From: Nitrospirota bacterium
GTDB lineage: Bacteria > Nitrospirota > Thermodesulfovibrionia > Thermodesulfovibrionales > UBA6898
Length of the DNA stretch: 64,000 nt
Reading direction: 5' to 3'
NCBI GenBank assembly: GCA_021811105.1
Contig: JAJZPM010000003.1
Coordinates: 62,001 to 126,000 of the forward strand
Positions within the stretch are counted from its first letter, which is position 1, and each line of letters starts with the position of its first letter. Both the position numbers and the translations under genes were made by a program. The notes under the pieces were generated by a model that saw nothing but the letters and a program-made list of their open reading frames with translations, did not search any database and had not been told where the DNA came from. Positions 1 to 64,000 of the stretch are shown here, piece by piece.

Positions 1-1980
1 CTCTTCGACCCCTATGTGAAGTCCTGCGAGGGCAGGCTCCAGTGATTCATGGACCGGGTTTACATATGAGACACCGCTATTGCGGCTGAAAAGCCGCACT
101 TTTTTACTTGGAATCCAGCCGTTGCCGGCTTCCTCCGGATAGGAGCCGTCATTTCGTTTCCATCCGTGCATACCCGTATAAGCGACATAGTTTCGAGTGG
201 TAATTGCATAGGCAATAGGTTGGGCCGGCTTTTCGGTAATAAGGGCCTTAAACCGTACATAGTCCTTAGGGGAGATGACCTCGTCGGCGTCGAGGGTGAA
301 TATCCAGTCCCCCGATGCCCTTGACAACGACTCGTTCCTCGCCTCGGCAAAACTCCCCGTCCACACAAAATCATATACCTTCGCGCCGAATACCCGCGCG
401 ATATCCTTCGTCCGGTCGGAAGAACCCGTGTCCACCACGATCATCTCGTCGGCGAGCCTTCTCATGCTCCTCAGACATCTCGCCAAATTCCCCTCCTCGT
501 TCTTCACGATCATGCATAGAGACAGTGTGCCACGCCCCTTTTCTGTCCGGTCTATCTCCTTCGCCCCAATCGTATTCCGCACCTCAAGTCCGGCTGCCAG
601 GATACCGTCATCCACGCCAAAGGTCGCCATCGCGTCTTCGACCTCTTCAATTGCCGTGTCCCGCTTGCCCTGCCGTGGCTCATTCTCGGCAATGATAATA
701 TACTGATAGACAAAAAAGCGGAGCACCTCCTCCCTGTTGAGGCCGGTGAGGCTCATCTTCTCATGGGTCAGGCAGTTTCCGGTCTCCTGTATCTTGGAAA
801 CATCGACGGGCGGGTTCAGGACGTATTCCGTCTTCAACAGGGAAAGCCCTGCACCTAAAAAAAGACTCTCAATTTCACTCCGCGTGAAAAACCGCAGGTG
901 CGTTGCATCAAGAATGCCTGCACTCTCATATTTCCAGCTGCCCTGTATCAGGCTGTTGACCACAGTTATGTTCTGAACGTTAGGGACCGAGGCTATAACG
1001 TGTCCGCCGGGTCTAAGAAATCTCCTCAGACCGGCAAGGACGTCCCACGGGTTGTAGAGATGCTCCAGTACATCAAGGGCGATGATAAGGTCGAATTCAC
1101 CGTATTCCAGGCCGTGTTCGAGCAGATCGGCGCTTTCTATGTCAGCGACAATGACCTTGTCCAGGTACTGCCGCGCCAGCAGGGCTGCCTGCTCGGACAC
1201 CTCGACTCCCGCATAAAAATCCACCTGCCGCTCCTGCTTCAGCCTCTGTCCGGTGGCACCGCCCGCACAACCGATCTCAAGCACCCTGCTCGCCGCGAGT
1301 CCGTTTTTCACTATTGCCTCGATTATTTCGCCGCGGGCGAATGAATAATACGAGCCGGCCTTTCCGGACTGCAGGGGGCTGGCACTGTTGACGGCCTGAT
1401 TCACCTGGCTTGGTCCGGATGCCCGACTCCTGTAATCGCATTTGGACTCTTTCTTCCAGAGGATGCAGAAGCTGTCTCCCCATTGATCGCTGCCGTCCTT
1501 AAAGCCGGTCGGCCCCCAAATGGTCTTTGCCTCCAGTACTTCGAGACCGGCCCATTTGGCAAGCGCACGCAGACCGTCGGGATAGTATCTCCAGCAATCA
1601 ACGGGATGTCTGTGCTCCGGCCCTCTTGAAGGCGCTACGATACAGATCAGGCCGTTCTTCTTCAGCACCCGGGTCATCTCTCTGATGGCAAGCCAGGGAA
1701 ACTCCATATGTTCAAATTCCTGGCCTGAAATGATCACGTCATACGACTCGTCTTCCATCTCCACCCATGCGTTGGGGTTTTGGGGGACATAGTCGATCCC
1801 CGGGCTGCGCCGGAAGGCCAGACGTGCATAGACAAAGAGGGAATTATCAGAAAAAAGTTTCTCGTAGCCGCCTTCCGCTTCACAGCCGCCGACATCCAGA
1901 ATGCTGATCTTGCGGCCTTTGAAGTGCTGGGTGACGAGGCTGCGGAATTGCGACATAATCGTGAATGAGCTCTGGTGCAT
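1..1980 (-). CDS. Methyltransferase-methyltransferase-GT2 glycosyltransferase protein, 3' end cut by window edge
   Basis: The reading frame is open from ATG at 1980 to base 1, so 660 residues are visible and the C-terminus lies outside. GGGAG stands 8 bases before the ATG. Residues 24-180 form a class I SAM methyltransferase-like domain (ILDVGG at 27-32, then SGQEFEHMEFPWLAIREMTR). Residues about 208-400 form a second, clearer one (VLEIGCAGG at 233-241, DVLEHLYNPWDVLAGLRRFL). From 485 a family 2 glycosyltransferase starts (LSLCMIVKNEEGNLARCL, VVDTGSSDRT, LDADE). Known families of this build modify surface sugars; a role in flagellar or surface glycan synthesis is inferred from the neighbouring flagellar cluster and the SGNH and acyltransferase genes upstream. 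The substrate cannot be told. Confidence 0.85.
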   Translation of the reverse strand, partial: MHQSSFTIMSQFRSLVTQHFKGRKISILDVGGCEAEGGYEKLFSDNSLFVYARLAFRRSPGIDYVPQNPNAWVEMEDESYDVIISGQEFEHMEFPWLAIREMTRVLKKNGLICIVAPSRGPEHRHPVDCWRYYPDGLRALAKWAGLEVLEAKTIWGPTGFKDGSDQWGDSFCILWKKESKCDYRSRASGPSQVNQAVNSASPLQSGKAGSYYSFARGEIIEAIVKNGLAASRVLEIGCAGGATGQRLKQERQVDFYAGVEVSEQAALLARQYLDKVIVADIESADLLEHGLEYGEFDLIIALDVLEHLYNPWDVLAGLRRFLRPGGHVIASVPNVQNITVVNSLIQGSWKYESAGILDATHLRFFTRSEIESLFLGAGLSLLKTEYVLNPPVDVSKIQETGNCLTHEKMSLTGLNREEVLRFFVYQYIIIAENEPRQGKRDTAIEEVEDAMATFGVDDGILAAGLEVRNTIGAKEIDRTEKGRGTLSLCMIVKNEEGNLARCLRSMRRLADEMIVVDTGSSDRTKDIARVFGAKVYDFVWTGSFAEARNESLSRASGDWIFTLDADEVISPKDYVRFKALITEKPAQPIAYAITTRNYVAYTGMHGWKRNDGSYPEEAGNGWIPSKKVRLFSRNSGVSYVNPVHESLEPALAGLHIGVEE

Positions 1981-2013
1981 AAATGATCTCCCGTTTTCTC
2001 CGGCCTTCCCGAA

Positions 2014-3699
2014 TCAGGCGTTCTTTGTTTCGAGCATTTTCAGATACTCGTCTCTCCCTTTGAACCTGAACAGATACTTCGGGTCGCTTATATCCATTTT
2101 CCCATGGCTCACACAGTGCCGGCAGGTCTCCGATGGCCCGACCACCAATTCCTTTCTCAACCTGAGAATGGCCGAACTGTTCCAGACCTCTTCGACCGAA
2201 GATTCGCCGAGATTGCCCAATATGTATCTGTCCGGAAAATCCATGCAGCAGGGACCGACCCTGCCGTCGCTGTAGATATAGAGATGTTTAAAGGGATACG
2301 CGCAATAGAGTCCATGCGCGTTATTCTTCAGCGGAGCAGAAAATAAACCCGGCATAAACATGGCCACCCCGAGTTGGTCTGCAAGCTGTTTTGCCTCTGT
2401 AAATTTCCTGTCGGAAAGCTCCTGTTCGTGATACAGGCTTTCGCCTCTGAGTTCCGGTACATACATCACATTATGGTATGCAATGATCAGGTCAACACGA
2501 TATGACTTTGCAAACTCCACGACCTGGGGGAGTTCATGGATGTTGGATTTCATGCCTCCGAAATTCAGTATCAGCTTCGGGAATAGGCTGTTATAGTGCA
2601 GCTTATATTTGTTAAGCAGCCCAAGGCTGTTCCTCAACGTCTCTATACTCCCGTTGATCCTTATCTTGTCATAAGTATCTTTGCTCACCCCATCGCACGA
2701 AAAGCTCAGTTCATGGAGACCGCTCTCTACTATCCTTTTTGCAGTCTCTTTATTGAGCAACTGCAGATTTGACGTAGAATGGACCCGCACGTTGTTTTGC
2801 CGGGAATCTTCTACAAAAAAGAAGAAATCTTTGCATAACAGCGGTTCTCCCATGCCGACAAGGTGGATGTCACTTAACTGTTCCAGAACAGGATGGATTC
2901 TCCTGTCCCAGAGGGTCTTCTGGAAGAAACCCTTCTTATGGCCACCGGCATATTGAAAACACTGAGGGCATCTGAGGTTGCAGGAGCTCGATACTTCCAC
3001 CTGCAGGGACTTCAGTTCTCTGACGGGCGCCGCATAATCCATCAGATCACCCTGCCTTGCCCGCAGGCGTCCTTCCAGATCGCTCTTGTCCGCAACATCC
3101 ACCCAGGCGCCACTGGCCACATCAAAAAGTTTTATCACACGGCAGGGGTTGCCGGCAGCGACGCAATAATCGGGGATATCTTTCGTGACAACGGTATTGG
3201 CCCCGATCACGCAATGCCGGCCGATCCGGACGTTGCCGACAACGACCGTGTTCGTCCCTATCCACGTGTCGTCGCCGATTATAATCCGGTCTTCATGCGT
3301 GGATATGCCCTGATGTAGTATCGGGACCCCGACATGCCGGTATTCATGGTTGTGATCACTTATTAAGATACTGGGGCCGAGCAGAACGTTCGCTCCTATA
3401 GTTATTTTGTTGGCTGCGGAGATGGTGCACCTTCTCCCGATATTAGTTCCTTCCCCGATTTCGATCATGGGCTGGAAATTTGTATTATTAAAGGCGATGT
3501 TGAGCCAGCAATCCTTCTGGATCACGACATTGTTTCCGAAGCGCATCTTCTGTATCCCCCGTATGTCGCAGGTCGGGTCGATGGCAACATTACCAGGACG
3601 GGGGGGATCCGCCGCCGCATGTTCCCTCTGTCCGTCGTTCCCCGCATTAGCTTCCTGCATCATCGACATATACTTCTTTATGTCCTTGTCTTCGATCAT
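2014..3699 (-). CDS. Left-handed beta-helix acyltransferase fused to radical SAM/SPASM domain
   Basis: 561 residues from ATG 3699; a longer frame to 3834 exists but overlaps the upstream gene, and the chosen start matches the start of that gene (MIED.DI). Residues about 45-185 are hexapeptide-repeat acyltransferase (IGEGTNIGRRCTISAANKIT, then SDHNHEY with the likely catalytic His at 116/118, IGANTVVTKDIPDYCVAAGN). From about 230 follows a radical SAM domain with CNLRCPQC (Cys 240, 244, 247) and a C-terminal SPASM-like region (GLYCAYPFKHLYIYSDG, GPCCMDF, CRHC). Known roles: acyltransferases of this type O- or N-acetylate sugars; SPASM enzymes modify peptides or sugars by radical chemistry. Which substrate the fusion acts on is unknown. 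It lies 7 bases after the SGNH gene and 33 bases before the glycosyltransferase gene, probably one operon. Confidence 0.85.
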   Translation of the reverse strand: MIEDKDIKKYMSMMQEANAGNDGQREHAAADPPRPGNVAIDPTCDIRGIQKMRFGNNVVIQKDCWLNIAFNNTNFQPMIEIGEGTNIGRRCTISAANKITIGANVLLGPSILISDHNHEYRHVGVPILHQGISTHEDRIIIGDDTWIGTNTVVVGNVRIGRHCVIGANTVVTKDIPDYCVAAGNPCRVIKLFDVASGAWVDVADKSDLEGRLRARQGDLMDYAAPVRELKSLQVEVSSSCNLRCPQCFQYAGGHKKGFFQKTLWDRRIHPVLEQLSDIHLVGMGEPLLCKDFFFFVEDSRQNNVRVHSTSNLQLLNKETAKRIVESGLHELSFSCDGVSKDTYDKIRINGSIETLRNSLGLLNKYKLHYNSLFPKLILNFGGMKSNIHELPQVVEFAKSYRVDLIIAYHNVMYVPELRGESLYHEQELSDRKFTEAKQLADQLGVAMFMPGLFSAPLKNNAHGLYCAYPFKHLYIYSDGRVGPCCMDFPDRYILGNLGESSVEEVWNSSAILRLRKELVVGPSETCRHCVSHGKMDISDPKYLFRFKGRDEYLKMLETKNA

Positions 3700-3706
3700 G
3701 TCCGGG

Positions 3707-4581
3707 TCATCCTTTCTCCTGGCGTTTGTTACCACGGGATCCAGGCATGGAGGGATGAAGAATGTGTTGCAGCCGCTCCCGAAATAAAGGCAGCGCGATC
3801 TGCCAGGCAGTTTGTCCGAGATGCCCTCCGTCAAAGTAGAGTTCGCTCTGTGTTTCCATGGTGTCGGTAAGCAAGAAGGGCAGTACCGTTATATATTCTA
3901 TTCCACTCGTCTCACAAGAGCGACCCAGGAGTCTGGAAAACTCCAGGGTAATGACATTTCTCTCCTGAGACGTCCCGTAATTTGGCCATTCAGGATTCGT
4001 GACAACAAGACAGTTGCTGGCTACCGGGCCCCACACAATTGGCTTGTAACCCTGCAATACCACCTCATGGAGGAATGCGAGATATCTCAGGACGGTAATT
4101 GTAATGGAACGCTGCAGATCAGGCGTGAATGCGGCATTTTTGTGACCTAGTCGCTTAATGATATGAAATCTGCAATCTATTTCACCGAAGGCAAAGACCG
4201 CACCATCCCAATCGGCGGGATTCTCTCTTTTGAGAATATCAAAAATCCTTTCCCTTGCCATAAGAGTTGATTGTCTCTCAACTAAAGAGGCAGCCAATAC
4301 CGGTCCCAAGTGAAATACGTGAAAGTTCATACCAAAAAGGGTAGATTCCCTGAAATCTTCCACTATCTTGTCCTCTCCGGCAAAAAAGAAAGAATGACTA
4401 TCCCAAACACCATAAACCGTGAAGGAAAATTCTTTTCGGCAGGTGCATCATTGCAGCAAGGACCGTTGTCGGGGTGACGGCTGCCGAGATAACTTTCCGA
4501 CCCTTCAATAAAAGCATCGGTCTTATCTCGCGCCTTCTCTATAATCGCCAAATAGTTTTCAATATCCGTATCTTCTATCAT
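3707..4581 (-). CDS. SGNH/GDSL hydrolase-like protein, split by a frameshift near 4430
   Basis: Two overlapping frames make one protein. Frame A starts at ATG 4581 (MIEDTDIENYLAIIEKARDK) and stops at 4363. Frame B runs to 3707 and carries the SGNH blocks: VWDSHSFFF (block I, encoded about 4410-4385), FGEIDCR (block III) and YFDGGHLG (Asp/His dyad). Frame B has a stop at 4448-4450 and no start before block I, so the two frames must be joined by a -1 shift between 4448 and about 4410, where AAAAG and TTTT runs lie (4426-4436). The joined product is about 291 residues. A homopolymer sequencing error, a true mutation or programmed slippage are all possible. SGNH proteins of this kind act as esterases or acetyl-transfer partners on glycans. 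It leads the putative glycan operon. Confidence 0.65.
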
Positions 4582-4649
4582 GTCCCGGTCGTCTCCGCCT
4601 TTGCTTTCCCTCGATCACGACTTTGTCACGACATCTCCACAGCAATCGA

Positions 4650-4674
4650 CATGCCAGGACTATTCCCCGGCATG
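4650..4674. repeat. Inverted repeat upstream of the SGNH gene
   Basis: Arms CATGCC and GGCATG, with two more pairs inside after one mismatch, around a loop of about 6 bases. There is no T-run on either side, so it is not a terminator. It could be an operator or leader hairpin for the minus-strand genes. Confidence 0.35.
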
Positions 4675-4854
4675 AGAGAAAAACCCTTTTCGTCGCCGCC
4701 AAGTCATTGTTTACAGTGAACGTTTCCGGAAAAAATCACACCTCTCCGGCCCGGTTTTCCCATAGTAAGCCGTCGTCTTCGCCGGCGCTGCTGTCAACTT
4801 CTTGACTCCTTTACGCCCCATACCACATGTATCGACTCAAAGGGTCAAAGCCAT

Positions 4855-4882
4855 TAAAGATTACGCTCTCCTTTGACGATAA
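4855..4882 (+). promoter_or_regulatory. FliA (sigma-28) promoter of the TPR gene
   Basis: TAAA at 4855-4858, 16 bases, then GACGATAA at 4875-4882, against the FliA consensus TAAA-N15-GCCGATAA. Transcription would start near 4889, leaving a short leader with GGAG at 4893-4896 before ATG 4908. Two other sites of the same form lie upstream of flgM and cheW. Confidence 0.65.
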
Positions 4883-4907
4883 AGACATCAACGGAGAACG
4901 AATAGCT

Positions 4908-6113
4908 ATGGATCCGCTAATAGGAATAAGTTCGGCAGCAATTGTAGACAGTTTCTTCTCTGCTACCGCCACGTCGCAGGGCCAGTTGGACTATCTGGCC
5001 AACAGCACCCTCTCAAGAGGGATTGATCGCTATACGAAACAGGACTACGCCGGCGCTGTCCAGGATTTCAGGAGCGCTATCGGTCTCTCACCCTCCTCTG
5101 ATAATTCAGCCAAAGCATACGATTATATGGCGCAGGCATACATGAAGCAGAACAAAAGTGCCGAGGCCATCAAGACATACAAAGCGGCCATCAGCGTGGA
5201 TCCTTCAAACGATGGCTTTCATCTCAGCCTCGGTGACATTTACTTCAAGAACGGACAACAGCCGGAGGCCGAGGCAGAGTATCTGCTTGCGGTACGGTTA
5301 AACCCTAATTCAGCAGATAACAGGTATTCGCTCGGGCAGGCATATTTGGCGTCAGGCCGGGTCAGTGAGGCCGAAGTGCAATTCGAGAGCGTGACGAAAC
5401 TTGCTCCAAACAGTTCCACCGGATATTACGGACTGGGACAGGCATTCAGGCAGACAGGGAAATTCAACGATGCGCTTTCCCAACTTAACAAGGCAATAAC
5501 CCTTGATAAAAATTTTGCGAATGCCTACCTTGAGCTGGGTAAAACCTATGCAGATATGGGAAACATGGACCGGGCACAGAAACAGTCGGACATCCTACAG
5601 AACATACAATCTTCTTTATATTCCGATCTGCAGGGCTATATGGACCAAGTCTCTAATCCGAAGTTTCAGGCCGTATACAGCACAAACGGGTTCAGCACGT
5701 TTTTGGGTCCAAAAACTGCCGTCGCCAATTTAGACCCGGCACTCTCGTCCCCGAATACTTCCAAAAGTTTTATTATGAATTTCGCATTCTCAAAAGAAAT
5801 GGACGCGGATTCCGTTCAAAATATCGCTAATTGGCAAATAAGCAGAGAGTCGGGGCCATATACAAGTGATGACTATAACTTCGGGATGCCCCTTCCCTCA
5901 ACCGAAGTCACCCCCCCTGTCATGCCGTCAGCGGTCGCTTATAACCCTGAAAGCCGGACGGCTGTAATGACCTTCAGGATCGCGCAAAATGCCGCTGGCG
6001 ACGGAACAATGGATCCTTCACATATTGCATTTAAGTTTAACGGGATAGACGCCTACGGCAAAAAAATGGACCCTTCGGCTGACCAATACAGCGGCTTCTC
6101 ACAGATCGTCTAA
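4908..6113 (+). CDS. TPR protein with C-terminal Ig-like domain, flagellar late class
   Basis: 401 residues. The frame is open from 4827, but that start lies upstream of the FliA promoter, whereas ATG 4908 (MDPLIGISSAAIVDSF) has GGAG at a good distance. No clear signal peptide. Residues about 35-250 hold five or six tetratricopeptide repeats (for example AYDYMAQAYMKQNKSAEAIK, FHLSLGDIYFKNGQQPEAEA, GYYGLGQAFRQTGKFNDALS). The last 120 residues (NFAFSKEMDADSVQNIANW onward) look like a bacterial Ig/SbsA-like beta domain. It is the only plus-strand gene inside the flagellar block. The FliA-type promoter suggests it is made late with filament components; its function is not known. Its stop overlaps the stop of fhlX by 3 bases. 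Confidence 0.8.
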   Translation: MDPLIGISSAAIVDSFFSATATSQGQLDYLANSTLSRGIDRYTKQDYAGAVQDFRSAIGLSPSSDNSAKAYDYMAQAYMKQNKSAEAIKTYKAAISVDPSNDGFHLSLGDIYFKNGQQPEAEAEYLLAVRLNPNSADNRYSLGQAYLASGRVSEAEVQFESVTKLAPNSSTGYYGLGQAFRQTGKFNDALSQLNKAITLDKNFANAYLELGKTYADMGNMDRAQKQSDILQNIQSSLYSDLQGYMDQVSNPKFQAVYSTNGFSTFLGPKTAVANLDPALSSPNTSKSFIMNFAFSKEMDADSVQNIANWQISRESGPYTSDDYNFGMPLPSTEVTPPVMPSAVAYNPESRTAVMTFRIAQNAAGDGTMDPSHIAFKFNGIDAYGKKMDPSADQYSGFSQIV

Positions 6114-6376
6114 TTTTTCTGCAGCTTGTAAATGAAAACAAGTATCTCGGCAACGGCCTTGTACAACTCCGGAGGGATGTCCTGATAGAGGTCGAGAGAA
6201 GAGAGGACCTCGACCAGTGCCTTGTCTTCCTGTATGGGTATCCCGTGCGTCCTCGCGATCTCCTTGATCTTCTCGGCGACTTTCCCGCTTCCTTTGGCCA
6301 CGAGTTTTGGGACCGAATCCTCACCGTTCCTGTATTTTAATGCGGCGGCCTTCCCCGGTTTCTCTTTCACCGTCAC
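6110..6376 (-). CDS. fhlX: FhlX, FlhB C-terminal-domain-like export protein
   Basis: 88 residues resembling the cytoplasmic C-terminal part of FlhB without the membrane domain (ALKYRNGEDSVPKLVAKGSG, IPIQEDKALVEVLSSLDLYQ, IPPELYKAVAEILVFIY). The NPTH cleavage motif is absent. FhlX-type proteins (YlqH in Bacillus) are known to sit beside a FliK-like gene, as here, where its start overlaps the end of the FliK-like gene by 4 bases. A role in export specificity switching is inferred. The full-length flhB is also present at 33.2-34.3 kb. Confidence 0.85.
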   Translation of the reverse strand: MTVKEKPGKAAALKYRNGEDSVPKLVAKGSGKVAEKIKEIARTHGIPIQEDKALVEVLSSLDLYQDIPPELYKAVAEILVFIYKLQKN

Positions 6377-7489
6377 ACCCTCGCGTCAAACCCCCGCGGC
6401 TTGATCACCCTGAAATTGATCGCCGTCCTCCGTCCCACATTGACGATTCTCAACGGCAGCCCTGAGTCCCTGAATCTTTTCTCCAGATCGCCCTTTCCCG
6501 AGTCCAGCAGAGATGCGGTATCGGCCCTTTCCGCATGAAAGGAAACGTTGAATGCGCCTCCGAACAGGGTAACCGACACCGAAAGCCTTCCGACGGATTC
6601 GAGTTCGAGCGTGATGTCGCACGTATAGGACCGGTCTTCCCCGGAACGGCCCTCCCTCAATGTAAGTTCCCCGTCCCTGAGGTCCCCCCAGGAAACGGGC
6701 AGGAAGGTGTAGAACACGTCATGTATCTGCGACGTCAACTGGAAGAACTCTATGTTTTTTATAAGGCGGTCGACCACATTTGCCGCAGCGGCCGGCGAGC
6801 GCCCGGAAGACCTCAGCGAGTCCTCAATAGTTTCGTCTTTCAGCAGTTCCCTGAATTTGAGCAGCAGCCCCTTCAGGTCAGGATCGGAAAAAAGACGGGA
6901 CAATATTCCGCCCTCATTACCCTGCATGACTTCCTGCGCTGCGAGTTTCAGTCTGGCCTCAAAAAGCAAACCCGACCCCTCGACAGAGGTCCTAAGAAGG
7001 TTTGCATTTAACTTCTCCACTTCGGGGAGTAAATTGCTCGATACTCTCAAGTTCGGGATAAAGGGCACGTATTTCCTGCGGCAACGACCTGAAAATATCC
7101 CTGATGATATTCAGGTCTGTACTATTTATCCTTGAACCTGAGAGCTCCGACAACACAGTGAGCACCGCCTTCGGGACTTCCGCCGCATTCGCGTCCTCCG
7201 CTGTCCCGCCATTTTCCCGTATCCCCATAAGCTGGAGCCTTATCTCTTTATCTCCGCCGATCACCTTGAGGAATACGGTGTCGCCGTTTTCCAGAGGGAC
7301 GGCCGATTTGGCCGTAATGATGCCCCTTTGGCCGTTGCCCTGAGTAATGCGTATAGACATCAATCCGGCTTGCATTGCATTGATCACTTCAGCCTTCACG
7401 ATGTCCCCCACGGTTAAAGAGAGGTCTCTCCCGGATGGTTTCAGGAAGGTGAGGAGAGTATCTGATCTTATTATGAGCGGAGTTTGCAT
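6373..7489 (-). CDS. FliK-like hook-length control protein, split by a frameshift at 7024-7027
   Basis: Frame 1 (ATG 7489 to stop 6992) gives 165 residues starting MQTPLIIRSDTLL. Frame 2 (to stop 6373) carries SGLLFEARLKLA and a C-terminal beta-rich part (CDITLELESVGRLSVSVTLF, DLEKRFRDSGLPLRIVNVG) like the Flg_hook domain of FliK. The frames overlap by about 75 bases. Joining them at CCCC (7024-7027) by skipping one base gives a natural reading, SIEQFTP-EVEKLNANLL, and a protein of about 371 residues like the YlqG/FliK relatives that accompany FhlX. An indel error or true mutation is most likely; two coupled genes cannot be excluded. It follows flgL by 41 bases. Confidence 0.65.
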
Positions 7490-7530
7490 TGCATGTCCGG
7501 GAAAGACGGATACACAGACGTACTAAGCCT

Positions 7531-8541
7531 TTACTTTAAGAAATCCAATAGCGACTGAGAGAGGATGCGTGCCGATGCCTGCTGCAGCGCCCGAAGAGCT
7601 ACGCTCGTTTTTTGGAGGTCGGTTATAGTCTCAGTCATGTCTGCATCCTCTGTCGCAGAGAGAGAGTTTTGAAGAGAGAGGTTGAATGACGTAAGCCTTG
7701 TATTCTGGTCGTCGATTGCATTCTCTCTCACCCCGTTTTCGGCCTGGACAGTCTGGATATGTGTGCGCGCGTCCAAGAGAGGCTGCACAAGGGCGCTTAT
7801 TCTACGGGTATCGTTGGCATTCAGGGCAGTCGCCATAATATCGGCCATCTGCATAAAATTGTCATAGCTGAACTGGTCAACGATATTATTGCCGGCGTCG
7901 AGTATCGCAACGTTGGTGGTGGTGGTCCCCGGCGCACCCGCCGTGTATTGGATGGAACCACCGCCAGGCAGTTGGACGGTCTGCGCTGCGGTCAGTGGAA
8001 GACTGAAGACGCTATTGCCCGCGAAATTAATCGGCATGTTGGTGTTCTGGTCTATAGGAACATTAGAGATGCCCGAGTCTCCCTGATATGCGAAAGTTGC
8101 AGGGTCGAACGCCTGCGTATCCGTCTTGTATCCCGAAAATACATACTTGTCCAGGTATTTGCTGTTGGCCAGGCTCGTAAGTATGTCCCTGTACTGGATG
8201 ACCTGTCCGGCAAAGGCGGTCCTTTCATCCGCCGACAATTCTCCGGATGCGCCTTGAGAGGCGATCCGACCGAGACTGGACAGCGTGTCGGAAGCTGAAG
8301 AAAGCACTTTATCGGTAAAGTCGAACCTGTTCCTGACGTCGGCGATGTTACTCTGATAGCGGTCGTTCAAATCGATGCTCAGCTTATAGTCCAAGGCTTT
8401 TATTGTGCCGATCACGTCATCTGAGGGCCTCGAGATCTTTTTCCCCGAGGACAGGCGATTACTAATTGCTGAGAGATCCGCCATGGTCTGCTGCAGCGCA
8501 CGGGAAATCTGGTCATATATCGTAAATGATGTGGTTCTCAT
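7531..8541 (-). CDS. flgL: Hook-filament junction protein FlgL (HAP3)
   Basis: 336 residues. The N-terminal flagellin-like helix (MRTTSFTIYDQISRALQQTM, ISNRLSSGKKISRPSDDVIG) and the C-terminal helical end (TSVALRALQQASARILSQSL) are both present, with a variable beta-rich middle. The length is in the normal range for FlgL. It forms the junction between hook and filament together with FlgK and is secreted by the flagellar export apparatus. It starts 3 bases after flgK and shares the flgM-N-K-L transcript driven by the FliA site at 10959-10985. Confidence 0.95.
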   Translation of the reverse strand: MRTTSFTIYDQISRALQQTMADLSAISNRLSSGKKISRPSDDVIGTIKALDYKLSIDLNDRYQSNIADVRNRFDFTDKVLSSASDTLSSLGRIASQGASGELSADERTAFAGQVIQYRDILTSLANSKYLDKYVFSGYKTDTQAFDPATFAYQGDSGISNVPIDQNTNMPINFAGNSVFSLPLTAAQTVQLPGGGSIQYTAGAPGTTTTNVAILDAGNNIVDQFSYDNFMQMADIMATALNANDTRRISALVQPLLDARTHIQTVQAENGVRENAIDDQNTRLTSFNLSLQNSLSATEDADMTETITDLQKTSVALRALQQASARILSQSLLDFLK

Positions 8542-8544
8542 ACG

Positions 8545-10185
8545 CTACACCATATTCAGCATCGTCTGCAGAAGTTCATCCGTTATCTGGATCATCTTCG
8601 CACCCGCCTGGAACGAACGCTGGAACTTGATCAAGTTAGTCGCCTCTTCATCGAGTGAGACACCGGATACCGAATCCCGACGGTTTTGAATATCCGCAAG
8701 CAGGTTATTATCGAAGGTGAGGCTGTCGGACGCGGCCCTGCTCATGACGCCGGCTGAGGAAACGATGCCTCTATAGTAATCCATGAACGTTCCACCACCC
8801 AAATCTGCGATTGTGGTCGTCGAGAGGTTTGTCAGTGCAAGGGCCTTGGTCCCGTCACCAGGCAGCGTATTCACCGCAGATGCCGCGGCTATCTTGTTGA
8901 TGTCAGTTATCGCCACGCTAAAATTCTTGACCGCATCGGTCAGCGGACTTTTCACGGCAAAAGTATCGCCGGACTGCACAGTGCCGGCCCCTATATCCGA
9001 TATGGCGACCTGGATTCCATTAAAAATTATCGGACTTCCGGAGACATACGGACCTGTCGCAACAACTTGCCTCGTCCGTGTGTCGGTCACGGAATAATTA
9101 TTGGTCGCGTCAAACGTTATTACATAATCGTCCGGGTTCAGTTGCGAGAGGTTTGAGATCGAAGCCGCGGTGATCTGTGCACCGGCTGAATTGCCTGTCG
9201 TTGAGACTTGGAGAGGATTGAAAAAGTTGTTTCCAGTCGTCTGATCGAGCCCGAACCCGGTTATGTGGACCTGATTTACCTGGCTGATCACAGAGGCCAC
9301 CAACTTCCTGATCTGCGCCAGCGGGCCTGATTCTATTTGGCCCCTTGCTGCGATTGATCCTCCCAATCGCCCTTTACTGATATTGTCCGTGATGTCTATA
9401 TTGTCAAGAAAGAGATTCATATCTCCATTCTGATTCTGCAAGGCTGAAAGAGTATATGCCTTTTCTCCGCTGACGAGGTTCCTCATGCCCATCGTGACAG
9501 TAACCGCCCCGTTATTGTCCTCAAAAGTCGATATGTCCGCAAGGCCTGAGAGTTCGTTCATAAGGGCATCCCGCCGGTCCCTGAGGTCGTTGGCTGTTCC
9601 GGAAGTGCCGCCCGCCTCTTGCCGGATTATTTGTCCGTTTAATGAAGCAATATCGCTGGCGATAGTATTGATGCGGTCCACCGCGCCGCTCATCCCTTCA
9701 TTAATCTGGGAGAGGGCGCCTGTCAATCCGCTCTCCATCTGCTTTGCAACTGTCACTAAGGTATTGCCTTTCTGCAGCAGGGTCATCCTCTCCGGCTGGC
9801 CTTCCGGGTTTTGAGCTACGCCATTCCATGCGTCGAAGTAATCATTCACTGCGGAGGAGATACCCATGCCCTGCACGTCATTAAATACCTGCTCGACCCG
9901 GCTTAATGACTGGTTCAGGGCGTCCGACCTACCCTGATTCTGCTGCTGCCCGATCAACTGGGACTGGATAAAGGTGTCGTAATCCCTCTTTATGCCCGCG
10001 ACAACGACACCGTTGCCCACTTCGAAGCTTCCCGACGAAGCAGGGTTTGCGATATCGAGTATTACCTCCTGCCTGCTATACCCCGGGGTATTTACATTTG
10101 CAATATTGTTGCTGACGGTACTCAGCGCCGTCTGACTGGCATAGATCGCCGTCCGTCCAATGTCGAAAAGTCCGAAGAGCGACAT
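8545..10185 (-). CDS. flgK: Hook-associated protein FlgK (HAP1)
   Basis: 546 residues. The rod/hook family N-terminal motif (MSLFGLFDIGRTAIYASQTA, SNNIANVNTPGYSRQEVIL) and the C-terminal helix (SLDEEATNLIKFQRSFQAGA, MIQITDELLQTMLNMV) are complete. FlgK sits at the distal end of the hook. It lies directly after flgN, its probable chaperone gene, with no gap between stop and start. Confidence 0.96.
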   Translation of the reverse strand: MSLFGLFDIGRTAIYASQTALSTVSNNIANVNTPGYSRQEVILDIANPASSGSFEVGNGVVVAGIKRDYDTFIQSQLIGQQQNQGRSDALNQSLSRVEQVFNDVQGMGISSAVNDYFDAWNGVAQNPEGQPERMTLLQKGNTLVTVAKQMESGLTGALSQINEGMSGAVDRINTIASDIASLNGQIIRQEAGGTSGTANDLRDRRDALMNELSGLADISTFEDNNGAVTVTMGMRNLVSGEKAYTLSALQNQNGDMNLFLDNIDITDNISKGRLGGSIAARGQIESGPLAQIRKLVASVISQVNQVHITGFGLDQTTGNNFFNPLQVSTTGNSAGAQITAASISNLSQLNPDDYVITFDATNNYSVTDTRTRQVVATGPYVSGSPIIFNGIQVAISDIGAGTVQSGDTFAVKSPLTDAVKNFSVAITDINKIAAASAVNTLPGDGTKALALTNLSTTTIADLGGGTFMDYYRGIVSSAGVMSRAASDSLTFDNNLLADIQNRRDSVSGVSLDEEATNLIKFQRSFQAGAKMIQITDELLQTMLNMV

Positions 10186-10626
10186 TTATGTCTCCACGGA
10201 GACGCGCATCCCCTTCCCCGCCCGGCTGCCGTCGCCGGCATCCTCGGAAAAAAAGAGTGCGTTGCTCTTCATGTAGTCAAGCGACCGTTCGATCAGGAGG
10301 CGATTGAAGCTGTTCATCTCCTCAATCGCCTGGACGAGAGAGATGAGTTTGGAACGAATGCCGAGTAGCGACGTGTCGCCTGTGACGGCCGACAGCCCCT
10401 TCAGCGTGGCGTCGCCGCCCGTCCAGTCGGCCGCGAGCCTCTGTCTTTCTTCTTCCAGGAGCCGCAATTTCATGACGATCGTGTCTTTCTCGGTCGACAG
10501 GTTCTCGATCGTATATGCATCGACCTCCAGCAGGCATAATCGCTCCCGCTGCAGGAGGTCGAGAAGTGCCCGGCAACAGACGACCTGCTCGTTCAGGATC
10601 ATCTTGAGCGGGTCCAGGGACTTCAT
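10186..10626 (-). CDS. flgN: FlgN-type export chaperone
   Basis: 146 residues, almost entirely helical (LNEQVVCCRALLDLLQRERL, IVMKLRLLEEERQRLAADW, MNSFNRLLIERSLDYMKSNA). The size and position between flgM and flgK are typical of FlgN, which keeps FlgK and FlgL unfolded for secretion. Its start overlaps the end of flgM by 4 bases. The sequence similarity I can see is to the general FlgN fold; position is a large part of the call. Confidence 0.88.
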   Translation of the reverse strand: MKSLDPLKMILNEQVVCCRALLDLLQRERLCLLEVDAYTIENLSTEKDTIVMKLRLLEEERQRLAADWTGGDATLKGLSAVTGDTSLLGIRSKLISLVQAIEEMNSFNRLLIERSLDYMKSNALFFSEDAGDGSRAGKGMRVSVET

Positions 10627-10916
10627 ACGATCTCGTCGATCATCTTTCCGGCGATCTTCCCGGGGTCGACCCGGTAGGTGCCGTTTGCCAGCGATTTCGC
10701 GACCGCCTCCACCTTGTCGGTCCGCACATCGGGCATGCCGGATATGATTCCCTTGAGTTCGGCGATCTCTGCCGCCTTGCCCGAGACTTCCACCCTGTCG
10801 GCGACGCCGACGCGGTCCGCAGCGCCTTTCTGGGACACTGAATCGCCTTTAGCACCCTTCGGTGCCTTTACGTACACATCCTTGCTGTCAGGGGGCTTAT
10901 TTCCAGAAATCTTCAT
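10623..10916 (-). CDS. flgM: Anti-sigma-28 factor FlgM
   Basis: 97 residues: an unstructured, charged N-terminal half (KGAKGDSVSQKGAADRVGVA) and the FlgM helical C-terminus (EIAELKGIISGMPDVRTDKV, AVAKSLANGTYRVDPGKIAG, KMIDEIV). FlgM binds FliA until it is exported through the finished hook. The start has GAGGAGAAGGT just upstream and overlaps flgJ by 4 bases. A near-perfect FliA promoter lies inside the end of flgJ, so FliA probably raises flgM itself, as in enteric bacteria. Confidence 0.95.
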   Translation of the reverse strand: MKISGNKPPDSKDVYVKAPKGAKGDSVSQKGAADRVGVADRVEVSGKAAEIAELKGIISGMPDVRTDKVEAVAKSLANGTYRVDPGKIAGKMIDEIV

Positions 10917-11791
10917 ACCTTCTCCTCTTTCGGCCGATTGTGAATACCCTTTACAGTCTTATCGGCCGCTTTCCAGATTTCTTTAGTCCCGCCCGGTGCC
11001 AGGAACCCCTCAGGGTCTACTGCCCTGCCGTGGTCCCTGACTTCGACATGGACATGCGGGCCTGTCGATAGCCCGGTGCTGCCGACCCTGGCAATCACCG
11101 TATTCTCATCGACCTCATCCCCAGCCTTCACGAGGTTCACCATATTGTGCCCGTATTTGCTCACATAACCGTTCCCGTGGTCCACGATCACCACATTGCC
11201 GTAGCCGTGCTGTTCGCCGCTGAATATTACCCTGCCCGGTGCAAGCGGGTGGATTGCAGTACCCGCCGAAGCTGCGATGTCAACCCCACGGTGAAATCTC
11301 ATGTCTCCAAAAAAGGGATGCCTGCGAATGCCGAACGGGGAACTGATGGTCCCCTTCAGCGGAAGGGGAATTCCGCTCTTGTCGTCACTTGTCTCCTCCC
11401 CGGCGCGCGAAGGCGCGGGTGACGACTCACGGCCCCTCGCGTCATGCAGGCCGGGGCTTTCCGCAGGTTTTGCAACAGGAGCCTTTTCGGCCTCCCCGTG
11501 CGGACGCGTGAGGGTCCTGAGGATATATTCCTGGAGCCCGAACCCCCTGTTCGCAAGGGCACGGGCAACTTCCATATCGAAGAGGCTTTGATACGCTCCG
11601 CTGCCGAAATCTTCCTTCTTCTCCGTCATTGCAGCCTCCCTCATCGCCTTGAGCATCTCATACGCAAAAAGCGCCTCCATCTCCTTCGCGACCGCCTTCA
11701 TCGCCTCGGGACCGCTTTTCCCGCGCAGCGACTCGATACTCGTCTGATACTGTCCGGACAGCGCACCCGTCGTTTCCTGCGGGGTCTTCAT
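10913..11791 (-). CDS. flgJ: FlgJ-like rod-binding protein with M23 (LytM) peptidase domain
   Basis: 292 residues. Residues about 28-95 match the FlgJ N-terminal rod-assembly domain (AVAKEMEALFAYEMLKAMRE, AYQSLFDMEVARALANRGFG). After a proline/charged linker comes a metallopeptidase M23 domain (ISSPFGIRRHPFFGDMRFHR, GVDIA with zinc-binding His and Asp, and HVHVEV). Enteric FlgJ instead carries a glucosaminidase domain, so here the wall-cutting activity for rod passage is probably an endopeptidase. No N-terminal signal peptide, fitting export through the flagellar apparatus. The flgI stop and this start share one base. Confidence 0.93.
   Translation of the reverse strand: MKTPQETTGALSGQYQTSIESLRGKSGPEAMKAVAKEMEALFAYEMLKAMREAAMTEKKEDFGSGAYQSLFDMEVARALANRGFGLQEYILRTLTRPHGEAEKAPVAKPAESPGLHDARGRESSPAPSRAGEETSDDKSGIPLPLKGTISSPFGIRRHPFFGDMRFHRGVDIAASAGTAIHPLAPGRVIFSGEQHGYGNVVIVDHGNGYVSKYGHNMVNLVKAGDEVDENTVIARVGSTGLSTGPHVHVEVRDHGRAVDPEGFLAPGGTKEIWKAADKTVKGIHNRPKEEKV
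10959..10985 (-). promoter_or_regulatory. FliA (sigma-28) promoter of flgM-flgN-flgK-flgL
   Basis: On the minus strand TAAA (10985-10982), exactly 15 bases, then GCCGATAA (10966-10959): a full match to the FliA consensus. It lies in the last codons of flgJ, and transcription would start near 10952, giving a leader of about 36 bases before flgM with a good ribosome binding site. Confidence 0.8.
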
Positions 11792-12969
11792 CAGATGATC
11801 TCCAGTTCGGCGTGAAGCGCTCCGGAAGCCTTCAGTGCCTGCAGGATGGAGATAAGGTCCCGCGGCGTCACGCCAAGGGCGTTCAATGCCCTTACGATCT
11901 CGCCGAGGGTCGCTCCCTTGACCTCGACCAGCGAAGCCTTCTCCTCTTTCACGCTCACGTCTTTCTTGGGGACCACCACGGTCTGCGAGCTTTCCGGGCC
12001 GAAAGGAGGGGGCTGGGATACCTGGTACTCCGTCTTTATCTCTATCGTAAGGTTGCCGTGGGCGATTGCGACAGGCGCTATCCTGACCTTGTCTCCTATC
12101 ACCACCGTGCCGGTCCTCTCGTTGATGACGATCTTTGCGGGTTCATCGACGGAGACATCGATGTTCTCCACAATCGTGAGAAATTCGACCATCCTGCCTC
12201 TGTATTCGTCGGGAACCTTCAGCAGTATCGAAGAGGGGTCCAGCGGCGCGGCATAGCCGGAATGCAGCGTTTCATTTATCTTTCCCGAGACCTCATTGGT
12301 CGTAGTGAAATCCGCATTACGCATGAAGAGCCTTATCGTCCCGCCTTCGCCCAGTGTGTAGGGGATGTCCTTTTCGACAATCGCCCCGTCCGGGACTTTC
12401 CCTGCCGTTGCGTGGTTCTTCAGGACCGTTGTCCCGCCGCCCCCGCCGGCAAATCCTCCTATCGAGACGGGCCCTTGCGCAACGGCGTAGACCTTCCCGT
12501 CCGGACCCTTGAGAGGGGTGAGGAGAAGCGTCCCGCCCTGAAGGCTTTTTGCATCGCCGACCGTGGAAACCAGGACATCTATCTTTGCGCCGGGCTTCGA
12601 AAAGGGCGTCAGCGTGGCGGTGACCATGACCGCTGCAGTGTTCTTGGAATTGGCCTTTATGTCGTTGGGATTGACCGTAAGCCCCATCCTCTGGAGCATG
12701 TTCGCGATAGACTGCATCGTGGCAAGCCCTTTGTCGCCCGTACCGTCCAGCCCGACGACAAGCCCGTATCCTATGATCCGGTTGTCCCTGACCCCTTCGA
12801 AATCGGCGATGTCCTTTATCCGCTCTGCGCTCACGACGGCCAATAGTAAAACGTGAAAGGTGAAGAGCAAAACGACAGCGAATAGCAGAGAGCGGAGAGT
12901 AACGGCTGAAAAATTTTCCCCGCCTTCCTCTATCATTTTCTTCACTGACGGTGTCATCCTTTTTATCAT
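11791..12969 (-). CDS. flgI: Flagellar P-ring protein FlgI
   Basis: 392 residues from ATG 12969. After an unusual 25-residue lead-in comes a signal peptide (LLFAVVLLFTFHVLLLAVVS, then AERIKDIADFEGVRDNRIIG). The mature part is a complete FlgI (GYGLVVGLDGTGDKGLATMQ, INERTGTVVIGDKVRIAPVA, GATLGEIVRALNALGVTPRD). It forms the periplasmic ring around the rod, which indicates a Gram-negative envelope. The start is uncertain: in-frame ATG codons lie at residues 1, 5 and 12 and none has a clearly better ribosome binding site. Confidence 0.96.
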   Translation of the reverse strand: MIKRMTPSVKKMIEEGGENFSAVTLRSLLFAVVLLFTFHVLLLAVVSAERIKDIADFEGVRDNRIIGYGLVVGLDGTGDKGLATMQSIANMLQRMGLTVNPNDIKANSKNTAAVMVTATLTPFSKPGAKIDVLVSTVGDAKSLQGGTLLLTPLKGPDGKVYAVAQGPVSIGGFAGGGGGTTVLKNHATAGKVPDGAIVEKDIPYTLGEGGTIRLFMRNADFTTTNEVSGKINETLHSGYAAPLDPSSILLKVPDEYRGRMVEFLTIVENIDVSVDEPAKIVINERTGTVVIGDKVRIAPVAIAHGNLTIEIKTEYQVSQPPPFGPESSQTVVVPKKDVSVKEEKASLVEVKGATLGEIVRALNALGVTPRDLISILQALKASGALHAELEII

Positions 12970-12981
12970 CCCTGTATTTCC

Positions 12982-13003
12982 CTGTTCACCATTTACTGTT
13001 CAC
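12982..13003. repeat. Short direct repeat CTGTTCAC in the flgH-flgI spacer
   Basis: CTGTTCAC occurs at 12982-12989 and 12996-13003 in a 39-base spacer. Similar TTCACC/TTTAC words occur in the DNA encoding the FlgI signal peptide (about 12845-12865). It looks like low-complexity sequence rather than a protein-binding site. Confidence 0.4.
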
Positions 13004-13008
13004 TGCCT

Positions 13009-13710
13009 CTAAAACGGCCAGGTCTTGTCCAGTAACCTCACGAGCCATCCCGGCCCCTGCTTGTCCTGGACGACCCCGTCACCCACAAAGTAGACCTCGG
13101 CATCGGCGATGCGGCTGCTCAGGACCGTATTGTCGTTCGCAATGTCGGCAGGTCTGATCATACCGCGCAGGATGAGGATCTGCTTTTCCCTGTTGATCGT
13201 TATGTCCTTTCTCGACTCGATAACCAGATTGCCGTTCGGCATCACTTCGACGATCTTAGCGGTTATCGTCCCGACGAGATTTCCCGCCCTGGTGGTCTGT
13301 CCGGACCCTTTATAGTCGTCCTTCATGGAACCGTTAAACTTGGGAGAAAAGGCCTTTCCCTTGCCGAAGAAATCGACGCCGGTAATAACGGGAGGCACAC
13401 CGAATACAGTATCGACGCTTGCGCCCAGGCTCGAATTCTTGCTGGTGGTCGTGTCGGCTGTGCCGGAGCCGGTGATGTTCTCGACGACGTTTATCGTAAC
13501 GAGGTCGTTCAGCCTCCTCGCCTTGACATCCTCGTAAAGGCTCGCCCCATCGCTCCAGAGAGAATTCACCGGCGCCTGCTGGCCGTGCTCTTCATGGTAT
13601 ACATACTTGGGAGGGTTCGGAGGAAGCTGCGGCGTCGTAGCGCACGCAGCAAAAAGAACGCTGCATGCCAGGGAGTAAAGCGTCCGCTTCGTCACACCCG
13701 GGGTCTCCAT
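13009..13710 (-). CDS. flgH: Flagellar L-ring lipoprotein FlgH
   Basis: 233 residues. The N-terminus ends in a lipobox (SVLFAAC), so the mature protein is an outer-membrane lipoprotein. The FlgH core follows (NSLWSDGASLYEDVKARRLN, DLVTINVVENITGSGTADT, NGNLVIESRKDITINREKQI, LRGMIRPADIANDNTVLSS). Presence of FlgH shows that the cell has an outer membrane. It starts directly after the flgA stop. Confidence 0.97.
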   Translation of the reverse strand: METPGVTKRTLYSLACSVLFAACATTPQLPPNPPKYVYHEEHGQQAPVNSLWSDGASLYEDVKARRLNDLVTINVVENITGSGTADTTTSKNSSLGASVDTVFGVPPVITGVDFFGKGKAFSPKFNGSMKDDYKGSGQTTRAGNLVGTITAKIVEVMPNGNLVIESRKDITINREKQILILRGMIRPADIANDNTVLSSRIADAEVYFVGDGVVQDKQGPGWLVRLLDKTWPF

Positions 13711-14475
13711 TCAGAACTCCACCCTTATCGTATTTTCGTCGACGAGCAGGCCTGTCACCGTCTTTTTCGATGTCTGATTGAAGGCCTTCGCGTATCTGCC
13801 GACATAGCCGTTTTCTTTCATCTCGCCGAAGGTGGTGATGCTGAACCCCTTCGACTCCGCGACGATCATGACCCTCTGTCCTTTCTTTACCTCCGGTTTT
13901 TCGGCAACCATGTTTTCGACCACCGGCATATTCGCGATGATCGAACGAGTCAGCACCTTGCCTGAGGCCTTTCCTATCTCCCTGACCGCCCCTTTAGGGA
14001 TGCGGCCGACTTCGACGGCGGTCATATAAAGGTCCCCTTCCCGAAGATAATGTCCCTTTCTGAAGCTGTTCCCGCTCGCTACAATCCTGTCGAATGCCTT
14101 TACCTGCGCAGTCGCGACAATACGGGACCCGTTCTTATACTCGAGCACAAAGAGCGCCCTGCCCGGAAGCCGCTTTTCCACCAGTATCTGTTGCGGAACG
14201 CCCGACGGCGGGTCACTGCTGAGTTTCAGGTCGCTCAGGTCTACCTCGTCCCATGGGTAATTGCTCTTGATATAATCCTTAAGCACCCCGCCGATATTCT
14301 CTGAACCGGCAGAGGCGCTACATAACGGATAGTGAAAAGCAAAGAGAGACACAGCAATAAAAAAAAAGCCCTGCAGCTTCAATAAATCCGACCCAAATAG
14401 AGTACGGCATGGTGAAAAACGGCCATAGTCGAGGCTCCGCAGCCGGCTCGCAGCCACCTTAAATACCTTTTTCAT
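13711..14475 (-). CDS. flgA: P-ring assembly chaperone FlgA
   Basis: 254 residues; SAF-domain FlgA C-terminal half (VGRIPKGAVREIGKASGKVL, MVAEKPEVKKGQRVMIVAES, GRYAKAFNQTSKKTVTGLLV). The N-terminus is long: 35 residues precede the hydrophobic segment (LQGFFFIAVSLFAFHYPLCS). ATG 14475 has AAGGTG nearby, so this start is kept, but a start nearer the signal peptide is possible. FlgA helps FlgI assemble in the periplasm. First gene of flgA-H-I-J-M-N-K-L. Confidence 0.93.
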   Translation of the reverse strand: MKKVFKVAASRLRSLDYGRFSPCRTLFGSDLLKLQGFFFIAVSLFAFHYPLCSASAGSENIGGVLKDYIKSNYPWDEVDLSDLKLSSDPPSGVPQQILVEKRLPGRALFVLEYKNGSRIVATAQVKAFDRIVASGNSFRKGHYLREGDLYMTAVEVGRIPKGAVREIGKASGKVLTRSIIANMPVVENMVAEKPEVKKGQRVMIVAESKGFSITTFGEMKENGYVGRYAKAFNQTSKKTVTGLLVDENTIRVEF

Positions 14476-14519
14476 AACTACACCTTAGGTTATGTCTGCG
14501 TTTACGTGAATCACAATTA

Positions 14520-14537
14520 TTGCCGCCTGCCCGCCAA
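14520..14537 (-). promoter_or_regulatory. Weak sigma-54-like promoter upstream of flgA
   Basis: On the minus strand TTGGCGGGCAGGCGGCAA has the GG-N10-GC spacing of sigma-54 promoters, but the -12 word is CGGCA instead of TTGCA. Transcription would start near 14510, 35 bases before flgA. Support is mainly spacing and position. Confidence 0.35.
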
Positions 14538-14608
14538 TCTGTTTGGAGGGATTCTATGGCGTTTTTCATCATGTCGCACTCTATCCTTTTTTCAACGATA
14601 TTTTCTCA

Positions 14609-15397
14609 TTATCTCTTCATATTGTTCGTCGTCTGGAGCATCTCATCGCTCGCCTGGACCGTCTTCGAGGTGATCTCATAGGCCCTCTGGGTCACGATCA
14701 TGTTCACCATTTCTTCAACGACGTTCACGTTGCTCATTTCGACATACCCCTGCTCAATGGTCCCCAACCCGTCGACACCAGGGGTGCCGGTCGTGGCGTC
14801 TCCGGATGACGCGGTGGGGAGGTAGAGGTTTTTGCCGAGTGCCTGGAGGCCGCCGGGGTTCATAAACTTCGCGATCTCTATCTGGCCTATCTCTGCGGGC
14901 GTGGTGCTTCCGGCCTGGAGCACCGTCACTTTTCCGTCAGAGCCGATGGTGGTAGTCAGGGCGTTCGCAGGGATCGTAATCGCCGGCTCCATGGGATAGC
15001 CGTCGGAGTTCACGATACGTCCGTCGCTGTCCATCTTAAAGGCCCCGGCCCGGGAATAAGCCACGGTCCCATCAGGCATCAGCACCTGAAAAAACCCGTC
15101 GCCTTCGATCACGAGGTCGAGGGGGTTACCGGTCTGCACAAAGTCTCCCTGCTGGAATATCTTCTGGACCGCGACCGGCTTTGTCCCGAGTCCCACCTGG
15201 ATGCCTGAGGGTATCTGGGCCCCTTCCGCGGACGTGGCCCCTGGCTGTTTCAGGCTCTGGTAAAGCAGTTCCTGAAAATCGGCCCTGCTCTTTTTGTAGC
15301 CGACGGTATTGACGTTCGCCAGGTTGTTGGCGATGACATCCATATTCAGCTTCTGCGCCTCCATCCCGGTTGCAGCCGTAAACAATGACCGTATCAT
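14609..15397 (-). CDS. flgG: Distal rod protein FlgG
   Basis: 262 residues with the complete FlgG pattern: [40 protein letters not shown], the ILDATH-free middle, and the C-terminal [20 protein letters not shown] and [20 protein letters not shown]. It forms the distal rod crossing the periplasm. AGGAGG precedes the ATG. It follows flgF by 13 bases as a two-gene unit; 133 bases separate it from flgA. Confidence 0.96.
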
Positions 15398-15410
15398 TTT
15401 TTCCTCCTCA

Positions 15411-16118
15411 TTATATTTTGGCCAAGTCGTTGGTCACTTTGCCCATGCTATCGTCAAAGGCGTGGACCGCCTTTTCAAACGTCTCATATTCCCTGAGAGC
15501 GGTAATCATCCCGACCATTTCTCCGATCACATCGACATTGGATGCCTCGAGATACCCCTGTTTGACGCCGGCCTTGGATGGCGTCCCCGCGTCGGTGGTA
15601 ACGAAGTATTCTCCGGCCCTCGACAGGGACCCGGGGTCCTTGAAGTCCACGACCTTGATCTTGTCGACCTGCACTCCGTCGACCGATATCCCTCCGTCCG
15701 TGCCGATCTCGACCTTGCCTTGCGGAAGTTGAATAGGGCCTGACGAACCGAGGACTTTTCGGCCTGTCTGCGTCACGAGATAGCGGTCCGGGCTGAGGGT
15801 GAGATCGCCTCTTCTGGTATACTGTCCGCCTTCGAGGCTCAGGAATCCCGGACCGTCGAGCGCAACGTCAAGCGGGTTCCCGGTGCGGATAAGGTTCCCC
15901 GAAGAAAGATCGGTCACCGACCCGGATAATGTGCTCATCGTCCTGCCGTCGGAGAACTCCGGGCCGCCGTTTAACTGCGACAGCAGAAAATCGCTGAACG
16001 AGATCTTTTCCTTCTTGTAGCCGAGGGTCTGGGCGTTCGCGAGGTTATGCGATATAACATCCATCTGCGACTGATTGGTGACGGCTCCCGACAACGCGAT
16101 GTAAATTCCTTTGTACAT
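15411..16118 (-). CDS. flgF: Proximal rod protein FlgF
   Basis: 235 residues, rod/hook family: [40 protein letters not shown] at the N-terminus; [20 protein letters not shown] near the C-terminus. Shorter than FlgG and located just upstream of it, hence FlgF. The ATG has only a weak ribosome binding site (GAAAGTG), and a consensus-like sigma-54 promoter ends so close that transcription would begin 2 bases before the ATG (see findings). Confidence 0.92.
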
Positions 16119-16130
16119 GCACTTTCAATT

Positions 16131-16146
16131 TGCAATTGCTATGCCA
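16131..16146 (-). promoter_or_regulatory. Sigma-54 promoter of flgF-flgG
   Basis: Minus-strand TGGCATAGCAATTGCA: TGGCA at -24, TTGCA at -12, GG-N10-GC spacing exact. The predicted start site is about 16120, 2 bases before the flgF ATG, implying a nearly leaderless mRNA. Confidence 0.5.
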
Positions 16147-16248
16147 GCCCGCAGTTGGGACCGAAAGTCCGCTGCAGGGGGATTATTCGGGGAAAAAATC
16201 AATGAAAGATGGGAAATAATTGCCGGGAAGGGGAAACTCTTCCCCCTG

Positions 16249-16605
16249 CTATCCGCCGAGATGCAGAATAAGCTCGATCTCTCCCCTGGAGATGTCAAGA
16301 ATATCGGCGATATCGTCAATTTTCAGTCCCTTTTCTGCGAGGACAAGGACCTTGCGCCGCCGGGATTCCTGGACGAACTCGGGCCCCGAGCAGAGTTCGC
16401 CCGCGCAGGCGATGAGCCGTTCGAGCGCCTCCCTCTTATGGTCGATCCTCTTCTCCGCTGCCAGAAGCAGGGCCATCTGTTTTTCAATCCTTTCGATAAA
16501 CGCCTGAGCAGCGGCCTCGATTTCGGCCTTTTCCTGCAGGAGCAACTCGCGAAGGTCGACCGGGGCTTTCTCCTTTTTCATTTTCTTCAGCATCCGCTTC
16601 AGCAT
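16249..16605 (-). CDS. DUF2802-type protein, coiled coil plus helix-turn-helix end
   Basis: 118 residues. A basic start and a long coiled coil (LRELLLQEKAEIEAAAQAFI, ERIEKQMALLLAAEKRIDHK) are followed by a C-terminal helix-turn-helix-like element (VLVLAEKGLKIDDIADILDI, SRGEIELILHL). This matches the DUF2802 pattern found in motility operons of many Proteobacteria and relatives. No function is established. It is 7 bases after the small basic gene and probably in the HDOD operon. Confidence 0.75.
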   Translation of the reverse strand: MLKRMLKKMKKEKAPVDLRELLLQEKAEIEAAAQAFIERIEKQMALLLAAEKRIDHKREALERLIACAGELCSGPEFVQESRRRKVLVLAEKGLKIDDIADILDISRGEIELILHLGG

Positions 16606-16612
16606 AGCATTA

Positions 16613-16765
16613 TCAGACCCTTATATCCACGGTCCCCTTCGGTTTTCGCTTTTCGTCCCTGGGACGCTTCTTGGCAGGCCGGTCCTCCGTCCGGACGGGG
16701 AACTCCCTGACTTTATTCACCGCAGCGGGCACTCTCAAAATACTTTTCAGTCCGTCCAAAGCCAT
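16613..16765 (-). CDS. Small basic protein of 50 residues
   Basis: ATG 16765 has GGGAG seven bases upstream; the frame also runs to 16852 inside the HDOD gene but without support. The product (MALDGLKSILRVPAAVNKVR, ending KRKPKGTVDIRV) is highly basic in the second half. Conserved context between HDOD and DUF2802 genes supports it being real. Function unknown. Confidence 0.6.
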   Translation of the reverse strand: MALDGLKSILRVPAAVNKVREFPVRTEDRPAKKRPRDEKRKPKGTVDIRV

Positions 16766-16787
16766 GCAAGACTCCCGGCGTCCGTCC

Positions 16788-17639
16788 TCACTCCTGGTAC
16801 GCCATCTTCTCCCTGATATATGCGCCCTTGAATGTTTCGACGATCTCATCATATTGTTCGTCGCTGATGCCCAGTATCTTCTTCCAGCTGCCGTCCATAA
16901 GAGGCAGGTCCTTCATCGGCCCTCGATACCCTACTCCGAGGCGGATACAGAGCGCGTCGGAGAGGGCCGTGATCGCGCAGAGGGCAGAATGGTAATCGTC
17001 ACCCGGAAAACGGCCTTGCCCGTCGTGCGAATGATGCAGCGAGATAGCGCTGCAGAGCGCCTCGGAAAACCGCCACTTTCCCGCGAAGACCCCGCCCACC
17101 GCCGCATGGCCGTAACCGAAAACCTCCTGCTCCCGCTGTTCGAAGGGGACCCGATCGTTATACACCGTCTCGGTGAGCATGAGGAACCGCTCAGGGTAAC
17201 TGTTGTTCATGACCACTTTGCCTATGTCGTGCAGCAGTCCTGCGATCGTCGCTTCTTCCGGATCGGAGAACCTCACCTGCCTGGCGATGATGCCGGCCGC
17301 GATAGAGGCGCCGATGCTGTGCTCCCAAAGTTTCTGTTCGAGAAGCCCGAACTTTTTGTACACAGACCTCGTCGACACGGCCAGCGCGAGGTTCTTGATC
17401 GCCCCGAATCCCGTAATCATTATCGCCGCGGAAATGGTGTCCACTCTCCTTCCCGTTCCATAATAGACCGAGTTGGCTATGCCTAGGACCCGGGCTGCCA
17501 GGGCCTGGTCCGCCATGATCGCCTCCTGCACCGCGTTCACATCGGCATTGGGATCATCCACCAGTTTCCGGATCTTCACAGCGACCATGGGGACGGCGGG
17601 AATATCCACGTTTTTTTCGATAATTTCAGCAATCTTCAT
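16788..17639 (-). CDS. HDOD domain protein
   Basis: 283 residues; an HDOD domain covers most of it (IPAVPMVAVKIRKLVDDPNA, LAARVLGIANSVYYGTGRRV, GFGAIKNLALAVSTRSVYKK, TIAGLLHDIGKVVMNN). HLLHDIGK keeps the HD-type metal residues. HDOD proteins are common regulators of motility and signalling but their ligand is generally unknown. A paralogue is encoded 75 bases upstream. Confidence 0.9.
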   Translation of the reverse strand: MKIAEIIEKNVDIPAVPMVAVKIRKLVDDPNADVNAVQEAIMADQALAARVLGIANSVYYGTGRRVDTISAAIMITGFGAIKNLALAVSTRSVYKKFGLLEQKLWEHSIGASIAAGIIARQVRFSDPEEATIAGLLHDIGKVVMNNSYPERFLMLTETVYNDRVPFEQREQEVFGYGHAAVGGVFAGKWRFSEALCSAISLHHSHDGQGRFPGDDYHSALCAITALSDALCIRLGVGYRGPMKDLPLMDGSWKKILGISDEQYDEIVETFKGAYIREKMAYQE

Positions 17640-17713
17640 TTCGCATCACCTCGTCAGAATCGCAGGTTATCCGCATCCGCCTGTTTCTATCATATCATTT
17701 TCCATCCGCTTGA

Positions 17714-18544
17714 TTACATTGCCTCCAGCATGCGCTGCGCCTCATACTCCTCGTACCCGAGCCTGATCCGCATATCGTCTACGTCGTCGTTCGACATCCC
17801 AAGTTCAAGGAGGATGGCGTCATGCTCGCTGGTCCATATCCCGTCGTCCTCGATTTTGGGGTAGAAACGCCGGGAAAGGGTCTCGGAGAGGGCGATCGCC
17901 GAGACAAGATCGTGATACTCATCGGCCTGCGAAGGCGCATGATGATACCGTATGGCCGCCACGTGCTCGGCGGGCAGCTGCGCCTTTTCCGCGAGCCAGC
18001 TCCCGGCGAGAGCGTGGTCGCATCCGAAGGCCCCGACTTCTCTCTCCATGAGGTCGTCGGTCCCGTAAAGGACGTTGCAGTTGCCGGGCGCCAGATTGAA
18101 AAAGACAAGCCTTCCGGTATCATGGAGCAGCCCCGCGAGAAAGGCGGTCTCAGTGCTCAGCATCGTAATCCTTTCCGCGACCATACTCGAAATAAGGGCG
18201 ACTTCATAACAGTGGAGCCAGAAGCCCCTGAGGTTTTTGGCCTGGTGCACACCCAGCATCTGGAGCACGCCCATGCCCAGCGCGATATCCCTGATATGCT
18301 CGTACCCCAGAAACATTACCGCCTGTTCGATGTCTCCCACGCATCCTGAATGCCCGAAGCAGGAGGCGTTGGCGACCCTCACAACCCGTTCCGCCAGAGA
18401 GGGGTCGTGCGAGATCACATTGCGGAGGTCCTCGAATGAGGATCCCGGGTCGTCTGTGATCTCCATGATCCTCTGCAGTACGCCCGGTATCGTCGAAAGC
18501 TTCTGCAGACGGTCGATGTATGTCCTTATATGGGCGGGCTCCAT
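17714..18544 (-). CDS. HDOD domain protein
   Basis: 276 residues from ATG 18544 (or the adjacent ATG 18547), preceded by AGAGG; the frame is open to 18625. HDOD features: IPGVLQRIMEITDDPGSSFE, SLAERVVRVANASCFGHSGC, FLGYEHIRDIALGMGVLQML, FLAGLLHDTGRLVFFN. Here the HD motif reads HDTGR. Similar only at fold level to the next HDOD gene, so an old duplication. Probably co-transcribed with the STAS gene region. Confidence 0.88.
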   Translation of the reverse strand: MEPAHIRTYIDRLQKLSTIPGVLQRIMEITDDPGSSFEDLRNVISHDPSLAERVVRVANASCFGHSGCVGDIEQAVMFLGYEHIRDIALGMGVLQMLGVHQAKNLRGFWLHCYEVALISSMVAERITMLSTETAFLAGLLHDTGRLVFFNLAPGNCNVLYGTDDLMEREVGAFGCDHALAGSWLAEKAQLPAEHVAAIRYHHAPSQADEYHDLVSAIALSETLSRRFYPKIEDDGIWTSEHDAILLELGMSNDDVDDMRIRLGYEEYEAQRMLEAM

Positions 18545-18691
18545 CATACCTCTTCTATCGTGCGAAACAGCGCGTTCCTTTAGCTGTCTTCCCCCGCGAC
18601 CGGTGACCTCCTCCGCCCGGGTCATCCCGAATCCGGCAGGAGAGCGGCATGGCCGTCACAGTCCCGTATGCCTGTGGGCGATATCAGGTTC

Positions 18692-19063
18692 TTAACTCGA
18701 AGCGCCTCGATTCCCAATACATTTTCCGGATTCTTCGATCCAGACACAGCTGCCGTCACAGCTTGAGGTACATTTGCCGATGCATAATCCCGCATCCATC
18801 AGAGAATTTCGGAGTTCCTGCAGGTTCCTTCCTGTGAGCATAAGGCGTTTGTGCATCCGCATAAAGGTACGGTGGGCCGAGCAGATGAGCTGCAGACAGG
18901 ACACGTCCGTGTCCGGGAACTCCTCGAGGCTGATGACCATATGGTCCACCGCTCCAATGCCTCCTATCAACGCACTTCTGAGTTCCTCCCTCTTCTGCAA
19001 CGTCAGTTCCCCGTCAACCCTCAATATTCCCACGTGCCCGGATGCGTCAATCTCCAAATCCAT
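18692..19063 (-). CDS. STAS-domain protein
   Basis: 123 residues. STAS (anti-sigma-factor antagonist-like) pattern: GILRVDGELTLQKREELRSA, DHMVISLEEFPDTDVSCLQL, CSAHRTFMRMHKRLMLTGRN. The usual phospho-acceptor position is in a DTDVSCLQ context. The last 25 residues are Cys-rich (CIGKCTSSCDGSCVW). GAGGAGG precedes the ATG. It lies downstream of mcp; STAS proteins beside chemoreceptors and HDOD genes may modulate signalling, but no partner is proven. Confidence 0.85.
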   Translation of the reverse strand: MDLEIDASGHVGILRVDGELTLQKREELRSALIGGIGAVDHMVISLEEFPDTDVSCLQLICSAHRTFMRMHKRLMLTGRNLQELRNSLMDAGLCIGKCTSSCDGSCVWIEESGKCIGNRGASS

Positions 19064-19183
19064 TGTCTACCCTCCTCATATGCATTACGATTCGCCGTCC
19101 TGTAAAGATGCGGTGCCTTGCCCCGATCACCTCACGTCCGATGCCAAGGATGCGGCGCAGCTTCCCCCCCGCAAAGGGCCTTC

Positions 19184-20794
19184 TCATGCCTGTCTTTCGT
19201 CGATGTGGAACCATTCGATGGTGCCCTTGAGGTCTCCGGCCAGTCTCGACAGGTCGTTCGTGGCGACGTTGATCTGGGAGATCGCCGCCTGCGACGACTT
19301 CGACACATTCGCGATACTCTCCATCGTCGTGGACACCTCTTCGATCGCAGTCGACTGCTGCTCCGTCGCCGTGGCGATCAGCCGCACCATGTCCAGGCAC
19401 TTCTCCGAGGCGGTCACTATCCGGTCCAGCGATCCACGGGCACGCTCCACCATCTTGACGCCCTCTTCGGCGCGGCTCTTGCCCGCCGCCATGCTCTGCA
19501 CCGATACCTCCGTGTCCGTCTGGATCTTGCCGATCATCTCCGAGATCTGGCCCGTCGCCTTCGACGTCCGCTCCGCAAGCTTCCGCACCTCGTCCGCCAC
19601 TACCGCAAACCCGCGGCCCTGCTCACCCGCCCTTGCCGCCTCGATCGCCGCGTTCAGCGCCAGAAGGTTCGTCTGGTCCGCAATGTCCTTGATCACGTTG
19701 ATGATCTCGCCGATCTGCTTGGAGGACTCTCCCAGCGCCTCGATCGTCCCTGCCGTCTCCTCCACCGTCCTGGCGATCCCCAGCATTCCGGCCACTGTCT
19801 CGTCCACCACCTTCTTGCCCTCCACCGCTATCTCCGTCGCCTCCTTTGACGCCGCAGAGGCGTCAGAGGCGTTCTTCGCCACGTCCATGATCGTCTGCGA
19901 CATCTCCGTCGTCGCCGTCGCCGACTGGTCCACCTGCTGCGTCTGCTCCACTATGCCCGTGTTGATCTGCGCCGTCGTCTGCGACACCTCCTCGGAACTC
20001 GTCGCAAGCGTGTTCGTCAGGTCAGCAATCTTCTTCACCATCTCCCTCAGGTTCCCCATCATCCCGTTGAACCCCTTCGCCATCTCCCCTATCTCGTCGC
20101 TCGAACTCACCGGCACGTCGTGTGACAGGTCACCCCCGGAGGCCTTCTGCACGGCGGCAGCTACAGAATTTACCGACGCCATAACGCCGCGGATGACCAG
20201 AAGGCTGAAAAATCCGGCCATGAGCACAACGATGACTGCGATGCTGAACTGTGCAATTGCAAGCTTCGAGGCGCCGGAATGTATCTTTTGCCTTGCTACT
20301 TCGGCCTTTTTCGTGGCGATTTCATCCATCTTCCGGAGTGCCGCACCGACGGGCTGGTCTGCGCCTTTCACCGACTTATCGAGTTGCGCGATGGTCTTGC
20401 CCTCCTTGACGCCGGCGATCAGCTGGTCGATCTGCGGGAGGTAGGCGTCCGCAGCCGTGTATGCCTGTCGGACCAGTTCCTTCTCTTCGGCGCTGTCAGC
20501 AAGGTCTTCATATTTCTTGACGTTATCCCGGATTTTGGCCATCGAGTCCCTGAACATCGTGATGTACTTTGGGTCCTGTCTCAGCACATAGTCTTTGAAG
20601 GCATGGATCGCATCTCCTAGCGCGATCTGACCGTCCATGCCGTGTTCCACCTGTGCAACGTTACGCTTCAGCATCTCGTCGTACCCAGCCATAATGTTCT
20701 TGATAATGGCAAAGGACGCAATGGAGATTCCCAAAATCACTACCATCATCATACCTGCTACCCCATACATTTTCTTCGAAAGTGTCAGTTTCAT
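19184..20794 (-). CDS. Methyl-accepting chemotaxis protein
   Basis: 536 residues from ATG 20794, which has GAGGAG upstream; the longer frame to 20884 overlaps cheW. Two membrane segments (about residues 10-32 and 183-205) flank a four-helix periplasmic sensor domain. A HAMP domain follows, then a full signalling domain with the conserved hairpin ([40 protein letters not shown]). No C-terminal pentapeptide for CheR/CheB tethering is seen (ends HIDERQA). It is translated from the cheW-mcp transcript driven by FliA. Confidence 0.95.
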
Positions 20795-20825
20795 CTCAAT
20801 CTCCTCATTATGCGTTCCTTTCCCC

Positions 20826-21296
20826 CTATGAAAGCGCAGCCACCGCGCCGACCTCTTCGTTGCCAAGGAGCTTTTCGATGTCAAGGAGAATGAGCAGCCT
20901 GTCCTTGAGTTTCCCCACTCCCTTGATGAACTCCGACCCTGCTCCTCCGGTCAGCGGGGGCGGGGGTTCCACCGTGTCACCCGAGAGCCGCAGCACCTCG
21001 GAGACCGAATCCACGATCATCCCCACGGTGACGCCCACGTCGACCACCATGATCCGCGAATGCATATCGGCCTCCTTGACTTCGAGTCCGAACCGTCTTC
21101 TCAGACTGATCACGGGTATCACCTTTCCCCTCAGATTGATGACCCCCTCCACGTAGGAAGGTGAGTTGGGGACCGCGGTGATATCTACCATGCGGTTGAT
21201 CTCCTGCACCTTGAGTATGTCGATGGCGAATTCCTCGTCGCAAAGTCTGAACGTGACCAGTTGGAGCACTTCCGAACCGGCCGTCATCGTCGTCAT
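20826..21296 (-). CDS. cheW: Chemotaxis adaptor CheW
   Basis: 156 residues from ATG 21296 with GGGAGGTG upstream; the frame open to 21470 is rejected because it runs through the FliA promoter. CheW fold is evident: [80 protein letters not shown]. It couples receptors to CheA and pairs with the mcp gene 31 bases downstream. Confidence 0.95.
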
Positions 21297-21336
21297 AACA
21301 CACCTCCCAAAAAAAAATATCACGCCTGATAGCTTC

Positions 21337-21363
21337 TTATCGGCCTCCACGGGAAAAAACTTA
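21337..21363 (-). promoter_or_regulatory. FliA (sigma-28) promoter of cheW-mcp
   Basis: Minus strand: TAAG (21363-21360), 15 bases, then a perfect GCCGATAA (21344-21337). Transcription would start near 21330, leaving a leader of about 33 bases with GGGAGGTG before cheW. It lies in the 139-base gap after cheB, so the cheW-mcp pair can be transcribed apart from the main che operon. Confidence 0.75.
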
Positions 21364-21435
21364 ACTCCGCAGTTCCAACCATTACTAAGAAGTTCATAAG
21401 TATGAAGACATTCGATTATAAAATCCCTCCTGACC

Positions 21436-22479
21436 TCATGCTGCATTGACGATTTCACCCGCGATCTCATCTATCGGCATTACCTTGTCCGCAAGGCCGG
21501 CATCGACCACTGCCTTCGGCATGCCGTAGACGACGCAGGAATCCTCGTCCTGTGCGAAGATGCGGCAGCCCGTCTTCTTCATGACCGTTAGCCCTTTCAG
21601 CCCGTCGTTCCCCATGCCGGTGAGGATAACGCCCAGCGCCCTGCCCGGAAAGCACTCGGCGACCGACAGCATAAGTGCATCGACCGAGGGCCGGTAAATG
21701 AAGTCTTCTTTGAGTTCGGAGATGCGTATGACCGTCTCGATGCCTTTTTGCCTGAGCACCCGCATATGCCCCCTGCCCGGCGCGATGTAGACGACGCCCG
21801 GACGCAGCAACTCTCCGTTTTCCCCCTCTTTCACCGCCACCCCGCTCATCTGGTTCAGTCTCTCGGCAAAGGGGCCCGTGAAATTGGCCGGCATATGCTG
21901 GGCTATCACCACGGGGACCGGGAATTCCTTCGGCAGCAGCGGTACGATGTCCTGAAGGGCCTTGGGGCCTCCCGTCGACGTACCGATCGAGACGATGCCG
22001 ATGCGGCGTTCGCCCGTCGCCCGCGCAGGCGGAGGAGGGGGGGGGGCCGCCTTGCCCAGGGGACGGGCGCGCCTTCTCGCAACGCCCTTCTTCGAAAGCT
22101 GTTTGATCTTCTCCCGGAGTATCTCCCGTATATTGACGATGTTGAGAGAAAGGTCGGAGAGGTTCTTGGGAATGAAGTCGACCGCGCCTATATCGAGGGC
22201 GTCAAGGGTCACCTTGGCCCCGTCCATAGTAAGAGAGCTCACCATGACCACCGGCACAGGGCATTCTTCCATGATATGCCTGAGCGCGGTGAGTCCGTCC
22301 ATCCGCGGCATCTCAACATCCATAGTGACGATGTCCGGCCTGACGGACTTCACCTTCTCGATCGCCTCGATTCCGTCCCGCGCGGTCCCCGCCACCGTGA
22401 TCTCAGGGTCCGACACGAGCATAGTCGTCAGCGCGTTCCTCATGAAAGCCGAGTCGTCGACAATGAGTACCCTGACCAT
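21436..22479 (-). CDS. cheB: Protein-glutamate methylesterase CheB
   Basis: 347 residues. Receiver domain (RVLIVDDSAFMRNALTTMLV, phospho-Asp in VTMDVEMPRMDGLTALRHI) and C-terminal methylesterase domain (IGTSTGGPKALQDIVPLLPK with the catalytic Ser, IAQHMPANFTGPFAERLNQM with His, ILTGMGNDGLKGLTVMKKTG with Asp). A proline-rich linker separates them. It removes methyl groups from chemoreceptors. Last gene of the fliL-to-cheB run; starts 23 bases after the cheW-cheZ fusion. Confidence 0.97.
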   Translation of the reverse strand: MVRVLIVDDSAFMRNALTTMLVSDPEITVAGTARDGIEAIEKVKSVRPDIVTMDVEMPRMDGLTALRHIMEECPVPVVMVSSLTMDGAKVTLDALDIGAVDFIPKNLSDLSLNIVNIREILREKIKQLSKKGVARRRARPLGKAAPPPPPPARATGERRIGIVSIGTSTGGPKALQDIVPLLPKEFPVPVVIAQHMPANFTGPFAERLNQMSGVAVKEGENGELLRPGVVYIAPGRGHMRVLRQKGIETVIRISELKEDFIYRPSVDALMLSVAECFPGRALGVILTGMGNDGLKGLTVMKKTGCRIFAQDEDSCVVYGMPKAVVDAGLADKVMPIDEIAGEIVNAA

Positions 22480-22502
22480 TCAGCGCTCCCTGCGGTAGTG
22501 CT

Positions 22503-23693
22503 TCAAAACCCCAAATCCTTCAGCAGATCGTCCACGCCCGACTGGGAGACCTGCTCCATGACCTCCCCCTCTTCCTGCCTGGGTTCGGACTTCATGCCGA
22601 AGGTGGCGACAAGCCGGACGAGTTCCTCCTCGATATCGCCCACCAGAGTGATCACCTTTTTTATCGTCTGGCCGGTGAGGTCCTGAAAGGACTGCGTCGT
22701 AAGGATATCCGTGAGATCGTCCTCGAGGCCCCCCTGGAATTTTTTGAGGTATTCCACCGTCTCGGGAGGTCCCTGCACCGACCTGATCCGGGCAGAGAGG
22801 TCGTCCATCTTGAGGATATACTTTTCCACTATGCCCATGGTCTTGTTGGCTGCCTCCTCGGTCTTCTGGATCACATACTGGAGACGGTCCACCGCGCTCG
22901 GCATCTCGGTGAGCGCCATGTCCCTGAGCCTCGGGTCGAGCGCGTCCCTGAAACTCCTGAGCGAATCGTGCAGCTTCCGCGTTACCTTGCCGACCTCGTT
23001 GAACAGGTCGCCCTGTCCCTTCTTGAGGATGTTCTGGATTGCAGCCTCTGCACCGTCGTAGTCCTGATTGCCGATGGCGTTTACGAACTCGACCATGTCG
23101 TCGAAGATGACATGGCACGGATCGGTCGGCGCCACTCCCCTTTTCTCGAAGAACTCCTTTGTCCGCTGCATCTCCGTTATCCTCACTTCGCCGCCGATGG
23201 TCTGCACCCTTTTGACGACCTCCACACTGTCGTCGTTTTCGGTCTCATGTACCTCGACGACGTCCTCGAGCATGCTCAAGTCATCGAGCGGCAATAACCG
23301 CTTGGTGTCGAGCATGACGACCAGTCTGTCTTTGACCCGCGCGACCCCTTCCACCTGCTCGGCCGAATGGGCCATAAACCTGTCCGGGGCTTGGATCGAC
23401 GACTCTTCTATGCTCATCACTCCGGTGATGCCGTCGACCAGTACCCCGAAGGCGAGACTTCCGCTTGCCACAACCACCACATTTGTGGGCGGATGATCTC
23501 CGTCGGGAATATTGACGAGTTTTTTTATGTTGACGATCGGCACAATCTTTCCCCTGAGGTTGGTCATCCCCTCGACATAGGAAGGGGCCTGAGGGAGCTT
23601 CGTGATAGGCGGCATGGTGATGATCTCGCGCACCTTCACTATGGGGATGGAGTATTCATTGTGATTCAGAGTAAACCCTATATACTGTTGCAT
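22503..23693 (-). CDS. CheW-CheZ fusion protein
   Basis: 396 residues. Residues 1-150 are a CheW domain (YIGFTLNHNEYSIPIVKVRE, SYVEGMTNLRGKIVPIVNIK, VEGVARVKDRLVVMLDTKRL). Residues about 170-396 are a CheZ phosphatase: long helices, the active-site signature FQDLTGQTIKKVI (QDLTGQ at 337-342) and the C-terminal CheY-binding tail GVDDLLKDLGF. CheZ dephosphorylates CheY-P; the CheW part should place it at the receptor-CheA array. The neighbouring CheY at 25475-25864 is of the E. coli type that CheZ acts on. The fusion appears genuine: one frame without internal start signals. Confidence 0.9.
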   Translation of the reverse strand: MQQYIGFTLNHNEYSIPIVKVREIITMPPITKLPQAPSYVEGMTNLRGKIVPIVNIKKLVNIPDGDHPPTNVVVVASGSLAFGVLVDGITGVMSIEESSIQAPDRFMAHSAEQVEGVARVKDRLVVMLDTKRLLPLDDLSMLEDVVEVHETENDDSVEVVKRVQTIGGEVRITEMQRTKEFFEKRGVAPTDPCHVIFDDMVEFVNAIGNQDYDGAEAAIQNILKKGQGDLFNEVGKVTRKLHDSLRSFRDALDPRLRDMALTEMPSAVDRLQYVIQKTEEAANKTMGIVEKYILKMDDLSARIRSVQGPPETVEYLKKFQGGLEDDLTDILTTQSFQDLTGQTIKKVITLVGDIEEELVRLVATFGMKSEPRQEEGEVMEQVSQSGVDDLLKDLGF

Positions 23694-23703
23694 GGGACCC
23701 CCT

Positions 23704-25464
23704 TTATACCTTTATCAGTCCTATCGCGTTCCTCGAAATGCCGGCGAGATCGAGGATCAGGACGACCTTGCCCTCGCCGGTGATCGTAGCCCCGACAATA
23801 TAGGAAGAATTGACATCGATGCCTCCGACATTTTTGATGACCACTTCTTCCTGTCCGAGGAGTTCGTCTACGGCGATGCCGAACTTCTTGTCGCCGATTG
23901 CGATAATGAGCACATAGCGTGCGTCAACCCCCGGCCTCGCCGTGCAGCCGAGCACATCCGCCAGCTCAAAAAGCGGAAGGATACTGTCGCGCACCTCGAT
24001 GACACCCTGGCCGGTGATCTCCTTGATCTCCGCGGCGCATATCTTGAGCGTCTCCTCGATGGGTGCCAGCGGGATGGCGTACTGACGGCCGCCCGCCCGC
24101 ACCATCAGTGCCTGGATGATGGCGAGGGTAAGCGGGATGCTGATCCTGAACCTGGTGCCCTTGTCCTTTTCTGTCATGACCTCCACGAAGCCGTTCAGTT
24201 TGGCGATGTTCGTTTTGACGACATCCATGCCTACGCCCCTGCCGCTCAGCTGCGTGGCGACCTCGGCGGTCGAAAAACCCGGAAGAAAAATCAGGTTGAC
24301 CGCCGACTCATCGGTCATGCGGTGAAACTCCTCCTGCGAGACCAGCCCCTTTTCGAGCGCCTTTTGCTTCACCCGTCCGAGGTCGATCCCCTTTCCGTTG
24401 TCCGAAACCTCGATCACGATATGGTTGCCCTGCTGGGATGCGTCTATGGATATCGCTCCCTTCGCCGGCTTGCCCTTCTGCAGCCGGGCCTCCGCAGGCT
24501 CGATCCCGTGGTCTATCGAGTTCCTGAGGATATGCACCATCGGGTCCCCGATCTGTTCGATCACTGTCCGGTCGACTTCGGTCCCCTCGCCGGAGATCTT
24601 CAGCTCTATCTCCTTGCCGAGGCCGTTGGACATGTCGCGCACCAGCCGCGGAAATTTGCTGAAGACCTTCTTTAGCGGCTGCATGCGCATCTTCATGACC
24701 GCAAGCTGCATATCGGCAGTCACCAAATCGAGAAAAGAAACAGTGCTGGCAAGGCTTTCGACCGCATCGTCGCCGGAGTAGCGTACGTCGAACTCGTTTG
24801 CAATATTCAGAAGCCTGTTGCGGACGAGCACGATCTCGCCGGTCAGGTCCATGACTTTATCGACCCGCTCCACATCGATCCGCAGGGTCGGAGAGGTCTC
24901 CTTCGCCGGCGAGGCACTGCCTTTGTCCGCTGTTTGGGCAGCAGTCGCCTCCCGGGGAACCTCCTGGACGGGCAGTGCGCCGGGAACGGCACCACCGTCG
25001 TATCCCGTTTCCTCCTCGGCCCCGATGACGCTGGGTTTCTCACCCTCGGAGTCGTCCGTCCCGGTGGGCGTTGCGACTTCCCCCGACAGCGCGGCGTCGA
25101 GATCGCCCAGGAGGCCGCGGATGTCTTCCTCCGCGCCGTCCTTCATCTTCAGATGTCTGATCAGGAGCTTCAGCATATCCACGCTCCTGAGAATGACGTC
25201 GATCAGTGCGGTCGAGATGCTCGTCTCGTCGTCGCGCAGTTTTTTCATGATGCTCTCCGCCTTATGGGCCACGTCCACGATCAGCTGGAAGCCGAGAAAA
25301 CCTGCCGCCCCCTTGATCGTATGCATGCTCCTGAAAATGTCATGCAGAATGTCCTTGTCGTGCCCCTTCGCCTCGAGCTCCACGAAAAGAGGATCGATGC
25401 GCTCCAGCGATTCCTCAGCCTCGCTGATAAAATCAGCGACTATTTCTTCCATTTCGTCTGCCAT
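23704..25464 (-). CDS. cheA: Chemotaxis histidine kinase CheA
   Basis: 586 residues. Hpt domain with the phospho-accepting His 48 (IFRSMHTIKGAAGFLGF); dimerisation region (LRIDVERVDKVMDLTGEIVL); HATPase with N box HILRNSIDHGIEPAEARLQK and G boxes (SGRGVGMDVV); CheW-like C-terminal domain (GRQYAIPLAPIEETLKICAA). Between Hpt and dimerisation domain there is only an acidic, low-complexity linker of about 95 residues, so the CheY/CheB-binding P2 domain seems to be missing. Located in the che operon 10 bases after cheY. Confidence 0.97.
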   Translation of the reverse strand: MADEMEEIVADFISEAEESLERIDPLFVELEAKGHDKDILHDIFRSMHTIKGAAGFLGFQLIVDVAHKAESIMKKLRDDETSISTALIDVILRSVDMLKLLIRHLKMKDGAEEDIRGLLGDLDAALSGEVATPTGTDDSEGEKPSVIGAEEETGYDGGAVPGALPVQEVPREATAAQTADKGSASPAKETSPTLRIDVERVDKVMDLTGEIVLVRNRLLNIANEFDVRYSGDDAVESLASTVSFLDLVTADMQLAVMKMRMQPLKKVFSKFPRLVRDMSNGLGKEIELKISGEGTEVDRTVIEQIGDPMVHILRNSIDHGIEPAEARLQKGKPAKGAISIDASQQGNHIVIEVSDNGKGIDLGRVKQKALEKGLVSQEEFHRMTDESAVNLIFLPGFSTAEVATQLSGRGVGMDVVKTNIAKLNGFVEVMTEKDKGTRFRISIPLTLAIIQALMVRAGGRQYAIPLAPIEETLKICAAEIKEITGQGVIEVRDSILPLFELADVLGCTARPGVDARYVLIIAIGDKKFGIAVDELLGQEEVVIKNVGGIDVNSSYIVGATITGEGKVVLILDLAGISRNAIGLIKV

Positions 25465-25474
25465 GATATCCCGC

Positions 25475-25864
25475 CTATTTCCCCAGCTTTTCGAATATCC
25501 TGTCTATTTTTTCCTTAAGCACTTCGGCGGTAAAAGGCTTTACAACGTAGTTATTCACGCCAGCCTTGATCGCCTCGATCACCTTCTCCTTTTCAGCCTC
25601 GGCGGTAACCATCAGGATCGGGAGGTCTTTCAGCTCAGGGTCGCTTCTGACTTTTTTGAGAAGGCCCAGGCCGTCCATGTTCGGCATGTTCCAGTCGGTG
25701 ACGACGAAGCCGAACCCGCCCCCTTTGAGTTTTGAATACGCCTGCGCGCCGTCTTCCGCCTCTTCGAGGTTCTCGTACCCGAGTTGTTTCAGGATATTTT
25801 TCACGATCCTCCGCATCGTCGAGAAATCATCGACGCAGAGGATCTTTATCTTGTAATCAGGCAT
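25475..25864 (-). CDS. cheY: Chemotaxis response regulator CheY
   Basis: 129 residues, a single receiver domain very close to enteric Che[21 protein letters not shown], phospho-Asp in [40 protein letters not shown]. It carries the signal to FliM at the motor. Such CheY proteins are the usual substrate of CheZ, which fits the cheW-cheZ fusion next door. Its start overlaps the stop of the second cheY by 8 bases. Confidence 0.95.
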
Positions 25865-26255
25865 TGTGGTGGCCTCCTTTCTCGAAAAACTCCTTCAGGA
25901 TCTGCCTGATGTTCTGCGCGACCGCGTCTGCAGACACCGGCTTGACCATATACCCGTTTGCGCCTGCTACAAAGGCCTTCTCTTTTTCTTCCGGGTCAGC
26001 CTCGGTCGTCACCATAATAATCGGCAGGTCCGACAACGCGGCGTCGGTCCTGATCGACCTGACCAGCTCGAGCCCGTCCATGTAGGGCATATTGAGGTCC
26101 GTCATGATCATGTTCACGCTTGCGGCCGCGAGCTTCTCAATGGCGTCCAGACCGTTTTCAGCATACACCACCTCAAACCCCTTCGACTTCAGATACATGC
26201 CGAGGATCTTTCTGGTGGTCTGACAATCGTCGACGATCATAATCTTCATGGTCAA
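25857..26255 (-). CDS. Second CheY-type response regulator
   Basis: 132 residues, single receiver domain ([60 protein letters not shown]). It differs clearly from the neighbouring CheY and lacks its DWNMPNMDG signature, so it may act as a phosphate sink or in another output. Start overlaps the cheR stop by 4 bases. Confidence 0.9.
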
Positions 26256-27070
26256 CTCCTTTGGTACACAACGACTTTATTCGTCACGTGGGGCTTAAAC
26301 GCGCGTGTCACATTGTGGAGGCTCTCCGAGGCGCCGATATAGAGATATCCCCCCGGCTTCAGGCAATCGTAGAGCAGGGAAACGGCCTTCTGTTTCGCCT
26401 TATCGTCGAAGTAGATAAGCACGTTCCTGCAGAAGATCACGTCATTGTCCCTTACCGTCCGCATCGCCTTTTCATCCATGAGGTTGACGTTCAGAAACTT
26501 CACTGAATCCCGCACCGTCCGTGACAGTTCATACTGATGTCCGTTCACCGTAAAGTACTTTTTCAGATACGGGGGCGCCACGTTCCTGACGGAATAGGAC
26601 GTGAAGACGCCTCTGCGCGCCGACTCCAGCACCGTCTCGCTGATGTCCGAGCCGACTATCGCCACGTTCAGGGAAGGCGCCTTTTCGATGAGAGCCATCC
26701 TGAGAGTATACGGCTCTTCGCCCGTAGAGCACGCGGCGCACCATATCTTCAGCCCCTGCGCACGGCGCTGGCTGAGGGGACCGCGGAGAACGGTGTCGAT
26801 AAGGAGGTCCAGGTGCTGGGGCTCCCTGAAAAAGAACGTTTCGTTCGTGGTAATGGCGTCATACAGACGGGCCAGGTCTCTGCCGTTACAGCCGTTCTGA
26901 ATGAACGCCAGATACTCTTCGTAGCTGTGCAGGTCCTTTTCCTGCAGAACGTGCGCCAGCCTGTTTTCGATAAGGTATTTCTTGACATCAGCGACATAGA
27001 TCCCGCACTTTCCGTAGATAAAGTCCCGGATCTGCCTGAACGTCGAGTCCTGGAGGACCGGCCCCGGCAT
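26252..27070 (-). CDS. cheR: Chemoreceptor methyltransferase CheR
   Basis: 272 residues; CheR N-terminal helical domain (FRQIRDFIYGKCGIYVADVK) and SAM-binding domain (GLKIWCAACSTGEEPYTLRM, VGSDISETVLESARRGVF, VIFCRNVLIYFDDKAKQKAV, GGYLYIGASESLHNVTRAF). It methylates receptor glutamates, opposing CheB. The start codon shares one base with the stop of the HEAT gene. Confidence 0.96.
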   Translation of the reverse strand: MPGPVLQDSTFRQIRDFIYGKCGIYVADVKKYLIENRLAHVLQEKDLHSYEEYLAFIQNGCNGRDLARLYDAITTNETFFFREPQHLDLLIDTVLRGPLSQRRAQGLKIWCAACSTGEEPYTLRMALIEKAPSLNVAIVGSDISETVLESARRGVFTSYSVRNVAPPYLKKYFTVNGHQYELSRTVRDSVKFLNVNLMDEKAMRTVRDNDVIFCRNVLIYFDDKAKQKAVSLLYDCLKPGGYLYIGASESLHNVTRAFKPHVTNKVVVYQRS

Positions 27071-28476
27071 TACCGTCCACCCGCGAGCAACTCGACCGTC
27101 TCCCTGACCGGGGTCTCAAACGTTCCGGAAACAGCCAGGAAACCCTCGCGGTCGATGGACAACAAGGCAGTCACCGCCTCGGTGATAATATCCTGACACT
27201 GCTCGCTCTTCAGCAGGTTCAGAATCGGCTCTATCGCCTCTCGCGCTCCGATCTTGCCGAGGGCAACCACCGCGGCCTTCCGTACATGACTGTCGCAGTC
27301 CTCCACCGCGCAGAGGAGAGCAGGCGTAGATTCCCCGTCTGCGATTTCTCCGAGGGCCGCAACGCTCGCCCTTCTCACATCTCTGACGTCGATCCGCGCA
27401 AGACGGATGAGGTCCTGCACCGCCTCGCGGCAGCGCAGGTCGCCAATGACATCGATGACAAGGACACGGCCGCGGAACCTGAGGTCCGGGTCCTTCAGCA
27501 GACCCGCCAAAACACCTGCGCATCCAGTCTCCATCAACGCGTTCCTGACCGCAAACAGGCGGTCCTCGCCTTCGGGGTCCGAAGGATCGAGGGAGCCTGC
27601 GGTATCCACGATCTCGCGGATATATGCGGCATTGCCGAAAGCCACGATCCCGCGCAGGCAGGTAATCCTTTCCTCCCAGCTGCCCTCCCTGAACATCTCC
27701 ATCAGCGCCTCGCCCACGCCTTCCACGCGCGGCACATTTCCCGTGAGCAGAAGACTCCTGATGACGGCCTGTTTTTCGAAGCCGCCGGTCTTCGGGAGAC
27801 ATGCGTGCAGCACCTCTGCCGCCCTGCAGCCACCGATGCGGCCCAGCGCCTCCACTGCGGCGCACCTGATCGTCTCGGAAGGCAGTGAAAGGATAGCCTC
27901 GATCGGACCGACCGCCGCCTCATCCCCGAGTTCGCCCAGCGCCTCTATCGCCGAGAAACATACCCATTCCTCGTCGCGGAGCGCCCTTACCAGATCCGGT
28001 ACTGACCCGCGCCAGGCGAGGATTCCCATCGCCTTGGCAGCCGAGGCGCGTACGTTCGGGTTCGGATCGCCGATGAGAGGACTGATCTGCGCCGGGTCCA
28101 CGCCTTCCCTGATGTCCATGAGGAGGTCGATACTGAATTTTCTCACGTCGTCGTCCTTGTCCTTCAGGAGGGGATACAAAAGGGGCACCGCAGTGGGGCC
28201 GATTTCACGGAGTATGATAATTGCGATATTGCGCAGACAGGCGTCCTCCCTGAGGAGGGGGAGCGTCATATATGCGGTCGTCTCCCCACCGATGCCGCTG
28301 AGAGACCGCATGGCGGCGTCCTGCACCCCGGGGCTTTCGTCCCGCAACGCCCTGATGAGCGGATAGACGGCGCGCTCGTCCGCCTCTGCCAGGGAATCGG
28401 CAGCCGCGCGGCGGCGCGTCGCGTCGCCATCGACAAGGTCGTGCAGCAACCGGCTAAGTTTCCGGGAATTCATCAT
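27070..28476 (-). CDS. HEAT-repeat protein of the chemotaxis operon
   Basis: 468 residues made of about twelve HEAT/PBS-lyase-type repeats (for example AVYPLIRALRDESPGVQDAA, PNVRASAAKAMGILAWRGSV, VRRASVAALGEIADGESTPA, VRKAAVVALGKIGAREAIEP). No catalytic residues or signal peptide. Such repeats form a curved binding surface. Proteins of this type occur in chemotaxis operons of several deltaproteobacterial groups, but the partner is not established. It is 6 bases downstream of fliA. Confidence 0.88.
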   Translation of the reverse strand: MMNSRKLSRLLHDLVDGDATRRRAAADSLAEADERAVYPLIRALRDESPGVQDAAMRSLSGIGGETTAYMTLPLLREDACLRNIAIIILREIGPTAVPLLYPLLKDKDDDVRKFSIDLLMDIREGVDPAQISPLIGDPNPNVRASAAKAMGILAWRGSVPDLVRALRDEEWVCFSAIEALGELGDEAAVGPIEAILSLPSETIRCAAVEALGRIGGCRAAEVLHACLPKTGGFEKQAVIRSLLLTGNVPRVEGVGEALMEMFREGSWEERITCLRGIVAFGNAAYIREIVDTAGSLDPSDPEGEDRLFAVRNALMETGCAGVLAGLLKDPDLRFRGRVLVIDVIGDLRCREAVQDLIRLARIDVRDVRRASVAALGEIADGESTPALLCAVEDCDSHVRKAAVVALGKIGAREAIEPILNLLKSEQCQDIITEAVTALLSIDREGFLAVSGTFETPVRETVELLAGGR

Positions 28477-28482
28477 ATCCCC

Positions 28483-29289
28483 TTATCGTCCCCTTGCGGT
28501 GCACACTTTAGCTTTCTGTTCCGCATCCAGTTTGGCCTTCAGCCTGATCAGCGCCTGCGTGTGGATCTGACAGACCCTCCCCTCGGTGAGGTTCATGACC
28601 TTGCCGATCTCCTTCATCGTCATCTCTTCCCAGTAATAGAGAGAGAGAAGAAGTTGCTCTTTCCCGGCCAGTTCTCCGATCAGTCGCGCAAGCATCTCCT
28701 TCTGCTCCCGGGTCTCGACGAGCCCGAAGGGGCTTTCCGCACGGACATCAGGTATGCACTCCATTATGTCCGGTCCCCCTTCGCGCCCGCCGTTAGCATC
28801 GAAGTCCTCGAAGCGGAGCGACACGGAGCCGTTTGCGTCGCTCAGCGTCTTGTAGTACTCGTCGAGGGAAATATTCATGGCCCCGGCCACCTCTTCGTCC
28901 TCAGGCGCCCTCCCCAGTTCCCGCTCCAGTTCTCCATGCGCCTCCTTGACCGCGGTGATCCTCTTTTTGAGGGAACGGGGGACCCAGTCCATGGCCCTCA
29001 GTTCATCGAGCATCGCCCCCTTGATCCTGAACTCGGCATAGGTCTTGAGCTTGGAACGGCCCTGCTCGAATTTTTCGAGCGCGTCCATAAGGCCCATGAG
29101 CCCGACACAGGCGAGGTCGTCGATGGTAAGCGACGGCGGGAGCCTCCACGCCAGGCGGGCGGCCGTATATTTTATGAGCGGCAGAAATTCCTTAATGACT
29201 TGCTCTTTTTCCTCTTCGGACATCGCAGTGCTGTACATAGGTGGCATCACCCCCTTCTCATTTTCGTCTTTCCTCTTTGCGCGGATCAT
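28483..29289 (-). CDS. fliA: Flagellar sigma factor FliA (sigma-28)
   Basis: 268 residues with sigma regions 2 (LACVGLMGLMDALEKFEQGR, YAEFRIKGAMLDELRAMDWV), 3 (AHGELERELGRAPEDEEVAG) and 4 (LLSLYYWEEMTMKEIGKVMN, EGRVCQIHTQALIRLKAKL). It directs RNA polymerase to late flagellar and chemotaxis promoters, three of which are visible in this window. The ATG overlaps the flhG stop (ATGA) and has GGAGGG upstream. Its own transcription probably comes from the sigma-54-like site before fliL. Confidence 0.97.
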   Translation of the reverse strand: MIRAKRKDENEKGVMPPMYSTAMSEEEKEQVIKEFLPLIKYTAARLAWRLPPSLTIDDLACVGLMGLMDALEKFEQGRSKLKTYAEFRIKGAMLDELRAMDWVPRSLKKRITAVKEAHGELERELGRAPEDEEVAGAMNISLDEYYKTLSDANGSVSLRFEDFDANGGREGGPDIMECIPDVRAESPFGLVETREQKEMLARLIGELAGKEQLLLSLYYWEEMTMKEIGKVMNLTEGRVCQIHTQALIRLKAKLDAEQKAKVCTARGR

Positions 29290-30122
29290 GCCGGCACCCT
29301 CCGCTCAGCGCTCAGCAGGGTCCCCAGGAAAAGCTGGAGCGACCCCTTCACCTTCCCGCCGTTTTCGCCGATGATCTTCGCGGCGATCTCCCTTATGTGC
29401 ACCGATGCGCTGCTCGACGGGAACAGGTCGACGCAGGCCCTCTGCGCGAGGACCGCCTTCCGCACCGAGACGTCATTGGGGATGAACCCCAAATAGTCCA
29501 GCGAGATGCTCAGGAACTTTTCGGCCGCGAGTGAGAGGCGCCGGAAAACCTCCACTGCATCGGACGAATGATTGGCGCCGTTAACAAGGATCCTGAAGTC
29601 CTTCTCCTGATAACGCGTAAACAACACCTTGATCAGGGCGTAAGCGTCGGTCAGCGACGTCGGCTCCGGCGTCACGATCACGACCGTTTCCTGCGAGGCG
29701 ACACAGAAGAACGCCACGTTCGGCGAAATACCCGCGCCGGCATCGATCAGGAGGTAGTCGATATCGCGACCGAAGGCATCGAACTCTTCTATCAGCTTCA
29801 TGCGCTGGAACTCATTGAGGTGGGTCAGTTCCTGGACCCCGGAGCTTGCGGGCAGAAGCATGATGCCGTATGGCCCGCGGATGATGACGTCCCGCAGCGA
29901 TTTCTCCCCGCTCAGGACGTGTTGAATGTTGTATTTCGGCGCGAGGTCGAGCAGGACATCGATATTGCTGAGGCCAAGGTCCGCATCGAGGATGAGCACC
30001 TCCTTGCCCGCCTTTCTGAGCGCGATCGACAGGTTGGCGACCGTGTTGGACTTGCCGACGCCCCCCTTTCCGCTCGCCACCGTGATCGTGCGCACCGCCC
30101 CGCGCCGTCCTTCCTGCTTCAT
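29286..30122 (-). CDS. flhG: MinD/ParA-type flagellar number regulator FlhG (FleN)
   Basis: 278 residues; deviant Walker A ASGKGGVGKSNTVANLSIAL, switch regions LILDADLGLSNIDVLLDLAP and YLLIDAGAGISPNVAFF. No N-terminal DQAxxLR-like activator helix for FlhF is evident, the protein beginning MKQEGRRGAVRTITVASGKG. FlhG limits flagellar number and, in FlrA/FleQ systems, acts on the master regulator. Start overlaps flhF stop by 4 bases. Confidence 0.95.
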   Translation of the reverse strand: MKQEGRRGAVRTITVASGKGGVGKSNTVANLSIALRKAGKEVLILDADLGLSNIDVLLDLAPKYNIQHVLSGEKSLRDVIIRGPYGIMLLPASSGVQELTHLNEFQRMKLIEEFDAFGRDIDYLLIDAGAGISPNVAFFCVASQETVVIVTPEPTSLTDAYALIKVLFTRYQEKDFRILVNGANHSSDAVEVFRRLSLAAEKFLSISLDYLGFIPNDVSVRKAVLAQRACVDLFPSSSASVHIREIAAKIIGENGGKVKGSLQLFLGTLLSAERRVPA

Positions 30123-31210
30123 GACTGCAGTCCTTCCCCGAGAATCATGGCGGCAAGGCCGCTGCTCGTCGAGAACCGGATGTCCTGGGGGACTTTTTGC
30201 CCCGTGGTGATATAGGCGACGGGTTTCTTGTATTTGGTGGCGAGGTTGTAAATAGATCCGAACCTGACGGCTTCATCGACCTTCGTAAACCCGAGGCAGT
30301 CTATCCTGCAGGCGTCGTAGTGCCGGTACGCCATCCAGAGAAATTCGTCGTCGCAGTTTGCGCTCAGGAGGAGGTGCGTCTCCAGGGGAAAACCGAGGTC
30401 GGCGAGCGACCGCAGCTCTTCCAGGGAGCCCTTGTCTTTGGGGTTCCTGCCAGGAGTATCGATAAAGATGGCATCCCTGGAGGCGTACTTCGAGAGGCTC
30501 CGCCTGAGTTCGTCACGCGACGATACCGTGTCCAGCGGAATGCCGATTATACGCGAATAAATCCTGAGCTGTTCACTGGCACCGACCCGGTAGGTATCGA
30601 GGTTGATCAGCGCCGCCTTCTTTCCCTTCTTCACAGACCGCGCCGCGAGTTTCGCAATCGTCGTCGTCTTCCCGACCCCCGTCGGCCCCACGACGGCGAC
30701 CGCCTTCTGCATCTCGCTCTCGCTGCGTGTTCTGATATTGCGCGCCAGTGCGCCGGTGATGTCCCCGGGGCCCGGCGCCGCAGCAGAAAGCCCTATGGCA
30801 AGGTCCGGACGGACGGCGCATTTTCTGAGATACTGATACACCTTCTTTTTCTCATCGGGGAGAGAACGCCTCATGCTGCTGAGTCTCATATCATTCATCA
30901 TGTTCCTGATGCCCTCGATCTCCTCTCTCAGCCCTTTCATGTCCGGGGCCTCCGGCGAGACGGTCGTCTGCGCTGCCGTCGCCGGCCCTTTGCATTGCCA
31001 CTCTGCAGCCCCGCCGGGCCGAAGTGCGCCTGCGGCGCATTCCTCCGGCCGGCCGCCGATATCGTAATCGACAGCAGCGGTCACCTCCACCGAGGGGGTG
31101 ATCCCCCGGCGCTCGTTCGTCCCGAGGATTACCGCATCGTCGCCCATTTCTTTCTTGACGAGGCAGAGGGCCTCCCTGAACGTTTTGGCCCTGAATTTCT
31201 TAATCTTCAT
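30119..31210 (-). CDS. flhF: Flagellar placement GTPase FlhF
   Basis: 363 residues, SRP-type GTPase: N-terminal basic part (MKIKKFRAKTFREALCLVKK), P-loop VVGPTGVGKTTTIAKLAARS, LINLDTYRVGASEQLRIYSR, FIDTPGRNPKDKG and CLGFTKVDEAVRFGSIYNLA. FlhF sets the site, often polar, of new flagella. The start overlaps the flhA end by 11 bases. With FlhG it suggests a polar or strictly counted flagellation pattern. Confidence 0.96.
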   Translation of the reverse strand: MKIKKFRAKTFREALCLVKKEMGDDAVILGTNERRGITPSVEVTAAVDYDIGGRPEECAAGALRPGGAAEWQCKGPATAAQTTVSPEAPDMKGLREEIEGIRNMMNDMRLSSMRRSLPDEKKKVYQYLRKCAVRPDLAIGLSAAAPGPGDITGALARNIRTRSESEMQKAVAVVGPTGVGKTTTIAKLAARSVKKGKKAALINLDTYRVGASEQLRIYSRIIGIPLDTVSSRDELRRSLSKYASRDAIFIDTPGRNPKDKGSLEELRSLADLGFPLETHLLLSANCDDEFLWMAYRHYDACRIDCLGFTKVDEAVRFGSIYNLATKYKKPVAYITTGQKVPQDIRFSTSSGLAAMILGEGLQS

Positions 31211-33233
31211 ATCGCACCATCCCTAAGGTATAAAGTTTTATGGAGGGAGGGACCTCGGCATTCGAAAGCACCACGGAGGAGGGAAGGAACTTTTCCAGGA
31301 ACCTCATGAGGAACCTCCTCACCTGCACGGAACAGAGGATGACCGGCTGCACGCCCCGGAACCGCTCGCTGTCGAGGACCCTCTCTATTCCCTTCAGAAG
31401 CTTCGTCGCAAGGTCCGGGCTGATGACGCCCCCGGATTCCATCGCCTGCGCCAGGGCCATTTCGAACTTCGGGTCGAGGGTAAGCACGGGCAGATTCCCC
31501 TCCGAAGAGAGATACTTTCTCGTTATGTGCCGCGCCAGCGCGTGCCTGCTGTATTCGGTCAGAAGTTCGATGTCCTTTGTCTGGGGCGCGTAGTCGAGCA
31601 GAGTCTCAAGGATCTGGACGATATCGTTGATCGGCACCCGCTCCTTCAGCAGGTTCTGAAGAACGCGCTGCACCCCGCCCAAAGTAAGGTGGACCGGGAC
31701 GAGCTCGTCCAGGATCTTAGGGTAGTTTTTGGCGACGTTGTCGAGGATGTTCTGGACTTCGGTCCGCGTAAGCAGTTCCCATGCATGGGACCTGATCACT
31801 TCCGTCAGGTGAGTCGCGATCACGGTCGCCGGGTCGACGACCATGAACCCGGCCGCCTGCGCGCGCTCCGTCTCCTTTTCCCCGATCCAGTATGCCGGCA
31901 TGCCGAAGGCGGGCTCCCTGGTGGGCACCCCTTCTATACGGTCCGCTTTGCCCGAGGCGACCGCAAGCATATGGTCCTTCATGATCTCGCCCTTGGCTGT
32001 CTCAAGCCCGCGCAGCGAAAAGCTGTATTCGTGCGGACGCAGCCGGAGGTTGTCCTTGATGTGGATCGGGGGCACCACGAATCCCATCTCCGAGGCGAGT
32101 TGCCGCCGCATCGCCTTTATCTTCGCCAGGAGTTCGCCCCGGCCTTCCTCCACCAGCTGGATAAGTCCGTACCCGATCTCGAGCGTGAGCGGCTCTATTT
32201 CCATGTAGGACTCTATCTTCGGTTCTTCGGGGGCCTTCTCCGCCTGGACCGTCTCGGCCGCCTCCTCGGGCATATTGAGAATGAAATAGGCAAAGCCCCC
32301 GGCCGCCGCAGAGATGAGCAGAAACGGTATGTGGGGCAATCCCGGCACGATGCCGAAGACGAAGAGGATGCCGGAGGTAGTGACGAGTGCCCTCGGGTTG
32401 AGCAGCACCTGCCTGGTGATGTCCCTTCCCAGATCGGTCTCTTTTCCGGCCCGGGTGACGACCATACCGGCCGCGGTAGAAACCAGCAGCGCCGGGATCT
32501 GCGCGACGAGGCCCTCGCCGATCGTCAGAATGGTGTAGGTGCCGGCGGCCGCACTCAAGGTCATCCCGTGCTGAAGCACGCCGATCACCAGGCCGCCAAG
32601 GATATTGATCGCGGTGATGACGACCCCTGCTATCGCGTCGCCCCGCACGAATTTGCTGGCGCCGTCCATGGCGCCGTAAAAGTCGGCCTCCTGGGCGATG
32701 ACCGAACGCCTCCGCCGCGCCTCTCCCTCGTCTATCAGCCCGGTATTGAGATCGGCGTCGATCGCCATCTGCTTCCCCGGCATCGCGTCGAGGGTAAACC
32801 TGGCCGCGACCTCGGCGATCCTGCCGGCGCCCTTGGTGATGACCACAAAATTGATGACGACGAGAATAAGGAAGATGATGAAGCCGACCGCATAATTCCC
32901 GCCGACAACGAAATTGCCGAAGGCCATGATCACGTGGCCGGCCGCGGCCGTTCCCTCCCCCCCCTTCAGGAGAATAAGTCGCGTCGAGGCGATATTGAGG
33001 GCGAGACGGTAGAGCGTCGTCATAAGCAGAAGGGACGGGAAGACCGAAAAATCCAGCGGCTTCTGGATAAAGATCGAAGTGATCAGGATGACAAGCGACA
33101 GCGCGATCGAGACAGAAAGTAGGATATCGAGCAGAATCGGGGGAAGGGGAACGATCATCATGCCGAGTATGGCGACGATCGCTGCCCCGATAAGCACGTC
33201 CCCTCGTCTTCCGATAAATTCGAGTATATTCAT
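31200..33233 (-). CDS. flhA: Flagellar export gate protein FlhA
   Basis: 677 residues, normal for FlhA. Eight membrane segments in the first 320 residues, the FHIPEP-type signature region (GKQMAIDADLNTGLIDEGEA, MDGASKFVRGDAIAGVVITA) and a large cytoplasmic domain that binds substrates and chaperones. It is the core of the export gate and uses the proton motive force. Start overlaps flhB stop by 4 bases. Confidence 0.97.
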   Translation of the reverse strand: MNILEFIGRRGDVLIGAAIVAILGMMIVPLPPILLDILLSVSIALSLVILITSIFIQKPLDFSVFPSLLLMTTLYRLALNIASTRLILLKGGEGTAAAGHVIMAFGNFVVGGNYAVGFIIFLILVVINFVVITKGAGRIAEVAARFTLDAMPGKQMAIDADLNTGLIDEGEARRRRSVIAQEADFYGAMDGASKFVRGDAIAGVVITAINILGGLVIGVLQHGMTLSAAAGTYTILTIGEGLVAQIPALLVSTAAGMVVTRAGKETDLGRDITRQVLLNPRALVTTSGILFVFGIVPGLPHIPFLLISAAAGGFAYFILNMPEEAAETVQAEKAPEEPKIESYMEIEPLTLEIGYGLIQLVEEGRGELLAKIKAMRRQLASEMGFVVPPIHIKDNLRLRPHEYSFSLRGLETAKGEIMKDHMLAVASGKADRIEGVPTREPAFGMPAYWIGEKETERAQAAGFMVVDPATVIATHLTEVIRSHAWELLTRTEVQNILDNVAKNYPKILDELVPVHLTLGGVQRVLQNLLKERVPINDIVQILETLLDYAPQTKDIELLTEYSRHALARHITRKYLSSEGNLPVLTLDPKFEMALAQAMESGGVISPDLATKLLKGIERVLDSERFRGVQPVILCSVQVRRFLMRFLEKFLPSSVVLSNAEVPPSIKLYTLGMVRYED

Positions 33234-34267
33234 GCACGTCTCTCCTTGAGCTTCGCAATGTAGGCGAGGATCTTCGCCACTGCGCGGTAGAGCTCCTCGG
33301 GTATGGCGGCGCCGATCTCCATCCTGTAAAGGACCCTGGCAAGCGGCTTGTCCTCCACGATAGGCACCCGGTGTCTGCGCGCCACTTCCTTGATTCTCTC
33401 CGCGAGGTGCTCGGCCCCCTTGGCGGCTATCCGGGGCGCGTGCATCTTGCCGTCCTCGTACAGGAGGGCCACGGCGAGATGCACGGGGTTGGTGATCACC
33501 ACCGTTGCCTTCGGGACCTGCTGCATCATCCTCTTTCTCGCCATCTCGCGCTGGATGCTTCTTACGCGGGACTTGACCAGCGGGTTGCCTTCGGATTCCT
33601 TCATTTCGTCTTTTACTTCTTCTTTCGTCATCCGGATCGACCGCTCATACCGCCAGCGTTCCAGGAAAACGTCCGCGATACCGACTATGAAGAAACAGGC
33701 AAAGCCATACTCGATCGCCTTCAGCACCACCTTACCGGCCGAGCGGGAGAGCACGCCGATTCCCATCTCCATGAGAGGGGGCAGCTGCCGCAGGGAGCCT
33801 TTGACGACGAAGTAAAACAGACAACCGCCTATGAGGAATTTCACGAGGCTTTTCACCACCTCGGCAAGCCCCGAAGCCGAAAAGAGGTTTTTCAGTCCGT
33901 TCAGCGGGTTGATCTTCTCGAGGTCCATTTTCAGCGGCTTCGTGACGATCCCGCCCTGCAGGAGATTGCCTCCCACGCCGAACAGCAGGGCTATGCCGAG
34001 AAACGGAAGCATGATGAGCATCGCTTCAACTGACGACTTTCTCAGCACGGTAAAAGGGTCGGTCCCGTACCGCATGTCGAGGAGTCCGCCCACGGTCTTC
34101 ATCATGCCGGTCATCACATAGCCTCCTGCTGCGGCAAAGACGAGTACGACACCGCCTGTTCCGGCGATCCCGCCCAGATCCTTGCTCCTCGGGATCCGCC
34201 CTTCTTCGCGGGCCTTTTCCCTTCGGCGGGGTGTGGCCTGCTCTGTCCGTTCCTCGAATTCCGACAT
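33230..34267 (-). CDS. flhB: Flagellar export specificity switch FlhB
   Basis: 345 residues: basic N-terminus (QATPRRREKAREEGRIPRSK), four membrane segments and the cytoplasmic switch domain (VVITNPVHLAVALLYEDGKM, PIVEDKPLARVLYRMEIGAA, IPEELYRAVAKILAYIAKL). The autocleavage motif, usually NPTH, reads NPVH; Asn, Pro and His are kept. FlhB changes export from rod/hook to filament substrates after signal from FliK. Confidence 0.97.
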   Translation of the reverse strand: MSEFEERTEQATPRRREKAREEGRIPRSKDLGGIAGTGGVVLVFAAAGGYVMTGMMKTVGGLLDMRYGTDPFTVLRKSSVEAMLIMLPFLGIALLFGVGGNLLQGGIVTKPLKMDLEKINPLNGLKNLFSASGLAEVVKSLVKFLIGGCLFYFVVKGSLRQLPPLMEMGIGVLSRSAGKVVLKAIEYGFACFFIVGIADVFLERWRYERSIRMTKEEVKDEMKESEGNPLVKSRVRSIQREMARKRMMQQVPKATVVITNPVHLAVALLYEDGKMHAPRIAAKGAEHLAERIKEVARRHRVPIVEDKPLARVLYRMEIGAAIPEELYRAVAKILAYIAKLKERRA

Positions 34268-34277
34268 GCTCCCCCCA

Positions 34278-35039
34278 TTACCGCCCGGCCGCCGTCATTG
34301 TCCTCAGCATATTGTCCCTGATCCCTCCGAAAGATCCTTCCATGACGTGCATGAAAACCGGGAGGCTTAGGAGCATTATCAGGAACCCGACCGCGATATA
34401 AAGCGCAAAACTGACGAAAAAGATATTCATCTGCGGGGCCGCCTTGTACAGGAAACCCAGGAGGAAGTTGGTCACGACGAGGCCAACCACGACGGGAGCG
34501 GCCAGCTTGACCGCAAGGACGAACATCTTCCCTCCCAGCGAGATGGCCTGCCGCAGCAGGTCGTCCGTATTGAGGCGCCCTATCGGAACGATCTCGTAGC
34601 TGCGGACAAATACATAGATGAGATCGTGATGGCCGTCCACAGCGAGGAAGAGGAGCATGGCGACAATGCCCTGGAACCGCGCGATCTCGGTCGACTGGCC
34701 CAGTTCAGGGTTGAAGACGCTCGCGATCGAAAGTCCCATGGCGTTGCTGATCGTCTGCCCCGCAGCCTCCACCGCAAGGAATACGAACCTCACCGCGAGC
34801 GCGAGAGTCACCGAAAACATGACCTCGCGCATAACGACCAGCGGCAGGGCGCCGTCGGCGACCCGCACCTGCACCACCGGGGTAAGCACCATGGCGACAG
34901 CCACGGCAACGCCGATCTTGAATGTGGGAGGAAAGTTCCCGCTCCCGAAAAAAGGGACCACCGAGAAGAAGACGCCGACGCGGAGCAGAATGAAGAGAAA
35001 GTCCGGCAGGTAATGGGCAAGTGAGGACAGGTTCGTCAT
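34278..35039 (-). CDS. fliR: Flagellar export protein FliR
   Basis: 253 residues from ATG 35039, which overlaps the fliQ stop (ATGA); the longer frame to 35126 lies inside fliQ. Six hydrophobic segments (LPDFLFILLRVGVFFSVVPF, VVGLVVTNFLLGFLYKAAPQ, FALYIAVGFLIMLLSLPVFM). FliR joins FliP and FliQ in the export gate core. Confidence 0.95.
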   Translation of the reverse strand: MTNLSSLAHYLPDFLFILLRVGVFFSVVPFFGSGNFPPTFKIGVAVAVAMVLTPVVQVRVADGALPLVVMREVMFSVTLALAVRFVFLAVEAAGQTISNAMGLSIASVFNPELGQSTEIARFQGIVAMLLFLAVDGHHDLIYVFVRSYEIVPIGRLNTDDLLRQAISLGGKMFVLAVKLAAPVVVGLVVTNFLLGFLYKAAPQMNIFFVSFALYIAVGFLIMLLSLPVFMHVMEGSFGGIRDNMLRTMTAAGR

Positions 35040-35305
35040 CGCACGTATACCGGGATGTTCTCGATGAGGTTCTTCGTAAAGGAGATCAGGACGCTCGATA
35101 TCCAGGGAAGAAGAATGAAGAGGCATAAAAAGACCGCGACGATTTTCGGGACGAACGTGAGCGTGAACTCCTGTATCTGCGTGATCGCCTGAAAGAAGCT
35201 GATGACCAGTCCGACGGCAAGACTCACCAGCAGCGCGGGGCCCGCCGCGAGGAGGAGCGTCCTGATCGCCTGGCCGGAAAGCTCTCTGATGAATTCTACG
35301 GTCAA
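35036..35305 (-). CDS. fliQ: Flagellar export protein FliQ, TTG start
   Basis: 89 residues, the standard FliQ length, if started at TTG 35305, which has GAGGAG six bases upstream and overlaps the fliP stop (TTGA). The longer frame to 35344 lacks such support. Two membrane helices (AIRTLLLAAGPALLVSLAVG and VAVFLCLFILLPWISSVLI) as expected. Confidence 0.95.
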   Translation of the reverse strand: MTVEFIRELSGQAIRTLLLAAGPALLVSLAVGLVISFFQAITQIQEFTLTFVPKIVAVFLCLFILLPWISSVLISFTKNLIENIPVYVR

Positions 35306-35946
35306 TGGAAACTCCTCACCACCGACCCGATCACAAGGTTCCACCCGTCGACAAGCACGAACAGCAGCAGCTTGAACGGCAGGGATATCATGACCGGCGG
35401 CAGCATCATCATCCCCATCGACAGGAGGATACTCGATACGACCATGTCGATAATAAGGAAAGGAATGAAGAGAAGGAACCCGATCTCGAAGGCACTTTTG
35501 AGCTCGCTTATGGCAAAGGCCGGGACGACCACTTTAAGGGGCAGGTCCATCATCTTTGCAGGGCGGGGGGCCCTTGCCAGGTTCAGGAACAATGCCACGT
35601 CTTTTTCCCGCGTCTGTCTCAGCATAAATGTCTTCAGCGGCCCTTCTGCTCTCGTGAACGCCTCGCCGATGCCGATCTGCTTGTCCAGATAGGGATTGAT
35701 GGAATCGGCCGTAATACGGTCGACGGTCGGCCCCATCACAAAGAGCGTGAGGAAGAGGGACAAGCCGATGATCACGGGGTTCGGGGGGATCTGCTGTCCG
35801 CCGATCGCCTGGCGCAAAAGGGAAAGCACGACCACGATCCGCGTAAATGAGGTAAACATGACCAGTATCGCCGGCACCAGAGACAGGAAGCTGATGATCA
35901 CAAAAACCGCCATGGCCGGATTGTGCAGATCGAGGAGTTTATCCAT
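35302..35946 (-). CDS. fliP: Flagellar export protein FliP
   Basis: 214 residues. FliP signature regions: LVMFTSFTRIVVVLSLLRQA, GGQQIPPNPVIIGLSLFLTL, and the C-terminal FEIGFLLFIPFLIIDMVVSS, MGMMMLPPVMISLPFKLLLF. The N-terminal cleaved signal peptide of enteric FliP is not obvious. Start overlaps fliO end by 8 bases. Confidence 0.96.
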   Translation of the reverse strand: MDKLLDLHNPAMAVFVIISFLSLVPAILVMFTSFTRIVVVLSLLRQAIGGQQIPPNPVIIGLSLFLTLFVMGPTVDRITADSINPYLDKQIGIGEAFTRAEGPLKTFMLRQTREKDVALFLNLARAPRPAKMMDLPLKVVVPAFAISELKSAFEIGFLLFIPFLIIDMVVSSILLSMGMMMLPPVMISLPFKLLLFVLVDGWNLVIGSVVRSFH

Positions 35947-36304
35947 GGATCGCCGCCTTTATCCTTCGCAGTTGCTCCACCGTCGCCTCAATACCGGCGG
36001 CCGTCCGCGCCCTGCCCGGTTTCTGAGGTGACAAACCCTCCCCGGTCTCTGTCTGTGACGACGGTCCTCCGGGGATATCGTCCAGCTTTCTCAGAAGCCG
36101 GAAGTCGCTTGGGGTGACCCCCAGAATGAGGACCTCCGTCCCGATCTTCACCGCGGCGATCCCCATCTTCTGACCGATGGACTGATAGGACAGCAACTCG
36201 ATGATGCGCGACCCCCTGCTCCTGCGCCGGTACGCAAAGGCGGCGGCGATCAGGAGGAGCACAAAGGCAAGTGCCCCTATCGTCTGCACGACCATTTCGG
36301 TCAT
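35939..36304 (-). CDS. fliO: Flagellar export assembly protein FliO
   Basis: 121 residues with one N-terminal membrane helix ([20 protein letters not shown]) followed by a basic stretch and a small beta domain ([20 protein letters not shown]). FliO assists assembly of the FliP ring. The family is poorly conserved; position between fliN and fliP, with ATGA overlap, supports the call. Confidence 0.88.
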
Positions 36305-36636
36305 TTGAGCTGCCTGATCCTTTCCGTCGGGCTGACGATATCGGTCAGCCTTACCCCGAATTTCTCGTTTACCACCACGACCTCTCCCCGGGCAACGAGC
36401 TTGCGGTTGATGAGTATCTCCATCGGCTCTCCTGCAAGCTTCTCAAGTTCGACTACCGAGCCCTGTCCGAGCTGCAGAAGGTCCTTGATCAGCATCCTGG
36501 TCCTGCCCAGCTCCACGCTTATCTCAAGCGGGATGTCGAGGAGAAAATCGATTTCGCGCATCGCACCGTTGCCTCTCTCCTGGACCAGCTCTTCAAAGCC
36601 CGGCTCCTTGGTTTGCGTTACTTCTTTCTCCGACAT
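36301..36636 (-). CDS. fliN: Motor switch protein FliN
   Basis: 111 residues with the SpoA domain: [75 protein letters not shown]. FliN forms the lower C-ring with FliM. It starts 15 bases after fliM. Confidence 0.96.
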
Positions 36637-36651
36637 GTCATTTCTCCTTTG

Positions 36652-37620
36652 TCATTTGCCGCAGCGCGTGATCTTAATGGCCTGGGCGCCCCGGCTGTAC
36701 CCCGGCACGCCCGCTAATTTCCGTACCTGTTCCACCTTCACCGGCAACTCCTCGGCGGCGCAGGTGTCCAGTACTATGACGTTGCCGACCTCGAGATTCA
36801 TCACGTCGCGCAAGGAAATCTCGGTGCACCCGACCTCCGCAGAAAGGTTGACGTATGACTCGAGCAGGACCTCCTTCAGGCGGGAGATCCAGCGCTGATC
36901 GCTCTCCCCCTTTTCTCCCTGGATGCCCGAAAAAAGCTTCTCCTTGACCGGCTCCACCATCGAATAGGGGATACAAAAAAACACCTTGCCGGTGAACCCG
37001 TCTACCTCTATATGGATCTCGATCTTAATCACCACCTCGGTCGGCGCCACGATCGTCACGAACTGAGGGTTCATCTCGGAGCCGGTGTGCTCCGGCATGC
37101 ACTGCACGATCGACTTCCAGGCCTCTGCCATGTTCTCCAGCGCAACTGTGACCATTTTCTTTATGATCCGCTGTTCGATGACGGTGAAGAAGCGGCCCTC
37201 GGACTTGACGTATTTCGCCGACGTGCTGCCGAAGAAGCACTCGATGAAGGCAAAGACCATGGGCGCCTCGATCACGAAGAGGGCATACCCCTTGAGCGGC
37301 TCCATCTTGAAAATATTGATGCTCGAGGGCATCGGGATCGTCTTCATGAACTCGCTGAACTTCATCATCTCGATCCCCTGCACATTCACGTCCACGAACT
37401 TCATGATCAGAGAGGAGACCGAGTTCCTGAAGTACCGGCTGAACCGCTCGTTAGCCATCTCTAGGCCCGGCATCCGGCCCCGGATAATCCTCTCCTGGTT
37501 CGTGAGGTCGAAGGGCCTGATGCCGGAGGAACTTTCCTTAACACTCTCGGTCTCTATATCTCCGCTCTGGACGCCCCTCAGAAGGGCGTCTACTTCGTCC
37601 TGAGAAAGCACCTTGTTCAT
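36652..37620 (-). CDS. fliM: Motor switch protein FliM
   Basis: 322 residues. The N-terminal CheY-binding peptide (MNKVLSQDEVDALLRGVQSG), the middle CheC-like domain (RIIRGRMPGLEMANERFSRY) and the C-terminal SpoA domain are all recognisable. CheY-P binding here reverses rotation. The start overlaps the fliL stop by 4 bases. Confidence 0.97.
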   Translation of the reverse strand: MNKVLSQDEVDALLRGVQSGDIETESVKESSSGIRPFDLTNQERIIRGRMPGLEMANERFSRYFRNSVSSLIMKFVDVNVQGIEMMKFSEFMKTIPMPSSINIFKMEPLKGYALFVIEAPMVFAFIECFFGSTSAKYVKSEGRFFTVIEQRIIKKMVTVALENMAEAWKSIVQCMPEHTGSEMNPQFVTIVAPTEVVIKIEIHIEVDGFTGKVFFCIPYSMVEPVKEKLFSGIQGEKGESDQRWISRLKEVLLESYVNLSAEVGCTEISLRDVMNLEVGNVIVLDTCAAEELPVKVEQVRKLAGVPGYSRGAQAIKITRCGK

Positions 37621-38111
37621 TGCATCACAAAGTCCGTAAAGTAGAGGTTTTTGAAGATGTCCCCGCCGACTGCCTGATTCGCGCGGAGGAGGATCTCGTC
37701 TTTCAGCTGGGCCTTCCCCTCCGGTCCGGCGACTGCATCCGCCGACTTGCTGCTGATGAGGGTGATGATCGCGTCTCTGAGTTGCGGCATCTTTGCGGTC
37801 ACGGTATTCTGGTCGACACCCTCTCCGACCTCGAACTGCATCGTCACTTTTAGATAGCGTCCTGCATCCGACAGGTTCACGACAAACGGATCTACTGGCA
37901 CCATAACGCCGCTGACGGTGTGCTTGCCTTCCCCGGCCCCTTTTCCCTTCTCCCTGGCTGCTGCGAATTTGGTATAGCCCATATACCCCCCGATACCGAA
38001 GAGGACGATGACGCTGATGGCCGCGACCACGATAATGACAGGTTTTATATTGCGTTTGCGGGCCGGTTTTTTCTCCTCTTGAGGGGCAGCTTCGGTTTTT
38101 TCATTTTCCAT
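37617..38111 (-). CDS. fliL: Flagellar basal body-associated protein FliL
   Basis: 164 residues: charged cytoplasmic start, one membrane helix (VIIVVAAISVIVLFGIGGYM) and a periplasmic FliL domain (VDPFVVNLSDAGRYLKVTMQ, AKMPQLRDAIITLISSKSAD). It surrounds stator units. AGGAGG precedes the ATG, 17 bases from the predicted sigma-54 start site. First gene of a run reaching to cheB. Confidence 0.95.
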   Translation of the reverse strand: MENEKTEAAPQEEKKPARKRNIKPVIIVVAAISVIVLFGIGGYMGYTKFAAAREKGKGAGEGKHTVSGVMVPVDPFVVNLSDAGRYLKVTMQFEVGEGVDQNTVTAKMPQLRDAIITLISSKSADAVAGPEGKAQLKDEILLRANQAVGGDIFKNLYFTDFVMQ

Positions 38112-38139
38112 GTCAATCCTCCTGTTCCGCTCACTTAAC

Positions 38140-38154
38140 TCAAGATCCGTGCCA
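38140..38154 (-). promoter_or_regulatory. Sigma-54-like promoter of the fliL operon
   Basis: Minus-strand TTGGCACGGATCTTGAG: perfect -24 TGGCAC, then TTGA instead of TTGC at -12 with correct spacing. Transcription would begin near 38129, 17 bases upstream of fliL. The 15 bases TGGCACGGATCTTGA are identical to the site upstream of flgB. Confidence 0.65.
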
Positions 38155-38254
38155 ACAGTATTCCCGTTGAATTACATGATTTTCGGAGAAAATGCCGCAT
38201 GGCCCTTCGTCAAATGTCTGACGGCATGACAGCTTTTCCGTCGCGCGGCCGGTC

Positions 38255-38425
38255 CGCTTTCTAAAGGTCGTTCAGACTCTGGCCGACTTAAAGATAAATT
38301 ACGACGCGGGGAAGATAGTCATTTCCGTTGAGGTGATGAATTTCCTGAAGGACTGACTCGTCTCTCGCATCCAGGGCACCGATATGAAGTACGCCGATTC
38401 TTTCGCTGCCGAGGGACTGAAATAA
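38255..38425 (+). pseudogene. Relic of a bacteriohemerythrin gene (C-terminal part)
   Basis: The plus strand reads RFLKVVQTLADLKINYDAGK, IVISVEVMNFLKD, a TGA stop (38351-38353, or its immediate vicinity), then LVSRIQGTDMKYADSFAAEG-LK and a normal TAA at 38423-38425. Bacteriohemerythrins end in this pattern (FLKDWLV.HIQGTDKKY), so TGA stands where Trp is expected. The N-terminal two-thirds with most iron-binding His residues cannot be found. It has no start signal. Confidence 0.75.
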
Positions 38426-38481
38426 GCACGATTCTTTTCTGCAGATCCTCGCCCCTCGACAAGGAAGAGACGGACTGAGGG

Positions 38482-38522
38482 AAAAAAGCGGGCAGGGGCT
38501 CCAAAAAAAATTGCCCCTGCCC
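38482..38522 (-). terminator. Rho-independent terminator after flgE
   Basis: Minus-strand hairpin with a perfect 10-base stem (GGGCAGGGGC and GCCCCTGCCC, 38522-38513 and 38499-38490), a 13-base loop, then GC and six T (38487-38482). It lies 15 bases after the flgE stop and ends the fliK-flgD-flgE transcript. Confidence 0.88.
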
Positions 38523-38536
38523 GGCGGACCCGAAGA

Positions 38537-39814
38537 CTATTGCTTCAGGTTCACGAGTTCCTGCATCAGCTGGTCGGTGGTCGTAATGACACGCGAGTTC
38601 GCCTGAAATCCCCTCTGTGCGGCGATCATGTTCACGAACTCCTGCGCAAGATCAACATTGCTCTGCTCCAGGGTGTTAGCCAGCAGGCGTCCGAGACCGG
38701 ACGTCTCGGGCGTTCCGCTAATCGCCTGTCCTGAATCATAGGACTCGCCGTAAAGGTTCCTGCCGAGTTTCGTGAGCCGCTCAGGGGCAATGAACCTTGC
38801 AAGGATCACCTGGCCTATTTCCCGCGTCTGGCCGTTCGTAAATATTCCGGTGACGATGCCGTCTTCTGAAATCGAGACATTCTTGAGCGAGCCGGCGCCA
38901 TATCCGTCCTGGCTCTGGCTCAACACCGAGAAGGGCGAAGAGAACTGGGTCGTACCGTCTAATCCCGTGCCCGCAGGTGTCTCGCCCGTGCCGGTGCCGT
39001 AGTTAAATGTGATGCTGCCGGCGGCCACGGCCGGTCCCCAGTTAAAGGCGATCGCCGCATTATTGTCGTTTACCAGGGAGCCGTCGGTATCGAATGCGAG
39101 GTTCTGAGAGCCCGCCTCTACATACTGCCCGGTGGCATCCTGAAAGACATAGTGGGCAGTCCATGCATTGTCGCCTGTCTTCACGAAGTGGGCGGTGACA
39201 TCATGGGCGTCTCCCTGCGAATCATAAAGGGTGAGAGTAGTGGATTTGTTATAGGAAGCCGGGTCCGGGGGGGTCGCCGACGGCGAGGTGAACGCCCACG
39301 TTTTCGCGGCCTCCGATGCTTCGAGGTTCACGCCGAGGCTCACCTTTTCCGTCATTTTTGCGGGACTCTGCGTGGCCGCAAGCTGCAGGGGGCCGGTCTG
39401 GCTCGTGATGTTTCCGCCGGCGTCGGCGAGGAACCCCTGAAGGATGAGACCGTCAGAGTTCGAGATATTTCCGTCCTTATCGAGGCTGAACTGGCCCGCC
39501 CGCGTATAATACTTACTAGCCCCGTCGCTTACGATGAAGAACCCGTCGCCTTCTATGGCAAGGTCGAGCGCACTCTGGGTCGACTGCAGAGATCCCTGCG
39601 TGAAGAGCGGACTGACCCCGCTCACCACTACCCCGCGACCGACCTGGGAAGACCCGGCAACGCCGGTCAGTGTCTGGCTGAGCACGTCGCCGAAGCAGGT
39701 CCGGCTCGCTTTAAAGCCGACGGTATTCATGTTCGCAATATTGTCGCCGATGACCGACAAAGCCGTTCCGTTTGCATTCATGCCGCTCACGCCTGTAAAA
39801 AGTGAAGTCAACAT
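38537..39814 (-). CDS. flgE: Flagellar hook protein FlgE
   Basis: 425 residues. Hook/rod N-terminus (MLTSLFTGVSGMNANGTALS, VIGDNIANMNTVGFKASRTC), FlgE-type body with DLAIEGDGFFIVSDGASKYY and TLYDSQGDAHDVTAHFVKTG, and C-terminus EQSNVDLAQEFVNMIAAQRG, FQANSRVITTTDQLMQELVN. It polymerises into the hook under control of FlgD and FliK, the two genes immediately upstream. Confidence 0.97.
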   Translation of the reverse strand: MLTSLFTGVSGMNANGTALSVIGDNIANMNTVGFKASRTCFGDVLSQTLTGVAGSSQVGRGVVVSGVSPLFTQGSLQSTQSALDLAIEGDGFFIVSDGASKYYTRAGQFSLDKDGNISNSDGLILQGFLADAGGNITSQTGPLQLAATQSPAKMTEKVSLGVNLEASEAAKTWAFTSPSATPPDPASYNKSTTLTLYDSQGDAHDVTAHFVKTGDNAWTAHYVFQDATGQYVEAGSQNLAFDTDGSLVNDNNAAIAFNWGPAVAAGSITFNYGTGTGETPAGTGLDGTTQFSSPFSVLSQSQDGYGAGSLKNVSISEDGIVTGIFTNGQTREIGQVILARFIAPERLTKLGRNLYGESYDSGQAISGTPETSGLGRLLANTLEQSNVDLAQEFVNMIAAQRGFQANSRVITTTDQLMQELVNLKQ

Positions 39815-39837
39815 CTCTTTTTCCTCCTTCTGGTGTT

Positions 39838-40257
39838 TCAGTATATTTCCGTGACGTCCGCGAGCGAGACAGTCGCGGCAGTGTCGGTCGCAAGATAAGT
39901 CACGCCGTTGCTGAAGGTGACACCCGTTACCGCGCCGGCGTCACCGGCCGCGGTCTTCACGTGCCTGCCGATAAGCGCCGCAGAAACTGCGCCGTTCATC
40001 GTATTCTGTGCCTGCGTCATCTGCTGCAGCCCTGTGTTCACGTTGACCAGCTGCTCGAGGGAGCTGAACTGCGCGAGCTGTGCCGTAAACTGCGTGCTGT
40101 CGAGCGGATTCAGCGGGTCCTGGTATTTGAGCTGCTCGGTAAAGAGCTTCAGGAAATCCTCCTTGCCAAGTGTCTGGCTGATTCCTGACGTCTGGCTCGT
40201 CCCGCTCGTCTGGCCCGTACCGGTCGTCTGGTTGGTCCCGATGGTGTTCATAATCAT
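39838..40257 (-). CDS. flgD: Hook scaffolding protein FlgD, short form with N-terminal repeats
   Basis: 139 residues. The FlgD N-terminal domain is typical (LGKEDFLKLFTEQLKYQDPL, NPLDSTQFTAQLAQFSSLEQ). The usual C-terminal Fn3/tudor part is reduced to about 50 residues (ALIGRHVKTAAGDAGAVTGV). Residues 7-30 are four six-residue repeats of the form GTxQTx. GGAGG precedes ATG 40257. FlgD caps the growing hook. Confidence 0.93.
   Translation of the reverse strand: MIMNTIGTNQTTGTGQTSGTSQTSGISQTLGKEDFLKLFTEQLKYQDPLNPLDSTQFTAQLAQFSSLEQLVNVNTGLQQMTQAQNTMNGAVSAALIGRHVKTAAGDAGAVTGVTFSNGVTYLATDTAATVSLADVTEIY
40168..40239 (-). repeat. Four tandem 18-base units inside flgD
   Basis: The units encode GTNQTT, GTGQTS, GTSQTS and GISQTL. 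They share CAGAC and GGNAC/GGNATC words, so they look like a slipped-strand expansion that keeps the reading frame. Confidence 0.7.
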
Positions 40258-40275
40258 AGGAATATCGCCTCCTTT

Positions 40276-41712
40276 CTATGCAAAAATATTGATCAACCCC
40301 ATCCGTCCTGCCGCAGCCGCACCGGCCGCCGACGGACGAATGATTTTAGTCGCCGCATTCCCCTCACTGTCGCCGCTGTTACTCTCCCCCGCTCCGGGAC
40401 CGTCGCGGTGCTCCTTGAGGGAGACCGAGAACCCGCCGATGGCAATTCCCTCACGGCTGAGGGTCGCAACGATATTCGTGAGATTCCTCTGGAGAATCTC
40501 CTTTGCTGAGTTCTCGACAGCGTGAATAGTGGCGTGGACCGTCCCTTTGTCGAGTCCGAGCGCTATCTCGATTTTTCCGAGGCCCTCTGGTTCGAGCGTA
40601 ACCTCTACGGAGCGTTCGTCCTTGCGGGAGATCCTGAATGTCTGATCAGCCACGGTGATAATCCTGTCACCTGCCTGGACCGGCCCCGCTCCCTGTACTG
40701 CTGCGTTTACGCGGCCGCCCTTCTCCCCCACTGCGAAAACAGCAGCTGAGTTTGAGGTGTTCTGATGAGGCGTTGCTTCGTCATGTCTTGCAGTCGCCGT
40801 AAGAACCTTCGCCGCGTCGCCCGCGCGGTCGCGTCTTTCCTCCAACCCTGACTCGGCGGAGGAGGCATGCCCTCCGGCGACCGCCGGTGCAAAAGCTTCA
40901 TTCGTGCGCCCGACGGCACCGTCGGCAGCGGATGCGCCGTCTGCATGCCCACTCTCCTTTGTCTCGGCGAATACGGTAGCTTTGCTGGACTGGCGACCGT
41001 GCACAGGCGCCACCACCGCATTTCCTTCAGCGCCCTCAGTCTTCTGCACCTGCACCGGCGTCTTCTGGCTGTCCGCCGCATTATCCTGAACTTGGTCCCC
41101 CGTGTGGTCCGGAAGATGGTGCACCACCTTGATCTCCGGCACGCCTTGCGTGCTTGCGAGGCCGCCGGGCGTCCCGGCAACCGGCGCAGCCGCGCCGGCA
41201 GGGTCCAACTTCCCGGCTTGCGGGGCGTCCTGCTTCAGTCCCTCTTTTCCGACAGGAGAAACAGCCTCACCATTTTTTATTCCATAGCCCGTCGGCAGAG
41301 CCGTTGGTGATTCATTCACTGCTCGGCCGGTTCCGTCATGAGACGCCGTAACAGAAAAAGAAACTGCAGAGACCGCCGCCGGGTCACGCAAGGATATACT
41401 GAAATCCCCGGTGGTCGCCGCCCGGTGAGCGCCCTGCGCAGCCTGTGCCGCAGAACCTGCTGCCGTTGCAACGGCGGCGGCAAGGACAGAGCCGCTCAGA
41501 GATTCCGCTTCAATCGATGGTGCGGCTTCGGCTCCAGTATCCTTCGCCGCGGGTGTCCCGTCATTGTCCTTCGCACCTGCAACATCTGCCAGCACATCCG
41601 CAAATGCGCCTTCCCCGGAAACGGACCCAGCCGCTCCCTGCGATATGGCCGCGAGTTGGGCACCTGCGCCGTTGGCAGGAACTTCGGATGGAATCATCGA
41701 GACAGTATTCAT
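40276..41712 (-). CDS. fliK: Hook-length control protein FliK
   Basis: 478 residues from ATG 41712 (MNTVSMIPSE); an in-frame ATG at 41769 would add 19 residues but lies in the hairpin-containing leader. Long Ala/Gly/Thr-rich disordered middle, typical of the ruler, and a C-terminal Flg_hook domain (VEVTLEPEGLGKIEIALGLD, VHATIHAVENSAKEILQRNL). It measures hook length and triggers the FlhB switch. Start choice is uncertain because no strong ribosome binding site is present (GGAT nine bases upstream). Confidence 0.9.
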   Translation of the reverse strand: MNTVSMIPSEVPANGAGAQLAAISQGAAGSVSGEGAFADVLADVAGAKDNDGTPAAKDTGAEAAPSIEAESLSGSVLAAAVATAAGSAAQAAQGAHRAATTGDFSISLRDPAAVSAVSFSVTASHDGTGRAVNESPTALPTGYGIKNGEAVSPVGKEGLKQDAPQAGKLDPAGAAAPVAGTPGGLASTQGVPEIKVVHHLPDHTGDQVQDNAADSQKTPVQVQKTEGAEGNAVVAPVHGRQSSKATVFAETKESGHADGASAADGAVGRTNEAFAPAVAGGHASSAESGLEERRDRAGDAAKVLTATARHDEATPHQNTSNSAAVFAVGEKGGRVNAAVQGAGPVQAGDRIITVADQTFRISRKDERSVEVTLEPEGLGKIEIALGLDKGTVHATIHAVENSAKEILQRNLTNIVATLSREGIAIGGFSVSLKEHRDGPGAGESNSGDSEGNAATKIIRPSAAGAAAAGRMGLINIFA

Positions 41713-41713
41713 C

Positions 41714-41788
41714 TTAAAATCCGGCAGATGGGATAATCGGCCCTTTAAAGCAAAGGGCCGCGGTCCCATCTGTGTTTTCCAGGTTCAT
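41714..41788 (-). CDS. Possible leader peptide upstream of fliK, 24 residues
   Basis: A short frame begins with ATG at 41788, one base after the predicted sigma-54 start site (41789), and ends with TAA one base before the fliK ATG. The peptide starts MNLEN and ends SAGF. A perfect 9-base hairpin lies within it (41739-41761). Whether it is translated is unknown; the exact fit between promoter, start and fliK is the only evidence. Confidence 0.3.
   Translation of the reverse strand: MNLENTDGTAALCFKGPIIPSAGF
41739..41761. promoter_or_regulatory. Perfect hairpin in the fliK leader
   Basis: Stem CGGCCCTTT and AAAGGGCCG (9 perfect pairs) around a 5-base loop, 27 bases before fliK ATG 41712. No T-run follows on either strand, so it is not an intrinsic terminator. 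It may affect translation or mRNA stability of fliK. Confidence 0.6.
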
Positions 41789-41800
41789 GCCGCATATATA

Positions 41801-41815
41801 TCAACATGCGTGCCA
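41801..41815 (-). promoter_or_regulatory. Sigma-54-like promoter of fliK-flgD-flgE
   Basis: Minus-strand TGGCACGCATGTTGA: perfect -24 element, TTGA at -12, correct spacing. It has the same A in place of C as the fliL and flgB sites. Predicted transcription start 41789. Confidence 0.6.
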
Positions 41816-41900
41816 GCTCCGGATCTTTTGTATGGCCGCTAATTTCCAGCGTTATTAAGGGGTTTCAGAAAACGGGGGAATCTTGCGCAGAGAAAAGATT

Positions 41901-42395
41901 TCACGGGGTGGGAAATTTTTTCGTTACAGCAGTCATTCTTTCGGTGAAAGTCACGGCCTTCTCGGCGTCCATCAGCCCCATGAGGGCACCGGCCTTCTTA
42001 CTCTTCATGCGGATCAGTATCTTCACCGCAATGTCTTCGTCGAGCGCAGCCAGTCTGGCCGCCGCCTCCTCCTGCTGCATCGCCTCGTAGGCCTTGACGA
42101 TATGGTCCATCCGCTCGTTCTTCGCAGCCTCGAGTCGTGTGAGCACTTCCTCGATCCTGGCGAGCAGTTTTGAGTACTGCTCGATGCGTGCGTCGATTCC
42201 CTTGCCGAGGATCCGGATCCGCTCCTCCTCGCTTTTGACTGCCTTCTCCCTGGCTGTCAGCGCGGCATTCTCTTTCGCTGCCGTTGCGAGTTCGTCCGTC
42301 TGTGCGGCGGCCCTCGACGGGGACAGGGCGCAGGAGGCGGCAAGGAAGATGACGAAGAAGGCGGTAATCCCCGGGAACGGCGGGAAATGCCTCAT
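41901..42395 (-). CDS. motE: MotE family flagellar protein
   Basis: 164 residues: N-terminal signal/anchor (ITAFFVIFLAASCALSPSRA), coiled coil (ALTAREKAVKSEEERIRILG, LLARIEEVLTRLEAAKNERM) and a C-terminal MgtE-N-like domain (LDEDIAVKILIRMKSKKAGA, LMGLMDAEKAVTFTERM). MotE proteins act near stator and basal body; genes directly follow fliJ, as here with a 4-base overlap. Last gene of the flgB operon. Confidence 0.85.
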   Translation of the reverse strand: MRHFPPFPGITAFFVIFLAASCALSPSRAAAQTDELATAAKENAALTAREKAVKSEEERIRILGKGIDARIEQYSKLLARIEEVLTRLEAAKNERMDHIVKAYEAMQQEEAAARLAALDEDIAVKILIRMKSKKAGALMGLMDAEKAVTFTERMTAVTKKFPTP

Positions 42396-42838
42396 TTGTC
42401 CGCCCGCCTTCTTGCCAAAAAAAGGTGGTCCATTTCCTTCTGTTCCGCCCGGTCATGCTCACGCTTCTCGTCCCGGACGATCTTGTCCCTCAGGCCCTCG
42501 ATGACCTTTTTTTCCCGATGCGTCTCGAGCAACTGAAACTGTGTTTTCTGGAGCTCGGTCATGCGCTCCAGGATGGCCTTCTTCTTCACTCCGATCTGCT
42601 CGGTGAGCTGTGAAAAATACCTGGTATAAAGTTCGATTTCGCGGGCCTTGAGCGCGGGGTCCCGATGTTTGAGTTCGTACGTCGCCGCAGCGTTCCTGAA
42701 CATCTCTTCGAGGGAGACAAGATGCTGCTCCTCCCGCAGGATCTGTTCCATTACGCGTTTCACCGCCGCCTCGCGGTCTTCTTTCGCGCGTTCTTTCAGC
42801 CTCAGCACTGACCGGATTGCAAGGAGTTTCTGGGTCAT
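42392..42838 (-). CDS. fliJ: Flagellar export chaperone-escort FliJ
   Basis: 148 residues from ATG 42838, with AAGGTGG six bases upstream; the frame extends to 42871 without support. Antiparallel coiled-coil protein (IRSVLRLKERAKEDREAAVK, ELYTRYFSQLTEQIGVKKKA, REKKVIEGLRDKIVRDEKRE). FliJ is the central stalk of the FliI ATPase ring. Position after fliI supports the call. Confidence 0.9.
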   Translation of the reverse strand: MTQKLLAIRSVLRLKERAKEDREAAVKRVMEQILREEQHLVSLEEMFRNAAATYELKHRDPALKAREIELYTRYFSQLTEQIGVKKKAILERMTELQKTQFQLLETHREKKVIEGLRDKIVRDEKREHDRAEQKEMDHLFLARRRADK

Positions 42839-42880
42839 CGGCGCCACCTTTGCCGAGTCGGCCGTTCGCATTTCACCGTA

Positions 42881-44194
42881 TTACGCCCCCTCCTCGAAAA
42901 TGCAGAACAGCCCCTGCAGGCTGTCTGCAAGGTCCCGTCTGTCCCGCATCCCCTGCCGCAGGTATCCCCTGAGCTTTTCGACCATGCCGACTGCGTAGTC
43001 TATTTTGGGGCTGCTCCCTTGCTTGTATACGCCGAGCGTAATCATGTCCTCCGACTTTCTGTAGGTAGCGAGCGTCTCTATGAACCGTTCCGCAAGTGCC
43101 TTGTGCCTGTCGTCTATTATGTCCGACATCACCCTGCTGACCGACCTCATCACGTCGATGGCCGGGTAATGGCTCTCGGCCGCAAGTTCCCGCGAAAGTA
43201 CGATATGCCCGTCGAGCACCGAACGCGCCGTGTCGGCAACAGGATCGTTCATGTCGTCTCCTTCTACCAGCACGGTATAAATGCCTGTAATGCTGCCTTC
43301 ACCCTCCGCTGTGCCGACCCGTTCGAGCAGTTTGGGCAGCAGGGTGAACACCGAAGGCGTATAACCCTTTGATGCGGGTGGTTCTCCGACGGCGAGCCCT
43401 ATCTCCCGTTGCGCCATGGCCACCCGTGTGAGCGAATCCATCATCATGAGGACGTCACTGCCCTGGTCCCTGAAGTACTCGGCCACCGCCGTTGCCGTGA
43501 ACGCTCCCCTGACCTTCGCCAGCGGAGGCTGCTCGGACGTCGAGACGACCACGACAGACTTCCTGAGGCCTTCTTCTCCCAGATCGCGCTCTATGAATTC
43601 GCGGACCTCCCTTCCGCGCTCGCCGATCAGCGCTATGACGTTGACTTCTGCGCTCGTGTAACGGGCGATCATGCCGAGGAGGACGCTCTTGCCGACGCCG
43701 CTGCCCGCCATGATTCCGACGCGCTGGCCTTTTCCGCAGGTCAGCAGTCCGTTGATCGCCCGGATGCCGAGGTCAATGGGCTCGGTGATCCGCCGCCGGG
43801 AAAGCGGATGCGGCGACGAGGAAAAAAGCGGATAGTCAATGCCCCCGACCGGCCCCTTGCCGTCGATGGGTGACCCCGTGTCGTCGATTATCCTTCCCAC
43901 GAGTCCCGGCCCTGTCTTTACCGAGACCTTTCTGCCCATAGGCAGCACCCTGCTGCCCGGTCTGATCCCGGAGAGCTCACCGACGGCCATGATCAGGACC
44001 TTGCCGTCCCTGAACCCGACCACCTCGGCGTCGACTGCGTTGCGCCCGCCGGAAAAAATCCTGCAGGCCTCCCCGATGCTCGCCTTGATCCCCGAGGCCT
44101 TGACGATGATGCCGGTGATCTCGTCGATCCGTCCCAGGACCTTCATCGGATCGGCCTCGTCCACTGCCGCAATATACCGATCAGGGTCAAACAC
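42881..44194 (-). CDS. fliI: Flagellum-specific ATPase FliI
   Basis: 437 residues, F1-beta-like ATPase: Walker A GIMAGSGVGKSVLLGMIARY, VIALIGERGREVREFIERDL, Walker B SDVLMMMDSLTRVAMAQREI, GEPPASKGYTPSVFTLLPKL. It energises and orders substrate entry to the export gate. Start overlaps fliH end by 8 bases. Confidence 0.97.
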   Translation of the reverse strand: MFDPDRYIAAVDEADPMKVLGRIDEITGIIVKASGIKASIGEACRIFSGGRNAVDAEVVGFRDGKVLIMAVGELSGIRPGSRVLPMGRKVSVKTGPGLVGRIIDDTGSPIDGKGPVGGIDYPLFSSSPHPLSRRRITEPIDLGIRAINGLLTCGKGQRVGIMAGSGVGKSVLLGMIARYTSAEVNVIALIGERGREVREFIERDLGEEGLRKSVVVVSTSEQPPLAKVRGAFTATAVAEYFRDQGSDVLMMMDSLTRVAMAQREIGLAVGEPPASKGYTPSVFTLLPKLLERVGTAEGEGSITGIYTVLVEGDDMNDPVADTARSVLDGHIVLSRELAAESHYPAIDVMRSVSRVMSDIIDDRHKALAERFIETLATYRKSEDMITLGVYKQGSSPKIDYAVGMVEKLRGYLRQGMRDRRDLADSLQGLFCIFEEGA

Positions 44195-44816
44195 CGGCGT
44201 CCTTCATGCAACTGAAGATTTGCCTGAGCTGCTCGTCTATGTCGGTGGGGACCTCCTCGTGCGCGCTTGTCACGACCGTTCCCGTCGAAGATACCGTCGG
44301 GTCAACCTCGAATATGATGTCCGGATGGGCCTCGAGAAGTTCCGGTCTGAGACGCACGAAAAGTTCCTCCATGGCCGGTGAGATCCTTATCCGGACCGTC
44401 CCGGTCCGGTCCAGTTTCTTCAGCGCCTCCTTCACGATGTTCGCGATCACCTCCGGCCGCAGTGCCAGCTCCTCGCCGATAATCTTCCGCGCGATCGCCA
44501 CCGAAAGTCTTATCGCCTTCGGCTCGACCTCCTTGATGATCTGCTCGTTCAGCCCTTCGAAGGCGGCGAGCAACTGCTCGAACCGCGAAAGGAGCACCGC
44601 GGCCTTCCGTTCACCCATTTCCCGCCCCGCCCGTTCACCCGTCGCAAAGCCGGCCTCATAGGCCTCGCGCTCTATCTCGGCGGTTTCTTGCTCCTGCGAC
44701 AAGCGGGGCTGAGAGGTCCTCCCTCTGCCGTGCGCCGCATGCTCCCGCGACGGAAAAGACGGCATGGGGAATAGTTTGTTGTCGCTCCGCTTGATGATAC
44801 GTCCCTTAGGCAACAA
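44187..44816 (-). CDS. fliH: FliI regulator FliH
   Basis: 209 residues: N-terminal variable part, coiled-coil middle (EREAYEAGFATGERAGREMG) with GxxxG spacing, and a C-terminal domain similar to V/F-ATPase stalk subunits (LSVAIARKIIGEELALRPEV, VRIRISPAMEELFVRLRPEL). FliH links FliI to FliN. Start overlaps fliG end by 11 bases. Confidence 0.93.
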   Translation of the reverse strand: MLPKGRIIKRSDNKLFPMPSFPSREHAAHGRGRTSQPRLSQEQETAEIEREAYEAGFATGERAGREMGERKAAVLLSRFEQLLAAFEGLNEQIIKEVEPKAIRLSVAIARKIIGEELALRPEVIANIVKEALKKLDRTGTVRIRISPAMEELFVRLRPELLEAHPDIIFEVDPTVSSTGTVVTSAHEEVPTDIDEQLRQIFSCMKDAGV

Positions 44817-45789
44817 GCTCTTCGCCTCCCTTTCCGCCTATGACGATCTTGCCTTCTTCTTCAAGCTTCCTGGCGGTCTTGACGATGCTCTGCTGGGCCT
44901 TTTCGACGTCCGAAAGTTTCACCGGCCCCTTGACCTCCATCTCCTCCTTGAGGATCTGGGCGGCGCGCTGGGACATGTTCCTGAATATCTTCTCCTTCAG
45001 CCCTTCCGATGCGGTCTTCAGCGCGATAGAGAGCTCGTCGGTCGAGACCTCCTTCAACACCATCTGTATACCCCTGTCGTCGAGTTTCACCAGATCGTCG
45101 AAGATGAACATAAGCTTTCTGATGGAATCCGCAAGACCGCTGTCATTCGTCTCGATCTTCTCGAGGACAAGATGCTCGGTGGAACGCTCTGTCTGGTTCA
45201 GGATCTCGGCGATCGTCTTGGGTCCTCCCAGTTTCTTTCCCTTGCCTTTGCCGATATCGATCTGCCCCTTGAGCACCTCGTTCAGTTCGTCGATGGCGCT
45301 CTCGGGGATGCGTTCCGTGGTGGCGATCCGCGTCGCGACCTCGCTCTTGAGGTCGTCCGGGAACGAAGCGAGCACTTCGGCGGCGTGATGAGGTTCGATC
45401 AGACAGAGGATAAGCGCCGCGGTCTGGGGGTGTTCCGAGATCAGGAAGCTTGACAACGTCTTAGGATCCACCCAGCGAAGGGCATCGATGATGCTTTCCT
45501 TTGACGCCATCTCCAGTATCCTGCTCGCATCGCTCTCTCCAAGCCCCCTTGTCAGCACCTTTTTCACGTATTCTTCCCCGCCGAGGTGCGTATCGCCGTT
45601 TTTGATCTTCGTCGCCGCCTCCGAAAAGATGCCGTCGATCGCCTCTTTGCTCATGAGGCTGGGGCGGGACATATGCGTCGTGATCCTGCCGACCGTCTTC
45701 ATGTCGAGGCCCTTCAGGATCGCGGCTGCGGTCTCTTCTCCGATACAGCTCAGAAAGACGGCTGCCTTATCGTACCCGCTGAAAGCCAT
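44806..45789 (-). CDS. fliG: Motor switch protein FliG
   Basis: 327 residues. N-terminal FliF-binding, middle EHPQ motif (SEHPQTAALILCLIEPHHAA) and C-terminal torque helix domain (MFIFDDLVKLDDRGIQMVLK, FRNMSQRAAQILKEEMEVKG). The charged residues that meet the stator are in the last region. Follows fliF with no gap. Confidence 0.97.
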   Translation of the reverse strand: MAFSGYDKAAVFLSCIGEETAAAILKGLDMKTVGRITTHMSRPSLMSKEAIDGIFSEAATKIKNGDTHLGGEEYVKKVLTRGLGESDASRILEMASKESIIDALRWVDPKTLSSFLISEHPQTAALILCLIEPHHAAEVLASFPDDLKSEVATRIATTERIPESAIDELNEVLKGQIDIGKGKGKKLGGPKTIAEILNQTERSTEHLVLEKIETNDSGLADSIRKLMFIFDDLVKLDDRGIQMVLKEVSTDELSIALKTASEGLKEKIFRNMSQRAAQILKEEMEVKGPVKLSDVEKAQQSIVKTARKLEEEGKIVIGGKGGEELVA

Positions 45790-47337
45790 TTATCGCTCCT
45801 CGATCCAGCCGCTGACCAGGCTTGCGGCCTTGTCAGGGTTCTTCCTCGCCCATTCGATGACCTCCTCGCGCATCGGGCTCGTACCGCCCTCGAGGCTCCT
45901 CGTCACCATGGCGCGTTCGAGTTCCGCAACGGTCTGCGGAAGAGGAAGTGCCGGCTGAGACTGCAGCAGAGACGGCGCCGAGAGTGTGCGAAGCAGCGGC
46001 CTGATGACGAAGAAGAGGACTAGTATAAATGCCGCGACCGGCACAAGCAGTCTGAGCACGGACATTACGGCGGGAAGATATTGCTTCGGCATGGGCTGAG
46101 GCTCTTCGCCGGCAACGCCCTCGAACTGCATATTCATCACCTGGACCTGGTCGCCCCGGTCTGCGTTGAAACCCACCGCCTTCCTGACGAGGTCCTCATA
46201 CCGCTTTATGTCCTCCTCCGAGCGTGCCACGTACTTTTTCTCCTTGGACCCTTCCGGGGCGGCATACGTGCCGTCTACAATGACCGCGACGGACAGCCGC
46301 TTGACCTCTCCGGCTGCGTTCACGATGTGGCTGACGACCTTACTTATCTCATAATTGACCGTATCATTCTGTTTTTGCGACTGCCCCTGCATCTCTGCCG
46401 CGGAAGTGGCGGTCTTACCGGGAATATTCGACGCCACGCCGGGTACGCCGCCTGAACGCATGTTCGTGGTTTTTTCGACATTCCTCTGCTCGCTCCGCAC
46501 GACCTGGCTGTCCGGGTCATACTTCTCCTCTGTCTTTTCGATATTGGTAAAGTCGATATCAAGGCTTGCCTTGGCCTTTACCTTGCCCTTGCCGACCACC
46601 GGACCGAGTATGCCGATCACCCTTGCCTCGATATCCTTCTCGAGGTTTTTCCGGTATTCCACCTGACTGACGCTCAACCCCATGCTGCCGTCCGCGTTCT
46701 GGGTCAGCAGGTCGCCGTAACTGTCGATGATCGTTACGTCCTTGGGGTTCAACCCCTCGATGCTGCTCGATACAAGATGCACAATCCCCTGTACCTGTCC
46801 CTGGGAAAGGACGCGGCCGCCCCGCAGTTTGAGGAAAATAGATGCGCTCGGCTTGCTTTCGTCCGTTGACAGGATCGATTTTTCAGGGGTAGCCAGATGA
46901 ACCCGGCATTGCTCCACTTCCTGAAGAGACATGATCGTCCGGGCCAGTTCTCCCTGCAGGGCGCGCCGGTAATTCAGTTTCTGCACGAAGTCCGTCACTC
47001 CGAAATCCGTTTTGTCGAATAGCTCGAAACCGATTCCGCCGCCGCGAGGCATGCCCTCGGAGGCCAGCTGAAGCCTCAGATCGTATACCTTGTCCGCCGG
47101 TACGAGCAGGCTGCCTCCCTCGGCCCGGTACGGGACCTTGAGATCTTTCAGTTTCTGGACGATCGCCCCGGCATCGCTGTCGGACAGGTTCGAGTAAAGG
47201 ACCCGGTAGTCAGGCCGCTGTGACCAGGACACCAGCAGCACGACACCCGATACGGCCGTCAGCACAACGGCCGCAAGGGTCAACTTGCTCTTGAGAGGCA
47301 TCTGCATAATTCTTTCTGCAATCGTGGCCATAGTCAC
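45790..47337 (-). CDS. fliF: MS-ring protein FliF
   Basis: 515 residues. Two membrane helices (LTLAAVVLTAVSGVVLLVSW near the N-terminus and VLRLLVPVAAFILVLFFVIR near residue 435), ring-building motifs (VLYSNLSDSDAGAIVQKLKD, RRALQGELARTIMSLQEVEQ) and a C-terminal FliG-binding tail (VIEWARKNPDKAASLVSGWI). It is the base on which the flagellum is built. Confidence 0.97.
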   Translation of the reverse strand: MTMATIAERIMQMPLKSKLTLAAVVLTAVSGVVLLVSWSQRPDYRVLYSNLSDSDAGAIVQKLKDLKVPYRAEGGSLLVPADKVYDLRLQLASEGMPRGGGIGFELFDKTDFGVTDFVQKLNYRRALQGELARTIMSLQEVEQCRVHLATPEKSILSTDESKPSASIFLKLRGGRVLSQGQVQGIVHLVSSSIEGLNPKDVTIIDSYGDLLTQNADGSMGLSVSQVEYRKNLEKDIEARVIGILGPVVGKGKVKAKASLDIDFTNIEKTEEKYDPDSQVVRSEQRNVEKTTNMRSGGVPGVASNIPGKTATSAAEMQGQSQKQNDTVNYEISKVVSHIVNAAGEVKRLSVAVIVDGTYAAPEGSKEKKYVARSEEDIKRYEDLVRKAVGFNADRGDQVQVMNMQFEGVAGEEPQPMPKQYLPAVMSVLRLLVPVAAFILVLFFVIRPLLRTLSAPSLLQSQPALPLPQTVAELERAMVTRSLEGGTSPMREEVIEWARKNPDKAASLVSGWIEER

Positions 47338-47346
47338 CTCCCGTCG

Positions 47347-47640
47347 TCAGACCTGCATCCTCATGATCTCTTCATAGGCGTTCAGCAGCCTGTTTCGCAC
47401 CTCCACCATCATCTGGAACGACATGTCGGCCTTCTCCATCGCAATGACCGCCTGGGTCACATCGCCCCCGCTCACCAGCGCGTTGATCGCATTTTCGACC
47501 TCGCCCTGAATGCCGCCGACCTTCTCGATCGCCTCTTTCATTGCGGTTTCAAAACCTCCCTTGTCGCCGGCGCCGCCCGCTTCGGCCGGCCGCTGTTGCG
47601 GCGTCACCCCCGCCGCCGGAATCCTGAGGTCGGACATCAT
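47347..47640 (-). CDS. fliE: MS-ring/rod junction protein FliE
   Basis: 97 residues with the conserved FliE end (ALVSGGDVTQAVIAMEKADM, SFQMMVEVRNRLLNAYEEIM, RMQV). It connects the MS-ring to the rod. One-base overlap with flgC. Confidence 0.96.
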   Translation of the reverse strand: MMSDLRIPAAGVTPQQRPAEAGGAGDKGGFETAMKEAIEKVGGIQGEVENAINALVSGGDVTQAVIAMEKADMSFQMMVEVRNRLLNAYEEIMRMQV

Positions 47641-48050
47641 TACCTCCCTATCTCGAGGCTCTTCAGGACAATGCCCTTGGACATGTTGAAGGCCGCCACG
47701 CTGGCCTCGTAGGCCCTCGTCGCCAGCATCATGTTTACCATCTCCTCGATCATGTTGACGTTCGGCATCGCAACGTACCCTTTGGCGTCGGCGTCCGGGT
47801 GTCCCGGGTCATAGACCATCATCGGAGGAGACTGGTCCTCGACAACGCGGGAAACCTCGACCCCCGACAGTTCCGCAGTCCCGGTCCCGTCGGAGGAAAA
47901 GACAACGTCCTTGCGCCGGTAGGGCCCACCTTCCTGAGTACGTGTGGAATGCGCGTTAGCCATGTTCGAGGCTATCACGTTCATCCTTGTCCGCTGCGCG
48001 TTCATTGCGGATGCGCTTACATCGAAAACACCGAAAGAATTCATGGTCAC
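47640..48050 (-). CDS. flgC: Proximal rod protein FlgC
   Basis: 136 residues: FGVFDVSASAMNAQRTRMNV, IASNMANAHSTRTQEGGPYR at the N-terminus and YVAMPNVNMIEEMVNMMLAT, RAYEASVAAFNMSKGIVLKS at the end. The normal FlgC length. Follows flgB by one base. Confidence 0.97.
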   Translation of the reverse strand: MTMNSFGVFDVSASAMNAQRTRMNVIASNMANAHSTRTQEGGPYRRKDVVFSSDGTGTAELSGVEVSRVVEDQSPPMMVYDPGHPDADAKGYVAMPNVNMIEEMVNMMLATRAYEASVAAFNMSKGIVLKSLEIGR

Positions 48051-48051
48051 C

Positions 48052-48423
48052 TCATCTCTTCATTGCGTTTCTGTACATGCCCATCTCTTTCGAAAGCAGC
48101 CTCATAGCCACCTGGTTGAGGAGTCCGTTTTCCGTCATTTTTGCCAACTCGGTGTCAAGTTCCACATCGTTTCTGTCTCCCCAGGGACCGCCTTCAACTT
48201 CCCTGACCTCAATCGGACCGGGCACTCCGCCCGCCTCCGGCCTGATATGCTGTCCGTCAGTAGTCACAAGCCTCAGTCTTTCATCGTCGAAAAGTGATCT
48301 GAAATCAATGTCTTTTGCCCTGTAGTCGGGCGTGTCCGTGTTCGCGATGTTCGAGACGAGCACCTTGTGTCGCTGGATGGTAGCATATATCAGATTTTCG
48401 AGAACCTTGAACTCGTTATCCAT
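48052..48423 (-). CDS. flgB: Proximal rod protein FlgB
   Basis: 123 residues with FlgB pattern (LENLIYATIQRHKVLVSNIA, NTDTPDYRAKDIDFRSLFDD) and C-terminal ENGLLNQVAMRLLSKEMGMY. GAGGAAGG precedes the ATG. First gene of flgB-C-fliE-F-G-H-I-J-motE, behind a sigma-54-like promoter. Confidence 0.97.
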   Translation of the reverse strand: MDNEFKVLENLIYATIQRHKVLVSNIANTDTPDYRAKDIDFRSLFDDERLRLVTTDGQHIRPEAGGVPGPIEVREVEGGPWGDRNDVELDTELAKMTENGLLNQVAMRLLSKEMGMYRNAMKR

Positions 48424-48462
48424 ACCTTCCTCACTTGCAAATTCGCCTCCAGCGCAGACCGA

Positions 48463-48477
48463 TCAAGATCCGTGCCA
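48463..48477 (-). promoter_or_regulatory. Sigma-54-like promoter of the flgB operon
   Basis: Minus-strand TGGCACGGATCTTGA (48477-48463), identical over 15 bases to the fliL site; -12 reads TTGA. Predicted start near 48452, leaving about 28 bases of leader with a ribosome binding site before flgB. Confidence 0.65.
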
Positions 48478-48531
48478 TCCTGTACTGCCGTCACTCTGCT
48501 CTCCATCCAGCGCAGGCCGGTCATGAGTATC

Positions 48532-49833
48532 TCATTCGCTACCCGGAAAATCTTTCCCATACCCATGCAGCTTGTTCCGTATCGTCCGCACGCTGACGCC
48601 AAGAATTTTGGCCGCCTTTGTCTTGTTCCCGCCTGTGCCGGTGAGTGTGCTGAGGATGAGTTCTTTTTCCATTTCTCTGATGTTACCGGCTTGTTTCAGG
48701 GAACGGAGCGCCGGCCCGGAATCTTCGATATAAAAATCGCCGGCCTCTATCAGCCCCCCTGCACAAAGGAGCACGGCGCGCTGGACTGTGTTCTCCAGTT
48801 CCCTGATATTGCCTCTCCATGCGGCTGCGGAAAGAAACTCAAGGGCCGCGTCCGTAAAACCGGTCACCTCCTTGCCGAAACTCACCGCGAACTTCTTCAT
48901 GAAGTGGTCCGCAAGCAGAGGGATGTCCTCCGGCCTCTCCCTCAGGGGAGGCATGGTGAGAGGCAGCACGTTCAGCCGGTAGAAAAGGTCTTCCCTGAAT
49001 CTGCCTTCCATCGCTTCCCGGCAAAGGTCCCGGTTGGTGGTGGCGATGACACGGATGTCGACCGGTATCGGCAGTTTTCCTCCCACGCGGTCTATCTCCT
49101 TTTCCTGGAGCACCCTGAGCAGCTTCGCCTGAAGCGGCAGCGGCATCTCGCCGATTTCATCCAGCAGAAGCGTGCCTGTCGTGGCAAGTTCGAATTTGCC
49201 GACCTTCCGCTCGTTGGCTCCGGTAAACGCCCCCTTCTCGTGCCCGAAGAGCTCTGATTCAAGGAGGTTGTCCGGGATGGCGGCGCAGTTGAGCGCGATA
49301 AAGGGACGTTCTCTCCTGTGACTCATCCGGTGAATATGCCGGGCCAGGAGTTCTTTACCTGTCCCGCTCTCGCCGGTGATCAGTACGGTGGTATCGCTTA
49401 TAGCAACGCTTTCTGCAAGCGCCAGGATCCTGGACATCTGGGGGCTCGCGGTCACAATGCCGCGCTCCGGCTCGAATCTCCTCATGATCGCGTTTACCTT
49501 CATCGTGAGGGTGTCGAACGAAAAAGGCTTCATGATGTATTCGAAGGCGCCCTCCTTCATCGAGTCGACCGCGTTTTCGATCGTGCCATGGCCGGTAATG
49601 ACGAGAAAGGGGATCTTGCCGACCTTCCGCCTCGCCTCTTTCAGCAGGGAGAGACCGTCCATCTTCGGCATCTTCATATCGGTGATGACCATTGCGCAGG
49701 GTATGCTGCCGAGTTGTGCGAGTGCGTCCTGCCCGTCCTCAGCGAGAAGGGCACGGTACCCGAGACGCGTCATAGCCTCCCTGAGCGCAGAACGCATCTG
49801 CGCATCGTCGTCGACCACAAGTATCGGCTTCAT
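48532..49833 (-). CDS. flrC: Sigma-54-dependent response regulator, FlrC-like
   Basis: 433 residues from ATG 49833 ([10 protein letters not shown]) with GGGAGGG upstream and ATGA overlap with the kinase gene; the frame to 50079 is a read-back into it. Receiver domain with phospho-Asp in [23 protein letters not shown]+ domain with Walker [18 protein letters not shown], sigma-54 contact loop [20 protein letters not shown], and LLLDEIGEM; Fis-type HTH end ([20 protein letters not shown]). It should activate the sigma-54 flagellar promoters, the nearest being flgB's, 55 bases away. Confidence 0.93.
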
Positions 49834-51014
49834 GAAATATGCCCTCCCGTCGCTGCGACCCTTGCCGCAGACTCCGCGCAGCGGAAGACCAGCCTGAAAC
49901 ATGTCCCCCTGCCGGGTTCGGACTCGACCCTTATGGATGCCCCGTGGGCCTGCATGATTATTTGCGTTATGGCGAGACCGAGTCCGGTCCCGCCCTCCTT
50001 GGTGCTGAAAAAGGGATCGAAGATCCGCTCCGCATCCGCAGCAGGTATCCCGGGTCCGCTGTCGCTCACTTCGGCCCATACTTCGGCCCCTTCTTCACGG
50101 AGCCCGATGTCGACCCTGCCACGCTGCGGGGTCACCTCAACCGCATTCAGGATAACATTCATGAAAACCTGTTTCAAAAGCTCGTGATCGCCCATGATCG
50201 CGCCATCTTCACCGATCTCCTCCCGGAGATGGATACCCCGGGATACGATAAGCGGCTTCAGCATGAAGACGGATTCCCGCAACGGCAGCGCAAGACGGAT
50301 TTTTTTGAGGCGGGGCTTCCTGGGCAGGGCGAATAGGAGCATGTTGGTCAGAATATTATTAAGGCTCCTGATGCCGGTCGATATCCCCTCGGCAAGGTCC
50401 CGGTGCCTGGTTGTGCGCAGGTCTCCGGCGAGCATGCTCGCATAGAGCTCGACGCTGCAGAGCGGACTCCGGATCTCATGGACTATCTTGGCAGCCATCT
50501 CGCCCATGGCGATCAGCCTGTGATTGCGTTCCTGTTCGGCTTCGAGTTGCTTGATCCTGGTGATATCCTGAAAGAGCATAACCTTGCCCCTCAGCAGCCC
50601 GTTGCTGTCGCGGATGTCGGAGCGGGAGATGATGACGTGGCGCTTCCCCCCGTTTGCCGGGAGAACCACGTCCTGTCCCTCCCTTTCGATAGCAACGCCG
50701 AGTTTCTCGAAATCCCTGCCGATCGCCCTGTCGTCAATCCCGAGGAACTCGCGGGCGGCCCGGTTGATCATCATCACCCTTCCGGATGCATCCATCACAA
50801 CGATCGCCTCTGTAAGACTGTGCAATATGCCGTTGAGGAAGTCTTTTGCCTCCTCAGTCCTGCCGAGGGCCTCCTGCAGCTGCCGGTTCTTTTCCTCCAC
50901 AGTGCCGGTAAGATGCACCACCTGTTCACGGAGGCGTGCGTAGTAAGCTTCCAGGCTCTTGGAGGCGTCGGTAAAATGATCGAATGCGTCCTTAAGAAAG
51001 TTGATCGTTTCCAT
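49830..51014 (-). CDS. flrB: Cytoplasmic PAS sensor histidine kinase, FlrB-like
   Basis: 394 residues with no membrane segment. N-terminal coiled coil (YARLREQVVHLTGTVEEKNR), PAS domain (SLTEAIVVMDASGRVMMINR), HisKA with His in GEMAAKIVHEIRSPLCSVEL, HATPase boxes (VILNAVEVTPQRG, VSDSGPGIPAADAERIFDPF, GGTGLGLAITQIIMQ). Pairs with the overlapping FlrC-like gene. FlrB/FleS kinases check an early stage of flagellar assembly; the signal is not known here. Confidence 0.92.
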   Translation of the reverse strand: METINFLKDAFDHFTDASKSLEAYYARLREQVVHLTGTVEEKNRQLQEALGRTEEAKDFLNGILHSLTEAIVVMDASGRVMMINRAAREFLGIDDRAIGRDFEKLGVAIEREGQDVVLPANGGKRHVIISRSDIRDSNGLLRGKVMLFQDITRIKQLEAEQERNHRLIAMGEMAAKIVHEIRSPLCSVELYASMLAGDLRTTRHRDLAEGISTGIRSLNNILTNMLLFALPRKPRLKKIRLALPLRESVFMLKPLIVSRGIHLREEIGEDGAIMGDHELLKQVFMNVILNAVEVTPQRGRVDIGLREEGAEVWAEVSDSGPGIPAADAERIFDPFFSTKEGGTGLGLAITQIIMQAHGASIRVESEPGRGTCFRLVFRCAESAARVAATGGHIS

Positions 51015-52822
51015 CAGAATATTTCCCTCAGTTTTTTGTCCACCGTGCGCTCCTTCAGATATGCAGATGCCACGGTGCCGACCCTCGATGAGGCCTTGCC
51101 GGCGGTGGTGAGCATGTTATCTGCTTCGCTCCCTGTCATCAGAGACCCCGCCATAAACAGGGCCCATTCATTTGCGGGATCGGCCTCAAGGGCGCGCCGG
51201 TAATAAGACAGTGCCTCGGCCCTTTTATTCATTTCGAAATAGATGTCGGCTACCCTGAGGCAGACATCTGCGCCGGCGCCCAGACGCCTTATCGCCGCGT
51301 CAAGACGGCCAACAGCACCCGGCGATCCTGCAGCAGTTATAAATTCAGAGAGAAGCGGAAGGTCGGCCCGCTCTATTGTCCTTAGCCCGAGGAGCGCCTG
51401 TGCAGCCGCCTTTTTGTTGCCGTCCGCGATGAATATTCCGGCCTCCGTCCTGCGCACCTCGTCGGGGTCGGCGCCGACCCTCCCTTTGATCAGGTATATA
51501 CGGGCAGCCGCAGTATTGCCGATGTCGGCGTACGCACCTGCCATCATCAGACAACTCCTCCGTTGTATGTCGGCAGATCCTCTCTTTGAGATCCATCGCG
51601 CCAGATCAAAGAAAGGCCGCCATTGGTGTCTGAGGGCCTCCGCTGTGGCCAGAAGAAACCGCTCCCTGGAGGTGTCCAGAAGCCAGGGGCCCACCGATTT
51701 CCAGAGACCGAGCAGTCTGGCGGTATCGCCCTTGCCCATAGCTTCCCGTATCATGGACTCGAACTGGTCGAGCGCCTCGCGCGACGGGTTTCGCCTGAAG
51801 ACCAGTTCATTCAGCAGCTTCACCGCGGTCTCCGGGTGGCCTTCGGATACAGCTATCTTTCCCAGTTGAAGGAGGGCCGCGTCATATTCCGGACAGTAGG
51901 GGTAGTTCATTCTGATGGCCTGTAGGGCCTCCTTCGCATCACCCGCCCTGCCGGCGCGAAGTCGGGTTTCCGCCAGATGCAACAAGGCCTGTCGCGCAAT
52001 ATGACGATCGGCTGAGTGCGCCACCCTCTCAAAGAAATCGGCGGCGCTTTCCAACTTCCCGCCTTCGAGTTCCATCAGTCCCTGCGCCAGTTCCGCCTTT
52101 TCCCTGAAAGGATTCGTCCTGACAGAAGCATAATACAGTTGGGCCTCGGCCAACTTGCCCGATAGCCGGCGGTTTTCGCCCAGCAAAAACCTCGTCTCAT
52201 CCGACGCCTGAATAAGGTCCGGCCTTTTCTGATATACCTCTTTGTATAGTCCCGATGCCTGCCCGGTCATACCAATACGCTGAGATGTATTGGCCATCTC
52301 AAGAAGCACTTCCGGACCCTTGCCGGCCTTTTCGTAATAGAGCATCGCCTCCGCCGGGCTGCCGGTCTCGGAAAGACTGACTGCCAGTCCCCGATATGCG
52401 CGAAGGTTATATGAGGATTCCGGGAAAAGCCTTTCGAAAACCCTGAACTGGGTGCGGGCCTCGTCGAAGTATCCCATCTTCAGGTATGTCTCTGCCCTGA
52501 GCAGAAAAGAGAGCTGCCGCAGTTCACCCGGCGGGGCGTAGAGGTACGACTTTGTCAGATGCTCTATCGCCATAAGCGGCTTTTGCCGTTCAGCGAGAGC
52601 CTTTGCATAGATAAAATGGTAGGCAGCCCTCGATACATCTTCAGGACGGTAGCCGGAGAGCAGGGACATGGCTTCGGACGGATGGTCCAGGGACACGGCA
52701 TCCCATGCCTGCTGAAGAACTGCAGAACCGATCCGTCCCGGAAAGCTCTCCGTGCCGGCCTGGCACAGGGCGGGCCACATAAGCAGAACAGCGAGAATAC
52801 TTATCGCGAGGATCTTCTTCAC
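51014..52822 (-). CDS. Exported TPR protein of the flrBC operon, GTG start
   Basis: 602 residues from GTG 52822. Clear signal peptide (MKKILAISILAVLLMWPALC-QAG). The rest is a chain of TPR-like helices (AYHFIYAKALAERQKPLMAI, AETYLKMGYFDEARTQFRVF, ILAEMNKRAEALSYY-type repeat at the end). It shares one base with the flrB start and is the first gene after a consensus sigma-54 promoter. Location in the periplasm or outer-membrane side is inferred. No ribosome binding site precedes the GTG, and the promoter predicts a 2-base leader. Possibly the sensor or assembly partner of the kinase, which is unproven. Confidence 0.85.
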   Translation of the reverse strand: MKKILAISILAVLLMWPALCQAGTESFPGRIGSAVLQQAWDAVSLDHPSEAMSLLSGYRPEDVSRAAYHFIYAKALAERQKPLMAIEHLTKSYLYAPPGELRQLSFLLRAETYLKMGYFDEARTQFRVFERLFPESSYNLRAYRGLAVSLSETGSPAEAMLYYEKAGKGPEVLLEMANTSQRIGMTGQASGLYKEVYQKRPDLIQASDETRFLLGENRRLSGKLAEAQLYYASVRTNPFREKAELAQGLMELEGGKLESAADFFERVAHSADRHIARQALLHLAETRLRAGRAGDAKEALQAIRMNYPYCPEYDAALLQLGKIAVSEGHPETAVKLLNELVFRRNPSREALDQFESMIREAMGKGDTARLLGLWKSVGPWLLDTSRERFLLATAEALRHQWRPFFDLARWISKRGSADIQRRSCLMMAGAYADIGNTAAARIYLIKGRVGADPDEVRRTEAGIFIADGNKKAAAQALLGLRTIERADLPLLSEFITAAGSPGAVGRLDAAIRRLGAGADVCLRVADIYFEMNKRAEALSYYRRALEADPANEWALFMAGSLMTGSEADNMLTTAGKASSRVGTVASAYLKERTVDKKLREIF

Positions 52823-52834
52823 GCAGGGAGATTT

Positions 52835-52850
52835 TGCAACTCCCGTGCCA
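52835..52850 (-). promoter_or_regulatory. Consensus sigma-54 promoter of the TPR-flrB-flrC operon
   Basis: Minus-strand TGGCACGGGAGTTGCA matches the sigma-54 consensus at every key base. Predicted start 52824, two bases before the GTG start. Upstream (52860-52910) lie repeated CTTGAT and a TCAAGATAT word that could bind an activator. Confidence 0.82.
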
Positions 52851-52929
52851 CGATAATAGCTTGATTTTACTTGATATTTACCGCAGGAGTCCAGTCAAGA
52901 TATTGACGGGCGTCGAAGCTGTCGCTCGC

Positions 52930-54342
52930 TTACGATTGCGTCTTATCCAGGATTTCGGTCTCGATGCCCTTCTTTTTCAGCTTCTCCAGGAGAGTGGTGC
53001 GGTTCAGCCCGAGGAGTTCGGCTGCCTTTTTCTTCACCCCGCCCGCCTTATGCATCGCCTGAACAATCAAACTGCGCTCCACGTCGTCGAGGATGGCGTT
53101 GATGTCCACGCCTGCATCAGGCAGCGCTATGTCCGGAGTGTGACCGACCGAAGAAACAGCGGGATGATCCGTAGCGGGAGCGCTTGAAGAAAAACGCTCC
53201 GGCAGGTCCTCTACTGTCACGATCCCGTCGTCATCGAGGATCACGATTCTTTCGACGAGGTTCTCGAGTTCCCTCACATTGCCCGGCCACCTGTAATGCA
53301 TGATCGCATCGATAGCCTCGGACGACACTCTGAGCGGTTCCTTCTTTTTTTTCTTCGCGTAACTGTTGATGAAATGATCGAGAAGCACCGGTATGTCTTC
53401 CCTGCGCTTCCTGAGAGGGGGAATATGCAGGGGGATGACGTTCAACCGGTAGAAGAGGTCTTCCCTGAACGTGCCCTCCCGGGTCGCTTTCTCAAGGTCC
53501 TTGTTCGTGGCGGCCAGTATGCGTACATCGACCTTGACCGTCTTGGTCCCGCCGACCCGCTCGAAGCTTCTCTCCTGCAGCACCCGGAGAAGTTTGGCCT
53601 GGAGGGACGGATGCAGTTCCCCGATCTCATCGAGGAAAATAGTGCCGCCCGCCGCGAGTTCGAAGCGTCCCATCCTCATGTTCACTGCTCCGGTGAACGC
53701 ACCCTTCTCGTGGCCGAAGAGTTCCGATTCGAGCAGGTCTTTCGGGATGGCGGCGCAGTTTATGGGAACAAACGGGCTCTGGCTCCTCGAACTGTTGTAG
53801 TGGATCGTGTTGGCCACGACTTCCTTTCCGGTCCCGCTTTCGCCGTAAATCAGGACCGTACTTTCCGTATCGGCGATCTTTTCGATCAGCTTGCAGACAT
53901 TCAGCATCTGAGGAGACGTGCCGATAAGCCTTTGAAAATCATACTTTTTCTTCAGTTGTTTCTTGAGCATGGCGTTTTCTTTCTGAAGTGTGTGCAACTT
54001 CAGCGCCCGCTCGGTCAGAAGAAGTAATTCGTCAAGGATAAAGGGTTTGGTAATATAGTCGAAGGCTCCCAGCCTCATCGCCTCGACCGCGGTCTCGACC
54101 GCTGCAAATGCCGTCATTACGATGGTCGGAATTCGTATATTGACCGCAGCAAGCTCCTTGAGCAGGTCGATGCCGCCCATTCCCGGCATGACAAGGTCGA
54201 GGAAGAGCATATCGATTTTTTCCTGCCTGATGATTTCGAGCCCTGCCTTCGCCTCCGAAGCAGCGGTCACACTGTAGCCGTTATCCCGGAAAAAAGAGAC
54301 GAAGAGATCCCTTACGGTTTCGTCGTCATCTATGACTAGCAT
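52930..54342 (-). CDS. NtrC-family sigma-54 response regulator
   Basis: 470 residues from ATG 54342 (MLVIDDDETVRDLF). An in-frame GTG at 54351 is the alternative start; the frame to 54411 crosses the promoter. Receiver domain with Asp in MLFLDLVMPGMGGIDLLKEL; AAA+ with Walker [59 protein letters not shown]; Fis HTH (VKKKAAELLGLNRTTLLEKL). No kinase gene is adjacent. It may be the upper-level flagellar regulator or belong to another pathway; it has its own sigma-70 promoter. Confidence 0.9.
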   Translation of the reverse strand: MLVIDDDETVRDLFVSFFRDNGYSVTAASEAKAGLEIIRQEKIDMLFLDLVMPGMGGIDLLKELAAVNIRIPTIVMTAFAAVETAVEAMRLGAFDYITKPFILDELLLLTERALKLHTLQKENAMLKKQLKKKYDFQRLIGTSPQMLNVCKLIEKIADTESTVLIYGESGTGKEVVANTIHYNSSRSQSPFVPINCAAIPKDLLESELFGHEKGAFTGAVNMRMGRFELAAGGTIFLDEIGELHPSLQAKLLRVLQERSFERVGGTKTVKVDVRILAATNKDLEKATREGTFREDLFYRLNVIPLHIPPLRKRREDIPVLLDHFINSYAKKKKKEPLRVSSEAIDAIMHYRWPGNVRELENLVERIVILDDDGIVTVEDLPERFSSSAPATDHPAVSSVGHTPDIALPDAGVDINAILDDVERSLIVQAMHKAGGVKKKAAELLGLNRTTLLEKLKKKGIETEILDKTQS

Positions 54343-54358
54343 CGTCGGCACTATGGTA

Positions 54359-54387
54359 AATATATACCAATCCGTCGTGCGCGTCAA
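54359..54387 (-). promoter_or_regulatory. Sigma-70 promoter of the NtrC-type gene, with overlapping palindrome
   Basis: Minus-strand TTGACG (54387-54382), 17 bases, TATATT (54364-54359). Start would be near 54352, so the mRNA has at most about 10 bases before ATG 54342. The -35 lies in a perfect inverted repeat CGTCAA-ACTA-TTGACG (54382-54397), a possible operator. Confidence 0.65.
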
Positions 54388-54519
54388 TAGTTTGACGGAA
54401 TTGCCGGTCAATCGAGGTTGATTACCGGGGTAGCCTTTCGGGTTTCCTCACCCAGATTGCCGGGTCCATCGAGCAATACCGCCGAAGCCTGCGCACCGGC
54501 CTTTCTTGATAGCCCCAAT

Positions 54520-55203
54520 TCACCTTGCCTTGCCTGCATAATCGACGATCATCTTCTTCAGCCGTTCTGCCGACTCCGGGACCTTGGGGACATCCCCTCT
54601 GACGATCTCCGGGGGCGTGACCTCCTTGCCGTAAAAGCCGGCGTCCGCCTCGTCGTCCACCTGGAGGGCGGAGCCCTGGATCGCAAGCCCGGCGAAGAGA
54701 CCTCGACTCCTGGAGTACGAATAGACCTCGGCCCTCAGTTGCGCGTCGGTGGCGGCGGAGGCCTCCCGTCCGACAGGTCCGGCTGCAACTCCCACGTCCG
54801 CTCCGAGGGTAAATTTGCCCCGCAGGATGCCTTCCACACTCCTCTTCGTTTTGAATACGAGGATCACGTCCACGGACTCTACGCCGATCTGCCAGCCGAT
54901 GCTGCCGCCGGCGAGACTGATGAAGACCGGATCGCTCCATTTGCCATTTTCATGGAGCAGAAGAACGCCTTGACCATATCTGCCGCCCAGAATGAAGCCG
55001 GCCCTGATTACACCCGGAATGATGGCGATGCCCTCGGCCCTCGAGAGCAGCGCCGGCGGGATGGTCTTCTCGGGGATCGAGACGAGCTGGTCCATTACGT
55101 CAATGGATTCCTCCATTTTCGCCCTGGTACTTGCCGCCAGGGCGGGCAGCGCCATGGTGAGACAGAGGAATGCCACGGTCATTATGATCATAAATTTTTT
55201 CAT
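54520..55203 (-). CDS. SYLF-domain (Ysc84/DUF500) exported protein
   Basis: 227 residues from ATG 55203, preceded by AAAGGAGG. Signal peptide (MKKFMIIMTVAFLCLTMALP-ALA) and SYLF domain (IPPALLSRAEGIAIIPGVIR, AGFILGGRYGQGVLLLHENG, WQIGVESVDVILVFKTKRSV). SYLF proteins bind lipids; bacterial members are periplasmic and of unknown role. Single gene: 129 bases from the gene upstream. Confidence 0.9.
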   Translation of the reverse strand: MKKFMIIMTVAFLCLTMALPALAASTRAKMEESIDVMDQLVSIPEKTIPPALLSRAEGIAIIPGVIRAGFILGGRYGQGVLLLHENGKWSDPVFISLAGGSIGWQIGVESVDVILVFKTKRSVEGILRGKFTLGADVGVAAGPVGREASAATDAQLRAEVYSYSRSRGLFAGLAIQGSALQVDDEADAGFYGKEVTPPEIVRGDVPKVPESAERLKKMIVDYAGKAR

Positions 55204-55332
55204 GTGAGACCTCCTTTTTTTTGAAATTCCATAACGGAATTCAGCTGCCGCCAATCGCGGGTTGCACCGCATGAACTGCACCATCACATACAATCACAAC
55301 AAGGAAGGCGGACGTGGTGAAAAAAAATCCGA

Positions 55333-56415
55333 TCATTCCTTCGGACGATGAACCCCGTCTCCCCCGGTCATCAGAGGCCCTTCCCATCCGCTCACGCCGC
55401 CGCGGAGACATTTCGCGTCGAACCCGCGGCTCTTCAGGATAAAGGCTCCTACCATGCCCCGCGAGTCATTCAGACAGTAGGTAATATATTTTTTCGTCCG
55501 GTCGAAGCCTTTGCACTTTTCCCGCAATATTTCGATCGGGATATTTATTGCCCCCTGGATGTGCTCTTCTTCGTATTCGGGCGGTATCCGGGCATCGATG
55601 ATCAGATAATCGTCAAGGTAGGTGTCGAGTGCTATTTCTTCAGGGAATATATTTTCGACAAACGACGACTTCACAATTTGGTTGAAATCTTTCTTGTCGA
55701 GTACTAGGACAGTCGTCTCTTCCACGGCGCGGCAAGTTGCGTTGCGCGGGTCATCACGAATGAGCGCCTCTTCCCCGAACCCGTCGCCTTTTCCCAGCAC
55801 CGCGATCTCGCGATACCCCTCTTCGCCTTTTTTCTTTTTCAGCACTTCAACACGGCCGGACTTGATGATATAGTAGCTGTCTCCTTTATCTCCCTGCACA
55901 ACGATCTCTTCGCCGGGAAGGTAATTCTTTTCGGCCAACCTCGCCATTAGGACGTACATCTTGTCGGGACTGAGCAACTCGAACGGCTGAAGCGCTTTTA
56001 TCCTGTTGTAGTACCCGTGCTCTTTCACCCCATCGTAGAGCATCAGCCTGAATTCGGCCTCGCGAAGAATAACATCCTCGAAATCCGCCTTCGACAGCTC
56101 ATAAAGCACAACGTCCGTGACCGCCTGCACAGAACTCGACCGCACGGAACAGGTCAGCAGGGCCATCTCGCCGAATGCCTGCCCGCTGCCGATTACCGAA
56201 AGCCTTGAAGTCTGGCCTGATTTCGTCTTCTTCGTCACCTCAAGGCGGCCTTCTTTCACAAAATAGAAAGACTCGCCCACAGTCCCTTCACTGATGATCT
56301 CCGTGCCCGCAGGAAAACTCACTGTCCTGAGCTTCTTCGAAAGGGTTTCGAGCGAACTATCGGAAAGGCCTGAAAAGTAATTGTACTTCCTCAAATCTCC
56401 CGATTGCAGCGTCAT
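55333..56415 (-). CDS. Double cNMP-binding domain protein with C-terminal rhodanese domain
   Basis: 360 residues from ATG 56415, preceded by GGAGGAGG. Two cyclic-nucleotide-binding-like domains (TEIISEGTVGESFYFVKEGR, GQAFGEMALLTCSVRSSSVQ; GEEIVVQGDKGDSYYIIKSG, GFGEEALIRDDPRNATCRAV) and a rhodanese domain (IDARIPPEYEEEHIQGAINI; active loop CLNDSR with Cys and Arg). No DNA-binding helix-turn-helix, so not a CRP-type transcription factor. Ligand-gated sulfurtransferase or sensor is an inference. Confidence 0.88.
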   Translation of the reverse strand: MTLQSGDLRKYNYFSGLSDSSLETLSKKLRTVSFPAGTEIISEGTVGESFYFVKEGRLEVTKKTKSGQTSRLSVIGSGQAFGEMALLTCSVRSSSVQAVTDVVLYELSKADFEDVILREAEFRLMLYDGVKEHGYYNRIKALQPFELLSPDKMYVLMARLAEKNYLPGEEIVVQGDKGDSYYIIKSGRVEVLKKKKGEEGYREIAVLGKGDGFGEEALIRDDPRNATCRAVEETTVLVLDKKDFNQIVKSSFVENIFPEEIALDTYLDDYLIIDARIPPEYEEEHIQGAINIPIEILREKCKGFDRTKKYITYCLNDSRGMVGAFILKSRGFDAKCLRGGVSGWEGPLMTGGDGVHRPKE

Positions 56416-56890
56416 CGTTCCTCCTCCTCTCCGCTCCCCTGTCAACCCGGCATTGATGTTTTGGGCCGACAAGATAATCTTTATTTTTTATCAAAGCGGC
56501 ACGCTTTTTTCATTATTAATGAGTTGCGCCGGGTTGTCAAGGGCACTTGGCGGTGCTCAAACCCGGCGGGAGGATCCAGTTTGCCGATGTGGTCCTGGAG
56601 AATGATCTGCCCGCAGAACTGTCGGGCAGTCTTGAGGCCTGGTCTCAGTGAGTCGGCGGGGCGGTCCCGGTCCGGGACCAGCTGAGGTTGATGGAAGATG
56701 CAGGATTCACCGCGGTCGAGTTCAGGGGAATGACGGGCTTCCGTACCTCCCCTCACACCGTCGGCGCTTTGTTTAAGGGGCATAAGCCCGCTCTCAAGTA
56801 GCCGTGATATCCCCGCACCTTAAGTTTGTCGGGATGCACGGAGGCAAGAATTCATGTCTGTGATCCAATACGGGGAGACACCGAGGCGAC
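56416..56890. other. Intergenic region, 475 bases, with a methyltransferase relic
   Basis: Between the cNMP-rhodanese gene and the acyl-CoA synthetase gene. It contains the plus-strand relic at 56547-56801 and a small plus-strand hairpin with T-run near 56495-56515 (AAAGCG-GCA-CGCTTTTTT). A minus-strand frame at 56481-56783 is the shadow of the relic. No intact gene seen. Confidence 0.65.
56547..56801 (+). pseudogene. Relic of a SAM-dependent methyltransferase (C-terminal third)
   Basis: The plus strand reads HLAVLKPGGRIQFADVVLEN, DLPAELSGSLEAWSQ, TGA (56649-56651), VGGAVPVRDQLRLMEDAGFT, AVEFRGMTGFRTSPHTVGAL, FKGHKPALK and TAG (56799-56801). This is the end of an ArsM/UbiE-like methyltransferase; the TGA replaces the Cys expected before VGGA. 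The upstream SAM-binding part is missing or unrecognisable, so the gene is dead. Confidence 0.75.
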
Positions 56891-58537
56891 TCAGGTCTTC
56901 CCGAATTCCCTCATCTTCAATTCCTTCCGCTTGATCTTCCCGCTTATGGTCTTCGGCAGTTCTTTGACAAACTCGATCTTGCGCGGATACTTATAGGGTG
57001 CGGTGCGTTCCTTTACATATTTCTGCAGTTCCGTCACAAGCGCACCCGAAGGCTTGTGGCCCTTAGTCAGGACGATAAAGGCCTTCACCACCTCTCCCCT
57101 GATCTCGTCCGGGCTCGCCACCACTGCAGACTCTCTGACCGCGGGGTGCTCTATAAGGACACTTTCGACCTCAAAGGGGCCGATCCGGTAACCCGACGTA
57201 AGTATGATGTCATCATTTCTGCCCACAAACCAGAAATACCCTTCTTTGTCTCTATAGGCCCTGTCGCCCGTGATATACCACCCGCCCCTCATTGTCCTTT
57301 CCGTTGCCTCCGGATTTCCCAGGTACTCCTTAAACAACCCTACAGGCCTTTCAGGACTCACGCTTATCGCGATATCTCCTTCGACTTCCGTGGAAACCGG
57401 ATGCCCGCCTTCATCGACCACGCCCACCACATATCCCGGGACCGGCATCCCCATCGAACCGGGCTTCACCGGAAGGCATCTGAAGTTCCCGAGCACATTG
57501 ACGGTTTCGGTCTGGCCGTACCCGTCATACACGTACATTCCGGTCCGATTTCTCCACGTCTCGATAATCTCTCTGTTCAGAGGCTCGCCGGCGGCCACGA
57601 AATGTCTCGGCGTCCGAAGTGCCGGTCCGGATTCCGACAGCTCCTTGACCATCATCCGGTAGGCCGTCGGCGGCCCGCAGAACGTCGTAACGGCGTACTT
57701 CTCCATCGTCTCGATGGTCAGCGAGGGATCGAACTTTCCCTCCTTATAAAATGAAAAAATTGTCGCCCCCATATGCCAGGGTCCGAAGAGGCTCGACCAC
57801 GCTGCCTTGGCCCATCCCGTGTCCGAGAGGTTCCAGTGGACGTCGCCGGGCCTGAGGTCGAGCCAGAACCTGCCGGTAAGCAGGTGCGCCAACGGGTACG
57901 AGGCCTGCGTGTGAAGCACGATCTTCGGCGGGCCGGTAGTGCCGGAAGTGAAATATATCAGCCCCGGCTCATTCGACGGCACCCTCTCCCCTTCAAAAGG
58001 CGTCGCTTCCTCACGCTCCCTCGTATAATTACGCCAACCCTGCCTCTCGCCTACTATCACGAGAGAAGGGACGCGGCCTGCCCCGTAATACAAGGATGCA
58101 TTCAGCGCGTCTTCGACTTTCCAGGCATCTTCACCTGCCGTAACGACAGCCTTGATTTCGGTCGCGGAAAGCCTGTATCCGATGTCCTTTGCGGTGAGAA
58201 GTGTTGTCGCAGGAATGGGCACGGCGCCAATTCTCATGAGGGCGAGCATCACCTCCCACCACTTGGGGACGTGAGAAAGCATGACGAGCACCTTGTCCCC
58301 TCTGCCCACTCCCATTTTCCTCAGTGCGCCGGCGCCCTTCGAAGAGAGGTCCCGCAATGCATTAAATGAATACCTCTCCTGCCGGAGGCCGTCTGTCCAG
58401 AAAAGCGCCGTCCGCTCGCCCCACCTGTCAAAGACGTCCAGGGGAAATGAAAACTTTTCCGGCACGGAGAGAGTAAATTCTTCATACTCTTTCTTATAGT
58501 CCCGCATATTCGGGCCGACTTCTCTAACGGCAGCCAT
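56891..58537 (-). CDS. Medium-chain acyl-CoA synthetase-like AMP-binding enzyme
   Basis: 548 residues (ATG 58537; ATG 58507 is an alternative). Adenylate-forming motifs: YFTSGTTGPPKIVLHTQASY, YDGYGQTETVNVLGNFRC, GGWYITGDRAYRDKEGYFWF, and the catalytic Lys near the end (LPKTISGKIKRKELKMREFG). The overall pattern is that of the ACSM/medium-chain family, which activates carboxylic acids to CoA thioesters with ATP. Substrate cannot be told. Single gene, divergent from the two-CW gene. Confidence 0.9.
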   Translation of the reverse strand: MAAVREVGPNMRDYKKEYEEFTLSVPEKFSFPLDVFDRWGERTALFWTDGLRQERYSFNALRDLSSKGAGALRKMGVGRGDKVLVMLSHVPKWWEVMLALMRIGAVPIPATTLLTAKDIGYRLSATEIKAVVTAGEDAWKVEDALNASLYYGAGRVPSLVIVGERQGWRNYTREREEATPFEGERVPSNEPGLIYFTSGTTGPPKIVLHTQASYPLAHLLTGRFWLDLRPGDVHWNLSDTGWAKAAWSSLFGPWHMGATIFSFYKEGKFDPSLTIETMEKYAVTTFCGPPTAYRMMVKELSESGPALRTPRHFVAAGEPLNREIIETWRNRTGMYVYDGYGQTETVNVLGNFRCLPVKPGSMGMPVPGYVVGVVDEGGHPVSTEVEGDIAISVSPERPVGLFKEYLGNPEATERTMRGGWYITGDRAYRDKEGYFWFVGRNDDIILTSGYRIGPFEVESVLIEHPAVRESAVVASPDEIRGEVVKAFIVLTKGHKPSGALVTELQKYVKERTAPYKYPRKIEFVKELPKTISGKIKRKELKMREFGKT

Positions 58538-58569
58538 ATACCTAATTACCTATCATAAATACAGTGGTC

Positions 58570-58598
58570 TTGTCCAACGGGAATTACCTAAATATATA
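58570..58598 (+). promoter_or_regulatory. Sigma-70-like promoter of the two-CW gene
   Basis: TTGTCC (58570-58575), 17 bases, TATATA (58593-58598). The leader would be about 85 bases. Located in the 150-base divergent region. Confidence 0.45.
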
Positions 58599-58687
58599 AA
58601 ACTGTTTCACTTTGCATCGGTACTGTTTTTTTATTGGACATTACGAACAGCCTGTGCTAATAATAAGTCAAAGCTCCGGGAAATAAG

Positions 58688-59014
58688 ATGAAGAAACTCA
58701 ACTGCTGGGAATTCAATCAATGCGGCAGAGAGCCGGGCGGCAGGCACGCTCAGGTATTCGGCGCCTGTCCTGCTTCCACTGAAAAAAGACTCGACGGCAT
58801 CCATGGAGGAACAAATGGGGGCAGGGCATGTTGGGTGGTTGAAGGCACGCTCTGCAACGGAAAGATACAGGGATCATTCGCGAAAAAATACGATCATTGC
58901 ATGTCGTGCGACTTCTGCAAGAAGGTGAAGGAAGAGGAACGGTCGGACTACCAGCCGTCAGCAAGCCTCTTTATGACGGCCTATTTCACGCGGAAGGTCG
59001 GAAGAGAGTTATAG
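58688..59014 (+). CDS. Two-CW domain protein
   Basis: 108 residues. Cys-rich pattern of the two-CW family: LNCWEFNQCGREPGGRHAQV, GACPAS, then GGRACWVVEGTLCNGKIQGS and CMSCDFCKKVKEEE. The Cys pairs probably bind metal or an Fe-S cluster. These small proteins are widespread in anaerobic deltaproteobacteria and Nitrospirota; function unknown. Follows CCGGGAAATAAG ahead of ATG. Confidence 0.88.
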   Translation: MKKLNCWEFNQCGREPGGRHAQVFGACPASTEKRLDGIHGGTNGGRACWVVEGTLCNGKIQGSFAKKYDHCMSCDFCKKVKEEERSDYQPSASLFMTAYFTRKVGREL

Positions 59015-59148
59015 AAATCACTCACTTATTTTCTTCCATTTTTTCGAGCAGGAGCATGGAGGGGATCAATCCGCTCGCCTGCTTCCTCTTTCACGGAATT
59101 ATAGAAAGCGCATCTTCCGCGTCAATACCCTTCCTCAAGGGGACCGTG

Positions 59149-60210
59149 CTAAAACAGACTGAATTTGAAGTACCTCGTCGGCTGTTTCCTGATGTCTTCG
59201 GTCAGCATCCTGAGCTCCTTTACTGTCTCCTTCAGTTCTCTCGCCGTCTGGTCGTCGCTGACCAGCGCGCCGGCTGCCCCTTCGCCCTTTTCAATCCTCT
59301 CCAATATCGTAGAGAGGCGCTTCGAAGCGAGGCTTAGGTTCTGGTACAGCTCCGGGTCCTCAATGAGCTTGCCGATCGTACCCGAAGAACTGTTCAGCTT
59401 TTTCCCGAATTCCTCGGCAGAAGATGCCACGCCGACGAGTTTTGCATAGAGCTGATCGTCGGCGAGAAGCTTGTTCAGCGTTCCCGATCCGCTGTCGAGT
59501 TTCCTGCTGAATCCTTCCAGGGACTTCGAAGACGCCGACAGTCGCTCGTACAGCGAAGGGTCTTTCACAAGAAGACCGATTGTACCCCGGCCGTCCCTGA
59601 TGTCCGCGGTGATCGCGGCAAGGTTCCTCGATGACTCCTTCAAGTTATCGTAAAGGGCAGGGTCTTCGAGGAACCGTGAGAAGGTGCCCTTGCTCGTTTC
59701 TAACTTCTCGACGAGGCTGCCCATCTTATCGATGAACTCGGTCACCTTCTTGATCGATTGGCCGCCGGTCTCCATAACGTCCTTGAGGTCGATCTGCGCG
59801 GTCCCGCGTATCATATCGCCGGGGGCAAGGGGTGCGGCATTCGGGGTCCCCGGGCTCAACTCGACGTACTTGTCCCCCAGGAGGCCCATCGTCAACACGC
59901 TTGCCGTAGCGTCCTTCTTCAGGACGCTGAGGACTTTCTTGTAGACTGAAATGGTCACGACCGTCCCGTATTTCGGATCGAGACTGATGTCCTCGACCGA
60001 GCCCTCCTCGATGCCGTATACCCAGACAGGAGCGCCTTTCTTCAATCCCTTGACGTCGGATATCGCTGCTTCTATGCGGACCTTCGGGTTGATGAGCCGC
60101 TCGATGCTGCCGGCAAAAAATACCCCCAGAAACAGGATGACGAGGGCAATCGATATAATGATGCCGGACTTTATCTGCGCCCATCTGACTTGTTTCTTCA
60201 GATCAAACAT
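59149..60210 (-). CDS. mlaD: MCE-domain lipid transport protein MlaD
   Basis: 353 residues. One N-terminal membrane helix (GIIISIALVILFLGVFFAGS), MCE domain (VRIEAAISDVKGLKKGAPVW, TMGLLGDKYVELSPGTPNAA) and a long helical C-terminus with repeated units (LYDNLKESSRNLAAITADIR, LYERLSASSKSLEGFSRKLD, LYAKLVGVASSAEEFGKKLN, LYQNLSLASKRLSTILERIE). Longer than E. coli MlaD because of this tail. Binds lipid between inner and outer membranes. Confidence 0.92.
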   Translation of the reverse strand: MFDLKKQVRWAQIKSGIIISIALVILFLGVFFAGSIERLINPKVRIEAAISDVKGLKKGAPVWVYGIEEGSVEDISLDPKYGTVVTISVYKKVLSVLKKDATASVLTMGLLGDKYVELSPGTPNAAPLAPGDMIRGTAQIDLKDVMETGGQSIKKVTEFIDKMGSLVEKLETSKGTFSRFLEDPALYDNLKESSRNLAAITADIRDGRGTIGLLVKDPSLYERLSASSKSLEGFSRKLDSGSGTLNKLLADDQLYAKLVGVASSAEEFGKKLNSSSGTIGKLIEDPELYQNLSLASKRLSTILERIEKGEGAAGALVSDDQTARELKETVKELRMLTEDIRKQPTRYFKFSLF

Positions 60211-60231
60211 ATTCTCCTCCGTATGGTGTTC

Positions 60232-60978
60232 TCAGCGGCAGCCCGGCCCCTGATAATTGATCTCTTCGACAAACATCCTGATCTCAGGCGCGTCGGTATG
60301 AAGCAGCCCCCGGCTGTCTCCGTCGAAGAGCAGCGAGCCGTCCTTCAAAAATATGAACCTATCTGCGACCTTCAGCGCGTCGCTCACCTTATGGGTCACC
60401 ATGATAAACCCCCTCCCGTCTTTCGAAAGGTCGGAAATCAGCCTGCATATATTGTCCGCATTGACCGGGTCGAGTCCGGTCGTAGGTTCGTCGTACAGAA
60501 ACATCTTGGGCGTTCCCAGCGCGAGTGACCGCGCGATGGAAACCCTCCGGTGCATTCCGCCGCTCAGCTCTTCCGGCATGAGGTGTATGGCTTGTTCCAC
60601 CCCCACCGAGCCGAGGATCTCCCGCACCCTTGCGTCGATCTCCTCTTCGGACATCGAGGTGTACTCACGAAGACAGTACGCCACATTCTCCTTCACGTCG
60701 AGGGAATCAAACAGCGCTCCCTCCTGAAATACGATGCTGAATTTCATGCGCACGTCCCTGAGTCCCTCCTCGCTCTTGCCCGTGATATCATCGCCCTCGA
60801 TAAGGACCCTCCCCTCATCGGGTTTTATGAGCCCTAGGATCAGCCTCAGTATCGTCGTTTTCCCCTCCCCGCTGCCTCCGAGGACCGCCACCCGTTCGTG
60901 AAAACCGACCGAAAGGTGCACGCCTCGCAGGACACTCCGACTGCCATAGGAGAAACTGACCCCGTCGAACACGATCAT
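60232..60978 (-). CDS. mlaF: Lipid transport ABC ATPase MlaF
   Basis: 248 residues from ATG 60978 (MIVFDGVSFSYG), overlapping the mlaE stop by 4 bases; the frame to 61122 is a read-back. Walker A GGSGEGKTTILRLILG, signature LSGGMHRRVSIARSLALG, Walker B MFLYDEPTTGLDPVNADNIC, switch His MVTHKVSDALKVADR. ATPase of the Mla importer/exporter. Confidence 0.94.
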   Translation of the reverse strand: MIVFDGVSFSYGSRSVLRGVHLSVGFHERVAVLGGSGEGKTTILRLILGLIKPDEGRVLIEGDDITGKSEEGLRDVRMKFSIVFQEGALFDSLDVKENVAYCLREYTSMSEEEIDARVREILGSVGVEQAIHLMPEELSGGMHRRVSIARSLALGTPKMFLYDEPTTGLDPVNADNICRLISDLSKDGRGFIMVTHKVSDALKVADRFIFLKDGSLLFDGDSRGLLHTDAPEIRMFVEEINYQGPGCR

Positions 60979-61739
60979 ACCGAGAACCCCAGGACATAGA
61001 GAAGCACCCTCGTAAGGAGAAAGTCCGAGATAATGATCATGACGATCGACATGACAACAGCCATCGTCGTCGACTGTCTCAGCCCTACCGCGCCGCCCTT
61101 TGTGGAAAGCCCCATATAGCAACAGATGGAGGAAATGAGATATCCGAAGATAAACGGTTTGATGGCCCCTGCAAGCACGTTCTCCATCGTCAGGATGTTG
61201 CGGATCGAACTCCAGTAAAACGTGCCGCTTTGGTGGCTCACAAACACGGCGATATAGTATCCGCCCAGGAGAGAAACCGCTACCCCGATCACCGTCAGGG
61301 CCGGAAGCATTATCAGGGAACTCACGATCCTCGGCACGACCAGTTTCTTCACCGGATCGAAGCCGAAGACCCGTATGGTGTCGACCTGATGTCCAAGGAC
61401 CATGGAGCCGAGCTCCGAGGCCATACCTGCTCCGACGCGGCCGGTAAAGACAAGCGCGGTCACGACCGGTCCCAGTTCCCTAACGACGGAGATCCCTACG
61501 ATCATGCCGATGTACATCTTCATCCCCAGACTTGACAACTCTGCGGAGAGTTGGAGGGAAAGCGCCATACCCACAAAGAGGTCGACGATAAACACGATCA
61601 CAAGGGACCCGGCGCCTGCGTAATCCATCTGGATCATCGCGTCCTTAAAATAAAACGGCCTGCGCACGATTCCCAAAAGGCCGCGGAACGACAGCGCATA
61701 AAAATCCTGAAGATCGCTCAGCAGCCCCTTAATATCCAT
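60975..61739 (-). CDS. mlaE: Lipid transport permease MlaE
   Basis: 254 residues from ATG 61739 (MDIKGLLSDL) with GAGG upstream; ATG 61760 with AAGGAG very near is an alternative. MlaE permease family: FVGMALSLQLSAELSSLGMK, VVRELGPVVTALVFTGRVGA, GMASELGSMVLGHQVDTIRV. Five to six membrane segments. First gene of mlaE-F-D; mlaB and mlaC are not adjacent. Confidence 0.94.
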   Translation of the reverse strand: MDIKGLLSDLQDFYALSFRGLLGIVRRPFYFKDAMIQMDYAGAGSLVIVFIVDLFVGMALSLQLSAELSSLGMKMYIGMIVGISVVRELGPVVTALVFTGRVGAGMASELGSMVLGHQVDTIRVFGFDPVKKLVVPRIVSSLIMLPALTVIGVAVSLLGGYYIAVFVSHQSGTFYWSSIRNILTMENVLAGAIKPFIFGYLISSICCYMGLSTKGGAVGLRQSTTMAVVMSIVMIIISDFLLTRVLLYVLGFSV

Positions 61740-61870
61740 CTTTTCTGCCTCTATGCACATTTCTCCTTTATCTGGTAATAATACCAAAAATCACATGCTT
61801 TCGGCTTCCCCAAGGGACAACTTCATAGAGAAGACCGGGATAGAAAGCTTTTTTTGCGACACCGGATATA

Positions 61871-63142
61871 ATGAGAATAACGGCTATGTCACGTTTCAAC
61901 ATTACTGACAAACATGCACCGAAGTTCGGGGGGCTCGACATCCTGAAATTTGTAGGCCCGGGATTCCTGGTGACCGTGGGGTTTATCGATCCGGGGAACT
62001 GGGCTTCGAATGTCGCTGCTGGCTCTCAATACGGATACAGCCTGCTATGGGTCGTCACCCTCTCGACACTTATGCTCATCGTCCTTCAGCATAATGCCGC
62101 GCATCTCGGGATCGTAACCGGGCTCTGCCTGGCGGAATCGTCCACAAAATTCCTGGGCAGGCGGACGGGCAGGCTCTTTCTCGGCAGCGCCATGGCCGCC
62201 GCAGCAGCGACGGCGATGGCCGAGGTCCTCGGTGCCGCGATAGGCCTCAATATGCTCTTCGGCCTCCCGCTGAAGGCCGGGGCGACCGTCACCGCCGTTT
62301 CCGCCGGCTACCTCCTCTTTTCGAACGGCTACCGGAGGCTCGAAAAATGGATCATCGTCTTCGTCTCGGTGATCGGCTTCTCCTTTCTCTTTGAACTCAG
62401 CCTCGTGCATATCGGATGGAACGCGGCATTGAAGGGCTGGTCTGTTCCTTCGGTCCCCACCGGCTCTCTTCCGATCGTCATGAGCGTCCTTGGGGCGGTC
62501 GTCATGCCGCATAACCTCTTTCTTCACTCGGAGATCATTCAGAGCAGACAATGGAACAGGAAAGGGGAGGAGATCATCGGCATGCAGTTGAAATACGAAT
62601 TCGCCGACACGCTTCTCGCTATGATCGTGGGATGGGCGATCAACAGTGCGCTTATCATCATCGCAGCCACCATCTTTTATTCACGGGGTATGGTCGTAAC
62701 CGACCTCGCCCAGGCAGACATCACCCTAAAGCCGCTTCTTGGGGATGCTGCACATATCATCTTCGCCGTCGCGCTGGTCCTCGCGGGTTTCTCTTCGTCC
62801 GTGACCGCTGCGATGGCCGGCGGCAGTATCTTCGCCGGCATATTCGGGGAGCCGTTCGACATCTCGGACAACCACTCCCGGGCTGGCGCAGCGATCACCT
62901 TTTCGGGGGCCGTCCTGATCGTCCTCTTTCTGCGAGACGCCTTCAGCGGCCTCATCTGGAGTCAGACCGTCCTCGCCGTTCAGCTTCCATGGACCATATT
63001 TTCGCAAATATCTCTTACGTCGTCGGAAAAGGTGATGGGAAAACATGTGAATTCTCCGACCGACAACGTCCTCCTCTGGTCAACGGCCGCAATCGTCTCT
63101 TTTCTCAACATTATGCTCGCCCTGGATATCCTCCGGGGATAA
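61871..63142 (+). CDS. NRAMP-family metal ion transporter
   Basis: 423 residues, eleven or so membrane segments. NRAMP metal-site motifs are present: TM1 IDPGNWASNVAAGSQYGY (canonical DPGN) and TM6 GAVVMPHNLFLHSEIIQSRQ (canonical MPH). Likely proton-coupled Mn2+ or Fe2+ uptake; specificity cannot be set from sequence alone. ATG 61871 overlaps a TATAAT word, so the second ATG (61886) is a possible start. Confidence 0.92.
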   Translation: MRITAMSRFNITDKHAPKFGGLDILKFVGPGFLVTVGFIDPGNWASNVAAGSQYGYSLLWVVTLSTLMLIVLQHNAAHLGIVTGLCLAESSTKFLGRRTGRLFLGSAMAAAAATAMAEVLGAAIGLNMLFGLPLKAGATVTAVSAGYLLFSNGYRRLEKWIIVFVSVIGFSFLFELSLVHIGWNAALKGWSVPSVPTGSLPIVMSVLGAVVMPHNLFLHSEIIQSRQWNRKGEEIIGMQLKYEFADTLLAMIVGWAINSALIIIAATIFYSRGMVVTDLAQADITLKPLLGDAAHIIFAVALVLAGFSSSVTAAMAGGSIFAGIFGEPFDISDNHSRAGAAITFSGAVLIVLFLRDAFSGLIWSQTVLAVQLPWTIFSQISLTSSEKVMGKHVNSPTDNVLLWSTAAIVSFLNIMLALDILRG

Positions 63143-63188
63143 GACACGCAGGACAACCACTGCTGCGTATCGTGCAAGAAGAGCTGTG

Positions 63189-63788
63189 CTACTTCTTCCC
63201 GATCCTCGGGAAATACCTCGGAACCTTTTTACGGTACTCGGCATAATCCGCTCCGAACCGTGTAAAGAGCTCCCGCTCTTCCAGCGGGACGACGAACGCG
63301 TTGATCACCGTGAAATCGAGAAGCGCCACGATCCCGACGGCCGCCACAGAGGTCAGGAGAAACATCCCCGCCAGCATCATGGTATGCGACAGATAGGTCG
63401 GGTGCCTCACGACGGAAAACACACCCTCCCTCACCAGCCTGTCCGATGTCCCGGGAGATATCTCCGGAATTCCCATAAGCCCGCGAAGGCTCAGGAGCAC
63501 TCCGGTCCTGATCTGAAGTGCAATCCCCGCCGCCAGCAAGAGAGCCCCCGCGGTCCGGACCGATAAAGGGAGATCAAACCGGTAATGAAGGAGCAGGCCC
63601 CGGTTGATAAAGATGACATACGCGAGCGGCGGCCAAAGGACAGCCGGCATAATATAGGTAAACTTGCCGAGACGCCTGAAGAGCCTTGGAAATCCATGGA
63701 CCGGGATCCAGAAAAGCGGAATGACGGGCCAAACCATGACAGTAGCCAGGGCAAGAAGATCAGTCAACGCCCTTCCCCGATAAAACAC
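63189..63788 (-). CDS. Isoprenylcysteine carboxyl methyltransferase-like membrane protein
   Basis: 199 residues, about five membrane helices. C-terminal ICMT/PEMT motif: LVREGVFSVVRHPTYLSHTM and PLEERELFTRFGADYAEYRK. Members methylate small or lipid substrates with SAM at the membrane; the actual substrate is unknown. Start overlaps the end of the radical SAM gene by 25 bases. Confidence 0.85.
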   Translation of the reverse strand: MFYRGRALTDLLALATVMVWPVIPLFWIPVHGFPRLFRRLGKFTYIMPAVLWPPLAYVIFINRGLLLHYRFDLPLSVRTAGALLLAAGIALQIRTGVLLSLRGLMGIPEISPGTSDRLVREGVFSVVRHPTYLSHTMMLAGMFLLTSVAAVGIVALLDFTVINAFVVPLEERELFTRFGADYAEYRKKVPRYFPRIGKK

Positions 63789-64000
63789 TGGGGATCCTCG
63801 GAAAGAAAATCAGGTTGGCCTTTGGCAGATGAATACGCATAGGCGATCGCACGGCAGCCCCTGCAGCCTGCCCACCTCCTGCAGTCACCGCATCTTCCCT
63901 TGTATCGGGTCCTGTCTCTGAGCGCCTCCAGCACCGGCGAAGAGGCCCACACTTCCCTGATCCTGTCATTTCTGACATTGCCTATGGGCACGAACAATCT
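63764..64000 (-). CDS. Radical SAM/SPASM protein, 5' part outside the window
   Basis: The frame is open to the right edge; 78 C-terminal residues are seen. PIGNVRNDRIREVWASSPVL, ALRDRTRYKGRCGDCRRWAG, CRGCRAIAYAYSSAKGQPDF, SEDPQCF is a SPASM-like iron-sulfur end similar to the AhbC/AhbD/NirJ group of haem-modifying radical SAM enzymes. The SAM-binding CxxxCxxC is not in the window, so the exact subfamily is open. Confidence 0.75.
   Translation of the reverse strand, partial: RLFVPIGNVRNDRIREVWASSPVLEALRDRTRYKGRCGDCRRWAGCRGCRAIAYAYSSAKGQPDFLSEDPQCFIGEGR

Follow-up and report, generated by a model that had tools for sequence, protein, structure and literature searches.

To our knowledge, the radical SAM enzymes of surface-glycan loci are largely uncharacterised. 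For acetyltransferases of the maltose-acetyltransferase family, it is established that the histidine of the HP motif acts as the catalytic base. Among radical SAM enzymes, the SPASM domain is defined by seven cysteines (CX9-15GX4C-gap-CX2CX5CX3C-gap-C) and two auxiliary clusters (PMC6231123), and in BtrN, which converts an alcohol of a cyclitol into a ketone, the single auxiliary cluster is fully ligated (PMC9012708). The flagellin glycosylation islands of enterobacteria contain WbbJ-type acetyltransferases and methyltransferase-glycosyltransferase fusions (PMC4875605). Here, we describe a gene that joins an acetyltransferase (AT) to a radical SAM domain in a fusion that is real, rare and recurrent, and we tentatively read its product as a two-activity tailoring enzyme, with an acetylation half and a radical SAM/Twitch half, for a glycan placed on flagellin. 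A literature search of open-licence PMC papers found no paper describing an AT-radical SAM fusion.

An acetyltransferase joined to a radical SAM/Twitch enzyme

The window, i.e., the whole 64,000-nt stretch of DNA that was analysed (G000:C45:62001-126000), lies within a large cluster of flagellar and chemotaxis genes in genome G000. We found that one uninterrupted frame at 2014..3699 on the (−) strand, with its ATG at 3699 and its stop codon ending at 2014, encodes a chain of 561 aa in which a left-handed beta-helix acyltransferase precedes a radical SAM core and, at the C-terminus, a domain of the auxiliary-cluster type, both halves scoring over their Pfam cut-offs. The first-pass annotation had given exactly these coordinates and had proposed that an acyltransferase with SDHNHEY and a radical SAM enzyme with CNLRCPQC occur in a single chain; the start and stop positions agree, no stop codon falls inside the frame, and both motifs were found together with their Pfam matches.

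The acyltransferase domain (residues ~40 to 207; 3079..3582, (−) strand) is of the WbbJ/maltose-acetyltransferase type. Specifically, residues 139 to 173 match Hexapep (PF00132) at 47.3 bits, against a curated cut-off of 27, and the nearest NCBIfam model is WbbJ at 94.9 bits, a score below the cut-off of 243 for the WbbJ equivalog NF007240. Maltose and galactoside acetyltransferases are the closest solved structures to this half, and His118, located in SDHNHEY, aligns with the HP-motif histidine of the maltose acetyltransferase 3srt and is invariant in an alignment of three orthologues (G000, G015 and G024). The N-terminal half therefore has the features by which a beta-helix sugar O-acetyltransferase is recognised, namely hexapeptide repeats and a catalytic-type histidine.

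The radical SAM core (residues ~221 to 375; 2575..3039, (−) strand) matches PF04055 at residues 235 to 375 with 48.2 bits (curated cut-off, 29.5) and contains the CX3CX2C motif of the superfamily as C240, C244 and C247. The following domain (2110..2304, (−) strand) had been labelled SPASM in the first-pass annotation, and residues 466 to 529 do exceed the curated cut-off of PF13186 (55.4 versus 21.5 bits). Despite this score, only CX12GX4C and CX2C of the strict SPASM pattern are present, since the last cysteines of the chain are C466, C484, C485, C526 and C529, with none beyond C529. These residues form the one-cluster cysteine set of a truncated SPASM domain (C466, C484/C485, C526 and C529). 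Because only the first four of the seven SPASM cysteines are present, with BtrN spacing, the domain is better called Twitch, and one auxiliary cluster is expected. The three radical SAM cysteines and the four Twitch cysteines are invariant in four aligned members of the subfamily and are also found in a fifth, from G446.

When the subfamily profile was compared with solved proteins, BtrN ranked first (E = 9.6e-14), and its alignment shows the same C-X17-C and C-X2-C spacing as the Twitch domain of the fusion. The likeness to BtrN is confined to two short stretches of sequence and does not fix the substrate. The confidence of the structure models is low to middling: the AF2 model of the whole chain has a mean pLDDT of 55 and that of the radical SAM half alone a mean of 68 (core, ~80 to 95), values too poor for the distance between the active sites to be judged.

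The variable site beside the flagellin genes

The site that houses the fusion has the same boundaries in four genomes (G000, G014, G015 and G024), with a TPR protein gene on one side (4827..6113, (+) strand, in the window) and a giant gene on the other (5′ part at 1..1980, (−) strand). By Pfam, the product of the giant gene combines two methyltransferase domains, three GT2 glycosyltransferase domains and TPR repeats; it measures 1,844 aa in full (L039 8446-13980), of which the first 660 aa are encoded within the window. The next genes past it are FlaF and flagellin genes in G000 and, likewise, FlaF, FlbT and flagellin in G015. The neighbours on which the first-pass annotation had based a surface or flagellin glycan, a methyltransferase/glycosyltransferase and an SGNH gene, are thus both in place, and the flagellin setting is borne out by the genes beyond the giant one. 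A 415-bp direct repeat (99.8% identical) within the giant gene, at 262-676 of the window and at L039 9370-9784 (G000:C45), duplicates a TPR-GT2 segment and may reflect recent duplication, gene conversion or an assembly effect.

The contents of the site vary among the four genomes. In G014, 379 bp without any gene separate the boundaries; G024 carries an acetyltransferase alone (208 aa), with no radical SAM domain; G015 carries the AT-radical SAM fusion; and G000 carries the fusion together with a frameshifted SGNH gene. With glycosyltransferase and modifying enzymes (the GT2/methyltransferase giant gene, the acetyltransferase and the SGNH gene) beside flagellin, the locus has the composition of a flagellin glycosylation island, and the variation among relatives is, as we interpret the comparison, that expected of such an island. 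Since the acetyltransferase of G024 occurs without the radical SAM domain, the two steps are separable. One locus in close relatives therefore offers a natural series (no insert, AT only and AT-radical SAM), so that mass spectrometry of flagellin from these relatives could show what each domain adds.

The SGNH-like hydrolase gene (3707..4581, (−) strand, by reading of frames) had no Pfam match. Its first ~20 residues resemble the N-terminal leader of the fusion, MIEDKDIKKYMSMMQEA (3637..3699, (−) strand), a similarity scored as high by 1 of 100,000 shuffles; by alignment, this leader is common to the SGNH gene and the acetyltransferase genes of the G015 and G024 locus. A DNA pattern built from the four leader-bearing genes occurred in those four genes only, all at this site, among 61 genomes. 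The reading frame of the SGNH gene changes after the leader and before the DSHS block (4350-4450 of the window), near short A and T runs, which may represent a real break, phase variation or a sequencing error. The SGNH-like protein shares 35% identity over 181 columns with the SGNH protein encoded next to the fusion of G446 and is nearly absent from 60 relatives, which suggests that the SGNH gene and the radical SAM half travelled together.

Several further features were seen at or near the site. An APS kinase (CysC) gene stands at its outer edge in G015 and G024 (L040 12706-13308 and L042 16780-17382, respectively) and is absent from the corresponding place in G000, hinting at sulfation in the vicinity of the genes for the flagellin glycan. 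By eye, two ATPase-like (AAA) genes lie near the site in G024 and an AbrB/PIN-like pair in G014, and no nucleotide-sugar biosynthesis genes were recognised in the window or the adjoining flank. The start of a further SPASM-domain gene lies at the far end of the window (63881-64000; G000:C45:125881-126060).

Relatives and independent fusions

The search of 150 relatives gave a single full-length orthologue with the fusion. It comes from G015, a different genus within the family, and shows 55% identity over residues 1 to 554 and the same flagellar position. A profile of the radical SAM half placed the subfamily in 2 of 395 genomes of the phylum (G000 and G015, with G390 scoring far lower), in 2 of 48 Magnetococcia (G422 and G446) and in 1 of 296 Bacteroidota (L007). 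The first-pass annotation had held that homologues consistently encoded by two separate genes would point to an artefact; instead, four of the five subfamily members found are fused. An assembly or fusion artefact is ruled out by the identical junction in G015 and by the independent fusions in G422 and G446. Searches for a plasmid, phage or viral origin gave no full-length match.

The Magnetococcia proteins (571 and 556 aa) join the same radical SAM subfamily to a different type of beta-helix, which matches Vat and CatB acetyltransferases best. This difference in type marks a separate fusion event, and the architecture has consequently arisen at least twice; the coupling of the two domains that was first noted in the window is thus a recurrent one. 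We found no conserved histidine upstream of IGxDVWIG in the two Magnetococcia fusions, where the catalytic histidine of Vat and CatB stands, so acetyl transfer by these domains is doubtful. Their acetyltransferase half may be catalytically dead, a reading to be taken with caution since the local alignments do not span the loop in question, and some members of the family may lack acetyltransferase activity.

The missing histidine is also what lends some weight to the idea that the beta-helix half serves mainly as a scaffold, for trimerisation or substrate docking, and that the radical SAM half is the sole working enzyme. We consider this unlikely for the window protein, as both it and its orthologues retain His118 and the acetyl-CoA-side signature (IGDDTWIG, GNP), and the acetyltransferase persists alone in G024. 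A glycan-tailoring enzyme with two working halves remains our preferred reading.

In the Bacteroidota MAG (L007), the radical SAM protein stands alone (342 aa, 57% identity), its gene lying between those for a Wzt-like ABC protein and methyltransferases. It groups with the G015 protein in a small tree (support, 0.89), a possible sign of gene transfer. In the Magnetococcia genome G422 (L053 1-11215), the fusion adjoins genes for a repeat protein of 3738+ aa, a GT61 glycosyltransferase and a methyltransferase-like protein, neighbours pointing to the decoration of a surface protein. Neither of these contexts is flagellar, and the site in G024 and G014 carries other mobile genes (the AAA ATPases and the AbrB/PIN-type pair), as might be expected if the enzyme acted on another surface glycan, such as O-antigen or capsule, and its flagellar location were incidental. 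We regard that as improbable, however, given that the acetyltransferase and the giant methyltransferase/GT2 gene are paired beside flagellin in three genomes and that the giant gene is present in the fourth; flagellin thus remains the favoured destination of the glycan.

Adjacency of SPASM and hexapeptide acetyltransferase genes was not seen as a general habit in this group: when the acetyltransferase profile was run on the 30 loci retrieved with PF13186, none had such a neighbour besides the two fusions. Among the radical SAM loci fetched earlier, a neighbouring acetyltransferase occurred only in G021 (L011), which had itself been found by matching both halves. There (L062 2564-3331 and 3332-4351), an acetyltransferase gene and a SPASM radical SAM gene, both different from those of the fusion, directly adjoin in the same frame, the stop codon lying beside the ATG, and the pair is an unfused counterpart of the AT-radical SAM pairing. 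A cluster on an Azospirillum oryzae plasmid (L047), with three radical SAM genes, two carbamoyltransferases, an SGNH hydrolase and a methyltransferase, is a possible related glycan locus.

Proposed function and comparison with known systems

For the favoured glycan-tailoring enzyme, the steps can be proposed as follows. The N-terminal beta-helix half, which probably forms a trimer as its relatives do, would use acetyl-CoA to acetylate a sugar hydroxyl (or amine), with His118 as the base. The radical SAM/Twitch half would cleave SAM to a 5′-deoxyadenosyl radical that abstracts a carbon-bound hydrogen, either from the same sugar or from the next one. The most likely outcome would be a BtrN-like two-electron oxidation of an alcohol to a ketone, with an electron passing to the single auxiliary cluster, and epimerisation would be the alternative. 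The adjoining methyltransferase/GT2 protein would then methylate the glycan and attach or extend it. In this scheme, the acetyl donor and acceptor, the oxidation and the sharing of one substrate by the two halves are all inferred, as is the trimer. Weighing against the scheme are the lack of recognised nucleotide-sugar genes, the acetyltransferase that occurs by itself in G024 and the seemingly inactive one of the Magnetococcia.

Foldseek does not separate the substrate classes, as the sugar-acting DesII and BlsE rank alongside the peptide-acting SkfB and SuiB. Direct modification of flagellin or another surface protein by the radical SAM half, in the manner of peptide-maturing SPASM/Twitch enzymes and with acetylation on protein or glycan, would accord with SkfB and SuiB in that list, with a weak NCBIfam similarity of this half to RiPP maturases and with the flagellin nearby, but it is quite unlikely because no RRE domain or precursor peptide was seen, the cyclitol enzyme BtrN is the closest profile match and the L007 gene adjoins Wzt and methyltransferases.

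The covalent joining of a rare radical SAM subfamily to an acetyltransferase restricts the probable substrates to those that are acetylated. A bolder version of the glycan-tailoring reading, possible but doubtful, is that the fusions constitute a new bifunctional family, built at least twice from different acetyltransferases, in which radical remodelling of a sugar is followed by an acetyl cap before release, yielding an undescribed flagellin sugar.

Compared with known systems, the radical SAM subfamily is rare, each half is a member of a known family and the flagellar glycan setting is of a known kind. The fusion shares with BtrN (2-deoxy-scyllo-inosamine dehydrogenase; PDB 4m7s/4m7t) a radical SAM core and one auxiliary-cluster domain with the same four-cysteine spacing, whereas BtrN is a single-activity enzyme of 250-270 aa, belongs to antibiotic biosynthesis and has no beta-helix domain. 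With WbbJ and the maltose and galactoside O-acetyltransferases (LbH family), which are used in surface glycans, it shares the beta-helix coils and a catalytic-type histidine; unlike them, it carries a leader helix and continues into a radical SAM enzyme at its C-terminal end, and it scores under the WbbJ cut-off. A Paenibacillus cellulosilyticus plasmid protein (WP_110042958.1) likewise has an acetyltransferase of the same type (40.6%) as the N-terminal half of a glycan enzyme, but its partner is a GT2 glycosyltransferase rather than a radical SAM domain, and its gene (L046 7980-9527) lies within an rfbF/rfbG sugar cluster. Finally, the locus resembles the flagellin glycosylation islands of Enterobacteriaceae in being a variable insert beside flagellin with GT2, methyltransferases and WbbJ-type acetyltransferases (PMC4875605), but it belongs to another phylum, lies between a TPR gene and FlaF/FlbT/flagellin, and includes a radical SAM enzyme, a term absent from the paper on those islands (PMC4875605).
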